From assembly GCA_021781455.1 (NCBI GenBank), contig JAJXWV010000082.1, forward strand, positions 1-47,258: a DNA stretch of 47,258 nucleotides, written 5' to 3'. Of this stretch, positions 1 through 47,258 are shown piece by piece. Each line of letters begins with the position of its first letter. The stretch's first letter is position 1. This DNA comes from Acidobacteriota bacterium. Lineage in GTDB: Bacteria > Acidobacteriota > Thermoanaerobaculia > Gp7-AA8. Below the pieces are notes generated by a model. That model ran no database searches, was not told the DNA's origin, and worked only from the letters and a program-made list of their open reading frames with translations. Position numbers and translations under genes: made by a program.

Positions 1-35
1 GGTCTCGACGCCGTGAGCTTCGTTGCGCCTCCTCA

Positions 36-163
36 GCATAGTCACCGCTATGCCTGCGTCGGCGCGCCTCGCTCACGTCGCCGATCCCGGCGCCACTGGT
101 ACCAATTCAACCAATACAGGCCACTAGGCCCCCGTCACTCTGAGCCGGCTCAGAGTGACGGGG
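36..163. repeat. 5' flank with a weak hairpin and a minimal 34-bp palindrome
   Basis: The first 224 bases hold no gene I can support. A weak stem (GCATAG, loop TCACCG, CTATGC) lies at 36-53. Positions 130-163 form a perfect 34-bp palindrome centred between 146 and 147, each half reading CCCGTCACTCTGAGCC. It is the bare outer arm of the long composite repeat seen again at 12956, 14798, 34247, 36347, 38764 and 44763, here with no interior. It lies about 60 bases before fabD and has no T-run, so there is no direct evidence that it is a terminator. Confidence 0.7.
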
Positions 164-224
164 ACACGGCTCGCAATTCGTGATCACGAGACCGGTCGGC
201 TGTTCCAGTTATCATTCGCGCGCC

Positions 225-1190
225 ATGCAGCATCAGACAGCATTCGTGTTCCCCGGCCAGGGAAGCCAGTACGCCGGGATGGGAAAAGACGTCGCTGGAA
301 AGTATCCGGCGGCGAAGAAGGTCTTCGACGACATCGACGCGGAGCTCGGCTACTCGATCTCGAAACTCTGTTTTGAAGGTCCCGAGGAGCAGCTCAAGCT
401 CACCGAGAACACGCAGCCGGCGATCCTGGCGGTGTCCTCGGCGATTCACGCGGTGCTCGAGGAGCGAGGCGCCGCCCGCCGCGACCTCGTGGCCGGGCAC
501 TCGCTGGGCGAGTACAGCGCGATCGTCAGCGACGGCGGCCTCGAGCCGGCCGAGGCCGCGCACATCGTGCACTTGCGGGGGAAGTTCATGCAGGAGGCCG
601 TGCCGGTCGGCAGCGGCGCCATGGCCGCGCTGATCGGACCCACGGTCGAGGACGCGCGCGCCATCTGCGAGGAGGCTGCGCAGGGCGAAGTGGTCTCGGT
701 CGCGAACATCAACGCCCCGGGCCAGATCGTCATCGCTGGAACGAAGTCCGCAGTCGATCGCGCCATCGACGTGGCCAAGAAGCGCGGCGTGCGGCGGGCC
801 TTGCTGCTGCCGGTCTCCGCGCCCTTCCACTGTGCGCTGATGAAACCGGCGGAAGAGCGGTTGCGTCCGGTGCTCGAATCGGCCCCCCTGAAAGACCTCT
901 GGGTCTCGCTGGTGTCGAACGTCGACGCTTCTCCGATCGGAACCGCCACGGCCATGCGCAATGCCCTGCTGCGGCAGGTGGCTTCGCCGGTGCGGTGGGT
1001 CGAGTCGGTGCAGCGGATGATCTCGATGGGCGTCCGCCGCTTCGTGGAAGTCGGACCCGGAAGCGTGCTGACGGGTCTGATCAAGCGAATCGATCCTGGC
1101 GTCGAATTGATCAATGTCTCCGACGTGGCTTCGATCGAGGCGTACCTCGGCAAGCTCGGGACGGGAGACGGAACAGAGGCCATCCAATGA
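225..1190 (+). CDS. fabD: Malonyl-CoA:ACP transacylase
   Basis: Transfers malonyl from CoA to acyl carrier protein to supply extender units for type II fatty acid synthesis in the cytoplasm. The 321-residue product is of normal length. FPGQGSQ (9-15) is the N-terminal signature, GHSLGE (91-96) carries nucleophile Ser93, Arg118 matches the carboxylate-binding arginine, and His202 in SAPFH is the catalytic histidine. The C-terminal VEVGPGSVL is typical. I start at ATG 225 because the family begins just before the FPGQGSQ strand; an in-frame ATG at 180 would add 15 unrelated residues. No clear Shine-Dalgarno precedes either start. The stop overlaps the fabG start as ATGA, indicating translational coupling. 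The rest of a fab cluster probably lies upstream of the window. Confidence 0.96.
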   Translation: MQHQTAFVFPGQGSQYAGMGKDVAGKYPAAKKVFDDIDAELGYSISKLCFEGPEEQLKLTENTQPAILAVSSAIHAVLEERGAARRDLVAGHSLGEYSAIVSDGGLEPAEAAHIVHLRGKFMQEAVPVGSGAMAALIGPTVEDARAICEEAAQGEVVSVANINAPGQIVIAGTKSAVDRAIDVAKKRGVRRALLLPVSAPFHCALMKPAEERLRPVLESAPLKDLWVSLVSNVDASPIGTATAMRNALLRQVASPVRWVESVQRMISMGVRRFVEVGPGSVLTGLIKRIDPGVELINVSDVASIEAYLGKLGTGDGTEAIQ

Positions 1191-1927
1191 AAGTCGACCT
1201 GACCGGGAAGACAGCTCTCGTCACCGGCGCCTCGCGCGGCATCGGCGAAGCGATCGCGCGCCGTCTCGCCGAGAGCGGAGCGCACGTGCTCTGCGCGGCG
1301 CGGACGAAGGCGCGGGTCGCCGAGGTCGCCGCTGCAATTTCGAACAGCGGCTTCAGGGCCACGGGAGTGGTGCTCGACATCACCGGCCCCGATGTGCGGG
1401 AGCGGGTGAAAGCGCTTCTCGCCGAGCAGCCGATCGACATCCTGGTGAACAACGCCGGGATCACCGAGGACGACCTGTTCATCCGCATGAAGCCGGAGGC
1501 GTGGAACGACGTCATCCGCACGAATCTCGACTCCGCTTTTCACATCACGCAGGAAGTGGTGAAGAAGATGATCCGGGCGCGCTGGGGACGGGTCATCAAC
1601 ATTTCTTCGGTCGTCGGACTGATGGGCAACGCCGGGCAGACGAATTACGCGGCCTCGAAGGCGGCGCTGATCGGGTTTACGAAGGCACTGGCGCTGGAGA
1701 TCGGATCCCGCAACGTCACAGTGAACGCCGTTGCGCCGGGATTCATCGCCACGGCCATGACCGACATGATGACGGCGGAAGCGCGGGAAGCGCTCGAGAA
1801 CCGGATCGCTCTCAAACGCCTCGGCACGCCTGATGACGTGGCCTGGTCGGTGGCCTTTCTCGCTTCCGAGCAGGCGGGCTACATCACCGGGACGGTGCTG
1901 AACGTGAGCGGCGGCTTGTACACGTAA
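1187..1927 (+). CDS. fabG: 3-oxoacyl-ACP reductase
   Basis: NADPH-dependent reduction of 3-oxoacyl-ACP, the first reductive step of each fatty acid elongation cycle. The 246-residue protein shows the classical short-chain dehydrogenase plan: TGASRGIG (13-20) for the cofactor, NNAG (88-91), and the Ser141-Tyr154-Lys158 triad with the same spacing as the E. coli enzyme. The GQTNYAASK and NVSGG segments are typical of FabG rather than a general SDR. ATG 1187 overlaps the fabD stop by four bases, so the two are one operon. Transcription runs towards a convergent deacetylase gene, with a hairpin between them. Confidence 0.95.
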   Translation: MKVDLTGKTALVTGASRGIGEAIARRLAESGAHVLCAARTKARVAEVAAAISNSGFRATGVVLDITGPDVRERVKALLAEQPIDILVNNAGITEDDLFIRMKPEAWNDVIRTNLDSAFHITQEVVKKMIRARWGRVINISSVVGLMGNAGQTNYAASKAALIGFTKALALEIGSRNVTVNAVAPGFIATAMTDMMTAEAREALENRIALKRLGTPDDVAWSVAFLASEQAGYITGTVLNVSGGLYT

Positions 1928-1930
1928 GGC

Positions 1931-1958
1931 GTAGGGACGCGCAGCAGCGCGTCCCTAC
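1931..1958. terminator. Hairpin between convergent genes
   Basis: A perfect 12-bp stem (GTAGGGACGCGC, loop AGCA, GCGCGTCCCTAC) fills the 32-base gap between the stops of fabG and the PIG-L gene. It could end transcription from both sides, but neither flank has a T-run. It may instead be one more member of the variable-stem hairpin class found at 10237, 17382 and 20985. Confidence 0.55.
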
Positions 1959-1959
1959 C

Positions 1960-2703
1960 TCATCGCCGCAGCGCACCGAACACCGCGGCGAATGCGTGCC
2001 TCAAGCTGCTCACCCTGTCGCTCATCGCAGAATCGACCAGCACGAGGTCGTACTCCGGGCCATAGAAGGTCTCGGTGTCGCGGGCGTAACCGAGAAAGCG
2101 TTTCCGGCTGAGAAACAGCTGCGACTTATGACAGGCGATGGCGGCGCGCTTTCGCTCCTGCTCTTCGGCAGTCAGGTGAATCGTGAAGAGCATACGCGTC
2201 GTCGGCGGAGTGCCATGGACGAGATAGGTGGCGATGGGAACGGTCCCGCCGACCACGCGGTGGGTGAAGTACGAAGAGGCGCGATGGTCTGTGTGGACGT
2301 CGAAATGCGAAGGTGCGACGACCAGCGAAGGCCGGAACTCCGCGACATGTGCGGCGATCTGGTCGAGAAGCGCTGAGTCGCCGCGGCGCGCCAGTTCCGA
2401 CAGGTGCTGATCGGGAAAGCCGAGAAAGAACGAGCACGTCGCTCCGGCGCCGATGCGATCGAGCGCGCACTCCGCCTCGCCTTTGCGCAGCCGCGCCCAG
2501 TCGGCACGGTCAGCGGCGGTGATGCGCCACTTCCGCAGCATGGCCCGTTGCGGCCACTCGTTTTTCTCTCCGCCGGTGACGAAGAGGACGCGCAACGCCC
2601 CGCCTGCGGCAATGGTGCGTTGGATGAGCCCACCTGCGCCGATCACGTCGTCATCCGGGTGGGTGGCGATGACCAGCACACGGGTGAGGTCGGGTGTCTC
2701 CAT
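1960..2703 (-). CDS. PIG-L/LmbE-type N-acetylglucosaminyl deacetylase
   Basis: Zinc-dependent hydrolase expected to remove N-acetyl from a GlcNAc-containing substrate. The 247-residue protein has the family signature HPDDD at 15-19 and the second metal motif around 133-140 (HFDVHTDH); His15, Asp18 and His137 or His140 are the likely zinc ligands, with Asp17 as general base. No signal peptide, so cytoplasmic. Its ATG overlaps the stop of the upstream glycosyltransferase (TGATG), so the two are translated together and may act on the same glycolipid or glycan. The substrate cannot be read from the sequence; relatives act on mycothiol, bacillithiol, GPI and antibiotic precursors. Confidence 0.85.
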   Translation of the reverse strand: METPDLTRVLVIATHPDDDVIGAGGLIQRTIAAGGALRVLFVTGGEKNEWPQRAMLRKWRITAADRADWARLRKGEAECALDRIGAGATCSFFLGFPDQHLSELARRGDSALLDQIAAHVAEFRPSLVVAPSHFDVHTDHRASSYFTHRVVGGTVPIATYLVHGTPPTTRMLFTIHLTAEEQERKRAAIACHKSQLFLSRKRFLGYARDTETFYGPEYDLVLVDSAMSDRVSSLRHAFAAVFGALRR

Positions 2704-4331
2704 CAGAAATCGCGGTCCCGCAGATGGAATGGCGAGAAGCCGCGCTCGAACGCCGGTGCCCAGAGACAGGCCACGCGTTCGGGCACGGCCGGCTCGAACC
2801 GATGAGAGCCGGCTGACAGCTCCCGCGCTCCGGTGTACGGCGTGCCGTCGAGCATGCCGCGACTCTCACCGTCCTTGTCGAGCATCACGTACCGTCCGGG
2901 AATGGCAATGTCGAAGGAACCGTCCCGGCGGATCCACTGGCCCGAGGCGCGCAGGCGGCCGAGGTCCAAAAAGTTTTCGTTGAGGAACATGCGCGAACGG
3001 GGCGGGAAGGACGCTCCGTCGGCCTGGGCGACGTGACAGCGAGCGGCCACGACCGACTCGGCCACGCGGTCGGGCAGCAGCCCGTCGCGAATCGCGGCCC
3101 GCGTGATCGTCTCGAAGATGTAGTAGTAGGGCCGGCGCCGGTAGATCGTCTCGCCCTTCAGATCCATCAGCGTTTCGCCGGGACGCGTCAGCCGCAGCAC
3201 CTGGTTCATCATCGTGATGTCTTCGGCTGTGCTCTGCAGAAACCACGAGGCGCCATAGCCGACGGCAAGGATAAATACCACGGCCAGCGCGACAAAAGAG
3301 GTCAGGAGCTGCCACGAGGCGCGGGCATGGCCGATGAGGAACGACGAGACGAAGATCGTGATCAACGGCATGACCGGCATGTAGTCGCGCGGTCCGATCA
3401 GCACCCAGAAGCCGATCAGTGTCACGGCGAACGTGGCCAGCAGGAGGCCGAGGAAGAATCGTCCGCGGTCCTTCTCGTCCGCGGGATCGCCCGCCCAGAC
3501 GCGCCGCGCTTCCCAGAACACCAGAGCCAGCATGAATGGATAAAGGAGGCGCAACAGCACCACGTGCCGGTGCGTTTGGGCGATGAGGGTGTTGAACTCG
3601 AACACGCAGTAGAAGAGGTTCGGCAGCGCGTGAAGATGCGCGAAATACGCTGCGATCGCCGCGGGCATGATCACGAAGCCTGCCGCGAAGACCGCGCAGC
3701 GCGCCGCGGCAGCGCGCCAGGCGATGGGCTCGCGGAGCGCGAAGTGCATCGCCAGCACGGCCAGCCCGAGTGCCACGACCAGCAACGGCGTCTTGAGCGA
3801 GACGCACGTGTCGATTCCGAGGATCAGGCCCACCGCGAACATCCGCCGGAGAGTGGCCGGTCCGGTCATGATCACCAGCAGCGCCAGGATCCAGATCGTG
3901 TTCCAGAGATTGTCCGTGCGGTATTCGAGCGACTTGAGAAAGAACGACGGATAGAGGCTGAGCAGAACGACCGACCAGAGCGCCACTCGTTTCGAGTAGA
4001 AGCGCCGGGCGATGGAATAGGTCGTCATCAGGACGATGGCGAATAGCACCAGCATCGGCGCCCGCATGTAGAGCAGGATGTCGGGGCGCTCGCCGAGCCG
4101 CGCCAGCAGTGGCGCGCTGAGCATGTGGAAGAGTGGAGCGTGGTTGTCGAACAGGTCGCGGTACTGAACGAGTCCGGCCGTCCAACCCCAGGCCACGTGC
4201 AGATGCTGCGGCTCGTCGGAGTCGAAGCGATAGCGGAAATAGGCCACGGCCCGCAGCGCCAGTGACACGGCGGTGAGGATGACGAGCGTGATGCGCTCGC
4301 CGGCGGTGGTCTGGGTTCGTTCGCTCTGCAC
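2703..4331 (-). CDS. GT-C family glycosyltransferase (ArnT/PMT-like membrane protein)
   Basis: Integral membrane protein of 542 residues with about ten hydrophobic segments, expected to move a sugar from a polyprenyl-phosphate donor on the periplasmic face. The first periplasmic loop carries DSDEPQHLHVAWG followed by VQYRDLFDNHAPLFHML, the acidic pair and aromatic pattern of the ArnT/PMT_2 group. Residues after about 370 form a soluble C-terminal domain. The ATG at 4331 gives a short cytoplasmic N-terminus before the first helix. It overlaps the PIG-L deacetylase gene by one base. Donor and acceptor sugars are not identifiable. Confidence 0.8.
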   Translation of the reverse strand: MQSERTQTTAGERITLVILTAVSLALRAVAYFRYRFDSDEPQHLHVAWGWTAGLVQYRDLFDNHAPLFHMLSAPLLARLGERPDILLYMRAPMLVLFAIVLMTTYSIARRFYSKRVALWSVVLLSLYPSFFLKSLEYRTDNLWNTIWILALLVIMTGPATLRRMFAVGLILGIDTCVSLKTPLLVVALGLAVLAMHFALREPIAWRAAAARCAVFAAGFVIMPAAIAAYFAHLHALPNLFYCVFEFNTLIAQTHRHVVLLRLLYPFMLALVFWEARRVWAGDPADEKDRGRFFLGLLLATFAVTLIGFWVLIGPRDYMPVMPLITIFVSSFLIGHARASWQLLTSFVALAVVFILAVGYGASWFLQSTAEDITMMNQVLRLTRPGETLMDLKGETIYRRRPYYYIFETITRAAIRDGLLPDRVAESVVAARCHVAQADGASFPPRSRMFLNENFLDLGRLRASGQWIRRDGSFDIAIPGRYVMLDKDGESRGMLDGTPYTGARELSAGSHRFEPAVPERVACLWAPAFERGFSPFHLRDRDF

Positions 4332-4366
4332 GTGGAAAGCCGGGACGATCGGGTCGGCGCGCGATT

Positions 4367-5281
4367 CTAACTGCTGGGGAGGTCTGCCGTCTCTCTGGTG
4401 GGAAGGGAGTCGAGGGCGTCGCTGAAGCGGCCGTGGATGAAGCGGTGCTTGCCGAGCCGCTTGGCGGTGTACATCAGTGTGTCGGCGCGCTGGATGATCT
4501 GGTCGATCGACAGCGGCACCGGGTCGTCGCAGGTGACGATGCCGATGCTCACGCGGACCGGCAGGCCATCGATCGAGGAGAGGTGGTCGGTGAGGCGCTG
4601 GATGGCAACCAGGGCGCCCTCGGTGGCCGTTTCCGGCATGAGGACCACGAACTCGTCGCCCCCCAGACGGGCCACCGTGTCGATGGTGCGCATTGTCAGT
4701 CTAAGGATACCGGCAAAGCTCCGCAGGACCTCGTCCCCGACGGCATGGCCGAAGCGGTCGTTGATCTTCTTGAAGTCGTCGACGTCGATGTATGCCAGCG
4801 ACATGGGCCGATGAAAACGGCGGGTGCGCTCGATTTCCTGGCGTGCGTTCTCGTAGAAGGCCCGAGGATTGAGAACCTCGGTGAGCGCATCGGTCCGCGA
4901 CCGGAGCCTCTCGGCGTCGAGGAGAGAGCGCGCACTGCCGATCAGCGCGGCCACGAACAGGAACATGGCCAGGCGCATGGAGATGTTCCAGGCGCCTACG
5001 AGCCACGTCGATCCGTGCTCGACCGGATAGTTCATCGCGAACCAGATCGCTGCTGAGCCGACGGAAAACGCCGTTCCGGTTTTCGGGCTGACGAACCACG
5101 CCACCGCGGCGATGGGCAGGACGTACATCGAGGCAAATGCGACTTCGTAGTGAGTCAGCCAGTCGGCGGTGGCCACTGCCAGCAGGAGCACGAGGCCCAA
5201 TGCGAGCCGCGCCGCGGGTGGAAGTGCGTCGCCTGCCTCGAGCAGCTTCCGAAGGGGATGGCGGCCGATCTCCTGGCGCAT
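4367..5281 (-). CDS. Membrane-anchored diguanylate cyclase
   Basis: Makes cyclic di-GMP from two GTP. The 304-residue protein has four to five transmembrane helices in residues 20-120, then a GGDEF domain. The active loop is intact (GGDEF 207-211), and an inhibitory I-site RxxD (RTID 198-201) sits exactly five residues before it, so product inhibition is expected. The usual LTGLxNRR at the domain start reads LTEVLNPR. There is no EAL domain. I use ATG 5281; a longer frame reaches 5326 but would run into the tRNA-Arg gene. The membrane part has no named sensor motif. The tRNA-Arg gene lies 15 bases upstream on the same strand, so the two may share a transcript. Confidence 0.9.
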   Translation of the reverse strand: MRQEIGRHPLRKLLEAGDALPPAARLALGLVLLLAVATADWLTHYEVAFASMYVLPIAAVAWFVSPKTGTAFSVGSAAIWFAMNYPVEHGSTWLVGAWNISMRLAMFLFVAALIGSARSLLDAERLRSRTDALTEVLNPRAFYENARQEIERTRRFHRPMSLAYIDVDDFKKINDRFGHAVGDEVLRSFAGILRLTMRTIDTVARLGGDEFVVLMPETATEGALVAIQRLTDHLSSIDGLPVRVSIGIVTCDDPVPLSIDQIIQRADTLMYTAKRLGKHRFIHGRFSDALDSLPTRETADLPSS

Positions 5282-5296
5282 TGTGAAGGTTGTGAA

Positions 5297-5373
5297 TGGT
5301 GCGCCCTGAGGGGCTCGAACCCCCAACCCTCAGATCCGAAGTCTGATGCTCTGTCCAGTTGAGCTAAGGGCGC
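5297..5373 (-). tRNA. tRNA-Arg (anticodon UCG)
   Basis: A full cloverleaf folds on the minus strand. The acceptor pairs GCGCCCT (5373-5367) with AGGGCGC (5307-5301), the anticodon loop is CTTCGGA with UCG at positions 34-36, and the T arm contains GGTTCGAGCC-type sequence. The discriminator is A and CCA is encoded (5299-5297). It decodes CGA and by wobble other CGN codons. A -10-like box (TAGACT on the minus strand, 5389-5384) lies just upstream. Confidence 0.95.
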
Positions 5374-5400
5374 ACTGAAGGCGAGTCTACCCGAAAAATG

Positions 5401-5428
5401 TCGACAGATCGGAAAGCGTGAATATAAT
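5401..5428 (+). promoter_or_regulatory. Sigma-70-type promoter for tRNA-Thr
   Basis: TCGACA (5401-5406), a 16-base spacer and a consensus TATAAT (5423-5428) stand 34 bases before the tRNA-Thr gene. The 88-base gap between the two divergent tRNAs therefore carries promoters in both directions. Confidence 0.75.
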
Positions 5429-5461
5429 CCCGCGCCTCCCTGTTGAGGCGACCCGCAGCAG

Positions 5462-5537
5462 GCCGTTGTAGCTCAGTTGGTAGAGCAGCTGATTCGTAAT
5501 CAGCAGGTCACCAGTTCAAGTCTGGTCAACGGCTCCA
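5462..5537 (+). tRNA. tRNA-Thr (anticodon CGU)
   Basis: Cloverleaf with acceptor GCCGTTG (5462-5468) pairing CAACGGC (5527-5533), anticodon stem GCTGA/TCAGC and loop TTCGTAA, so the anticodon is CGU and it reads ACG. The discriminator is T and CCA is encoded at 5535-5537. A good promoter precedes it and a strong terminator follows 15 bases later, so it is a single-gene transcription unit. Confidence 0.95.
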
Positions 5538-5552
5538 CTCTCGAAACCCGTC

Positions 5553-5584
5553 AGGCGCGCCGCGGTGAGGCGCGCCTTTTTTTT
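5553..5584 (+). terminator. Rho-independent terminator of tRNA-Thr
   Basis: Stem GGCGCGCC (5554-5561), loop GCGGTGA, stem GGCGCGCC (5569-5576), then eight Ts (5577-5584). The A at 5553 can extend the stem into the T-run. From here to 5715 I see no gene or repeat. Confidence 0.9.
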
Positions 5585-5715
5585 GGCTCTTCAGGATATC
5601 CAGTGGGTCCGGCGAAATTCCGAAGAGAGCACTCCAGCCGCTCCGCGGCTCGACATCCGTCCTTGACCCACTCCAAAGCCGGAAGCGCTTCTCTTTTAAA
5701 TCTCGAGCCTGAGGA

Positions 5716-6147
5716 TTACCGACGGAACGGGTTGGTTACTTTCAACGGAAAGCGGCTGAAGTCGCGGTCGCCGGTGATGAGCTCCGTCACGCCGTGCTCC
5801 GTGCAGAGCGCGGCGATATGCGCGTCATGCACGAGGTTGCCCGTGACGCCCGAATCGTCGATCAGTCGGTTCATGACCTCCGCATGGCCTGCAGTTTCAG
5901 AAAGCAGACGGAGCGAGGGGGACTGCAGAATCTGCTGCAGGTCGTGCAGTGCGACCTCCACCGGCACGGGAGGATTGAACACGCGCGGGTGGGTGACGAC
6001 GCGAAGAAACTCGTACACGCAGGGCCAGGGGATTGCCCAGGGAAGGGAGCCCTCGGCGAGGCCGACCAGAAGATCGCGCGCTCTCGCGTGGTGCTCTAAA
6101 GAGATGATCTCCGAGTAGACGAGGATGTTCGTGTCGATGGCGCGCAC
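5716..6147 (-). CDS. PIN-domain ribonuclease toxin (VapC-like)
   Basis: Toxin of a type II toxin-antitoxin pair, expected to cleave RNA with a Mg2+/Mn2+-dependent PIN active site. The 143-residue protein keeps the acidic set: Asp5 (AIDTNILVY), Glu46 (VYEFLR), Asp108 (VHDAHIAA) and Asp127 with Asp129 (ITGDRDFSRF). The GTG start at 6147 is three bases after the antitoxin stop, so the pair is co-translated. The RNA target cannot be predicted. Confidence 0.88.
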   Translation of the reverse strand: MRAIDTNILVYSEIISLEHHARARDLLVGLAEGSLPWAIPWPCVYEFLRVVTHPRVFNPPVPVEVALHDLQQILQSPSLRLLSETAGHAEVMNRLIDDSGVTGNLVHDAHIAALCTEHGVTELITGDRDFSRFPLKVTNPFRR

Positions 6148-6150
6148 GCC

Positions 6151-6387
6151 TCAGCGCCCATCCATGAGGTCGAACAGCTTGTCACGGTCCAGCAGGTCGA
6201 CGCCCGGCTGCTGGACTGCTTTCCAGCCGCGGAGTCGTACCTTGACTCGCTTTCGCGTTGTCTGTTCGGCCAGCGACTGTCGGAGCAGCTCATTGGCGAC
6301 ATCCTGAAGGGTGCGCCCCTCTCGGGCGGATTTCTCCTTCATTCGCCGGAGCAGGTCGTCGTCGATAGCAATGGTCGTTCTCGCCAC
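6151..6387 (-). CDS. Ribbon-helix-helix antitoxin (VapB-like)
   Basis: Partner of the adjacent PIN toxin. The 78-residue protein starts with an RHH DNA-binding domain (about 3-39: RTTIAIDDDLLRRM, then a helix ending in ANELLRQSL), followed by a basic and acidic tail (KRVKVRLRGW, DLLDRDKLFDLMDGR) that probably wraps the toxin. The first codon is GTG at 6387; the only nearby ATG (6391) is out of frame. The start lies only seven bases after a candidate -10 box, so the mRNA may be leaderless. Two matching dyads upstream are the probable operators. Confidence 0.85.
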   Translation of the reverse strand: MARTTIAIDDDLLRRMKEKSAREGRTLQDVANELLRQSLAEQTTRKRVKVRLRGWKAVQQPGVDLLDRDKLFDLMDGR

Positions 6388-6388
6388 G

Positions 6389-6423
6389 CATCAAGATGTA
6401 GGCTTTGGACATCAAGATGTCAA
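6389..6423 (-). promoter_or_regulatory. Toxin-antitoxin promoter overlapped by two operator dyads
   Basis: On the minus strand: TTGACA (6423-6418), a 17-base spacer, then TACATC (6400-6395). The dyad ACATC-AA-GATGT occurs at 6409-6420 and nearly identically at 6389-6399 (plus strand CATCAAGATGT), with centres about two helical turns apart. One dyad covers the -35 and the other covers the -10, the expected arrangement for autorepression by an RHH antitoxin. Confidence 0.7.
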
Positions 6424-6602
6424 GGGCCGCCGGCGTCGCGCCGACCTCCGGCGGACGCGTCTCCGACGCTCATCGGTCTTTGGATGGGTCGACGATGATC
6501 CCGTTGACGAAATAATTGCCGCTCCGGCCGCATTTCCATACACTTGCCGGCCCCCGGTCCGGGGTCCGGACTCAATTCTTTGGACAATCTGCCAGCTCCT
6601 TG

Positions 6603-6643
6603 AATCCCGCAATGAGGCGGGATTCCGCTAGGCCAGAAGGAGG
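6603..6643 (+). promoter_or_regulatory. Leader hairpin and strong RBS before rpsF
   Basis: A hairpin (AATCCCGC 6603-6610, GCGGGATT 6617-6624) sits just before a strong Shine-Dalgarno AGAAGGAGG (6635-6643) and ATG 6648. Many rpsF leaders carry an S6:S18-binding structure for feedback control, and a TTCCGC segment with the CCG element follows the stem here. Assignment to that motif is a guess. The remaining bases of the 6424-6602 gap show nothing I recognise. Confidence 0.35.
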
Positions 6644-6647
6644 ATTC

Positions 6648-7088
6648 ATGAGGACATACGAAGTCCTGTTCATCCTTTCTCCGCAAGTGCAGGAGGAAGA
6701 GGCGAAGACGCTTGTCGACGAGTTCAAGCGCGTCGCCGAATCGACGGGCGCCACGCTCAAGAACGAAGAAGCGTGGGGCCGCCGCCGTCTCGCATATCCC
6801 ATCCACAAGTTCAACGAGGGCGTGTACCACCTCTTCGTCTTCGAGAGCGGGAGCTCGCTTTCGGAGCTCGATCGGCGCATGCGCAACTCGGACCGCATCC
6901 TGCGGCACATGATCGTGCGCACGGACGAGGACCTCAAGCGCGCCGACAAGCTCGCCAAGCGCAATCCCAAGAAGGAACGCGTGCGCCCGGCCGCTCCCAT
7001 GGCCGCGGGCGAGAGCGCGCCCGAGCCGGCGCCGGCTCCCGCGCCCGCACCGGTTGTCCCCCCCGCCGAAGAAACGCCGCAGGCCTAA
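6648..7088 (+). CDS. rpsF: Small ribosomal subunit protein bS6
   Basis: Binds S18 and 16S rRNA in the 30S platform. The N-terminal hundred residues match bS6 throughout (MRTYEVLFILSP, AYPIHKFNEGVYHLFVF, DRILRHMIVRTDE). The tail after about residue 105 is a low-complexity Pro/Ala/Glu extension, common in GC-rich lineages. ATG 6648 has a strong RBS; a frame opening at 6516 would add 44 unrelated residues. First gene of rpsF-rpsR-DUF2232-rplI. Confidence 0.96.
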   Translation: MRTYEVLFILSPQVQEEEAKTLVDEFKRVAESTGATLKNEEAWGRRRLAYPIHKFNEGVYHLFVFESGSSLSELDRRMRNSDRILRHMIVRTDEDLKRADKLAKRNPKKERVRPAAPMAAGESAPEPAPAPAPAPVVPPAEETPQA

Positions 7089-7109
7089 CGCGAAGAGAGG
7101 AGACACAAA

Positions 7110-7403
7110 ATGGCTACGACTTCCAGTGGTCCGCGCAGATCCTCGGACCGCAATGCCCAGGGCGGCCAGCAGGCCGGAAAGAAGAAGTTCTTCTATCGCC
7201 GCAAACGCGTCTGCAAGTTCTGCGTCGAGAAGATCGAGTACATCGACTTCAAGGACGTGAAGATGCTCCAGCAGTTCATTCCCGAGCGCGGCAAGATCCT
7301 TCCCCGCCGCATCTCCGGGACCTGCGCGCTGCACCAGCGCAAGCTGCAGAACGCCATCAAGCGCGCCCGCATCGCCGCGCTGCTGCCCTTCACTGCCGAC
7401 TGA
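7110..7403 (+). CDS. rpsR: Small ribosomal subunit protein bS18
   Basis: Partner of bS6 on the 30S platform. The 97-residue protein has a basic disordered N-terminus (about 1-28) and the core RRKRVCKFC...IDFKDV...[16 protein letters not shown]. Cys35, Cys38, Cys72 and His75 form a likely zinc site, so this is a cysteine-containing form of S18. A GAGAGGAG ribosome binding site precedes ATG 7110, 21 bases after the rpsF stop. Confidence 0.95.
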
Positions 7404-7407
7404 TTCG

Positions 7408-8454
7408 ATGATCGCCACCTCCACGCTGCAGCAGGAGCCGGTCGTTCTTCCGGAACGCTCGTTCGGGCGGATTGTCCGGAGTGTGCTCGGCTACGGTCTG
7501 CTGCTGGGGTTGATGTTCATCTCGCCGCTGTTCGTCTTCGTGCCGGCGGCGGTGTTCGCCTGCGGCGTGCGCAATCGGCGCGCTGCGACCGTGCTGGCTC
7601 TGGCCATCGCCACCGCCGTGGCGGCGCTGATCGCCATGCAGACGGCCCAAGGCCCGTCGAGCACCGCGACCGACTCCCTGATGGGCTACGCCTACCTGGC
7701 GGCGCTCGTCCTCGGTGTGGCCGTTCCGGCGCTGCTCGTGCTGCCGATGGTGGAGCGGAGCGAGAGCTTCGGCCGTATCCTCGTCATCGCCCTGCTGGCC
7801 AGCATGGCCGGCCTGGCGGCGACTGAGGCCGGCACGCAGTTGCTGACTCATTTCTCGCCGTATCGCGAGCAGGTCGTGCGCGCTCACCAGACGGTGGAGG
7901 AGTTCGTCGTGGCTTACCAGAAGGCAGGCATGCCTTCGGACGCCGTGGGAACTCTGCGCCGCTGGATGGACATCGGCATCTCCTGTCTCCCCGCTTTCTT
8001 CCTCATCGACGTGGCCCTGGTGTTCGTGCTCAGCGTGGTGATGTTCGGCCGGTTGCGCGCCTGGAGACAGTTCATGGCCACCCGTCAGCCGACCGAGGCG
8101 CCGACGGCAGCGTTCCTGTTCCGCAACCTCTCTCTTCCGGACTGGCTGCTGTTCGCGTTCGTCGCCGGCGGCCTGACGCCACTGGCCACCGGAATGCTGC
8201 AGAAGGTGGCCGCGAACGTCCTCGCCGTGGTGACGTTTCTCTATCTGCTTCAGGGCCTGGCCATCTTTCGCTCGCTGCTCGTCGCCGTCGGCGCGGGCTT
8301 CATGGGCGTGATGTTCGGCTACCTGTTGCTCATCTTTCTGACGATCACCGGGATCGCTCCGCTGCTGCTGAGCATCGCCGGTCTGTTCGACTCATTTTTC
8401 GATTTTCGACACTTCAGACGAAAGGATCACTCCGATGAAAGTCATCCTCACTGA
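7408..8454 (+). CDS. DUF2232-type multi-pass membrane protein
   Basis: 348-residue membrane protein with about eight hydrophobic segments and a basic, histidine-rich cytoplasmic end (FRHFRRKDHSDESHPH). Its place between rpsR and rplI is the usual position of DUF2232 (YybS-like) proteins, whose function is not established. It starts four bases after rpsR and overlaps rplI by 20 bases, so it is locked into the ribosomal operon. No catalytic motif is visible. The family call rests on context and topology. Confidence 0.75.
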   Translation: MIATSTLQQEPVVLPERSFGRIVRSVLGYGLLLGLMFISPLFVFVPAAVFACGVRNRRAATVLALAIATAVAALIAMQTAQGPSSTATDSLMGYAYLAALVLGVAVPALLVLPMVERSESFGRILVIALLASMAGLAATEAGTQLLTHFSPYREQVVRAHQTVEEFVVAYQKAGMPSDAVGTLRRWMDIGISCLPAFFLIDVALVFVLSVVMFGRLRAWRQFMATRQPTEAPTAAFLFRNLSLPDWLLFAFVAGGLTPLATGMLQKVAANVLAVVTFLYLLQGLAIFRSLLVAVGAGFMGVMFGYLLLIFLTITGIAPLLLSIAGLFDSFFDFRHFRRKDHSDESHPH

Positions 8455-8932
8455 CGAGATCCGCGGGCTCGGTTCGCGCGGCGACATCGTCACCGTCAAG
8501 GACGGTTACGCGCGAAATTTCCTGATCCCGAAGAACCTCGGTCGCGAGGCGACCGCGGGGAACCTCAAGGCCATCGAGCAGGAAAAGAAGAAATGGAACC
8601 TGCTGGCGCAGCAGGAAAAAGTGGCCGCCGAGAAGGCCGCCGAGGCCGTCAAGGGCGTGAAGGTCACGATCCAGAAACGCACCGGCGAGTCCGGTCAGCT
8701 TTTCGGCTCCGTCACCGCCAACGAGATCGCCGACGCGCTCGAGGTCAAGGGCATCCACGTGGAGAAGCGCCGCATCGAGCTCGATCATCCGATCAAGACT
8801 CTCGGCCTCCACGAGGTCGACGTGCGCCTTCACCGCGATGTCACCGCGCACATCCAGGTCGAGGTCATCCCCATCGGCGTGGAGAAGCTCGAAGAGCCTG
8901 AGCCCGCGCCGGCGCAGAAGTCAGCCGAATAA
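8435..8932 (+). CDS. rplI: Large ribosomal subunit protein bL9
   Basis: Binds 23S rRNA near the L1 stalk and helps maintain reading frame. The 165-residue protein has the N-terminal signature (MKVILTDEIRGLGSRGDIVTVKDGYARNFLIP in family terms), the long connecting helix rich in Lys/Glu/Ala, and the C-terminal domain with GQLFGSVT. A short acidic Pro/Ala tail follows. Its ATG lies inside the 3' end of the DUF2232 gene. A strong terminator follows. Confidence 0.95.
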   Translation: MKVILTDEIRGLGSRGDIVTVKDGYARNFLIPKNLGREATAGNLKAIEQEKKKWNLLAQQEKVAAEKAAEAVKGVKVTIQKRTGESGQLFGSVTANEIADALEVKGIHVEKRRIELDHPIKTLGLHEVDVRLHRDVTAHIQVEVIPIGVEKLEEPEPAPAQKSAE

Positions 8933-8958
8933 CGGTACGCGCAGCAATCCGGTGAAAG

Positions 8959-8987
8959 CGAGCAGGAGAGATCCTGCTCGTTTTTTT
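8959..8987 (+). terminator. Rho-independent terminator of the rpsF-rplI operon
   Basis: Stem CGAGCAGGA (8959-8967), loop GAGA, stem TCCTGCTCG (8972-8980), then seven Ts. It begins 27 bases after the rplI stop. Confidence 0.93.
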
Positions 8988-9081
8988 GTTGCGCGGTTGC
9001 GCGGTTGCGCGGTTGCGAGGTTCCGCGGTGTATTGCCCGGTGCAATGCGCCTCCCCACTCGACCGCGTAACCGCGCAACCG
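8988..9081. repeat. Word-repeat palindrome, word GTTGCGCG
   Basis: Directly after the terminator T-run, the 8-mer GTTGCGCG is repeated three times perfectly and twice with changes (8988-9027). Its reverse complement appears as CGCGTAAC CGCGCAAC CG at 9064-9081. The 36-base interior shows nothing else. The right arm ends 26 bases before the methyltransferase start. It belongs to the same architectural class as 13809, 16066, 28247, 33198 and 41465. Confidence 0.8.
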
Positions 9082-9107
9082 TTTTTTCTGTATCCTCTCG
9101 CCAGCAG

Positions 9108-10229
9108 ATGAGCGACGAGAAGTTTGTCGACGGTCCGCCGGCCGGCTCCGATGCATGGCGGGAAGTGTGGGAGGAGGACCGGCGATACAAGCCGCGCGCC
9201 TCGCGCCAGGAGTGGTTCCTGCGCACGGCCAGGCGCATCACGCGACGGGCCATGGAGGCGGACGCCGAGCGGCAGAAGAATTTCAACGTCGTCGTGCTCG
9301 ATCTCGTCGCCGATCTTCGCAGTCAGATCGAGAAATTGAGAACGGATCTGAAATCGGATCTGGCCAGCGTGCAGAGCGATGTTCGCGCCGCGGATGAGGC
9401 CCTTGCCGCGGACGTGAAGAGCGCGCGCGAGCTCATTCCGGTGGCGGCGAAGAGGAACGACTCGCTCATCGCCGCGCTCGACCAGAAGATCGAGACCCTG
9501 GCGGTGCGGCTGCGCGATCTGAGCAACGCAGGAATCGAGAAGAACGCGGGCACGGAGCGGCGGGCCCTGGACTTCGGCTATCGGCGTCTCGAGGACAGCC
9601 TTCGCGGCAGTGAAGCGGCGATCCGGGCGGCAGTCGTCGATTACGTCGAGCGGGCACGCGACCATCAACCGCTCTTCGACGTCGGCTGCGGGCGCGGCGA
9701 GCTGCTGGCTGCCTGCCGCGCGGCCGGAGTCGAGGCGCTTGGCTGCGATACCAACGAGCGCTCAGTGGCCGATCTCCGGAAGCGCGGCTTCGATGTGACC
9801 CTGGCCGGCGTGCCGGAATGCTTTGCGGGGATCGCGGATGGTTCGCTCGGCTCCCTGGCCGCTCTCCACGTTGTCGAGCATCTTCCGGTCCAGCTTTTGT
9901 TCATCTTCTTCCAGCAGGCCGGACGCGTTCTCAAGAGCGGCGGAATGCTGATGATCGAGACTCCCAATGCGGAGTCGATCCTCGTCAGCGGCTCGGAGTT
10001 CTGGCGCGACCCCACGCACCTCGCTCCGCGCCATCCCGCCGCCCTGACTCTCCTCGGCCGCGAGCGCGGCTTCGACATCGACGAGATCCGCGCCGTGCAT
10101 CCCTTCCCCGAAGGAACGCGCATCGCCGTGGCGCCGAGCGATCCCCCCGAGCTGCGGCGAGTCATCGCCGCGGTCAACGATCGCCTGTTCGCACCTCAGG
10201 ATCTGCGGCTGATTCTGCGCAAGCGGTGA
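9108..10229 (+). CDS. Class I SAM-dependent methyltransferase with N-terminal coiled coil
   Basis: 373-residue soluble protein. Residues about 55-150 are a charged helical, probably coiled-coil region. The SAM-binding motif FDVGCGRGEL lies at about 190-199, the acidic GCDTNE follows, and ALHVVEHL is the post-motif region. The C-terminal METPNAES and FWRDPTHLAPRHP resemble methyltransferases linked to polysaccharide or lipopolysaccharide synthesis, where a coiled coil can set chain length. The acceptor is unknown. ATG 9108 is chosen because further upstream the frame runs through the intergenic repeat. Confidence 0.8.
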   Translation: MSDEKFVDGPPAGSDAWREVWEEDRRYKPRASRQEWFLRTARRITRRAMEADAERQKNFNVVVLDLVADLRSQIEKLRTDLKSDLASVQSDVRAADEALAADVKSARELIPVAAKRNDSLIAALDQKIETLAVRLRDLSNAGIEKNAGTERRALDFGYRRLEDSLRGSEAAIRAAVVDYVERARDHQPLFDVGCGRGELLAACRAAGVEALGCDTNERSVADLRKRGFDVTLAGVPECFAGIADGSLGSLAALHVVEHLPVQLLFIFFQQAGRVLKSGGMLMIETPNAESILVSGSEFWRDPTHLAPRHPAALTLLGRERGFDIDEIRAVHPFPEGTRIAVAPSDPPELRRVIAAVNDRLFAPQDLRLILRKR

Positions 10230-10236
10230 GCCCCGT

Positions 10237-10329
10237 GTGGGACAGGCTTTCCAGCCTGTCCTCCCCTGGAAAGCGTGCCTCACACCGATGAGCTGCTCGT
10301 GGGAGGACAGGCTGGAAAGCCTGTCCCAC
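10237..10329. repeat. Paired hairpin repeat with GGCTTTCCAGCC core
   Basis: Perfect 29-bp inverted arms (10237-10265 and 10301-10329) separated by 35 bases fill the gap between the convergent methyltransferase and rhomboid genes. Each arm is itself a hairpin: GGACAGGCT-TTCC-AGCCTGTCC on the left and its complement on the right. The same core with different stems is found at 13054-13112 and 24746-24860. Confidence 0.88.
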
Positions 10330-10339
10330 GCACGGCGGG

Positions 10340-10972
10340 CTACTCGCTTCCGTAGTGGTGCGGCGTCACGTCGATGACGGCCTGGCCGGGCGGTGGGGGA
10401 GGGACGCGGTGCGGGATCAATCCCATCAGCAGACCGGAGCTGAGCCCGGCGAGGTGGGCGACGTTGTCGATGTTCTTGACCGTGAAGCCGAGGATGATGT
10501 TCAGCACGGCCCAGAACACGAGCTGCGCCAGAAGAGAGCGCGTCCATGGTTGATCGCGCCACTGCGGGTGGCGTTTGATCGAGAAGATGAACGCGCCGAG
10601 GATTCCGAGAATCGCTCCGCTGGCTCCCACCGACGGTCCGTGCATCCAGATCGAGCTGGCGCACGAGGCGATGATCCCGGTCACGAAGTACGTGACGACG
10701 AATCGGACGGAGCCGAACATCATCTCGTACAAGGTTCCCAGCTGGTACAGCGCCCAGGAGTTCACCGCCCAGTGGATGAAGTTCGCGTGGAGAAACATGG
10801 CCGCCACGGCGCGCCAGTATTCGTGGAAGGCCAGCATGCCGGGGACGATGGCCCCCATCTGGATCAGCACGTCGTCGTTCTCGATCGCGCCCTTCGCTAC
10901 TTCAACGATGAACACGATGAGAATGATGACGAGGAGCGCGAAGGTCACCGGTGCACGGCGGAAGCGGAACAA
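10340..10972 (-). CDS. Rhomboid-family intramembrane serine protease
   Basis: Cleaves transmembrane substrates within the bilayer. The 210-residue protein has six hydrophobic segments and the complete catalytic set: HxxxN region (FLHANFIHWAVNSWAL, 60-75), GASG with Ser118, and His173 in the last helix (DNVAHLAGL). The C-terminal tail is proline-rich and cytoplasmic. It lies 12 bases downstream of an SDR gene on the same strand and is probably co-transcribed with it. The substrate is unknown. Confidence 0.9.
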   Translation of the reverse strand: MFRFRRAPVTFALLVIILIVFIVEVAKGAIENDDVLIQMGAIVPGMLAFHEYWRAVAAMFLHANFIHWAVNSWALYQLGTLYEMMFGSVRFVVTYFVTGIIASCASSIWMHGPSVGASGAILGILGAFIFSIKRHPQWRDQPWTRSLLAQLVFWAVLNIILGFTVKNIDNVAHLAGLSSGLLMGLIPHRVPPPPPGQAVIDVTPHHYGSE

Positions 10973-10984
10973 GGCGGCGGGATT

Positions 10985-11767
10985 CTACTCCAGCAGTGAA
11001 GAAATCCGGCGCATGAGGAGATGGGCGAGCCGCGGCGCGATTTCCTTCAGGCGCATGTACAGCGCCGCCCCTGCCGGCAGAATCCGGCGGTACCCTCCAT
11101 CTTCGGCCGCATTGCAGACGGCGCGCCCCACCCGCTCCGGCGAGATCGCCAGAATCAGGCGTGAAGCTCCCGGCATCTTCCCGTGTTCCGCCGTCGAGAA
11201 GAATTCGGTGCGCGTCGTCCCCGGACAGACCATGGCCACGCGCACGCCGCGGCCGATCACTTCATCGCGGAGTGCTTCGCTGAATCCGATGAGCGCGAAT
11301 TTCGTCGCGCAGTATCCCCCCATGCGGGCGTATCCCATGATGCCGGCGATCGAGGCGACGTTGACGATCGTGCCGCTGCCGCGCTCCAGCATCTGCGGCA
11401 GCGCTGCCTGCGTGCACCACACCGCGCCGAAGTAATTGGTCTGCATCATCGACTGGAGATCGTCCGGCCGGGCCTCGGCGATGGAGTCGAAAACCGCGAA
11501 GCCGGCGTTGTTGACCAGGACGTCCACCGTGCCGGACTCCGCAATGAGCCGCTGGCAGTCCTCGCGGCGCGTGACGTCGGCGACGACCGTCGTGCAGCGG
11601 ACGCCGAGGCGACGGCAGGCCGATGCGGTCTCTTCGAGTCGCTCGCCGCGCCGGGCGGCGATGACCAGGTTCGCCCCGCGGCGGGCCATCTCCATCGCCG
11701 TGGCCGCACCGATTCCGGACGATGCTCCGGTGATGACGGCAGTCCTGTTTTTCAGCTTTTGTGACAT
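10985..11767 (-). CDS. Short-chain dehydrogenase/reductase
   Basis: NAD(P)-dependent oxidoreductase of 260 residues. The cofactor motif TGASSGIG is at about 13-20, NNAG follows at about 87, and the active site has Ser in NVASIAG with YCATK. The residue after the second strand is Arg (AARRGERL), suggesting NADP preference. The C-terminus is basic and amphipathic and may touch the membrane. The substrate cannot be assigned; it is not a FabG duplicate. Confidence 0.85.
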   Translation of the reverse strand: MSQKLKNRTAVITGASSGIGAATAMEMARRGANLVIAARRGERLEETASACRRLGVRCTTVVADVTRREDCQRLIAESGTVDVLVNNAGFAVFDSIAEARPDDLQSMMQTNYFGAVWCTQAALPQMLERGSGTIVNVASIAGIMGYARMGGYCATKFALIGFSEALRDEVIGRGVRVAMVCPGTTRTEFFSTAEHGKMPGASRLILAISPERVGRAVCNAAEDGGYRRILPAGAALYMRLKEIAPRLAHLLMRRISSLLE

Positions 11768-11858
11768 GCGGCCGAGGGCCCTCCCGCCGGGTCAGTGCGG
11801 TTGCTCACTCACGTTTCGAGCGGCGTTCATGAACGTTTTTCGTGGCAGGTTTATAGCA

Positions 11859-11888
11859 TTGACTTGACATTTCAGCGGCACCTATACT
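11859..11888 (+). promoter_or_regulatory. Promoter of the aminotransferase gene
   Basis: TTGACT (11859-11864), an 18-base spacer and TATACT (11883-11888). An overlapping TTGACA at 11864-11869 gives only a 13-base spacer, so the first is preferred. The start codon follows at 11949 with AGGAGGG at 11938-11944. The 181-base gap 11768-11948 holds nothing else I can name. Confidence 0.65.
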
Positions 11889-11948
11889 CCGACGACCTCA
11901 GTCCCTCCGCAACGAGTGGCCGCGGCACGTCCTAGCCAGGAGGGCTCA

Positions 11949-12920
11949 ATGCCTTTCGAAGAAGTCAAGAAAATCTGGATGAACGGGAACCTCGTGAATT
12001 TCGCGGACGCGAAAATTCACGTGTTCACGCACGCGCTTCATTATGGTTCTGGACTTTTCGAGGGCATCCGAGCCTATAAAACCAGGAACAAGGGCGCGGC
12101 CGTCTTCCGACTCGAGGACCACACCCGCCGGCTCTTCGACAGCTGCAAGATCTATCGGATGCAGATTCCCTTCACCTATGACGAGATCCGGCAGGCCTGC
12201 CTCGATATCGTGAGCGCAAACGACTTCGAGGACTGCTACATCCGTCCGGTGGTCTACCGCGGCTTTCACTCGCTGGGCGTCTCACCGGCGGCCTGCCCCG
12301 TCGATGTCATGATCGCGGCCTGGCACTGGGGCAAGTACCTCGGACCGGAGGCGATCGAGCAGGGCGTCGACGTCTGCGTCTCCTCCTGGAACCGCATGGC
12401 GCCGAATACGTTCCCGGCACTGGCCAAGGCCACCGGCAACTACATGAACTCGATCCTCATCCGCCAGGAAGCGGCGATCGACGGGTACAGCGAAGGGATC
12501 GCGCTCGACGTCAACGGCTACGTCAGCGAAGGATCGGGCGAGAACATCTTCCTCGTCCGCGACAACAAGCTGTACACGCCGCCCATCGGGGCGTCGATCC
12601 TGTCGGGCATCACGCGCGACAGCATCATCAGGATCGCCCGCGACTTCGGCTTCGAAGTCATCGAGTCGCTGATCCCGCGCGAGGCGCTCTACGTCGCCGA
12701 CGAAGTGTTCTTCACCGGCACGGCCGCGGAAGTCACGCCCATCCGCAGCATCGACAAAATCCAGATCGGGATCGGCCGGCGCGGGCCGGTGACGGAACGC
12801 ATCCAGAAGGAATTCTTCGCGTACATCGGTGGCGAGATCCCCGACCGTTACGGCTGGCTCAGCCCCGTGTATCCGGAGCGCACCGCAGCCGCGCGCAAGC
12901 CGGTGCTCGCAGCAGGGTAG
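11949..12920 (+). CDS. ilvE: Branched-chain amino acid aminotransferase
   Basis: PLP enzyme of fold type IV that transaminates Leu, Ile and Val with 2-oxoglutarate. The 323-residue product has normal length. THALHYGSGLFEGIRAY (27-43) is the substrate-loop signature, Lys160 in ALAKATGNYMNS binds PLP, and EGSGENIF plus ITRDSII with FFTGTAAEVTPI are family blocks. The start has a clear RBS. It appears to be a single gene with its own promoter; no other branched-chain genes are nearby. Confidence 0.94.
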   Translation: MPFEEVKKIWMNGNLVNFADAKIHVFTHALHYGSGLFEGIRAYKTRNKGAAVFRLEDHTRRLFDSCKIYRMQIPFTYDEIRQACLDIVSANDFEDCYIRPVVYRGFHSLGVSPAACPVDVMIAAWHWGKYLGPEAIEQGVDVCVSSWNRMAPNTFPALAKATGNYMNSILIRQEAAIDGYSEGIALDVNGYVSEGSGENIFLVRDNKLYTPPIGASILSGITRDSIIRIARDFGFEVIESLIPREALYVADEVFFTGTAAEVTPIRSIDKIQIGIGRRGPVTERIQKEFFAYIGGEIPDRYGWLSPVYPERTAAARKPVLAAG

Positions 12921-12955
12921 ACGTCCGCACATCGCAATTCGCTCGACGGCGGCCG

Positions 12956-13132
12956 CCCGTCACTCTGAGCCGGCGGAACCGCGGGGGTGGTGGGTGGCGG
13001 GAGCGGTGGAGCGCGGCGAAGAGTCTCTTACCGGGACGATTGTGAAGGCCCTCGTGTGGGGCGGGCTTTCCAGCCCGCCCGGGAGGGGCAGGCTGGAAAG
13101 CCTGCCCTACACCGCCGGGTCAGAGTGACGGG
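12956..13132. repeat. Composite palindrome with a second repeat family nested inside
   Basis: Outer ends are CCCGTCACTCTGAGCCGG (from 12956) and CAGAGTGACGGG (to 13132). The left half carries the family interior (GGAGCGGTGGAGCGCGGCGAAGAGTCTC, split by position at about 13000-13027, then ACCGGGACGATTG). Where the right half should follow there is instead a pair of hairpins with the GGCTTTCCAGCC core (13054-13080 and 13086-13112, bounded by GTGT and ACAC). It lies between the aminotransferase and radC 3' ends, three bases from the radC stop. Confidence 0.85.
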
Positions 13133-13134
13133 AA

Positions 13135-13803
13135 TCAGATCTGTCCCTTCTGCCTCATCGACGAGAACGAGCTCGCGCCGATGATGAGATGGTCGAGCAG
13201 CTCGATGTCGACGAGCTTCAGCGACTCCCTGACCTTGCGTGTGAAGACCAGATCCTCGGCCGAGGGCATAGGGTTGCCGGAAGGGTGATTGTGAAAGAGC
13301 ACCACGCCGACCGCGTTCTCGTCGAGCGCGAACCGGATGATGTCGCGCGTCGAGACGAGTGCACTGTTGACGGTCCCGACGAAGATGTCGCACTGCCGCA
13401 GCATGCGGTGGCGGGAGTCGAGGAAGAACGCGCCGAGATGCTCCTGCAGGCGCTGCGAATGGGTGCGGATGAGCATCGGCCCGGCGGTCTCGGCATCGAA
13501 CGGCTGCGGCTGTGCACGATCGGCAGCCAGGCGGCGGGAAAGATCGAAAGCGGCGGCGATGCGCGCCGCTTTCGCGACGCCGACTCCGTGAGTGCGGGCG
13601 AGGTGGCGGACGTCGCGACGGGCCAGGTCGGCAACGCCTTCGCGGAGCAGCTCGCGCGCGAGCTGGATGGCGTTCTTTCCGCGCGTGCCGGAGCCGAGGA
13701 GGAGGGCCAGGAGCTCGGCATCGGACAGCGTGGCCACTCCGTGCTCGACGAGGCGTTCGCGCGGCCGGTCGTCTCGGGGGAGATCGGCGATGAGGTCAGT
13801 CAT
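13135..13803 (-). CDS. radC: RadC/DUF2466 family JAMM-type protein
   Basis: 222-residue protein of the RadC family. An N-terminal helical part with a helix-hairpin-helix (HGVGVAKAARIAAA, about 72-85) precedes a C-terminal JAMM metal site, HNHPSGNPMPSAED, with ligands His171, His173 and Asp184. The family was named for DNA repair, but its role is not settled. It is the last gene of a long minus-strand run and is separated from the sirtuin gene by a word-repeat palindrome. Confidence 0.93.
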   Translation of the reverse strand: MTDLIADLPRDDRPRERLVEHGVATLSDAELLALLLGSGTRGKNAIQLARELLREGVADLARRDVRHLARTHGVGVAKAARIAAAFDLSRRLAADRAQPQPFDAETAGPMLIRTHSQRLQEHLGAFFLDSRHRMLRQCDIFVGTVNSALVSTRDIIRFALDENAVGVVLFHNHPSGNPMPSAEDLVFTRKVRESLKLVDIELLDHLIIGASSFSSMRQKGQI

Positions 13804-13808
13804 GGGTC

Positions 13809-13930
13809 AGATCGCAGATGGCAGATCGCAGATCGCAGGCGGCTTTTGTCGAAATCGGCCTTCGGCTACCGCACTTCTGCTTCGTTCTGACGGGCACCAC
13901 CTGCGATCTGCGATCTGCCATCTGCGATCT
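13809..13930. repeat. Word-repeat palindrome, word CAGATCG
   Basis: Perfect 31-bp arms (13809-13839 and 13900-13930) separated by 60 bases. Each arm is itself built of tandem CAGATCG/CAGATGG-type words. It fills the gap between radC and the sirtuin gene exactly; the right arm ends in the first base of the sirtuin stop codon. Confidence 0.9.
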
Positions 13931-14649
13931 CATTGGCCCTCCAGAACGGCGTCGACGATGGCCGGTGTAGCCGCGGCGGCGGTCATCGGAATCGCGAATG
14001 TACAGGCGGAGCTCACGCCGCTGGCGGCAGGATTGACCTCGATCGACAGGCCGCGGCTCAGCTCGACCAGGCCGGCCGCGGGATAGACCACGCCGGACGT
14101 GCCGATGACGAGCAGCAGGTCCGCGGACGCGATCTCCGCGGCTGCGCGCTCGAGCGCTCCGGCGGGAAGCATCTCGCCGAACCAGACGATGTCGGGCCGC
14201 AGCAGGGCGCCGCATTCGCAGCGAGGGGGGAGCGAGGAGAAGGCGTCACGGCGGGCCAGCGTCTTCGCCTCGCGCGTGCATCGAACGCGGAAGATGTTTC
14301 CGTGAAGCTCGATGACATCGCTCGATCCGGCCTGCTCGTGCAGTGCATCGACATTCTGCGTGACCACCACCGCGCCGCCGAGGCGGGCGATGGCCCGGTG
14401 TGCGGCATTCGGCTCCGCGCTGCGCACGAGATCGCGCCGCCACTCGTACCACTCCCACACGAGTTTCGGATCGCGCGCGAACGCCTCAGGCGTGGCCAAA
14501 TCCTCGGCGCGGAAGCTGCGCCACAGTCCTCCCGCGCCGCGGAAGGTCGGGATTCCGCTCTCGGCGGAGACGCCGGCACCGGTGAAGGCGACGACGCGCC
14601 GCGGCTTGTGCTGGCGGATGGCGGCGATGGCATCGGCGAGCTCTGTCAT
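13930..14649 (-). CDS. Sirtuin-type NAD+-dependent protein deacylase
   Basis: Removes acyl groups from lysines using NAD+. The 239-residue protein has GAGVSAESGIPTFRG (24-38), TQNVD (97-101) and catalytic His116 in ELHGN. Tyr68 and Arg71 match the pair that favours succinyl or malonyl groups in class III (CobB/SIRT5) enzymes. The zinc module is reduced: only Cys124, Cys144 and Cys146 are present, and the fourth position is Glu127, although LRPDIVWFGE follows normally. ATG 14649 is preferred to 14673, which adds eight unrelated residues. Confidence 0.88.
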   Translation of the reverse strand: MTELADAIAAIRQHKPRRVVAFTGAGVSAESGIPTFRGAGGLWRSFRAEDLATPEAFARDPKLVWEWYEWRRDLVRSAEPNAAHRAIARLGGAVVVTQNVDALHEQAGSSDVIELHGNIFRVRCTREAKTLARRDAFSSLPPRCECGALLRPDIVWFGEMLPAGALERAAAEIASADLLLVIGTSGVVYPAAGLVELSRGLSIEVNPAASGVSSACTFAIPMTAAAATPAIVDAVLEGQ

Positions 14650-14797
14650 GCAGGAAAGCTTATGGCGATGCATGCAGAGCGTCGGCGAAATCTACTGTGG
14701 CGGGAGATCGGCGCGTTCCCGAGGGGAGGGAATGGGGCGATGGCCTCTTCAGGCCGTAGAGCGCCCGGCAGCGCCCGTCATGCAGCGGGCAACCGCG

Positions 14798-15015
14798 CCC
14801 CCGTCATCCTGAGCCGGCGAAACCGCGGGGGTGGTTGAACGGTGGGAGCGGTGGAGCGCGACGAAGGATCTCTTACCGGGACGATTGTTGGGCTGGAGCG
14901 GATCGCCTGTGACAGCAGGCTCACCGCGATCGTGCAATCTGGAGACTCTTCGCCACGCTCCGCCGCTCCACCCAACCACCCTCCCCCGCGGCTTCGCCGG
15001 CTCAGAGTGACGGGG
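14798..15015. repeat. Full-length composite palindrome
   Basis: One of the most complete copies. The left arm starts CCCCCGTCATCCTGAGCCGG and continues with GGAGCGGTGGAGCGCGACGAAGGATCTC and ACCGGGACGATTG. The right arm is the reverse complement of that plan and ends GGCTCAGAGTGACGGGG. The spacer CTCACCGCGATCGTGCAAT (about 14920-14938) recurs at 38884-38902. The gap 14650-15069 (420 bases) contains no gene; before the element only a small GGCCTCTTCAGGCC stem is visible. Confidence 0.87.
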
Positions 15016-15021
15016 ACACAA

Positions 15022-15047
15022 GAACGCCGGCCTTTGGGGCCGGCGTT
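15022..15047 (-). terminator. Hairpin after the SurA-like gene
   Basis: Stem GAACGCCGGCC (15022-15032) and GGCCGGCGTTC (15037-15047) around a TTTG loop lies 22 bases downstream of the minus-strand stop at 15070. On that strand it is followed by TTGTG, a weak U-tract, so it is a probable rather than certain terminator. Confidence 0.5.
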
Positions 15048-15069
15048 CAATCAATCGATGGGACGATGG

Positions 15070-16044
15070 TCAGACCGACGGGATGTTGTTCTCGTGAACC
15101 TCGACGAAGGCGTCCTTTCGCAGCCGCTCGATGTAGGCCTTGTAGTCGCGCTGGAAAGTCTCGTCGCTGACGTCCTTGCGCAGCTTGTCCTTGATGGACT
15201 CGAACGCCGGAACCTCGGACGGGAGGCGCTGCTGGACCTTGATGATGTGCCACGCGGACTTTGCCTCGATCGGACCGAGCACGGCACCGCTGCTGGCGTT
15301 GAAGACTGCCTTGTCGAGGTCGGGCAGCAGCTCGCCCTTGGCCACCTCGCCGAGGTCGCCGCCCTTTTCCTTCACGGCATTCTCGGGAACGGACGCGGCG
15401 AATTTCGCGAAATCGGGAGCGGTGCGGGCCTGCTCGGCGATTTCGTGAACACGCTGGCCGAGCTTCGCCGCTGCGGTCGGGTCGTCGGGCTTCTGCACGA
15501 TGATCTCGAAGAGCCTGGCGCGTTCCGGAAGACGGTAGCGTTCCTTGTCGCGGTCGTATCGCTCGCGCAGCTCCTTGTCTGTGAGGTCCTCGCGGTTGCG
15601 AAGCTCGCGGGCGAAGACCTTGTTCGTCAGGAGCGTGTCGCGAAGGCGGGCCTCCATGTCGGCACGCGTCATCCCGGAGCTCTTCAGCGATTGCTCGAAC
15701 TGCTCGTCGGTGGTGATGCCGTACTGCTGCTTCAGGCGCGCCAGGGCGTCCTTCATCTCCGCATCCGTGACGCTGAGGTCGAGACGGTCGGCGCGGTCCT
15801 TGATCAGGAGCTCCGAAATGAGATCGTTGATCAGCCCTTTCTTGAACTCCGCCTTCTTGGCCTCGACCTTGTCGGGAGGCGTGGTCTGGGCGATCTCGTT
15901 GTAGCCGTCCTGCAGGCGCTTCATGTACTGCGTCCGGGTGACGATGCGATCGCCGACGCGAACGACGATCGACTCGACGACCTGAGACGCCGTGAGCGTT
16001 GCAGCAGACGCGGCAATTGCCACTGCGATGAGGAATTTCTTCAT
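15070..16044 (-). CDS. SurA-like periplasmic peptidyl-prolyl isomerase/chaperone
   Basis: 324-residue secreted protein with an N-terminal signal (MKKFLIAVAIAASAATLTAS), a SurA_N-like helical chaperone part (about 25-160) and one PpiC/parvulin domain (about 165-270; LFEIIVQKPDD, GGDLGEVAKGELLPDLDKAVF). Expected to help fold outer-membrane proteins in the periplasm. SurA of E. coli has two parvulin domains; this has one. A second PpiC lipoprotein gene is immediately upstream on the same strand. Confidence 0.85.
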   Translation of the reverse strand: MKKFLIAVAIAASAATLTASQVVESIVVRVGDRIVTRTQYMKRLQDGYNEIAQTTPPDKVEAKKAEFKKGLINDLISELLIKDRADRLDLSVTDAEMKDALARLKQQYGITTDEQFEQSLKSSGMTRADMEARLRDTLLTNKVFARELRNREDLTDKELRERYDRDKERYRLPERARLFEIIVQKPDDPTAAAKLGQRVHEIAEQARTAPDFAKFAASVPENAVKEKGGDLGEVAKGELLPDLDKAVFNASSGAVLGPIEAKSAWHIIKVQQRLPSEVPAFESIKDKLRKDVSDETFQRDYKAYIERLRKDAFVEVHENNIPSV

Positions 16045-16065
16045 GTGTGTTCTCTGCGACCTTTG

Positions 16066-16139
16066 CTGAGTCCTGAGTCCTGAGGGAATTGTCTCGGCCC
16101 CGCTCGCCTCAGGACTCGGCGCTCAGGACTCAGGACTGA
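16066..16139. repeat. Word-repeat palindrome, word CTGAGTC
   Basis: CTGAGTCCTGAGTCCTGAGG at 16066-16085 faces CCTCAGGACTCGG and CTCAGGACTCAGGACT at 16107-16137, so the right side has an extra word. It fills most of the 116-base gap between the two isomerase genes, whose upstream gene therefore reads through it if they form one operon. Confidence 0.83.
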
Positions 16140-16160
16140 CAAACCGCCTCGAACGGCGGC

Positions 16161-17048
16161 TTATTCGTTCTCCGATTTCGTCAGGGTCCCGCTGTACCGG
16201 AAGGGGAGCCGGCGGGTGAGGACGTTGACCGGTATGTCACGGCGGCTCTTCTCGACGAACTCGGCCATTCGCTCGCGAATGGCATCCTCCCGGAGGTGCT
16301 GCCGGACGACCGGAGCGGCGGTCTGAAAATCGATCTGGCCCGGTGCGCGCCGGTCGTCGACCCTGAAGACGTGATAGGTCGAGTCGGTGCCGATGACGTC
16401 GCTGATCGCCCCCGGTTTGAGGCCGAAAATGACGTCCTCGAACATCTTCGGGAGCTCGCCGCGGCTGACGTAGCCGATGTCGCCTCCGCGCTTCGCGTTC
16501 GGAGCGAGCGAGTACTGGCTGGAGAGATCCTCGAAACGCTCGCCCTTCCGCAGCCGGGCCACGATGTCGTTGGCCAGCTTTTCGTCGTGGACGAGGATCT
16601 GCCGGACGTGAACCTCTTCGCCGCTCTTGAACTCAGCGGGATGCTGATCGTAGTACTGGCGCACCACGGCATCACTCGGTTCGGCGACCTCCGAAGCCAG
16701 CTGGCCGATGAGCTTCTGGCGGCGCATTTCGTCGCGTTTCTCCATGACCGTGGAGCCGGGATCCCGGCGCACGGCGGTGGCGATGGTCTCGGCCGGGACT
16801 TCGATGCCGTGCGTGGCGGCGTATTCGGAGAGGATGACCTCCTCGAGATACTGGTCGAGCATGGCGCTGGCCACTTCGGGACCGATCTGAGAGAGATCCG
16901 TCCCGGCGTTGCGGTCGAGGTAGCGCTTGAAGTCGCCGAGCGTGATCATGCGGTCGCCCACGCGCGCGACGACATCCGGCGGAATCGACGGTTTTCGATG
17001 GCAGGCGAGCGCAAGCAGGATGAGGAAAATCGCGGCCGGACGACGCAT
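16161..17048 (-). CDS. PpiC-domain peptidyl-prolyl isomerase lipoprotein (PrsA-like)
   Basis: 295 residues with a lipoprotein signal ending LLALAC (Cys16), a SurA_N-like helical region and a parvulin domain (about 147-232: HVRQILVHDEKLA, GGDIGYVSRGELPKMFEDVIF). Membrane-anchored in the periplasm, it probably works with the SurA-like protein encoded just downstream. mfd, this gene and the SurA-like gene lie in order on the minus strand, but a 356-base gap with repeats separates it from mfd. Confidence 0.85.
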   Translation of the reverse strand: MRRPAAIFLILLALACHRKPSIPPDVVARVGDRMITLGDFKRYLDRNAGTDLSQIGPEVASAMLDQYLEEVILSEYAATHGIEVPAETIATAVRRDPGSTVMEKRDEMRRQKLIGQLASEVAEPSDAVVRQYYDQHPAEFKSGEEVHVRQILVHDEKLANDIVARLRKGERFEDLSSQYSLAPNAKRGGDIGYVSRGELPKMFEDVIFGLKPGAISDVIGTDSTYHVFRVDDRRAPGQIDFQTAAPVVRQHLREDAIRERMAEFVEKSRRDIPVNVLTRRLPFRYSGTLTKSENE

Positions 17049-17124
17049 GAACGAGTCGCGCGGAGTTTAACAGACACGGACCAAAGCCGCTGCGGACGAT
17101 CCTCTTGCGGACGTTCCCCTTGCA

Positions 17125-17186
17125 TCCCCTCGCCCCGCGGACCTTCGATCCGAGCGGTTGATGCATCGCGCCGCGGGGCGAGGGGA
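17125..17186. repeat. Inverted repeat TCCCCTCGCCCCGCGG
   Basis: Perfect 16-bp arms (17125-17140 and 17171-17186) around 30 bases, in the gene-free stretch 17049-17404. Between 17187 and 17381 I see only fragments, including TGTGTCTCTGTGGT (about 17232), a piece of the word family seen complete at 41465, and a second CGCCGCGGGGCCAGGGGA copy of one arm. Confidence 0.75.
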
Positions 17187-17381
17187 CCTATGAGGCGATC
17201 TTCGGTTGCGGGCGAGCGGAGCGAGCCTGCGCTGTGTCTCTGTGGTTGAAACTCTGGACCGAGGCCGGACTCGTTGGGGATTTCTGCACCCAGGACCGCG
17301 CCGCGGGGCCAGGGGACGAATTCCGGCCGCCGAGAACCGGCCGCCGTTGGAAACGCGGAGTCTCGTCGCAAGCCCCCCTGC

Positions 17382-17402
17382 GTGCGGGCGGGACGCCCGC
17401 AC
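17382..17402. repeat. Short hairpin after mfd
   Basis: GTGCGGGCG (17382-17390), GGA, CGCCCGCAC (17394-17402), two bases beyond the mfd stop on the minus strand. It may serve as terminator; it also matches the variable-stem GGACG hairpins at 20985-21088 upstream of mfd. Confidence 0.6.
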
Positions 17403-17404
17403 TC

Positions 17405-20400
17405 CTACGCGGCGATCGTCTGCAGGAGGCCTTCGATCACTTCGATGACCGCCGCGCCGCGCGAGTTCAGCGGGAATGACAGGACGCCGTTCGGGGAGAA
17501 CTTCACCTGCGGGTTCTGCTGCATCAGCTGCAGCAGCTTGTTGGGATCGACTCGGGCCTGGGGCGTCAGCTTGACCACGCCGCGGGACCCTTCCCGGACG
17601 ACGGAGATGACGCCGAGTTTCTGCGCGAACTGCTTGACCTTCACGAAATGGAGCAGGCTGTCGACGTTGGGCGGCAGGGCGCCGAAGCGGTCGCGCATCT
17701 CGTTGCGGATGTCGTCGAGGCGCAGGTCCGTGGTGGCCGAGGCGATCTTCTTGTAGAACGTCATGCGCAGGTTCTCGTCGGTGATGTAGTCCTGCGGGAT
17801 GTAGATGTCCACGCCCAGGTTCATGGAGGTCTGCACCTCCTCCTCGATCTTCTCTCCCTTGAGCTCGCGGATGGTTTCCTCGAGGAGCCGGGTGTACATC
17901 TCGAAGCCCACGGCGGCGATCTCGCCGGACTGCTCGCCACCGAGGATGTTGCCGGCGCCGCGGATCTCGAGGTCGCGGGCGGCGATGCGGAAGCCGGCGC
18001 CGAGGTCGGAGAACTCCTGGATCGCGGCCAGACGCTTGCGCGCGTCGCCGGCCAGGACGCGCTCGCCGGGGATCAGCAGGTAGCAGAAGGCCAGCCGGTC
18101 GCTGCGGCCGACCCGGCCGCGGAGCTGGTAGAGCTGGGAGAGGCCGAAGCGTTCAGCATGATTTATTAATATAGTATTGCATGCTGGAATATCGATACCA
18201 TTTTCGATGATGGTCGTGGCCAGCAGCACGTCGTACTCGCGGCTGATGAAGGCCGACATGGCCTTCTCCAGCTCGCGCTCGTCCATCTGGCCGTGGCCGA
18301 TGATCACGCGCAGGCCGGGAAGGACCTGCTCGAGGTACTCCTTCATCGCGTAGATCGACTCCACGCGGTTGTGGACGAAGAACACCTGGCCTCCGCGATC
18401 GACCTCGAAGGCGATGGCGTCGCGGACGAACTCGTCGTTGAAGGGGACCACCGCGGTCTGGATGGCCAGGCGGTCCTTCGGCGGAGTCTCGATGACGGAG
18501 ATGTCGCGGATCCCGACCAGCGACATGTGCAGCGTTCGGGGAATCGGAGTGGCCGACATGGCCAGGACGTCGATGGCCTTCTTGACCTGCTTGAGCCGTT
18601 CCTTCTGGGCCACGCCGAAGCGCTGTTCCTCGTCGATGACCATCAGGCCCAGATCCTTGAAGCGGATGTCCTTCGACAGGACGCGGTGCGTGCCGATGAC
18701 GACGTCGATCTCGCCCGATTCGAGCTTGCGCACGATCTCCTTCTGCTCCTTCGCGGAGTAGTAGCGGGTGAGCAGCTCGATGGTCACGGGGAACGAGGCG
18801 AAGCGCCGCAGGAACGTGCGGTAGTGCTGGTAGGCGAGGATGGTCGTGGGAGCCAGCAGCGCCACCTGCTTGCCGTCCATGACGGACTTGAACGCGGCGC
18901 GCATGGCCACCTCGGTCTTGCCGTATCCGACGTCGCCGCAGAGGAGGCGGTCCATCGGCTTGCGGCTCTCCATGTCCGACTTCACGTCGTCGATGGCCGC
19001 CATCTGGTCTTCGGTCTCGTCGAACTCGAAGGCTTCCTCGAACTCGAACTGCCACGGCGAGTCCTTGCTGAAGGCATGGCCCTGCACCATCTGGCGCGTG
19101 GCGTAGAGCTCGAGCAACTCGTCGGCCATGTCGCGCATGGCTTTCTTGACCGAGGCTTTCTTGCGCGCCCAGGTCGTGCCGCCGAGCTTGTCCATCTGCG
19201 GCTGCGCGGCATCCTCGCCGCCGGCCGAGTATTTCTGGATGAGATTGAGGTTCTCCATCGGCATCAGCAGCTTGCCGCCGCCGGAGTACTCGATCTCCAT
19301 GACTTCGCGCTCGGTCTCGCCGAAGGGAATGCGCTGCAGTCCGTGGAAACGGCCCACGCCGTGGTCGACGTGGACGATGTAGTCGCCTGTCTTCAGGTCG
19401 CGAAGATCGGTGATGAAGGCCTCGGTGGTCCTGCGGGTGCGCGATCCGACGCGTGTGGAGGTGGGCGGCTCGAACAGGTCCCACTCGGAGTAGGCGACGA
19501 GGCCGAGCTCTTCGAACGAAAAACCGCGGGCCATGGTGCCGTGCGTGACCAGCAGCTCGTCGGCATTCTTCTCGTCGGTGGTGAAGGCGATGTTGAACTC
19601 GCGGAGCAGGCGCTCGATTTTTTCGGAGCCGCCCTTGGTGGCCGCGAAGAAGATCTGGCGCTTCCCTTCCGCTCGCTGTCTGGCAACGTCGGAGGCGAAG
19701 TCGGGCAGGCGGTTGGTGTAGCGATCGGTCTGCTGGGCGTGGATGCGGAGCTCGCGATACCCGGCCGTGGCGACCCCCTCATCCGCCTTCGGCACCTTCT
19801 CCCCCGCTGCGGCGGGGGGCAAGGCTCTCGGTTCGGGTGAGGGGCTGTGAAGAGCACGCGTCACGTGGATCTCGCTGAGCGACACGCGGGCCGTGCCGAT
19901 GAAGTGCAGGATCTCGTCGCCGGGGGTGACCAGCTTCTGCGGAGGGTAGACCGCGCGCCCCTTTTCGGCGGCGGCCTCGTACTCGGTGCGCAGCAGCGAC
20001 TCGTACTTGGCGACCGTGTTGACGATCTGCTCCGGCTCGACGAGGGCCAGAGTCCATCCGTCCAGGTACTGCGCGAACGACGCGCTCTCGGTCGCGGCGG
20101 GGATGTAGTTGGCAATCCCCGGGAACGTGCCGTTCTCGTTGAGCCGCTCGATCTTCTCGACCTCGGCGCGTTTCCAGAGCAGATCGTTGAAATCGAGCGA
20201 CAGCCGGCGCGCCAGGGCGCTGCGCACCTCGCGCGTGACCGCGAACTGCGTCATCGGCAGGATCGTCACCGCTCCCGACGGTTCCTCGGAACGCTGCGAC
20301 TCCAGTTCGAACCAGCGCAGCGACTCGATCGTGTCGCCGAACAGCTCGATGCGCACGGGGCGCGAGGTGTTCGGCGGGAAGAGATCGAGGATCCCGCCGC

Positions 20401-20941
20401 GGAAGGCGAACTCGCCCGCCTCGCCCACGAGATCGGTGCGCACGAAGCCGTTGTCGGTGAGCGTCTGCAGAATTTCGCGGACATCGATGTCTTCGTTCTC
20501 CGCGAAGTGGAGCACGCGCCGGCGGAACGACGCCGGCTGCGGCAGCCGCGAGAACAGCGCGCGCACCGGAACGACGAGCAGGTCGGAGTGGCTGTCGACG
20601 AGCTCGCCGAGGGCTCGCACCTCCTCGCGCGCAACGCCGAGAGAGGGCTCGACGTCCTGATAGGGAGAAAGCGACGGCGACGGGTACATCGAGACGCACA
20701 GCGGATCGTCGTGAAAGAGGCGCAGGGCCGACTCGAAATCGTCCAGGGCGGCGTCACCCGGAACGATCACGGCCAGCCGCTGATGCTCGTGCTCTTTCAG
20801 CGCGGCCAGGATCAGCGCTCGCGCCTCGACCGACGCACCGGTCAGCTCGACGCGTTCGCCTGACCCGAAGAGCGGGCGCAGCGCGGCGCTGCCGGCGACG
20901 TCTTTGCGGAGCTGGGCTATGAGGTGGTCGTTGCGGGTCAC
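17405..20941 (-). CDS. mfd: Transcription-repair coupling factor
   Basis: DNA translocase that removes stalled RNA polymerase and recruits UvrA. 1178 residues, slightly longer than the 1148 of E. coli. In order: a UvrB-like N-terminal module, the RNA-polymerase-interacting CarD-like domain (about 510-560, TGDYIVHVDHGVGRF), and the helicase core with Walker A GDVGYGKTE (about 665) and DEEQRFGV (about 770), then the translocation and C-terminal regulatory domain. Residues about 366-389 are not Mfd: they are translated from a 72-bp palindromic element (19774-19845) inserted in frame just before the segment linking to the polymerase-binding domain. Confidence 0.96.
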   Translation of the reverse strand: MTRNDHLIAQLRKDVAGSAALRPLFGSGERVELTGASVEARALILAALKEHEHQRLAVIVPGDAALDDFESALRLFHDDPLCVSMYPSPSLSPYQDVEPSLGVAREEVRALGELVDSHSDLLVVPVRALFSRLPQPASFRRRVLHFAENEDIDVREILQTLTDNGFVRTDLVGEAGEFAFRGGILDLFPPNTSRPVRIELFGDTIESLRWFELESQRSEEPSGAVTILPMTQFAVTREVRSALARRLSLDFNDLLWKRAEVEKIERLNENGTFPGIANYIPAATESASFAQYLDGWTLALVEPEQIVNTVAKYESLLRTEYEAAAEKGRAVYPPQKLVTPGDEILHFIGTARVSLSEIHVTRALHSPSPEPRALPPAAAGEKVPKADEGVATAGYRELRIHAQQTDRYTNRLPDFASDVARQRAEGKRQIFFAATKGGSEKIERLLREFNIAFTTDEKNADELLVTHGTMARGFSFEELGLVAYSEWDLFEPPTSTRVGSRTRRTTEAFITDLRDLKTGDYIVHVDHGVGRFHGLQRIPFGETEREVMEIEYSGGGKLLMPMENLNLIQKYSAGGEDAAQPQMDKLGGTTWARKKASVKKAMRDMADELLELYATRQMVQGHAFSKDSPWQFEFEEAFEFDETEDQMAAIDDVKSDMESRKPMDRLLCGDVGYGKTEVAMRAAFKSVMDGKQVALLAPTTILAYQHYRTFLRRFASFPVTIELLTRYYSAKEQKEIVRKLESGEIDVVIGTHRVLSKDIRFKDLGLMVIDEEQRFGVAQKERLKQVKKAIDVLAMSATPIPRTLHMSLVGIRDISVIETPPKDRLAIQTAVVPFNDEFVRDAIAFEVDRGGQVFFVHNRVESIYAMKEYLEQVLPGLRVIIGHGQMDERELEKAMSAFISREYDVLLATTIIENGIDIPACNTILINHAERFGLSQLYQLRGRVGRSDRLAFCYLLIPGERVLAGDARKRLAAIQEFSDLGAGFRIAARDLEIRGAGNILGGEQSGEIAAVGFEMYTRLLEETIRELKGEKIEEEVQTSMNLGVDIYIPQDYITDENLRMTFYKKIASATTDLRLDDIRNEMRDRFGALPPNVDSLLHFVKVKQFAQKLGVISVVREGSRGVVKLTPQARVDPNKLLQLMQQNPQVKFSPNGVLSFPLNSRGAAVIEVIEGLLQTIAA
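19774..19845. repeat. Palindromic element inside mfd, in frame
   Basis: The plus strand reads CCCCTCATCCGCCTTCGGCA ... GGGTGAGGGGC with an internal stem CCCCCGCTGCGGCGGGGG. It is 72 bases, exactly 24 codons, and the Mfd frame is open through it, giving a Pro/Ala-rich peptide (SPSPEPRALPPAAAGEK). Terminal inverted repeats CCCCTCATCC/GGGTGAGGGG bound it. No other copy is seen in this window. Elements of this general look occur between genes in many GC-rich genomes, from memory. Confidence 0.72.
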
Positions 20942-20956
20942 GGGCGGCAGAGTCTA

Positions 20957-21088
20957 TCCCGAGCGAAGCGGGGATCAGGGGAGCGGAGTGCGGACGTCTC
21001 GTCCGCAACCGACGGACGTCTCGTCCGGCGGTGAAAGAAACGATCGGACGGGACGTCCGATCGAAGCGGACGAGGACGTCCGCACTCC
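20957..21088. repeat. Cluster of GGACG hairpins
   Basis: The 150-base gap between mfd and the VWA gene is almost wholly repeat: ATCCCGAGCGAAGCGGGGAT (20957-20976), GGAGTGCGGACGTCTCGTCC (from 20985) facing GGACGAGGACGTCCGCACTCC in reverse (21068-21088), with two more stems inside (21010-21027 and 21041-21063). Each stem shares GGACGTC/GACGTCC but differs outside it. Confidence 0.8.
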
Positions 21089-21091
21089 TGG

Positions 21092-22531
21092 TCAGGGAGC
21101 GAAGTACCCGCCGATCGTTCGCGCAGTCAGCCGGGGCGACTTGAGCACAACGTGCACGGTCCGCCACTCGTTGTGCTTCGAGAAGTCGGCGATCTGATAA
21201 GTGATCGCGAACTGCGCGCGCAGGTCCTTCTCGATCTGGGTGTACTTCGCGCTGAGGGTCTGTTGCGTTCCGCCGGCCACGAACCCGCCGGTCTCGGCGG
21301 CCAGGAACTTCATGTGGTCGTAATCTTCCTCGGCCGTCGGCTCGAGGCTGTCATAGGCGACGAAATAGAGCGGGATGCCGGCTTCGCGCACGGTCTTCTC
21401 GACGTCGTCGAAGGAATCCAGCGAGGAGTTGTCGCCGCCATCGGTGAGGACGACGATGGCCCGGCGGTTCTTCTCGTTCTTCAGCTCGCGAACCGCGGAG
21501 TCGATGGCGTCGAAGAGCGCCGTCTCTCCGGCGGGCTTCATGCCTGTCAGCGCCTTCTCGATCAGCGCCTTGTCCGAGGTCAGCTCCTGCAGCCGCCGCG
21601 GCACGTCGTGAATGCCGAACACCGCGCAGCGATCGCCCGGCTTGAGCGTCCGCTCCACGAAGCCCACCGCGGCGCGGGTGGCGTCGTTCATCGAGTAGGT
21701 CATGCTGGCCGACGCATCGAGCAGCAGGGCGATCGAGATCGGCTGGTCGAACGCCTTGCCGAACTCGATGATCTTTCCCTCGCTGTTCCCGTCCATGATC
21801 CGGAACAGCGACTTGTCGACGTCGTCGCGCGCGTTGCCGTTGCGGTCCACGACCGAGACGTAGAGCGGAACCGTCCGCACATCGACGTTCTCGACGTGCA
21901 CGTCGCCGGCACTCGACCAGAAGTCGGCCGCTTCTTCGCCCGACTTCGTCCGCGCCGTGGCCTGCAGGAATCCCCCCGCCAGATGGTCGGGCGTGACTTC
22001 GAACCGGTACGGTGCCGTCGCAGCCGTGGCCACGACCTGCCCGTTCTCCCACAGCTCCACGGTCGTGATCGGATCGTCGCCCGGTGCCGTGGTCAACGCC
22101 TGGAATTCACCCTTCGAGGCATTCAGCGCGCGCAGCTTGACCGTCAGCGGCTTGTGCCCGTGGTTCACGGTCTCGCTCCACTGCACGCGCTTCTTCTTGT
22201 CGGCCGACCACGCGGTCACCGTGATGCGGTGCTCGACCGTGCGCTGTCCGAAATCGACGGTGGCCCGATAGGGCGACAGCAGCGCATCCGTGATCTTCGC
22301 CCCGTCGACCGAGATCGCCACCTTCGCGCCGTCGAACGGCGGGTCGACGGTCAGCGCGACAACCCCTTTGTATTCGCCAGCGATGCCATCCGATACTTTG
22401 CGGCTGAGGAGAAGCTGAGTTGTTGTGTTCGCTTCGGCTGGAGAAGGATGAAGGAGGGTCAGGGAAAGAGTCACTGCCGCAATGAGGATCTGTGCCTCAA
22501 AGGGGCGAAGCCACCGCCGTGCTGCTTTCAT
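21092..22531 (-). CDS. Exported VWFA-domain protein (Acidobacterial VWFA-related type)
   Basis: 479 residues starting at ATG 22531, which gives a signal peptide (LIAAVTLSLTLLHPSPAEA, cleavage near 35). Two Ig-like beta regions follow (about 40-240), then a von Willebrand A domain with MIDAS DASASM (about 273) and VVLTDGGDN, and a final beta part. The order and spacing fit the family annotated as 'VWFA-related Acidobacterial domain' (from memory). Probably periplasmic or surface, with metal-dependent ligand binding. The first 35 bases overlap the 3' end of the lytic transglycosylase gene, so they are one operon; a longer frame to 22741 runs antiparallel in use and is not supported. Confidence 0.8.
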   Translation of the reverse strand: MKAARRWLRPFEAQILIAAVTLSLTLLHPSPAEANTTTQLLLSRKVSDGIAGEYKGVVALTVDPPFDGAKVAISVDGAKITDALLSPYRATVDFGQRTVEHRITVTAWSADKKKRVQWSETVNHGHKPLTVKLRALNASKGEFQALTTAPGDDPITTVELWENGQVVATAATAPYRFEVTPDHLAGGFLQATARTKSGEEAADFWSSAGDVHVENVDVRTVPLYVSVVDRNGNARDDVDKSLFRIMDGNSEGKIIEFGKAFDQPISIALLLDASASMTYSMNDATRAAVGFVERTLKPGDRCAVFGIHDVPRRLQELTSDKALIEKALTGMKPAGETALFDAIDSAVRELKNEKNRRAIVVLTDGGDNSSLDSFDDVEKTVREAGIPLYFVAYDSLEPTAEEDYDHMKFLAAETGGFVAGGTQQTLSAKYTQIEKDLRAQFAITYQIADFSKHNEWRTVHVVLKSPRLTARTIGGYFAP

Positions 22532-24893
22532 AAATCCGCCGGTATTCGAAGCGGTTCCGCGTGACCGTCTTGACGTAGAGGCGCGTCTCCGCGTACGGAA
22601 TTGATTCAACGAATAGGTCAATGTCGTCGATCGGCGTATCAGCAATCCATTTGCCAACGGCTTCCTCGCCCGCGTTGTACGCGGCAACGGCCAGCACGGG
22701 ATTGCCGTGCATGTCCGCCAGCTTTTGCGAGAACTCCGCAACTCCGATCTCGATGTTCACCATTGGATGAAAAAGGGACGCGCGGGTGACACCTTCGATC
22801 CCGGCGCGCGCAGCGATGGCCTGCGCTTCCTCCGGCATGATCTGCATCAGCCCGACGGCGCCGGCGTTGGAGACGGTCGTCGGCTCGAAGCCGCTCTCCT
22901 GCCGGATGATGGACGCCACCAGGTACGGATCGACGCCGCGCTTCTGCGCCTCGGCGCTGATGATCGGCCAGTCGTTCAGCGGATAGAGAATCTCCCAGAA
23001 GCGCTGCGGGATGTTGGCGCCGCCGTGGCGCACGAACTCGCGAAACCGCCTCTGCAGGATGCCGTTCGCCTCGAACGGCTCGCCGCCGCGCACATAGACG
23101 TCGGCGAGCATGAACTGAAGACCGAGGTTCTCGGGATACGCGGCGGCGAGCCGCTTCATCTCCCTCGAGGCATCGCGCGCCAGGTAGATGGCCTCGAGCT
23201 CACGCACCGCCTCGATGCGCGGATCGGCCACCGCGGCAATCTGCGCCTGCACGTCGGGAAAGAGCTGCGCGTCGGGCGCAGAGCTGTCACCCGGAGCTGG
23301 CGAAGCCGCCGGCTCAGAGTGACGGGACAGCAGCACCGACTGCCCCTTTCCCTCCATGATCTCCCTTGCGCGGTAGCTGTAGTACGAGAACGGGTACTCC
23401 GCGATCAGCTGCCGGAACTTCGCATCGCGCTCGTCGATTCGGCCGGACTTCTCCAGGATCTTTCCCGACCAGAACAGCGCATTGCTCGTGTAATCGCCGT
23501 CGGGAAGGCGTTTGACGTATTCCTCGAATGTGCCGAGCGCGTCGGCGTCGTGGCCCCACAGCGTATAAGTCCAGCCGAGGGTCCAGAGGTTCTCGCCTTC
23601 GTTGCCCGTGTCGCCCTCGTCAATGGCCTGCCGGAGGTTGGCAACCGACTTCTCGTAATCGGTCACGTCGGTGACGTAGTACTTGGCGCGGAGGACCTTC
23701 GCCTCGATGGCTTCGCCGCTCGAAGGAAATTCGTGCTCGACCTCGGCCAGGCCGCGGAGGAAGAGCTCCGGTTGTCCGGCGCGCCAGGCAGCACGCGCCC
23801 GCATCAGCATCTGCCGGGCATCGAGCCGTACACCGGAAGTCTCGTCCAGCAGCTCGGCGTACTTTCTCGAGCCGAAGAGCGCACGAAGACGGAGATTGCG
23901 ATAGGCGGCGCTCTTTTCCTCCACGGGATCGCGCCTGGCAACGCGCGCCATCAGGTCGAACGCCTGATCGTAACGGTCGTCGCGCACGAGGTGCCCGACC
24001 AGCGTCAGCGACTGCTCCGAAGAAAGCGCGTCGAGCGGCGCCGCGGGATCCGAAGCGAGCTCACCGTATGTCTTCTCCGTGAATCGCCCCTGGGGGTAAT
24101 CCGTCAGCAGGTGCATGCGCAACCGCGTGGCGAGATCGTGACGCCCGGCCTTGTCCAGGCTGCCGGCCAGGTCGACGAGCTCACCCTCGCTGAGCTCGTC
24201 GATCGGAGTGTCCATCGCTCGAGCGAACGATGATTCGGTTGCCGCCGTGTCGCCGGCCTGCGCTTCGAGTGAGGGAAGGCGAAGGAGCGCCACCGTCGCG
24301 GCCGAACTGCCGGGCGCGCTGGCGATGATCTGCGACGCGATCGCTGCCGCTTCCCGCAGATGATTCCGGTTCTGCTCGACATCGATCAGCCTCAGCTGGA
24401 GAAACGGAGCAACACGCGGATCGGCGGTCGCGGCCGTCGTCAGCACGTCAAACGCAGCGTCCCAGCGCTTCTGCTCGACATCGAACAGGCCGAGCAGCGC
24501 AGTCGCGCGCCGGGCCGTGACGGGGTCTCGCGACGCCGCGAGCGCGACCAGGCTCCGCTCGTATTGAGTGAGGTTTCCGGCATCGTAAAGCCTGCGCGCT
24601 GCCTCGATCGTTGGGGCCGTCGGATCAGCCACCGGCGCCGGGGGCGGCGGGGGCGGGATGGGCGGGAGGGGGGCGGGGACGTTGTGCGCACAGCCGAGCA
24701 CGAGGACCAGCAGCGCGGTGCCGGCTGCGGCACGAAGCCATCCTTGTGGTGCCGGCTTCCAGCCGGCCGGCGGCCGGGCATCCTGCCCGGTCGCTGTTTG
24801 TGCGATCGGAAGTCGTCGGGCTGGAAGCCCGACGACCGGCCGGCTGGAAGCCGGCACCACCCCGCGCGCCGTCGCTGCGGCGCAGATGCTCAC
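22497..24893 (-). CDS. Soluble lytic transglycosylase-like lipoprotein
   Basis: 798 residues. A long alpha-helical repeat region (about 90-640) is followed by a lysozyme-like SLT domain with the catalytic Glu in IRQESGF (about residue 670) and GLMQIMPEEA, AAYNAGEEAV. It cleaves peptidoglycan glycan strands to anhydromuropeptides, anchored in the periplasm. I choose GTG 24893, whose GTGA overlaps the GNAT stop; ATG 24914 is the alternative. Either way the lipobox LVLGC falls at residue 68, because residues about 11-50 are translated from a palindromic element. A second short element encodes about 523-536 (SRHSEPAASPAPGD). The lipobox context is otherwise normal (WLRAAAGTALLVLVLGC). Confidence 0.85.
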   Translation of the reverse strand: MSICAAATARGVVPASSRPVVGLPARRLPIAQTATGQDARPPAGWKPAPQGWLRAAAGTALLVLVLGCAHNVPAPLPPIPPPPPPAPVADPTAPTIEAARRLYDAGNLTQYERSLVALAASRDPVTARRATALLGLFDVEQKRWDAAFDVLTTAATADPRVAPFLQLRLIDVEQNRNHLREAAAIASQIIASAPGSSAATVALLRLPSLEAQAGDTAATESSFARAMDTPIDELSEGELVDLAGSLDKAGRHDLATRLRMHLLTDYPQGRFTEKTYGELASDPAAPLDALSSEQSLTLVGHLVRDDRYDQAFDLMARVARRDPVEEKSAAYRNLRLRALFGSRKYAELLDETSGVRLDARQMLMRARAAWRAGQPELFLRGLAEVEHEFPSSGEAIEAKVLRAKYYVTDVTDYEKSVANLRQAIDEGDTGNEGENLWTLGWTYTLWGHDADALGTFEEYVKRLPDGDYTSNALFWSGKILEKSGRIDERDAKFRQLIAEYPFSYYSYRAREIMEGKGQSVLLSRHSEPAASPAPGDSSAPDAQLFPDVQAQIAAVADPRIEAVRELEAIYLARDASREMKRLAAAYPENLGLQFMLADVYVRGGEPFEANGILQRRFREFVRHGGANIPQRFWEILYPLNDWPIISAEAQKRGVDPYLVASIIRQESGFEPTTVSNAGAVGLMQIMPEEAQAIAARAGIEGVTRASLFHPMVNIEIGVAEFSQKLADMHGNPVLAVAAYNAGEEAVGKWIADTPIDDIDLFVESIPYAETRLYVKTVTRNRFEYRRIYESSTAVASPL
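23286..23326. repeat. Short CACTCTGAGCC-family element inside the lytic transglycosylase
   Basis: The plus strand reads TGTCACCCGGAGC at one end and GGCTCAGAGTGACGGG at the other, with GCGAAGCCGCCG between. It is the outer arm pair of the composite palindrome with nearly all the interior missing. The reading frame stays open across it and encodes RHSEPAASPAPGDS, between a helical repeat (YRAREIMEGKG) and the next helix. Confidence 0.78.
24746..24860. repeat. Triple-hairpin element inside the transglycosylase signal region
   Basis: Perfect 25-bp outer arms (24746-24770 and 24836-24860) with the GGCTTCCAGCC core, plus two inner hairpins (24772-24792, GCCGGGCA-TCC-TGCCCGGT; 24814-24834, CGTCGGGCTGGAAGCCCGACG by halves). 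The frame is open through all 115 bases, adding about 38 residues in front of the lipoprotein signal. Confidence 0.85.
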
Positions 24894-25261
24894 CGTACTC
24901 TCCTCACCATCCATGTCTCTCCCTCGTCCGTGAATCCGGACCTGCGGAAGAACTCGCGCGCCTGGCCCGGCTCGGCGATCAAACGCTCGCGATCCATCTT
25001 CCGCGCGAACCGCTCGAGCTCATCGAGCATCGCCCGGCCGATGCGCTTGCGCCGCAGCTCGTTCTTCACGACCAGTTGCTCCACGCGCACCGCTTCGGGC
25101 GTGATTTCGATGGTTAGCACCGCCACGAGATCGCCGACCAGCTTGCCGAGCAGACCGCATGCCGAAACAGAATGTTCCTTGCCTTGCGCTTTCAGGAACG
25201 AGTCGATGGTGTCTCGGTCCTCGCTCTCGATGGGTCGAATAAAGAGCCGTTGTCCCCTCAT
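24890..25261 (-). CDS. GNAT-family N-acetyltransferase
   Basis: 123 residues with the acetyl-CoA-binding pattern VVKNELRRKRIGRAMLDELE (about 73-92, the Q/RxxGxG/A loop reading RRKRIG) and a C-terminal FFRRSGF typical of the fold. The acceptor is unknown. I start at ATG 25261, where RLFIRPI begins the fold; an upstream ATG at 25306 adds 15 unrelated residues. Its TGA overlaps the transglycosylase GTG, so it is the first gene of a GNAT-transglycosylase-VWA run. Confidence 0.82.
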   Translation of the reverse strand: MRGQRLFIRPIESEDRDTIDSFLKAQGKEHSVSACGLLGKLVGDLVAVLTIEITPEAVRVEQLVVKNELRRKRIGRAMLDELERFARKMDRERLIAEPGQAREFFRRSGFTDEGETWMVRRVR

Positions 25262-25314
25262 GCAACCCCCTCGATTCGATGCTCTTACAGCATGGTAGCT
25301 CAGCAAATAATTTC

Positions 25315-25343
25315 TTGAGGTTTGTAGGGTCCTCGCGTAGACT
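25315..25343 (+). promoter_or_regulatory. Candidate promoter of the recombinase gene
   Basis: TTGAGG (25315-25320), a 17-base spacer and TAGACT (25338-25343), 44 bases before ATG 25388, in the 126-base gap shared with the divergent GNAT gene. Confidence 0.6.
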
Positions 25344-25387
25344 CGAACGCAGGCCCGCCCTCAGCAAGCCTTATTTCAGAGAAGCCG

Positions 25388-26365
25388 ATGTCGATGAATG
25401 TGCAGCAGGCGATCGCTGAGTTTCTGCAGCACGGCCAGCGTGTCCGGAATCTTTCCGACCGCACACTGCGCGCATACAACTCAGATCTGACGCAGTTCTA
25501 TGTGCAGATGGACGGCACCGGCACCTCGGAGATCACGCCCGAGCATTTGGAGAGTTATCTCGACAAGCTCGGAACCGGTCCGTATCGCGACACATCCATT
25601 CGACGAAAGGTTGCCGCGCTGAAGGTGTTTTTCCGATTCCTCGAGGAGCAGGGGATCGTGACGGAATCGCCGGCCCGCAAGCTCAAGATCAAGAAGCCGG
25701 TGGAGAACCGAGTGCCGACCGTTCTCTCGGGGCGTGAAGTGAAGGCGCTGCTGGCGGCACCCAAGGCGCAGGTGACGGTGCTGGCGGAGGCCCGCGATCA
25801 ATCGGCGGGGGGCCGCAACCGCTACTTCTGCGCCGTTCGCGACAACGTCATCCTGGAGCTGCTGTTCTCGACCGGGATCCGGATCGGCGAACTGGTGGCG
25901 CTCAACGTTTCCGACGTCGATCTCTCGACGCATCAGGTGCAGATCACGGGCCGCGCCACGCGCGGCCGGGTCGTCCCGCTGTCCGCGGCGGTCGGCGACG
26001 CGCTCGTTTCGTATCTGGAACTGCGCGGTGACCGGACGCTCGACACGGGGGCCCTCTTCGTCGGACGTTCCGGCACGCGCCTGACCATTTACTCGATCGA
26101 GAACATCTTCAAGAAGCACGTTCGTATCGCAGACATCAAGCGCCACGTCACGCCGCACGCACTGCGGCACACGATGGCCGCAATGCTGGTCTCCTCCGGC
26201 ACCGACATTCGGGAGGTGCAGGAAATCCTTGGTCACGCCTCCATCCTCTCGACCCAGGTCTACACGCGGCTGCCGATCCAGAAGGGCCGTCGCCCTGCCG
26301 CCGCGCTGCCGGCGCGCGTCTTCACCGATCCCGCCGCCGCAAAACTGACGATCAAGAAGCGTTAG
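25388..26365 (+). CDS. Tyrosine recombinase, XerC/XerD-like
   Basis: 325 residues. An N-terminal SAM-like core-binding domain (about 5-95) precedes the catalytic domain with Arg165 (STGIRIGEL), His257-x-x-Arg260 (HALR), His283 (LGHAS) and the nucleophile Tyr292 (TQVYTRL). The beta-hairpin lysine of Xer proteins (GKGNKER-type) reads GRATRGR, so Arg189 replaces it. There is an extra loop (about 128-148) and a basic C-terminal tail of about 30 residues past the tyrosine. It is followed by its own terminator and no cargo, which fits a housekeeping dimer-resolving recombinase as well as a mobile-element integrase. Confidence 0.85.
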   Translation: MSMNVQQAIAEFLQHGQRVRNLSDRTLRAYNSDLTQFYVQMDGTGTSEITPEHLESYLDKLGTGPYRDTSIRRKVAALKVFFRFLEEQGIVTESPARKLKIKKPVENRVPTVLSGREVKALLAAPKAQVTVLAEARDQSAGGRNRYFCAVRDNVILELLFSTGIRIGELVALNVSDVDLSTHQVQITGRATRGRVVPLSAAVGDALVSYLELRGDRTLDTGALFVGRSGTRLTIYSIENIFKKHVRIADIKRHVTPHALRHTMAAMLVSSGTDIREVQEILGHASILSTQVYTRLPIQKGRRPAAALPARVFTDPAAAKLTIKKR

Positions 26366-26389
26366 GCGCAATCGATCGCGCAGGACCAT

Positions 26390-26423
26390 GGCACAGACGG
26401 AATTGTCTGTGCCTTTTCTTTTT
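26390..26423 (+). terminator. Rho-independent terminator of the recombinase gene
   Basis: Stem GGCACAGAC (26390-26398), loop GGAATT, stem GTCTGTGCC (26405-26413), then TTTTCTTTTT. Confidence 0.92.
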
Positions 26424-26510
26424 GGGGCCTTTTGGGGACCGACTGGTCGTCCACCCCGAGCGTCAGAGAGGCACCCGGGCGTTAGGCGGCGCAGAGCGAG
26501 TTGAGCCGCT

Positions 26511-26738
26511 CTACTTCCCCTTGCGCTTCGGCGCTCCCTTCGTCGCGGCCGTCGTCGTCGTGGGGTCGGTCGAGGCCGTGTCGGTCGGCGACGCGGGAAC
26601 CGCGGCGGACGACGGCGGCGGTGCGTTCACAGGCTTGATGATGAGGTCGACGCTTTCGCCTTTCTGTTTATGATCGAGGATCGGGCAATAGAGAAGGTAC
26701 TTGCCTGGCTGAAGCGTCACATTCACATTTGCGAGCAC
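26511..26738 (-). pseudogene. C-terminal remnant of a cupredoxin-like protein
   Basis: The frame encodes VNVTLQPGKYLLYCPILDH and then KQKGESVDLIIKP, the last strands of a cupredoxin with the Cys and His copper ligands (YCPILDH), followed by a Pro/Thr/Ala tail ending in KGAPKRKGK. The N-terminal strands and first histidine are missing: upstream the open frame reads RRAGNERPGAPARRARG, unrelated to the fold, and there is no signal peptide. It is either a truncated gene or a gene with a rearranged 5' end. Positions 26424-26510 and 26739-26844 show no gene. Confidence 0.55.
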
Positions 26739-26844
26739 CCCGCGAGCCCGTCGAGCGGGGGCTCCTGGCCGTTCGTTGCCGGCCCTTCTTCCTGTGATGA
26801 AACGAGTTGCGGCCAGTACCCGCCGCCCCTACACTGCCGCCTGC

Positions 26845-28248
26845 ATGCGCCTCCCGAAAGTCTCGCTGACTCAGAAAATTCTCATTGGCCTCATCTTCGG
26901 CATCCTCGTGGGATGGCTCAAACCGGACTGGGGCATAGCGGTCAGGCCGCTCTCCCTGCTCTTCCTGAACCTGATCAAGTCGATCATCGCTCCGCTGATT
27001 TTCTCGACTCTCGTCATCGGCATCGCCGGAACCGGCGACATCCGCCAGGTGGGTCGCATCGGCGTGAAGGCCCTGGTCTACTTCGAGATCGTCACGACCT
27101 TCGCGCTCTTCATCGGTCTGGGCGCGGTGAACCTCGTCAAGCCGGGCGTCGGCGTCTCTCTGGCTGGCGTGCACCAGGAAGAGAACAAGGCCACCCTCGC
27201 GGGCCGGGCCAAGGGGCTCGCCGCCGAAGCAGCCACAGCGGCACAGCGCGGCGACGGCAAGACGGCCGCGGTGAAGGCTGGGCTCGCTGCGGAGGCCGTG
27301 GCCAGGGGCCTGACCGCTCCTGATCCTCCGGCCAAGCCGGCGAAGCTCGGGGACATCATCACCCACCTTGCGCCGGCCTCGATTCTGAGGGCGATGGCAG
27401 ATGGTGACGTCCTGCAGATCGTGGTCTTTTCGGTGATGTTCGCGCTCGCGGTGACGAGCATCGGCGAGAAGGCGCGGCCGGTCATCAACTGGTGTGAGTC
27501 GCTCGCCGACATCATGTTCCGCTTCACCGAGTTCGTCATGAAGTTCGCGCCGGTGGGGGTGGGCGCGGCCATGGCCAACACGGTCGCTCATTCCGGCCTC
27601 GGCGTCCTGAAGAACCTGGGGATGCTGGTCGGGACGCTCTACGGCGCTCTGACCGTGTTCATCCTCTGCGTTCTTCTGCCCGTCGCGATCATCGCGCGCG
27701 TTCCGCTGCGCGACTTCTTCCGGGCCGTGAAGACTCCCGCCACGATCGCCTTCGCCACCACGTCGTCGGAGTCGGCACTGCCGAAGGCGATGGAGAACAT
27801 GGAGCGGCTCGGCGTTCCGCGCCGCATCGTCGGCTTCGTCCTTCCGACCGGCTACAGTTTCAACCTCGACGGCACCACGCTGTATCTGTCCCTGGCGACG
27901 ATCTTCGTGGCCCAGGCCGCGGGCGTCCATCTGACCTGGACCCACCAGATCTTCATGCTCCTCACGCTGATGCTGACCTCGAAGGGTGTGGCCGGAGTTC
28001 CGCGCGCATCGCTGGTGATCCTTCTGGCCACGCTGGCCTCTTTCAACCTGCCGGTCGAAGGCGTGCTCGTGATTCTCGGAATCGACGAGCTGATGGACAT
28101 GGGCCGCACGGCCGTCAACGTCATCGGCAACTGCCTGGCCACGGTGGTCGTGGCGCGATGGGAAAAAGCGTTCCGGACGGAAGAATGGGTCCGGGAAGAG
28201 GCCGAGCTCGAGGTCGTCACGGGCGAGCCCGCCATCGCCGGTGGGTAG
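26845..28248 (+). CDS. Dicarboxylate/amino acid:cation symporter (DAACS, DctA/GltP-like)
   Basis: Sodium- or proton-coupled uptake of C4-dicarboxylates or glutamate/aspartate through the inner membrane. The 467-residue protein has the family plan: first helices with LTQKILIGLIFGILVGW, re-entrant loop 1 with TTSSESALP, the NLDGTTLY motif (GYSFNLDGT), and re-entrant loop 2 near GVAGVPRAS. Residues about 108-165 are an unusual Ala/Lys/Glu-rich insertion (NKATLAGRAKGLAAEAATAA...) in the external loop before HLAPASILRAMADGD. ATG 26845 places the first helix correctly; upstream in-frame ATGs (26776, 26797) would add a basic, unrelated leader. No good RBS is seen. Confidence 0.9.
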   Translation: MRLPKVSLTQKILIGLIFGILVGWLKPDWGIAVRPLSLLFLNLIKSIIAPLIFSTLVIGIAGTGDIRQVGRIGVKALVYFEIVTTFALFIGLGAVNLVKPGVGVSLAGVHQEENKATLAGRAKGLAAEAATAAQRGDGKTAAVKAGLAAEAVARGLTAPDPPAKPAKLGDIITHLAPASILRAMADGDVLQIVVFSVMFALAVTSIGEKARPVINWCESLADIMFRFTEFVMKFAPVGVGAAMANTVAHSGLGVLKNLGMLVGTLYGALTVFILCVLLPVAIIARVPLRDFFRAVKTPATIAFATTSSESALPKAMENMERLGVPRRIVGFVLPTGYSFNLDGTTLYLSLATIFVAQAAGVHLTWTHQIFMLLTLMLTSKGVAGVPRASLVILLATLASFNLPVEGVLVILGIDELMDMGRTAVNVIGNCLATVVVARWEKAFRTEEWVREEAELEVVTGEPAIAGG

Positions 28249-28369
28249 GAACGAAATCGAAAATTGAAAATTGAAAATTGAAAGTTGAAAGAAGCTCTGA
28301 AGGACAGGCTCTCAGCGTATCCTTCCGTCCCGGCGCCTTTTTCAATTTTCAATTTTCAATTTCGTTCCT
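28247..28369. repeat. Word-repeat palindrome, word AAAATTGA
   Basis: 31-base arms with one mismatch: 28247-28277 (AGGAACGAAAT then GAAAATTGAAAATTGAAAA) and 28339-28369 (the reverse complement). On the left the word continues to about 28290. The left arm begins inside the symporter stop codon. The AT-rich word stands out sharply from the GC-rich surroundings. Confidence 0.9.
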
Positions 28370-28415
28370 CCCTCCCTCGCATCCCTTTTGCATCTGGTGC
28401 AAAGCGGAGGCGGCC

Positions 28416-28853
28416 ATGAAGAAGTCCCTCATGATCCTTGCGCTGGCCGTGCTCGCCGGCTGCGCGAGCAGCAACCAGAATGCTGGTCCGGCGGTCGCGA
28501 TGCACGTCACGGCGACGAACCTCAGCACGAACACGCTTTACTTTCGCGGGCCGATGTCGGCGGCCCTGCAGATGACGATCACCAATCCGACTGCGGACAC
28601 GATCACACTCCGCACGCTCGACCTGCGGACCATCGGGCCGGGATCGTTTCGCATGCGCACCGGCACGACGCCGGTCAACAAGACCGTTCTTCCGAACTCG
28701 ACGGCCACGCTGACGATGAGCGCCTGGGGCTTTTCAACGGGCGGGTATCTGGCGTCGTCGCTGCCGATCGACGTTCGCGGCCTGGCCTATTTCGAATCGC
28801 CACACGGCGCGTTCACGCGGATGTTCAACGACGTGATCACGCCCGGGCCGTGA
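28416..28853 (+). CDS. Lipoprotein with a LEA14/WHy-like beta domain
   Basis: 145 residues: signal with lipobox LAVLAGC (Cys about 15), then a beta sandwich (MHVTATNLSTNTLYFRG, LQMTITNPTADTITLRTLDL, LPNSTATLTM, GLAYFESPHG). The pattern of 'natural ligand-type' strands with NPT and a final conserved G resembles LEA type-2 domains, but this is a fold-level guess. ATG 28416 has a GCGGAGG ribosome binding site. It stands alone between two repeats. Confidence 0.65.
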   Translation: MKKSLMILALAVLAGCASSNQNAGPAVAMHVTATNLSTNTLYFRGPMSAALQMTITNPTADTITLRTLDLRTIGPGSFRMRTGTTPVNKTVLPNSTATLTMSAWGFSTGGYLASSLPIDVRGLAYFESPHGAFTRMFNDVITPGP

Positions 28854-28900
28854 GCCGGTGGCCGTGAACCTGTCGGGACGATCGTCATCCTGAGCGACTT

Positions 28901-29005
28901 GTCATCCCGAGCGTGAGCGAGGGATCTGGGTGGGAGGGGCGGCACGATGGGCGGATTGCGCGCCTCCCGCCCTCTTTCAGATCCCTCGCTCACGCTCGGG
29001 ATGAC
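28901..29005. repeat. GTCATCCCGAGCG palindrome, copy 1
   Basis: Perfect 28-bp arms at 28901-28928 and 28978-29005, each reading GTCATCCCGAGCGTGAGCGA then GGGATCTG, with a 49-base interior. A partial extra arm (GTCATCCTGAGCGACTT) lies at 28883-28899. It fills the gap between the lipoprotein and tRNA-Gly. A second copy is at 45351. Confidence 0.9.
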
Positions 29006-29062
29006 GAGTTACGGAATGGTCGCCGGGCGAGCTCCCGTTGTAGAATTTCGCCTCCCGAGCGA

Positions 29063-29138
29063 GCGGGCGTAGCTCAGTTGGTAGAGTCGGAGCTTCCCAA
29101 GCTCAAGGTCGCGGGTTCGATCCCCGTCGCCCGCTCCA
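29063..29138 (+). tRNA. tRNA-Gly (anticodon CCC)
   Basis: Acceptor GCGGGCG (29063-29069) pairs CGCCCGC (29128-29134), anticodon loop TTCCCAA gives CCC, T arm GGGTTCGATCCCC, discriminator T, and CCA encoded at 29136-29138. It reads GGG. The 27:43 pair is a G-A mismatch in my fold. Confidence 0.93.
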
Positions 29139-29238
29139 ATTTCCCTTCTTCCAAACACGATCTGAGCGCGCAGTGGCAGCATTCGCTTTTCAACGATTCC
29201 GCCCGGGAGTCGTAGCGTGTCGAGAAGGAGCCTCAACC

Positions 29239-29406
29239 ATGAAACGAGCCACGGTCCTCCTGTTTGCGATCGCCATCATCGTCGCAGCCTGTTCGAGCAG
29301 TGATCCGTACGAACCGCCTCAGAGCGAGCGGGGTCGTGGAATGGGCCTTGGTGGTGGATACCGTGGCGCCGCTGCGGGCAGCGGTTGCTTCATCCGGTTT
29401 TTTTGA
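29239..29406 (+). pseudogene. 5' part of a small Gly/Arg-rich lipoprotein gene, probably interrupted
   Basis: ATG 29239 has a GAGAAGGAG ribosome binding site. The product begins with a lipoprotein signal (LLFAIAIIVAAC, Cys18) and continues SSSDPYEPPQSERGRGMGLGGGYRG before ending abruptly in CFIRFF. The end coincides with the left edge of an inserted block. A Gly/Arg-rich C-terminus lacking a start is found at 33033-33191 on the same strand, just right of that block, and is the likely missing half. As it stands it could still make a 55-residue lipoprotein. Confidence 0.5.
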
Positions 29407-29572
29407 GTGTGCCGGGGTCGACTACCCCCTCAGAAACGCTACCCTCCGCTGGCGGAGCCGTCAAATCTGGCGATCGGGCCAAAACAGTGCGCCCGATTTC
29501 AATCGCGAGCTCGACATAACGCCGCAGATTCTCGCTCTCAAGTGTGTCGTTGTGGGGCTCTTGTTTCTTCAT
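29390..29572 (-). CDS. Small hypothetical protein
   Basis: The frame from ATG 29572 gives 60 residues (MKKQEPHNDTLESENLRRYV...ELAIEIGRTVLARSPD), with a helical middle and an acidic tail; an ATG at 29635 would add 21 residues. Composition looks protein-like and no longer frame overlaps it, but I recognise no family. It lies at the left edge of the inserted block and its stop reaches into the split lipoprotein gene. Confidence 0.4.
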   Translation of the reverse strand: MKKQEPHNDTLESENLRRYVELAIEIGRTVLARSPDLTAPPAEGSVSEGVVDPGTLKKTG

Positions 29573-29754
29573 CCAATCGAGACTACTCGCGTTCGTCCAT
29601 GTGCCGAGGGTGCTCCAGTGACCACTTGTGGTCATCCGTGCACCCTACTGACGCTCAGCGGTCCTTCATAAGCTGAGCTTCATGTTCAAACCCATACTCA
29701 CGAGAGGAGCTCGCGGAGGAACGAGCCGGCGGACCGGAAGCACAGATTCTTGCC

Positions 29755-30027
29755 GTGATCCACGATCTCATTTCGAGGGGTCCTGGCGAGCGGCTCACGG
29801 TCCAGGCGATCACGGATGAATTCACGAAACGTTTCGGCGAAGAGTACGCGCGTCGCGTGACGCCCCGATGGATCGGCTCGATCATCCGAAGACGTCTCGG
29901 ACTGCGGCCGGGCCGGTCAACGGGGACATTCACGCTCGGTGCGGAGGAGATCCCGAAGCTCGAAGCGCTGTACCGCCGCTACGGTGTCGTGCCCGAAAAG
30001 GTCGACTCAGATCCTGCCGCGGCGTGA
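29755..30027 (+). CDS. Small winged-helix-like protein, possibly 5'-truncated
   Basis: From GTG 29755, 90 residues: a helix (IHDLISRGPGERLTVQAIT), then DEFTKRFGEEYARRVTPRWIGSIIRRRLGL and a basic wing (RPGRSTGTFTL), a winged helix-turn-helix layout like those at the C-terminus of some phage or plasmid primases. The frame is open and protein-like back to 29677 (PYSREELAEERAGGPEAQIL), without a good start, so the gene may have lost its front. Its TGA overlaps the ATPase GTG (GTGA), tying the two together. Expected DNA-binding role; no specific function assigned. Confidence 0.55.
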   Translation: MIHDLISRGPGERLTVQAITDEFTKRFGEEYARRVTPRWIGSIIRRRLGLRPGRSTGTFTLGAEEIPKLEALYRRYGVVPEKVDSDPAAA

Positions 30028-31208
30028 GCGAAGAACGCGGCGGAGAGAGACGGCTCACGTATCTTGGTCGGACGAACTGGCGCGGACAGGGACGGCCTTT
30101 CGGGATCCCGGAGAAGGACCGCGCCGCGCACATGTACATCGTCGGGAAGACCGGCGCCGGGAAGTCGAGTCTTCTCGAAATGCTGGTCCGTCAGGACCTC
30201 ATTAACGGTTCGGGTTTGGCCCTGTTCGATCCTCACGGCGATCTGGCGGAACGGATCATCCGCTGGGTGCCGGAGAGTCGCGCGAAAGATCTCACGTATC
30301 TCGATGTGCCGGATCCCGGCCAGCGGTTCGCGTTCAACCCGCTGGCGAACGTGCCGCCGCTCAGGCGATCAGTAACGGCGAACGGCATCGTGGAAGCGCT
30401 TAAGAAGCTCTTCGCGGATTCGTGGGGCATCCGGCTCGAGTACGTCCTCCGGAACGCTCTTCTGCTCTTACTCGATCAGCCGCAGGCGACCATTGCCCAT
30501 GTTCTGAAACTTTTTCACGAGGACCGCTTCCGAAGAGAGGCAGCCGAGCGAGCAACGAACGAGCAGGTGAAGCGCTTCTGGACGACAGAGTTTGAGAAGT
30601 ATCCCGGGCGGTTCAGAACCGAGGCGGTATCTCCAATCGAGAACAAACTTGGAAGTTTCCTTGTCGATCCGTTCGTCTCGCGGATTCTTACGAGCAACGA
30701 GAGCAGCTTCGACCCGCGGCAGATGATCGACGGCAGCGGCGTGCTGATCGTGAACCTGGCCAAGGGCAAGATCGGCGAATCACCGGCGGCGCTCTTCGGC
30801 AGTCTTCTGGTGTCCTCTCTCGGTCTGGCTGGCCTGGCCCGTTCGGATTCACCGGAAGGCAGTCGTCGACCGTTCTACATCTACCTCGACGAATTCCAGA
30901 GCTTCACGACTCTCGCACTCGCCGGAATGCTGTCGGAGCTGCGGAAGTACGGAGTCGGCCTTGTGCTCGCGAATCAGTACCTCGATCAGCTCGCACCGGA
31001 GATCCGGACTTCGATTCTCGGGAACATCGGCACGCTCGTGGTCTTCCGTGTGGGTGGCGGGGATGCGGCGAAGCTTGCGAAGGAGCTGAACGGAACGCTG
31101 AATCCCGAGGAGTTGACGTATCTTCCGAATCGCAGTTTCTGGGTCCGCCCGCTGGTTCACCGCGAGGCGGTGTCGGCATTCACGGCCGAGACAATACCTG
31201 TTTTGTGA
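30024..31208 (+). CDS. TraG/VirD4- or HerA-like P-loop ATPase
   Basis: 394 residues from GTG 30024. Walker A is IVGKTGAGKSSLLEML (about 36-51), followed by LALFDPHGDLAERII; Walker B is FYIYLDEFQSF (about 285-295), then the sensor region VLANQYLDQLAPEIR. This is the signature of type IV secretion coupling proteins and their DUF87/HerA relatives, which pump DNA through a membrane or act as DNA translocases. It lacks N-terminal transmembrane helices, so it is a soluble form. It is short for a TraG but complete across the ATPase core. It overlaps the preceding small gene by four bases. Confidence 0.8.
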   Translation: MSEERGGERRLTYLGRTNWRGQGRPFGIPEKDRAAHMYIVGKTGAGKSSLLEMLVRQDLINGSGLALFDPHGDLAERIIRWVPESRAKDLTYLDVPDPGQRFAFNPLANVPPLRRSVTANGIVEALKKLFADSWGIRLEYVLRNALLLLLDQPQATIAHVLKLFHEDRFRREAAERATNEQVKRFWTTEFEKYPGRFRTEAVSPIENKLGSFLVDPFVSRILTSNESSFDPRQMIDGSGVLIVNLAKGKIGESPAALFGSLLVSSLGLAGLARSDSPEGSRRPFYIYLDEFQSFTTLALAGMLSELRKYGVGLVLANQYLDQLAPEIRTSILGNIGTLVVFRVGGGDAAKLAKELNGTLNPEELTYLPNRSFWVRPLVHREAVSAFTAETIPVL

Positions 31209-31262
31209 CGGTCAGTTTTACGAAAGGAGCCGACCCTCACGGACCGGCTCCCTTCGTACGTA

Positions 31263-32075
31263 CTACTGGGGCAAAGCCAATGTGACGTGTTGAGTATCAT
31301 TATTCGTAATGCTGTCGAATGCCCAAATCCGCATGCCGGCGGTGGCGGGTTTGATTCGCACCGCTAGGCGGTCCGTCGCGTTTAACGGTCCAAAGTCCGA
31401 GAAACCGCTAAGCTGGAGGTACGCTGGGGCGTGCCACTCGTGACCCGCTGGAGGCGGCGTCAGCGCGTATGTATTTTCGCCAAGGAACTGATCAGAAGAG
31501 CCGGGGTATTGACCCTCCGTCATTCTCCAGAGTGAGATCGTGACCTGCCCGTTCGGAACGCCGTCCGGATCAAACACCCTCAAAGTGTTGCGAAAGCGGT
31601 TATCCGCGGGAACGTCAATTAAGGTCACTTGCGACGAGCGATACTCGCGCTCTCGAACGACAGGAACGGCCGTACCCCATGTGAGACTCTGACGCGAGAC
31701 ATCCTGGACGCGAAGAGAGAATGAGAGATTGTCGACCTGGTCGCGTTCGACGAATAGCAGCGCCGCGGCTTCACCGGGAACGATAACCGAGTTTGTGAGA
31801 TCGACGGAACGATGGGCGGCCAGCGTCTGCGCGGGGGGGCAAAGAGCCACTTGGCACGTCACGACGATGGGATATGTCGGCACGTCCGCGTCTGTGTCGT
31901 TTCGGGCAATAAGAGCGGAGCTCCACAACGAACCATACGCACCCGGCAAGGGCTGACTGATGACGACGGGGACGAGAAGCCGCTCGTACGTAATGCCGGG
32001 CATTTGCGCGAGAGCCGTGCACGAGATGAGAGCGCATACAGTGATGACTACTGCCACAGTCGCTGTTCGATCCAT
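31263..32075 (-). CDS. Exported protein of unknown function
   Basis: 270 residues with a signal peptide (MDRTATVAVVITVCALISCTALAQ) and then an all-beta pattern: YERLLVPVVISQPLPGAYGSLWSSALIARNDTD, a Cys pair (CQVALC), and repeated strands up to HVTLALPQ. I recognise no family. It starts 29 bases after the subtilase fragment stop on the same strand, so the two were probably co-transcribed. The GC content is lower than its surroundings. Confidence 0.6.
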   Translation of the reverse strand: MDRTATVAVVITVCALISCTALAQMPGITYERLLVPVVISQPLPGAYGSLWSSALIARNDTDADVPTYPIVVTCQVALCPPAQTLAAHRSVDLTNSVIVPGEAAALLFVERDQVDNLSFSLRVQDVSRQSLTWGTAVPVVREREYRSSQVTLIDVPADNRFRNTLRVFDPDGVPNGQVTISLWRMTEGQYPGSSDQFLGENTYALTPPPAGHEWHAPAYLQLSGFSDFGPLNATDRLAVRIKPATAGMRIWAFDSITNNDTQHVTLALPQ

Positions 32076-32104
32076 GGACCAGATCCTCCGAAGTTTTTTA
32101 TCTC

Positions 32105-33031
32105 CTACGGGTATTGAATAGTGCAGGAGGAGCTGTTGTAGCGCCAGTTCGCGAGCAGGCTGTTACTGGTGAAAGCATCACAGATTGGCGTCATTTCGGC
32201 GGTGTAATGACCGGCGCGGCATCCGTCGGTATCGAACGGCGTTGGCACCGTCTGCGCGTTGTTACGAATCTCGTCCCAGACTTGTCGCGGAGTGAGCCAT
32301 GGCTTGGCTTGGAGAATACGCGCCGCGAGACCCGCGACAAAGGGCGCGGCGTATGAGGTGCCAGATCTGAGTTCATACGGAACGTAGAAAGGTGGTCTTG
32401 GGGAACGATATGCGTCCGTCGCCGATCCAAAAGCAGATTCAACGTCGTGGGCGGGCGCGTAGATATCAACGCTATTCCCGTGGTTCGAGCCATAGATCGG
32501 CACATCGCCGCGATTAACGTAGGACTCGGTATAACACGGCTCACCGGCGAACATCGGGCACTGCCAACGAACATCCGTAAGCACACCGCCAACCGTCGCA
32601 CGACCGCTTCCACCGACCGAAATCACACGTGCAACACTCGGGACGCCGGGAAACGCGACGCTCGGGTCATTCCGGTACGACAAACGCGCCGGTGATGTGT
32701 CATTCGGGTGATCAATGTCGCCCCGAGCGTGGTTGTTGGCAGAGGCGATCACCGTGATTCCCGACCAGTTAAAGCCGTCGAAAGTTGTTCCGTCGGAAAC
32801 AATTCGATTGATGACGCACTCGTGCGCTGCGAGCAGCGCGTCGTTCGGGCGAACATACATGCTCATGCTTACCAGCGCTGGGCGATGGAACCGATTTGGG
32901 TTGTCTGCGCTCCGGATCCAGTCCAAGCCCCAGTTCATTCGCTCCGTGGTCGAATATGGCCCTTGCTGGGTGTCGGTGCCACAAGCCCACACACGGATGG
33001 GAACGATCGTTACGCGTTTCGCGACACCGAC
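32105..33031 (-). pseudogene. Subtilisin-like (S8) serine protease, N-terminal half missing
   Basis: About 309 residues match the second half of an S8 protease: VGVAKRVTIVPIRVWAC, the oxyanion region VIASANNHARGD, and the catalytic Ser in SGTSYAAPFVAGLAARIL. The segments with the catalytic Asp and His are absent. Upstream of about 33031 the open frame is translated from unrelated host DNA and from GCTACCC-type repeats (SLPATRYSLPATRYP), so the start at 33295 is an artefact. Cysteines in the C-terminal part suggest an exported enzyme. It is inactive as it stands. Confidence 0.75.
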
Positions 33032-33032
33032 G

Positions 33033-33191
33033 TACGAGGAGCGGCTGGTGCTGTCGAACCAGCAGTGGATGGCGCTGCAGAACGAGTTGCAGAACGCCCG
33101 CTCGCAGCGCCAGCAGGATCGTCGCGGCGGCTTCCCCGGTGGACGCGGCCGTGGGGGAATGGGCGGACGCCGGCCAGGGTGGGGCCATTGA
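33033..33191 (+). pseudogene. 3' remnant of a Gly/Arg-rich protein, likely the split lipoprotein
   Basis: The frame encodes YEERLVLSNQQWMALQNELQ then NARSQRQQDRRGGFPGGRGR and GGMGGRRPGWGH before TGA. Upstream the frame continues only antisense to the subtilase. A charged helix plus a Gly/Arg tail fits the end of a small secreted protein, and its composition fits the lipoprotein start at 29239 (SERGRGMGLGGGYRG). Joining them would give about 100 residues. Confidence 0.5.
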
Positions 33192-33197
33192 ACGAAC

Positions 33198-33377
33198 GGG
33201 TAGCGAGTCGCGGGTAGCGAGTAGCGGGTAGCGGGTAGCGAGTAGGGCTCGCCATACAAGTCTTGCCGGGCTTCGCTTGTTAGGCGCATGCGCACGAGCT
33301 CGCTGATCGATGGCTGTACGCTCTCTCCGCTACCCGCTACCCGCTACCCGCTACCCGCTACCCGCTACCCGCTACCC
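33198..33377. repeat. Word-repeat palindrome, word GGGTAGC
   Basis: Seven units of GRGTAGC (33198-33246; alternating GGGTAGC and GAGTAGC, with one GAGTCGC) face seven perfect copies of GCTACCC (33329-33377) across 82 bases. The two arms are not exact mirror images: the right is homogeneous and the left is mixed. It lies between the remnant gene and the M48 protease gene. Confidence 0.93.
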
Positions 33378-33419
33378 GCTGTGCACGCTTTGTGCTCTGT
33401 CCCCGCGCGGGAGGACAAC

Positions 33420-34235
33420 ATGCGTCGCATTCAGATCCTGGGATTTTCTTCACTCGTAGTCGTTGCACTTCTCGCGGGCTGTGCCTCGTCCGGTCCGGGA
33501 GGAGTGAGCAGTGTTTCGCTCGACCAGGAGTGGCAGCTCGGTCAGCAGATGGCTGCGCAGGTCGCGCAGCAGTACAGGTTCGTCAATGACCCGGCCATGC
33601 ACTCGTACATCCAGGCCGTGGGCAATCGCATCGTGGCGCAGACGCCGCTGGCCGGACGTCCGTTCGAGTTCGAGATCATCGACGATCCGTCGGTGAATGC
33701 GTTCTCGATTCCGGGCGGGCACGTCTACCTCAACAGCGGCCTGATCGGGCAGGCCAACCGAGCCGACATGCTGGCCGGCGCCATGGCCCACGAGATCAGC
33801 CATGTGGTGGCGCGCCACGTTCTCAAACAGATCCAGCAGCAGAACGAGATCAACACGATCGGCGCGATTCTCCTCGGGCAGAATCCGAACGCGCTGACAC
33901 AGATCGTGGCGCAGGTGGTCGCGGGGGGAGCGATGGCCCGCTTCAGCCGCGCCGATGAGAAGGAAGCCGACGACCTCGGGTTGCAGTACATGACTGCGGC
34001 CGGCTACGACCCGCACGGCATGCTGGCGTTGTTTCAGAAGCTGCTGGCGCTCGAGCAGGGCGGCAACAGCTCCGTGGCGCGTTTCTTCGCCGACCATCCG
34101 GGCACGCAGAATCGCATCAACGACATCTCCACTCGGATCGCCAGGATGAACAATCCCAGAGGCCTGCAGGACGATCCCACGTACGACGCGATGCAGCGTC
34201 GGTATCCGACCACGATGACGTCGAGCTCGCACTAG
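33420..34235 (+). CDS. M48-family metalloprotease lipoprotein (BepA/LoiP-like)
   Basis: 271 residues with a lipobox LLAGC (Cys21) and the zinc site HEISH (124-128) with third ligand Glu182 (DEKEADDLG). NAFSIPGGHVYLNSGLI is the family's substrate-cleft segment. Expected to sit in the periplasm and degrade misassembled outer-membrane proteins. It has no TPR domain, unlike BepA, so it is closer in length to LoiP. ATG 33420 has a GGGAGGA site; upstream the frame reads through the GCTACCC repeat. Confidence 0.9.
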   Translation: MRRIQILGFSSLVVVALLAGCASSGPGGVSSVSLDQEWQLGQQMAAQVAQQYRFVNDPAMHSYIQAVGNRIVAQTPLAGRPFEFEIIDDPSVNAFSIPGGHVYLNSGLIGQANRADMLAGAMAHEISHVVARHVLKQIQQQNEINTIGAILLGQNPNALTQIVAQVVAGGAMARFSRADEKEADDLGLQYMTAAGYDPHGMLALFQKLLALEQGGNSSVARFFADHPGTQNRINDISTRIARMNNPRGLQDDPTYDAMQRRYPTTMTSSSH

Positions 34236-34246
34236 CACACAACGGA

Positions 34247-34468
34247 CCCGTCACTCTGAGCCGGCGGAGCCGCGGGGAAGGGCGGACGGGTGAGCGGCGT
34301 AGCGCGGCGAAGAGTCTCAAGCTTCCCAATCGTCCCGGTAAGAGACTCTTCGCCGCGCTCCACCGCTCCCGCCTTCCGCCGCCCCCGCGGTTGCGCCGGC
34401 TCAGAGTGACGGGGGCACGGTTGCGCCCTGACCGGGGCGCGGTTCCGCCGGCTCAGGATCAGGATGAC
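34247..34468. repeat. Composite palindrome plus extra half-arm
   Basis: Left end CCCGTCACTCTGAGCCGG at 34247, right end CAGAGTGACGGG at about 34413. The interior pair GCGGCGAAGAGTCTC / GAGACTCTTCGCCGCGC flanks CCCAATCGTCCCGGTAA. After it, 34431-34468 is another partial right arm (GCGGTTCCGCCGGCTCAGGAT). It fills most of the 304-base gap before the aminopeptidase gene. Confidence 0.87.
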
Positions 34469-34539
34469 ACGCGTCCTGCCCGCTGCTTCCTCGTCCGATA
34501 TGCTTCCCTCCGCGGCGCGCGAAGGCGCCAGGAGGTTCC

Positions 34540-36309
34540 GTGAGAGACATCCATTCGTTTGCGCGGCCCGATGAAGCGGTGGTGAAGCATCTGGCGCTGG
34601 ACCTGTCCGTCGACTTCACGCGCCATCAGCTCAGCGGCTCGGCTACGCTGCAGATCGAGCATCGCGGCGCGCGCGAGCTCGTGCTCGACAGCAACGGCCT
34701 GTCCGTCGGCGGCGTGACTCTGGACGACGGCACCTGCGCGAAATTCTCGCTCGGCGAATCGCAGCCGTACCTCGGCCGCGCCCTGACCATCGCCATCGCG
34801 CCGCAGACGAAGTCCGTGAAGATCGATTACCAGACCTCGCCCGATGCGGCCGCGGTGCAGTGGCTCGATCCCCAGCAGACCGCGGGCACGAAGCACCCGT
34901 TCCTCTTCACGCAGTCGCAGGCCATCCTGGCGCGCACGTGGGTGCCGTGTCAGGACACGCCGGGCGTGCGCATGACCTACGAAGCGACGGTGCGCGTACC
35001 GCGGGGGCTCGTGGCCGTGATGAGCGCCGAGAATCCGACGGAGCCGAACGCGGACGGCGTCTACCGCTTCCGCATGCCGCAGCCCATCCCGTCGTATCTG
35101 CTGGCGCTGGCCGTCGGCGATCTCGCTTTCCGCCGGTTAGGCCGCAACAGCGGCGTTTACGCGGAGAAGCCGGTGGTGGAGGCGGCGGCCTGGGAGCTGG
35201 CGGACACGCAGAGGATGATCGATGCCGCGGAGGAGCTGTACGGCCCCTATCGATGGGGCGAGTACGACGTGCTGGTCCTGCCGCCGAGCTTTCCCTTCGG
35301 CGGCATGGAGAACCCGCGGCTGACCTTCGCCACGCCCACGATTCTGGCGGGCGACCGCTCGCTGGTGAGCCTCGTCGCCCACGAGCTGGCGCACTCCTGG
35401 TCGGGAAACCTCGTCACCAACGCCACCTGGAACGACTTCTGGCTCAACGAAGGATTCACCGTCTACTTCGAGCGGCGCATCATGGAGGCGGTCTTCGGCC
35501 GCGACTACTCGGAGATGCTGGCGCGCCTCGGCCTGCAGGACCTCGAAGCGACCGTGCGCGAGCTCGGCCCCGACAGCGCCGACACGCACCTGCTGCTCGA
35601 CCTCACCGGGCGCGATCCGGACGATGCGGCGAACAAGCTCGCCTACGAGAAGGGCTACTTCCTGCTGCGTCTCATCGAAGAGACGGTCGGCCGGGAATCC
35701 TTCGACGCGTTCCTGCGCGACTACTTCGAGCGCCATGCCTTCCAGTCGATGACCACCCGCGCCTTCGTCGACGACCTGCGCAAGAACCTCCTGTCGAAGC
35801 ATCCCGGTGCCGAGGATCGGATCGGAGTGGGGAGATGGGTGGAGGGGCCGGGGATTCCGTCTAACGTTCCCCGCGTGCAGTCCGACGCCTTCGAAAAGGT
35901 CGAGGAGCAGGTGCGCAGGTTCGAGAGCGGCACGCCTGCCGATCAGCTGAAGACCGCCGGCTGGTCGACCCACGAGTGGATTCACTTCCTCCGGCACCTG
36001 CCGGCAGCCCTGACCACGACCCAGATGGCGCAGCTGGACAAGGCCTTCGGCTTCAGTGCCAGCGGCAATTCGGAGATCCTGCACGAGTGGCTGCTGCAGG
36101 CGATCCAGCACGATTACCAGCCGGCCTTCGATGCGCTGGAGAAGTTCCTGCTGAGCCAGGGACGGCGAAAGTTCCTCAAGCCGCTTTACGAGAAGCTCGC
36201 CGAGACCGAGAGCGGACGGACGCGCGCAAAGACCATCTACGGGAAGGCGCGGCCGACGTATCACGCGGTTTCGCGGGGGACGATCGACGGGATCCTGAAG
36301 TGGCGTTAG
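34540..36309 (+). CDS. M1-family aminopeptidase, leukotriene A4 hydrolase-like
   Basis: 589 residues. N-terminal beta domain, then the thermolysin-like catalytic domain with PSFPFGGMENP and HELAHSWSG (His281, Glu282, His285) and Glu304 (NEGFTVYFE), followed by a helical C-terminal domain typical of the LTA4H subgroup (about 400-589). Removes N-terminal residues from peptides. No signal peptide, so cytoplasmic. The start is GTG 34540 with an AGGAGG site seven bases upstream. An OPT transporter follows, suggesting a peptide uptake and degradation pair, though a 362-base gap of repeats separates them. Confidence 0.92.
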   Translation: MRDIHSFARPDEAVVKHLALDLSVDFTRHQLSGSATLQIEHRGARELVLDSNGLSVGGVTLDDGTCAKFSLGESQPYLGRALTIAIAPQTKSVKIDYQTSPDAAAVQWLDPQQTAGTKHPFLFTQSQAILARTWVPCQDTPGVRMTYEATVRVPRGLVAVMSAENPTEPNADGVYRFRMPQPIPSYLLALAVGDLAFRRLGRNSGVYAEKPVVEAAAWELADTQRMIDAAEELYGPYRWGEYDVLVLPPSFPFGGMENPRLTFATPTILAGDRSLVSLVAHELAHSWSGNLVTNATWNDFWLNEGFTVYFERRIMEAVFGRDYSEMLARLGLQDLEATVRELGPDSADTHLLLDLTGRDPDDAANKLAYEKGYFLLRLIEETVGRESFDAFLRDYFERHAFQSMTTRAFVDDLRKNLLSKHPGAEDRIGVGRWVEGPGIPSNVPRVQSDAFEKVEEQVRRFESGTPADQLKTAGWSTHEWIHFLRHLPAALTTTQMAQLDKAFGFSASGNSEILHEWLLQAIQHDYQPAFDALEKFLLSQGRRKFLKPLYEKLAETESGRTRAKTIYGKARPTYHAVSRGTIDGILKWR

Positions 36310-36346
36310 GCCGAACCCCGCCATCCTGAACGCGTGAAACCGCCTC

Positions 36347-36545
36347 CCCCCGTCACTCTGACTCTGAGCCGGCGGAGCCCCCCGTCACTCTGAGCCGGCG
36401 GAGCCGCGGGTGGTTGGGCGGTGCGCGGCGGAGCGCGGCGAAGAGTCTCAAACCTACTGATCGTCCCGGTAAGAGACTCTTCGCCGCGCTCCGCCGCTCC
36501 ACCCACCCGACCTTCCCCGCGGTTCCGCCGGCTCAGAGTGACGGG
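36347..36545. repeat. Composite palindrome with duplicated left arm
   Basis: A first left arm CCCCCGTCACTCTGACTCTG (from 36347, with a six-base internal duplication) is followed directly by a second (from about 36378), then GCGGAGCGCGGCGAAGAGTC, TGATCGTCCCGGTAAGAGAC, and the right arm ending GGCTCAGAGTGACGGGG (36545). The gap 36310-36671 contains no gene. Confidence 0.86.
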
Positions 36546-36671
36546 GAGGGTCCACCGCGATCCATCACATTGCTCCCCGCCGCTTTTCCGGCATCATAGG
36601 CGCCGCAGTCGGTCCTCATCGATTCCACAAACGAGCAGGGGAGAGCCGTGGCCCTCCGCCGGAGGAACTGA

Positions 36672-38732
36672 ATGGAAGCTACCGAAACGAAGTCGCTTCC
36701 CGAGAACGCGTACGTCCCGCTTCCGGACGGAGAGCTGTATCTGCCGATCGTCCCGGCGGCAGAGCAACCGCCGGAGTCGACAGGTCGCGCCATCGGATGG
36801 GGCCTGTTCCTCTGCGTGGTCTTCACCGTCGCTTCGGCCTACTCGGGCCTGAAAGTCGGCCAGGTGATGGAAGCGGCGATCCCGATCTCGATCCTGGCCA
36901 TCGGACTGGCCCGCGTCTATCGCCGCCGTTCCACCGTGCTGGAAAACGTGATCATCACCAGCATCGGCGGCGCTGCGGGCTCGGTCGTGGCCGGCGCGAT
37001 CTTCACCCTTCCCGCGCTCTACACGCTGCACCTCAACCCGCATCCGGTGCAGACCATCTTCATCTGCCTGGCCGGCGGCTGCCTGGGAGTGCTCTTCCTC
37101 ATTCCGCTGCGCCGCTATTTCGTCCGCGAGATGCACGGCCAGCTGCCGTATCCCGAGGCCACGGCCATCACCGAAGTCCTGGTCACCGGCGAGAAGGGCG
37201 GCTCGCAGGCCAAGCTGCTGCTGCAGGCCACGGCTATCGCCGCGGTCTACGACTTCTTCGTAACCACGTTCCAGGTGTGGAAGGAGCTCCTCGATTTCCA
37301 GTTCATCCCGCAGATGAAGATGCTGGCCGAGCGCGCCAAGATCGTCGTCAAGTTCGACGCCATCTCCTTCATCCTCGGTCTTGGCTACGTGATGGGGTTG
37401 CGCTCGTCGATGATTCTCGTGGCCGGCGGCGTGGTGGCGAACTTCGTCCTGGTGCCGCTGATCTTCATGGTCGGCAGCCACGTGCCGGGACTGGTCTATC
37501 CGGGGACGGCGCCCATCGCGCAGATGACCGCGGAGCAGATCTTCCGCAGCTACGTCCGCTACGTCGGCGTGGGCGCGATCGCCACGGCCGGGATCTTCGG
37601 AATCATCAAGTCGCTGCGCGTGATCGTCGGTTCGTTCGGCATCGCCGTGAAGGCGTTCCGCCACGGCGAAGGGGCCGCTCCCGAGCGCACCGATCGCGAC
37701 ATCAGCGTCCTGACCATCCTGATCGGCGTGATCCTGGGCGCCATCGGCGTGGCCGTGTTCTTCGGGACGCTCCGCCCCACTCCGCTTGTCCTCGTGGCCG
37801 GCCTGCTGCTGACGCTCGTCTTCTCGTTCTTTTTCACTTCCGTGGCGGCGAATGCCATCGCCACGACCGCGCGCAATCCCGTGTCCGGCATGACCATGCT
37901 GACGATCATCATTTCGTGCGTGGTCCTGCTGCAGTTCGGCCTGTCGGGGACGACGGGGATGTTCTTCGTGATGGCCATCGCCGGGATGGTCTGCACGGCG
38001 CTGTCGACGTCGGGCCAGACCATCACGGACCTGAAGACGGGCTACTGGATCGGCTCCACTCCGGCGAAGCAGGAGAAGGTGAAGTTTCTCGGTGTGATCG
38101 CGGCGGCAGCGGCGGCCGGTCTGACCATCGTCATGCTGGCGCAGGTGTTCCAGTTCGGCGAGGCGGCGCCGGGCGACACCCGGACGATTCTGGCCGCACC
38201 GCAGGCCTCGATCATGATGGCGCTGGTGGAAGGTTTCATGAACCGGCAGCCGATCGCGTACATGCTCTTCTTCGCCGGCGGGATGATCGCCGTGTCGATC
38301 GAGATGCTGGGCGCGCCGGCGCTGATCTTTGCGCTGGGCATGTATCTCCCTCTGGAGCTGAACACGCCGGCGCTCGTGGGCGGGTTCATCGCCCACCTGG
38401 TGACGCGCAAGTCTGAGCGCGAAGGAGGAGAGCGCGGCCGCACGATGCGCGAGCGCGGCGTGATCATCGCCTCGGGCCTCATGGCCGGCGGCGCGTTAGG
38501 CGGGGTGTTCGGGGCGGCGCTGCGGCTGCTGCCCGGCCCGAAGGACCCGGCCTCCGCCGGGCACTGGTACTCCTCGATGGCCAACCTCCTTCCGCGGTAC
38601 GCCGAAGAGCGCATCCGGACACCGTTCTACGGCAACGACGAGGTCTCGCAGCTCGTCTCCTGCGCGATCTTCGTGGCGCTGTGCCTCTACGTCTGGTTCG
38701 ATTCGACGAGGAAGGTGAAGACCGCCGAGTAG
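36672..38732 (+). CDS. OPT-family oligopeptide transporter
   Basis: 686 residues with about 15-16 hydrophobic segments; typical OPT pattern in the first part (AYSGLKVGQVMEAAIPISIL) and GQLPYPEATAITEVL. Imports small peptides or peptide-like metal chelates through the inner membrane. The N-terminus (about 1-38) is a soluble acidic leader. ATG 36672 has a GGAGG site at 36660-36664. It follows the M1 aminopeptidase on the same strand. Confidence 0.9.
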   Translation: MEATETKSLPENAYVPLPDGELYLPIVPAAEQPPESTGRAIGWGLFLCVVFTVASAYSGLKVGQVMEAAIPISILAIGLARVYRRRSTVLENVIITSIGGAAGSVVAGAIFTLPALYTLHLNPHPVQTIFICLAGGCLGVLFLIPLRRYFVREMHGQLPYPEATAITEVLVTGEKGGSQAKLLLQATAIAAVYDFFVTTFQVWKELLDFQFIPQMKMLAERAKIVVKFDAISFILGLGYVMGLRSSMILVAGGVVANFVLVPLIFMVGSHVPGLVYPGTAPIAQMTAEQIFRSYVRYVGVGAIATAGIFGIIKSLRVIVGSFGIAVKAFRHGEGAAPERTDRDISVLTILIGVILGAIGVAVFFGTLRPTPLVLVAGLLLTLVFSFFFTSVAANAIATTARNPVSGMTMLTIIISCVVLLQFGLSGTTGMFFVMAIAGMVCTALSTSGQTITDLKTGYWIGSTPAKQEKVKFLGVIAAAAAAGLTIVMLAQVFQFGEAAPGDTRTILAAPQASIMMALVEGFMNRQPIAYMLFFAGGMIAVSIEMLGAPALIFALGMYLPLELNTPALVGGFIAHLVTRKSEREGGERGRTMRERGVIIASGLMAGGALGGVFGAALRLLPGPKDPASAGHWYSSMANLLPRYAEERIRTPFYGNDEVSQLVSCAIFVALCLYVWFDSTRKVKTAE

Positions 38733-38763
38733 CGGGAAGCCCGGGCACCCGCCCACCACGCGT

Positions 38764-39056
38764 CCCCGTCACTCTGAGCCGGCGCAGCCGCGGGGGAGGT
38801 TGGGCGGGTGGAGCGGCGGAGCGCGGCGAAGAGTCTCAAAATGCGCGCATCGATGAGTCTTGCCCTTGATCGAGGAGAGCCGGCTCACCGCGATCGTGCA
38901 ATTTGGAGACTCTTCGCCACGCTCCGCCGCGCTCCACCCAACCGCCCTCCCCGCGTCTCCGCCGGCTCAGAGTGACGGGAAATTCACTCCACCGCTCCAG
39001 CTCATCCACCGCTCCCACCCACCCACCGCCCCCGCGTTGCGCCGGCTCAGGATGAC
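38764..39056. repeat. Composite palindrome with an extra right arm, reaching the next gene start
   Basis: Left arm from 38764, interior GGCGGAGCGCGGCGAAGAGTCTC-type, the shared spacer CTCACCGCGATCGTGCAAT (38884-38902), right arm to 38979, and a second right arm 38984-39056 ending GGCTCAGGATGAC. The ATG of the outer-membrane factor gene is only ten bases further on (39067), and no independent Shine-Dalgarno is present, so the element supplies the gene's leader. Confidence 0.87.
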
Positions 39057-39066
39057 CGGACCGATT

Positions 39067-40443
39067 ATGATTTCGTCCGTGCGCCGGTCCCTCCTCCCGC
39101 TTCTGATCCTGTGCGGATGTGTCACTTACGTGCCGCGACCGGTCGATCCGGCGGCGAATGCGAGAACGCTCCAGTCGCGCCGCCTCGACGACCCGGCGCT
39201 GCACGCCTATGCGCAGGAGAGCCTTGGCCGCAACATTGCGCAGTGGCCGCCGGCGCAATGGGACCTCGACCTGCTCACGGCCGCCGCCTTCTACTTCAAT
39301 CCCGAGATCGCCGTGGCCCGGGCCGAGCACGCCACCGCACTGGCCGCGATCCGCACGGCGCGGCAGCGCCCGAACCCGACCGGCAGCGTCTCGCTCGAGC
39401 ACAAGGCACCGACGCCGGAGCAGAGCCCGTGGGTATCGACCTTCGGGTTCGATCTTCCGCTCGAACTGCCTGCCCGGCGGCGGGCCCGCACCGACCAGGC
39501 CATCGCCGCAGCCGAGGCACTGCGATCGCGCGTCAGCGTGGTGGCGTGGGCGATCCGCAGCCGGCTTCGCGGCCGCCTCCTCGACATGTACACCGCGCAG
39601 GAGCGCGCCGCCGTGTTGAAGCGCGAGCTGGACATCGAGCGCGACATCGTGGAGATCTTCACCAGGCGCCTGCAGCTCGGCGAGGCCGCCCAGCCCGACT
39701 TGACTCGCGCCCGCATCGCCCTCGCCCAGACCACGCTGCTCCTCGAGGACACGCGACGCCTGGCCGCGGAAGGGCGGGAGGGCGCGGCGGGAGCGGTGGG
39801 GGTGGGCGTGGCGGCCCTGGGGGACGGAACGATTGATATCAATACATTCCAGGGGCCGCCGCCGGTCGTCGACGAGACCCTTCGTGATGCCGCCCTCACC
39901 GGCCGCGCCGACATCCTCGCCCGGCTTCACGATTACGCCGCCGCGGAGGCCGCTCTTCGCCTCGAAGTGACCCGGCAATATCCCGACCTGCACCTCGGTC
40001 CGGCCCTGGGATGGGACCAGGGCGTGCGCACCTGGGCGCTGGCCGCTTCGGCCGAGCTGCCCCTCCTCAATCAGCATCGCGGCGAGATCGCCGAAGCCTC
40101 TGCCCGACGCGACGAGGCAGCGGCCCGGTTTACGGCCCTGCAGGCCTCGATCATTGCGGCCTTCGACCTGGCCCGGGCGCAGCTCGCGGCCGCCGAGCAG
40201 AAGCTCGCCGACGCGGACTCGCTCGTCCGTTCCGAGGACGAGCAGGTCGTCACCGCCCGGAAACAGTTCGACGCGGGGGAAGTCGACAGGCTCGCTTTGC
40301 GCAGCTCGGAGCTCGAGCGCGAGGCTGCCGCGCTGGCCCGCGTCGATGCGGACGTCGACGTTCAGCGCGCCGCCGGTGCCGTCGAGGATGCGCTGCAGCG
40401 GCCGCTCGAAGCGGCCATGCCGCGACTGGAGGAAAAGCGATGA
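39067..40443 (+). CDS. TolC/CusC-family outer-membrane factor lipoprotein
   Basis: 458 residues with a lipobox LLILCGC (Cys about 18) and the OEP alpha-helical barrel pattern in two related halves (AAFYFNPEIAVARAEHATAL; LAASAELPLLNQHRGEIAEA). Forms the outer-membrane exit duct of the exporter encoded by the next two genes. The start at 39067 is chosen for the lipoprotein signal; the frame upstream lies in repeat DNA. Its stop overlaps the adaptor start (ATGA). Confidence 0.9.
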   Translation: MISSVRRSLLPLLILCGCVTYVPRPVDPAANARTLQSRRLDDPALHAYAQESLGRNIAQWPPAQWDLDLLTAAAFYFNPEIAVARAEHATALAAIRTARQRPNPTGSVSLEHKAPTPEQSPWVSTFGFDLPLELPARRRARTDQAIAAAEALRSRVSVVAWAIRSRLRGRLLDMYTAQERAAVLKRELDIERDIVEIFTRRLQLGEAAQPDLTRARIALAQTTLLLEDTRRLAAEGREGAAGAVGVGVAALGDGTIDINTFQGPPPVVDETLRDAALTGRADILARLHDYAAAEAALRLEVTRQYPDLHLGPALGWDQGVRTWALAASAELPLLNQHRGEIAEASARRDEAAARFTALQASIIAAFDLARAQLAAAEQKLADADSLVRSEDEQVVTARKQFDAGEVDRLALRSSELEREAAALARVDADVDVQRAAGAVEDALQRPLEAAMPRLEEKR

Positions 40444-41450
40444 AGTACTGGCGCGCGGTTCTGCTCGCGCTCGGCTCCGCGATTGCGGGTGCGCTGATCG
40501 CCCTGGCCATCGTTCGCGGCGGAGCGAAGGAAGCGGACGAACAAAACGCCGCAGAGTCTGCCCGACCCGAACGAGTCGCCGTCGTGAACGGCGAGACCGT
40601 GGTCAGCATCGACGCCGCCACCGCCGAGAAGAGTCACATCGGCGTCGCGCCGCTCGCCGCGGCACAGCATGCGAACGGCTCGCACGCCTTCGCCACCGCC
40701 ATCGACGTAAGAGACCTCGTGAAGGTCCGCAACCAGTACGCAGTCGCTACCGCGCAGGGGGAGCAGGCGCGATCCCGTCTCGCGGCTGCCGAGGCGGAGT
40801 ACGCGCGGCTCAAGGCACTCCACGACGACAATCGAAACATCTCCGATCGTGTGCTTCAGGAGGCAGGGGCCAACCGGAGCGCCGAGCGCGCCAACGCCGA
40901 CGCGGCCGCGGCGACGATGACGGCGGCCGAGGGAACGGTGCGTCAGCGGTGGGGCGATGCCGTGGCCGGCGCCTTTGCGTCGAACGCGCGCTGGGTCGAC
41001 GATCTGATCGCCAACCGAAGTGTTCTCGTGCAGGTGGTCTCGCCCGTGAAGCCTCCGCAGCGCATTGCCATCGAGACGCCGCAGGGCTCGATCGCGGCGG
41101 AGCTCCTCTCCGCGTCGCCCCGCACCGATCCTCGCGTGCAGGGAAGGAGCTGGCTCTATCTCGCGCCATCCGGGGCGATCGTGCCAGGCATGAACCTGAG
41201 CGCGCGCATCACCACCGCGAACGTCGAAAAGGGTGCGCTCGTCCCGCGCGATGCAATCGTCTGGTCCTCCGGTCGTGCCTGGGTCTACGTCGAGAAAGCG
41301 CCCGGCCAGTACGCACGCCGGCCGATCGACGCCACTGTCCTGATGGGCGACGGCTACTTCGTGACCACGCTCCAGCCGGGCCAGCTCGTCGTCACCATCG
41401 GCGCGCAGGAACTGCTGTCCGAGGAGAACAGGCCGAAGGTGGAAGATTGA
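40440..41450 (+). CDS. RND periplasmic adaptor protein, short form
   Basis: 336 residues with an N-terminal membrane anchor (about 5-25). The order is a first beta region (VVSIDAATAEKSHIGVAPL), a helical hairpin (about 87-145), then the beta-barrel and membrane-proximal parts (VSPVKPPQRIAIETPQG, PGMNLSARITT). The lipoyl-like half motifs that normally flank the hairpin (GxVxxxxVxxGxxVxxGq) are not visible, so this is a reduced adaptor, a known variant in some metal-type exporters. The ATGA overlap shows coupling to the outer-membrane factor. Confidence 0.82.
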   Translation: MKYWRAVLLALGSAIAGALIALAIVRGGAKEADEQNAAESARPERVAVVNGETVVSIDAATAEKSHIGVAPLAAAQHANGSHAFATAIDVRDLVKVRNQYAVATAQGEQARSRLAAAEAEYARLKALHDDNRNISDRVLQEAGANRSAERANADAAAATMTAAEGTVRQRWGDAVAGAFASNARWVDDLIANRSVLVQVVSPVKPPQRIAIETPQGSIAAELLSASPRTDPRVQGRSWLYLAPSGAIVPGMNLSARITTANVEKGALVPRDAIVWSSGRAWVYVEKAPGQYARRPIDATVLMGDGYFVTTLQPGQLVVTIGAQELLSEENRPKVED

Positions 41451-41464
41451 TGAGGCGGGTGATT

Positions 41465-41541
41465 TTCACCACAGAGGCACAGAGAGCACTGGGTGGAGTG
41501 CGTTCCGTGAATCTCGGTGTTCTCTGTGCCTCTGTGGTGAA
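41465..41541. repeat. Word-repeat palindrome, word CACAGAGG
   Basis: Perfect 21-bp arms (41465-41485, TTCACCACAGAGGCACAGAG plus A; 41521-41541) around 35 bases. It lies inside the exporter operon between adaptor and pump genes, so it must be transcribed and would fold in the polycistronic RNA. A fragment of the same word occurs at about 17232. Confidence 0.92.
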
Positions 41542-41589
41542 TTGGTCCTCGGCTGGAAGTGACCCTGTCGCCCCGACGCGGGGGCGCCC

Positions 41590-44500
41590 GTGACGGCACC
41601 GGATGACCGCGAGGTCATGCCGCACGGCTCGATCCTCGGCGCTATCGTTGCCTTCTCGCTTCGTTTCCGCGGAGTGGTCATCGCCCTGGCGGTGGTGGCC
41701 ATCGCGTATGGCGTCTACTCGCTGGCGCAGGCCCGCTACGACGTCTTCCCGGAATTCGCGTCGAAGCAGATCGAGGTCCAGACCGAGGCCGGAGGTCTGG
41801 CGCCGGAGCAGGTCGAGCTGCTGGTCACGCGTCCGATCGAGAATGCGCTGAACGGAAGCGAGAACATCGAGGCGTTGCGGTCCGAGTCGATCGAAGGCCT
41901 CTCGCACATCACCGCGGTGTTCGCCGAGGACACCGACATCTATCGCGCGCGGCAGATCGTCGCGGAGCGGCTCTCGACCCTGGGGGCCTCGCTGCCCAAA
42001 GGCGTGCAGGCGCCGGTGATGACGCCGCTCACCTCGTCGACAGGCGGCCTGATGACGATCGGCCTGACCTCCGAGGTGCTCACGCCGATGCAGCTACGGA
42101 CGTTCGCCGACTGGGTGGTGCAGCAGCGGCTCCTGGCCGTTCCGGGCGTGGCCAAAGTGACGGTCTACGGCGGCCAGGTGCGGCAGATCCAGATCGAGAT
42201 CGATTCGCGCAAGCTCGTGCAGCACGAGATCGGCGTCGAGGAGGTGCTCGCTGCCGCGCGCCGGGCTGCGGGTCTGCGCGGCGCCGGGTTCATCGATACG
42301 GGAAACCAGCGCATCGTGCTGCGCGCCGATTCCGGAGCGATCGGTGCCCGGGAGATCGCGGGCACGGTCGTGCGGCACGAGGCGGCCGGCAATCTGACTC
42401 TCGGCGACCTTGGCCGGGTCGTCGACGCTCCGGCGCCGGCGATCAGCGGAGCCACGGTCCAGGGAAAGCCCGCCGTGGTCATGAACCTCTGGACGCAGTA
42501 CGGCGCGAACACGCTCGAGACCACGCACGGTGTCGACCTGGCGTTGGAGGATCTGAAACCGGCCTGCGCACAGCAGCATGTCACCGTGTGGCCGGAGCTG
42601 TTCCGGGCCTCGAAGTTCATCGAGACGGCCACGCACAACATCCGTATCTCGCTGCTGATCGGCGCGGTGCTGGTGATCGTGGTGTTGTTCCTGTTCCTGG
42701 CGGACTTCCGGTCGGCGGCCATCTCCTGCACGGCCATTCCGCTGTCGCTGCTGGTCGGTATCACCATCCTGCAGAAGCTGGGCTTCACGCTCAACACGAT
42801 GACGTTAGGCGGGCTGGCCATCGCCATCGGCGAGGTGGTCGACGACGCGGTGATCGACGTCGAAAACATCCTGCGCCGCCTGCGGCAGCCGCACGAAAAT
42901 GCCCTGCGCGCGGTCTTCGAAGCATCGATGGAAGTGCGCGGCGCGGTCGTCTACGCCACGTTCGCGGTGGCCCTGGTCTTCATTCCCATCATCACCATGT
43001 CGGGCCTGGCCGGCCGGCTGTTCGGGCCGATGGCTCTGGCCTATATCGCTTCGATCCTGGCTTCGCTGCTCGTGGCGCTGACCGTGACGCCGGCGCTGGC
43101 GCTGCTGCTGCTCGTCAAGCGGAGGCCCGCCGAAGTGAACGGCGGCGACCTCTCCATCGACGTTCACGAGACCGCGCTGCAGTCCCGGTTGAAGTCGGGT
43201 TACGGCACGCTGCTGGCGCGGGTGGAGCGCCATCCCGGCGAGGTCATCGCCGTGGCCGCCATCCTGACGTGCATCGGCCTCTCGCTGGTGGTCTTCCTGC
43301 CGGAGTCGTTCCTTCCGGAGCTGCACGAGGGTCACTACGTTGCCCACCTGGAGATGGCGCCCGGCACTTCGATTGAGCAGTCGATCCACGTCGGCAACGC
43401 CGTGACCCGGGAGCTGCTTTCGCTGGGGTTCGTGCGCACGGTCGCGCAGCGGGTCGGCCGCGCCGCCACCGACGATGTCTTCGGCCCGCAGTCCAGCGAG
43501 ATGGAAGTCGACCTGAAGCCGGTCAGCGGTGACGTAGCCGCGACGGCCGCGGCGAAGATGCGCGAGGCACTCAGCGCTTTTCCCGGCGCCGCCTTCTCGG
43601 TCAACACCTTCCTCACAGAGCGCATCGAGGAGACGATGACCGGCTACACCGCGCCGGTGGTGGTGAACATCTACGGCGACGACCTCGACGCGCTCGACGC
43701 CACGGCCCGCGACGTCGCCGCTGCGCTCGGCAGGGTTCGCGGCGCGGCCGACATCCAGATGCAATCGCCTCCCGGCGCACCGCAGCTGGACATCCGCCTC
43801 CATCACGCCGCCCTGGCGCGCTGGGGGCTCGCGCCCGTCGACGTGCTGGAAGCAATTCACACCGCGTACGAAGGCTCGGTCGTCGGCCAGGTCTACGAGG
43901 GGGCGCGTTCGTTCGACGTGGCGGTGCGCCTCGCGCCGGAGCTTCGCCGCAGCCTTTCCAACGTCGGCTCGCTGCCGCTGCGCAACGGCGCCGGAACATT
44001 CGTCCCGCTGCGCGAGGTCGCCGACATCCAGCAGACGTCCGGCCGTTACGTCATCCTGCACGACTCCGCCAAACGCGTGCAGACCGTGACCTGTAACGTG
44101 ACCGGCCGCGACGTCCCCTCGTTCGTCGACGAAGCCCGCCGCCTCGTGACCTCCCGCGTGGTCATGCCCACCGGCACCTACATCGACTTCACAGGCGCGG
44201 CAGCAGCGCAGGCCCGCTCGCGCCACGACCTGATCGTCCATTCCGCGGTGGCCGGCATCGGTATCCTCCTGCTTCTGCTGATCGTCCTCGGCAGCGCGCG
44301 GAACCTCGCGCTGGTCGCGGTCAACCTTCCGTTCGCGCTCGTGGGAGGCGTGCTGGCGCTCGTCGTCAGCCGCGGCGAGCTGTCCGTCGGCTCGCTCGTC
44401 GGATTCGTGACGCTCTTCGGAATCACGCTGCGGAACTCCATCATGATGCTGTCGCACTACGAGCATCTGGTGAGCCGCGAGGGCTGCGAGTGGAACGGCG

Positions 44501-44724
44501 AGACCGCCATCCGCGGCGCGTCGGAGCGGCTCATCCCGATCCTGATGACCTCCATCGTCACGGGCATCGGCCTGCTTCCTCTGGCCATCGCCAGCGGCTC
44601 ACCGGGACGCGAGATCGAAGGCCCGATGGCCATCGTCATTCTCGGCGGCCTGATCACCTCGACGGTGCTGAACCTCGTCGTGTTGCCGACACTGGCGTTG
44701 CGGTGGGGTCGGTTCGGTTCGTAG
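41590..44724 (+). CDS. RND efflux pump, heavy-metal (CzcA/CusA) type
   Basis: 1044 residues with the RND plan: helix 1, a large periplasmic loop, helices 2-6, a second loop, helices 8-12. Proton-driven export through the adaptor and duct. The transmembrane 4 segment reads GLAIAIGEVVDDAVIDVENI: the second Asp and the Glu of the proton relay are kept, but the first Asp of DFGxxxDG is Ala, with Glu three positions on. Metals cannot be named. GTG 41590 is used; ATG 41617 (MPHGSIL) is an alternative. A 139-base gap with a palindrome separates it from the adaptor gene. Confidence 0.9.
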   Translation: MTAPDDREVMPHGSILGAIVAFSLRFRGVVIALAVVAIAYGVYSLAQARYDVFPEFASKQIEVQTEAGGLAPEQVELLVTRPIENALNGSENIEALRSESIEGLSHITAVFAEDTDIYRARQIVAERLSTLGASLPKGVQAPVMTPLTSSTGGLMTIGLTSEVLTPMQLRTFADWVVQQRLLAVPGVAKVTVYGGQVRQIQIEIDSRKLVQHEIGVEEVLAAARRAAGLRGAGFIDTGNQRIVLRADSGAIGAREIAGTVVRHEAAGNLTLGDLGRVVDAPAPAISGATVQGKPAVVMNLWTQYGANTLETTHGVDLALEDLKPACAQQHVTVWPELFRASKFIETATHNIRISLLIGAVLVIVVLFLFLADFRSAAISCTAIPLSLLVGITILQKLGFTLNTMTLGGLAIAIGEVVDDAVIDVENILRRLRQPHENALRAVFEASMEVRGAVVYATFAVALVFIPIITMSGLAGRLFGPMALAYIASILASLLVALTVTPALALLLLVKRRPAEVNGGDLSIDVHETALQSRLKSGYGTLLARVERHPGEVIAVAAILTCIGLSLVVFLPESFLPELHEGHYVAHLEMAPGTSIEQSIHVGNAVTRELLSLGFVRTVAQRVGRAATDDVFGPQSSEMEVDLKPVSGDVAATAAAKMREALSAFPGAAFSVNTFLTERIEETMTGYTAPVVVNIYGDDLDALDATARDVAAALGRVRGAADIQMQSPPGAPQLDIRLHHAALARWGLAPVDVLEAIHTAYEGSVVGQVYEGARSFDVAVRLAPELRRSLSNVGSLPLRNGAGTFVPLREVADIQQTSGRYVILHDSAKRVQTVTCNVTGRDVPSFVDEARRLVTSRVVMPTGTYIDFTGAAAAQARSRHDLIVHSAVAGIGILLLLLIVLGSARNLALVAVNLPFALVGGVLALVVSRGELSVGSLVGFVTLFGITLRNSIMMLSHYEHLVSREGCEWNGETAIRGASERLIPILMTSIVTGIGLLPLAIASGSPGREIEGPMAIVILGGLITSTVLNLVVLPTLALRWGRFGS

Positions 44725-44747
44725 GGTTGCGGGGTTGCGGGGTTGCG
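44724..44747. repeat. Unpaired word repeat GGGTTGCG
   Basis: Three perfect tandem copies of GGGTTGCG begin in the last base of the pump stop codon. No inverted partner is seen nearby. The word is close to that at 8988-9027. Confidence 0.8.
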
Positions 44748-44762
44748 CGGGGTGCGACGCCA

Positions 44763-44966
44763 CCGTCATCCCGAGCCGACGAAACCGCAGCCCCGTCACT
44801 CTGAGCCGGCGAAACCGCGGGGGCGGCGGGTGGGCGGGAGCGGCGGAGCGCGGCGAAGAGTCTCTTACCGGGACGATTTGTCAGCTGGAGACCCTTCGCC
44901 GCGCTGCGCCGCTTCCACCCGACCGCCCTTCCCACGGCTCCGCCGGCTCAGAGTCAGAGTGACGGG
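44763..44966. repeat. Composite palindrome with duplicated left arm
   Basis: First left arm CCGTCATCCCGAGCCGACGA (44763), second CCCCGTCACTCTGAGCCGGC (from 44791), then GGCGGAGCGCGGCGAAGAGT, ACCGGGACGATTTG, and a right arm ending CTCAGAGTCAGAGTGACGGG (to 44966) with the six-base duplication seen also at 36347. It fills the gap between the pump and the XRE-type gene. Confidence 0.86.
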
Positions 44967-44974
44967 AGACCGGG

Positions 44975-45193
44975 TCACGACGGCCGTGCTTCGTCCTCGC
45001 CCGGCCAGCGGTTCCGCGACTCCTGCTGGCGGAGGACCTGTTCGATGGCGGCCGGGAGCTTGATGGGCAGGTTGCCGTTCTCCCACTCGGCGACCTCGTC
45101 GATGGGGACGCCGAGGGTATGGGCGAGTTGTCCGCGGCTCCAGCCCAGGTGAAGCCGCCGTGCGCGCAGGTCGTGGGGAGTCATGGGAGTCAT
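44975..45193 (-). CDS. Small XRE-type helix-turn-helix protein
   Basis: 72 residues from ATG 45193: PHDLRARRLHLGWSRGQLAH then TLGVPIDEVAEWENGNLPI, a standard lambda-repressor-type HTH with recognition helix around VPIDEVAEWENG, and a short basic C-terminus. Probably a DNA-binding regulator; the target is unknown. A longer frame to 45274 adds 27 residues with no similarity to the fold. It is convergent with the pump gene. Confidence 0.78.
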   Translation of the reverse strand: MTPMTPHDLRARRLHLGWSRGQLAHTLGVPIDEVAEWENGNLPIKLPAAIEQVLRQQESRNRWPGEDEARPS

Positions 45194-45350
45194 CGTCCTG
45201 TAAATACGTCGGAGGGTCGGTGGTCGTCGTGCGCCGATCCCTCCGGCTGAAGCGATGCGAATAGAGACTTGCAAACGGCGCGCCGTGGGAGCCGTTGCCC
45301 GTCATCCGGAGAGGCTGTGCAGAAATCGAGAACGGCGCGGACGCGCTACA

Positions 45351-45469
45351 TGTCATTCCGAGCGTCAGCGAGGAATCTGGGAGGGCCGGGGGCGCGCCAT
45401 CTGAGCGGTTTCAGCACACTCAGCGCGCCGCCCGTTCCCCCAGATCCCTCGCTGACGCTCGGGATGACA
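45351..45469. repeat. GTCATYCCGAGCG palindrome, copy 2
   Basis: Arms at 45351-45380 (TGTCATTCCGAGCGTCAGCG...) and 45440-45469, matching in 28 of 30 positions; both differences are transitions. The interior is 59 bases. Same family as 28901. The rest of the gap 45194-45521 shows only a fragment CAGAGTGACGGGG at 45501-45513 of the other composite family. Confidence 0.88.
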
Positions 45470-45521
45470 AGCAGCCATGAGCCGACTCTGCAAGGCCTTT
45501 CAGAGTGACGGGGCCATACAC

Positions 45522-45544
45522 ATGCGTTCGCACGAATGTATAAT
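45522..45544 (+). promoter_or_regulatory. ArsR operator overlapping the promoter
   Basis: Imperfect dyad ATGCGTTCG-CA-CGAATGTAT (45522-45541; 7 of 9 positions pair). It overlaps a consensus TATAAT (45539-45544). A transcript from this -10 would start at about 45551, exactly the GTG of arsR, so the mRNA may be leaderless. Binding of the repressor would block the promoter. Confidence 0.68.
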
Positions 45545-45550
45545 CGACCC

Positions 45551-45937
45551 GTGAAGCGCACTCCCGATCTGGTCACGCTGCTCCAGGCGCTCAGCGATCC
45601 CACCCGCCTGCGGCTGCTCAACCTTCTTCGCGCCGGCGAGCTCTGCGTCTGCTATCTGGTGGCGGTTCTCGGTGATCCGCAGCCGAAGATCTCGCGCCAT
45701 CTCGCCTACCTGCGCCGTACCGGCATGGTCGACGGACGTCGCGACGGGAAATGGGTGCACTACGCGCTGGCGAAACTGCAGGACCCGGCACTGTCGCGTG
45801 TTCTCGACGCTGCGCTCGAGGCTTCGGCGGGCGAGAAGCAGACGCAGCGCGATCGCGAGCTGCTGACGCGCGCCTGTTGCGCGGTCCGTCTGCCGCCGTC
45901 CCTGGCCAACGCGCCGCGTCCGCACCTGGGTCGTTAG
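45551..45937 (+). CDS. ArsR-family metalloregulator
   Basis: 128 residues with a winged HTH (LLQALSDPTRLRLLNLL, then PKISRHLAYLRRTGMVDGRRDGKWVHY). The alpha-3 motif ELCVCYL supplies Cys32 and Cys34, the arsenite-sensing pair of classical ArsR; two further cysteines (ACCAV) are near the C-terminus. It derepresses its target on binding As(III)/Sb(III) or another thiophilic metal. I use GTG 45551: the ATG at 45536 lies inside the promoter. No arsenic-resistance gene is adjacent in the window; the nearest exporter is the upstream RND pump, on the same strand but beyond the XRE gene. Confidence 0.88.
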   Translation: MKRTPDLVTLLQALSDPTRLRLLNLLRAGELCVCYLVAVLGDPQPKISRHLAYLRRTGMVDGRRDGKWVHYALAKLQDPALSRVLDAALEASAGEKQTQRDRELLTRACCAVRLPPSLANAPRPHLGR

Positions 45938-45965
45938 GCCGCCTGGAGCACGGGCTCTCAGCCTG

Positions 45966-45984
45966 TCCGGCCCACAAGGCCGGA
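45966..45984. terminator. Hairpin between arsR and the permease gene
   Basis: TCCGGCC, loop CACAA, GGCCGGA (45966-45984) in the 49-base gap between convergent genes. No T-run. It may serve both directions. A GGGCTCTCAGCC segment next to it resembles the hairpin core of the 10237 family. Confidence 0.5.
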
Positions 45985-45986
45985 GC

Positions 45987-47216
<1,230 letters not shown>

Positions 47217-47228
47217 GATTTCCTTGGA

Positions 47229-47252
47229 ATGGGACTTATGGGACGGATGGGA
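47229..47252. repeat. Start of another word repeat, GGGACTTAT
   Basis: ATGGGACTTATGGGACGGAT then GGGA: words ATGGGAC(TT/GG)AT in tandem, directly upstream of the permease gene. It is cut by the window end, so I cannot see whether a reverse-complement partner follows. Confidence 0.65.
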
Positions 47253-47258
47253 GATCGG

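Follow-up and report, generated by a model that had tools for sequence, protein, structure and literature searches.

The window analysed here, the whole stretch of 47,258 nucleotides, carries an intact mfd gene (17405–20941, minus strand) encoding a transcription-repair coupling factor of 1178 residues. The assignment rests on the ORF, on the Pfam domains of the product (UvrB_inter, CarD_TRCF_RID, DEAD, Helicase_C and TRCF) and on its match to E. coli Mfd (2eyq, E-value 1e-211). Inside the gene, at 19774–19845, lies the 72-bp inverted repeat reported in the first-pass annotation, which folds better than shuffled sequences. The claim that the reading frame is kept also holds: the 1178-residue ORF runs uninterrupted across the palindrome, and both flanks are strongly coding by codon scores, on one strand and in one frame. 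The palindrome segment itself has a non-native codon score of –0.58, compared with ~+0.5 to +0.6 in the flanks. It had been described as exactly 24 codons; its length does equal 24 codons, but its start lies off a codon boundary, and it covers approximately Mfd residues 366–390 (SPEPRALPPAAAGEKVPKADEGV region). We describe it as a REP-like palindromic element inserted in frame, with no strand assigned, on the basis of its multiple copies in its own genome, its absence from most relatives and its in-frame flanks.

In the mfd product, UvrB_inter occupies residues 144–233 and the RNA-polymerase-interacting domain residues 516–572 (Pfam). In an alignment with E. coli Mfd, the palindrome segment corresponds to residues ~340–365 of the E. 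coli protein, which is the boundary between domains D1b and D3 in the structure of that protein. An AlphaFold model built with 12 sequences gave a pLDDT below 50 and no secondary structure for residues 359–393, flanked by better-modelled domains, although the model is weak as a whole (mean pLDDT of 52). The peptide encoded by the palindrome is predicted to be a disordered linker between D1b and D3. The annotated linker location is retained, but the peptide does not lie directly before the RNA-polymerase-binding domain, which begins ~126 residues further towards the C-terminus. The intact motifs and conserved flanks suggest that Mfd is still functional with the insert, and the insert may be close to neutral.

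The palindrome is imperfect, with 23 of the 36 opposed positions complementary. Its 11-bp outer arms, both seen in the fold, are CCCCTCATCCG (19775–19785, plus strand), a conserved REP tail kept in other copies, and CGGGTGAGGGG (19834–19844, plus strand), which closes the palindrome and was also examined in a scan of copies. The inner hairpin CCTTCTCCCCCGCTGCGGCGGGGGGCAAGG (19795–19824, plus strand) is found in both DNA and RNA folds, is common to other copies, and contains stems of 4 bp (19795–19798/19821–19824) and 7 bp (19801–19807/19812–19818). Folded as RNA in the mfd sense, the palindrome reaches –44.4 kcal/mol (z = –4.25), a value equalled by none of 200 shuffles; folded as DNA, it gives z = –2.5 relative to shuffled sequence. 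A search of the palindrome region against Rfam returned no match.

A dispersed palindrome family

Copies were surveyed in the 4.88-Mb genome carrying the window (G000), using stretches fetched around the copies rather than a full gene annotation. This search, which the first-pass annotation had proposed, found ~102 exact or near-exact copies of the core CCTCATCCGCCTTCGGCACCTTCTCCC, most of them intergenic and six within genes, all six open and in frame. Reversed-pattern controls gave no match with a gapped pattern and one with a three-mismatch pattern. Many copies are inverted doublets, in which a CCCTCTCCCCG...CGGGGAGAGGGCCGGGGTGAGGGG unit is followed by a spacer and then by a CCCCTCATCCG unit. 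The sequence of the inner hairpin differs between copies while its pairing is kept (CC-TTC-GG, GCC-TTC-GGC, CCGC-TTC-GCGG), and a stem of at least 3 bp is present in 10 of the 23 distinct inner loops, compared with 0.57 on shuffling.

The mfd palindrome belongs to a dispersed REP/REPIN-like family. As in REPs, the repeat is a short, folding palindrome of high copy number and is mostly extragenic, the mfd copy being an exception. The REPIN arrangement of two inverted REPs with a spacer is seen in many copies, but not in the mfd copy; in a scan of the copies fetched from its own genome, this copy alone had the closed tail'-hairpin-tail form, and it may be the collapsed product of two inverted units. 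The CCTCATCCG-type family reaches high abundance in several genomes from the same taxonomic family and is sporadic in other Thermoanaerobaculia. Related sequence, with ~79–86% identity over most of the 57-bp consensus, is present on Sinorhizobium/Rhizobium plasmids among the matches listed. These related palindromes, which are presumably those annotated as RIME-type elements, differ from the family described here in belonging to another phylum and in having no annotated gene beneath them, and hence no in-gene case, among the matches listed.

Long inverted repeats of other families are present in the window at 34247–34413, 44798–44954, 45345–45475 and 28897–29009, and the genome is therefore rich in palindromic repeats. 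In addition, a GGCTGGAAGCC-type inverted repeat at 24746–24860 lies over the annotated start of the ORF at 22497–24914 (minus strand); the first codons of this ORF score as non-coding, and its true start may be downstream.

The Mfd linker in relatives

The alignment of Mfd with its relatives had been set beforehand as the test on which the insertion claim would stand or fall, and the claim was not refuted: most relatives lack the segment. The linker is short, with no insert, in 12 of the 18 Mfds from the same family and in all readable Mfds from other families in the class (the count leaves out rows L206, L209 and L215 of the class-level alignment, which were not in the frame of Mfd). The possibility that the segment is native Mfd coding sequence, palindromic by chance, agrees with the intact gene and the open frame, but it is scarcely conceivable given the ~102 near-identical copies of the core, the non-native codon score and the absence from relatives, and it was rejected on these grounds.

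The five other family members with a long linker carry different palindromes in the same linker, also in frame. The insert is a GTCATCCCGAGCCGCGAAGACGGCGAGGGATCC... element in G001, a GTCATCCTGAG...CTCAGGATGACA element in G010, and a GAGACGCC-type element in G005, G014 and G017, and in each case it is a dispersed repeat of the genome in which it lies. An artefact of assembly or binning could be suspected in a metagenome-type genome, since several of the relatives are MAGs and repeats can collapse assemblies. However, strongly coding sequence continues in frame on either side of the palindrome, the contig extends over 47 kb, and inserts are found at the same linker in five other genomes, which makes this explanation practically untenable.

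The GTCATCC...GGATGAC type is represented by the inserts of both G001 and G010, which align well over the parts they share. They are nevertheless probably independent, because each resembles copies in its own genome; in G001, another copy matches the left 40 nt of the insert exactly. When insert presence alone is placed on a tree built without the linker, two or more changes are needed, and the identities of the elements point to at least three, and probably four, independent insertions into this one linker.

The alternative is that the family acquired a single insertion in a common ancestor, and that turnover and gene conversion later replaced it or made it diverge into different palindromes. 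The resemblance between the G001 and G010 inserts speaks for it, as does the common origin preferred for RPE-4, RPE-6 and RPE-7 in Rickettsia (PMC3767692). However, no obvious sequence is common to the CCTCATCCG, GTCATCC and GAGACGCC types, which makes conversion from one into another implausible. Even if type is ignored, the tree needs its two or more presence changes. Copies matching the G001 insert occur in G001 and copies matching the G010 insert in G010, and empty sites between the carrier branches are partly seen in G011, G008, G007 and G015. We regard a single insertion as very unlikely. An empty mfd site, sought within the genus for a target-site duplication, was not found there; the nearest relative, G001, has another insert at this position, and for this reason the exact ends of the insertion cannot be fixed by comparison with it. 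Overall, this stretch of the Mfd linker appears, from the sequences compared, to be a repeatedly used landing site for palindromes.

Palindromes within other genes

Besides mfd, the genic copies in G000 lie in genes for a glycosyltransferase with a C-terminal domain, a DNA methylase, a glycosyltransferase-GNAT protein, an AddB/RecB-like protein (named by eye) and a PLD-ResIII helicase. In the relatives G001, G005, G014 and G015, 4 of the 127 copies examined are genic and in frame, in genes for a MenD-like protein, an Lhr helicase, a xanthine dehydrogenase and an RND transporter. A further G001 copy (L267) was dropped as genic, its frame resembling a shadow ORF. Bacterial genomes are typically 85–90% coding, and the small number of genic copies therefore implies that nearly all genic insertions have been removed. 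Strand and frame (..PAAAGEKVPKADEG..) are shared by four of the six genic copies in G000, and a hand count found the single-hairpin consensus open in five of its six frames; a frame preference among genic copies is only suggestive.

A second palindrome family in G000 has 4 of its 30 fetched copies in frame in genes. A copper ATPase accounts for two of these, in the linkers between its YHS domains; a third precedes a GlgB-like domain, and the fourth lies in a PheT-like protein (names assigned by eye). In the copper ATPase (G000:C40:218413–218704), YHS modules are tandemly duplicated, and each linker contains, in frame, one half of a GGATCC...GGATGACA palindrome; the repeat may have driven the duplication. 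The copy in the PheT-like protein lies at G000:C55:7185–7215; PheT is also a target of RPE-4 in Rickettsia (PMC3767692). The AddB-like protein, read by eye from G000 to G011, has three linker sites occupied by different repeat-derived peptides across genera, and in this it resembles the Mfd linker. One site holds a full doublet in G000, a peptide derived from the same REP family occurs elsewhere in the G009 protein, and G005 has a different repeat-like peptide at that G009 site (by eye).

Two copies lie where genes meet. At G000:C33:19100–24000, one ORF encodes a glycosyltransferase joined to a GNAT acetyltransferase, with a REP where the two meet; the homologues in G005 (C91) are separate, overlapping ORFs in different frames. 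The REP copy is likely to have fused the two genes in G000. At G015:C437:1–1800, a xanthine dehydrogenase has an in-frame REP between its flavoprotein C-terminal domain and its hammerhead domain. These domains are usually encoded by separate genes in bacteria, and the G015 protein may be a second such fusion, of usually separate subunit genes. The two cases suggest that palindromes can join neighbouring genes into one reading frame.

DNA-acting genes hold four of the six genic copies in G000, or three of five if mfd is set aside, and one of the four in relatives, in a small sample. Pure tolerance does not predict the G000 proportion, although the numbers are small; the length and multidomain architecture of such proteins may explain the skew. 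We considered adaptive recruitment, in which palindromes at this linker would be selected for an effect on Mfd (autoinhibition, transcription-coupled repair or mutation rate) or on mfd expression, exerted through a longer D1b–D3 linker or through the mRNA hairpin. Such recruitment would be in keeping with the reuse of the linker by unrelated families, with the copies in DNA-acting genes and with the strong RNA hairpin in mfd mRNA. Many intragenic REPs have also been found in replication and repair genes, accompanied by speculation on a mutator effect (PMC3733652). However, a like pattern is seen in glycosyltransferases, MenD, xanthine dehydrogenase, the RND transporter and the copper ATPase, 12 of the 18 family members lack the insert, and long multidomain proteins with linkers would give an equal skew. 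We consider adaptive recruitment unlikely. It is also rather unlikely that the D1b–D3 linker is a hotspot of convergent domestication, at which unrelated families were recruited since the peptide or hairpin modulates Mfd, as part of a wider tuning of DNA-repair enzymes by REPs.

Known elements and proposed origin

Rickettsia palindromic elements (RPEs), which the first-pass annotation cited as the published precedent for palindromes within genes, are indeed one, but not the only one: REPs inside DNA-repair genes were described in 2013 (PMC3733652). That study reported GTAG- and CGTC-tagged REPs inside uvrA, uvrB, recBCD, dnaE2 and others. It located many intragenic REPs in genes for excinuclease, RecBCD and polymerase, and discussed flexible linkers as places of safe insertion as well as an effect on mutability; its main text does not mention mfd. 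The elements described here are likewise short dispersed palindromes, mostly intergenic and in some cases in frame within genes. They differ in that unrelated families reuse one linker in sister lineages. In-frame REPs are thus already known, and the new part is this repeated use of a single linker by families unrelated to each other.

RPEs are palindromes of 105–146 bp that lie in frame in conserved protein genes, with apparently functional products (PMC2229807), and the insertions into mfd and five other genes resemble them in this respect. At 72 bp, and with a host in Thermoanaerobaculia rather than Rickettsia or Wolbachia, the mfd element is set apart from RPE-1 to RPE-7 by host and description. 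At some RPE loci, different groups lie near each other in orthologues (PMC2229807, PMC3767692), and the Rickettsia japonica study did not decide between insertion hotspots and a single old insertion as the source of shared sites, although it leaned towards a common origin (PMC3767692). In contrast, each insert in the Mfd linker can be traced to a family abundant in the genome that carries it, and separate insertions are therefore better supported here than for RPEs.

REPINs (PMC3116915) are similar in their inverted doublets with a spacer and in the presence of Y1 transposase genes, of which G000 has 14 (Y1_Tnp). Unlike REPINs, the mfd copy consists of one closed unit, and the CCTCATCCG-type family has no adjoining RAYT: none of the 14 genes has the core within ~1.5 kb. 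A separate observation concerns a RAYT-like gene at G000:C39:7611–7847, which has repeated AGGCTGGAAAGCCTGTCC palindromes on both sides; these are possibly the cognate element of that transposase.

Taken together, we hold it very probable that a dispersed, non-autonomous, hairpin-forming element of REP/REPIN-like type inserted into the D1b–D3 linker of Mfd and is tolerated there. Non-autonomous palindromes would insert widely, reaching ~100 places in the genome, possibly as single-stranded hairpins moved by a Y1/HuH (RAYT-like) transposase. Selection would then purge nearly all genic insertions except those in interdomain linkers, loops and gene junctions. The Mfd insert would have survived because it left the reading frame open and added a disordered, hydrophilic peptide, and reuse of the site would reflect tolerance rather than targeting.

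These results add a phylum, Acidobacteriota, and a gene, mfd, to those in which in-frame palindromic insertion is seen; we found no earlier report for mfd. On the question raised in Rickettsia, whether shared sites are hotspots or remnants of one old insertion, the Mfd data favour repeated insertion at one linker.
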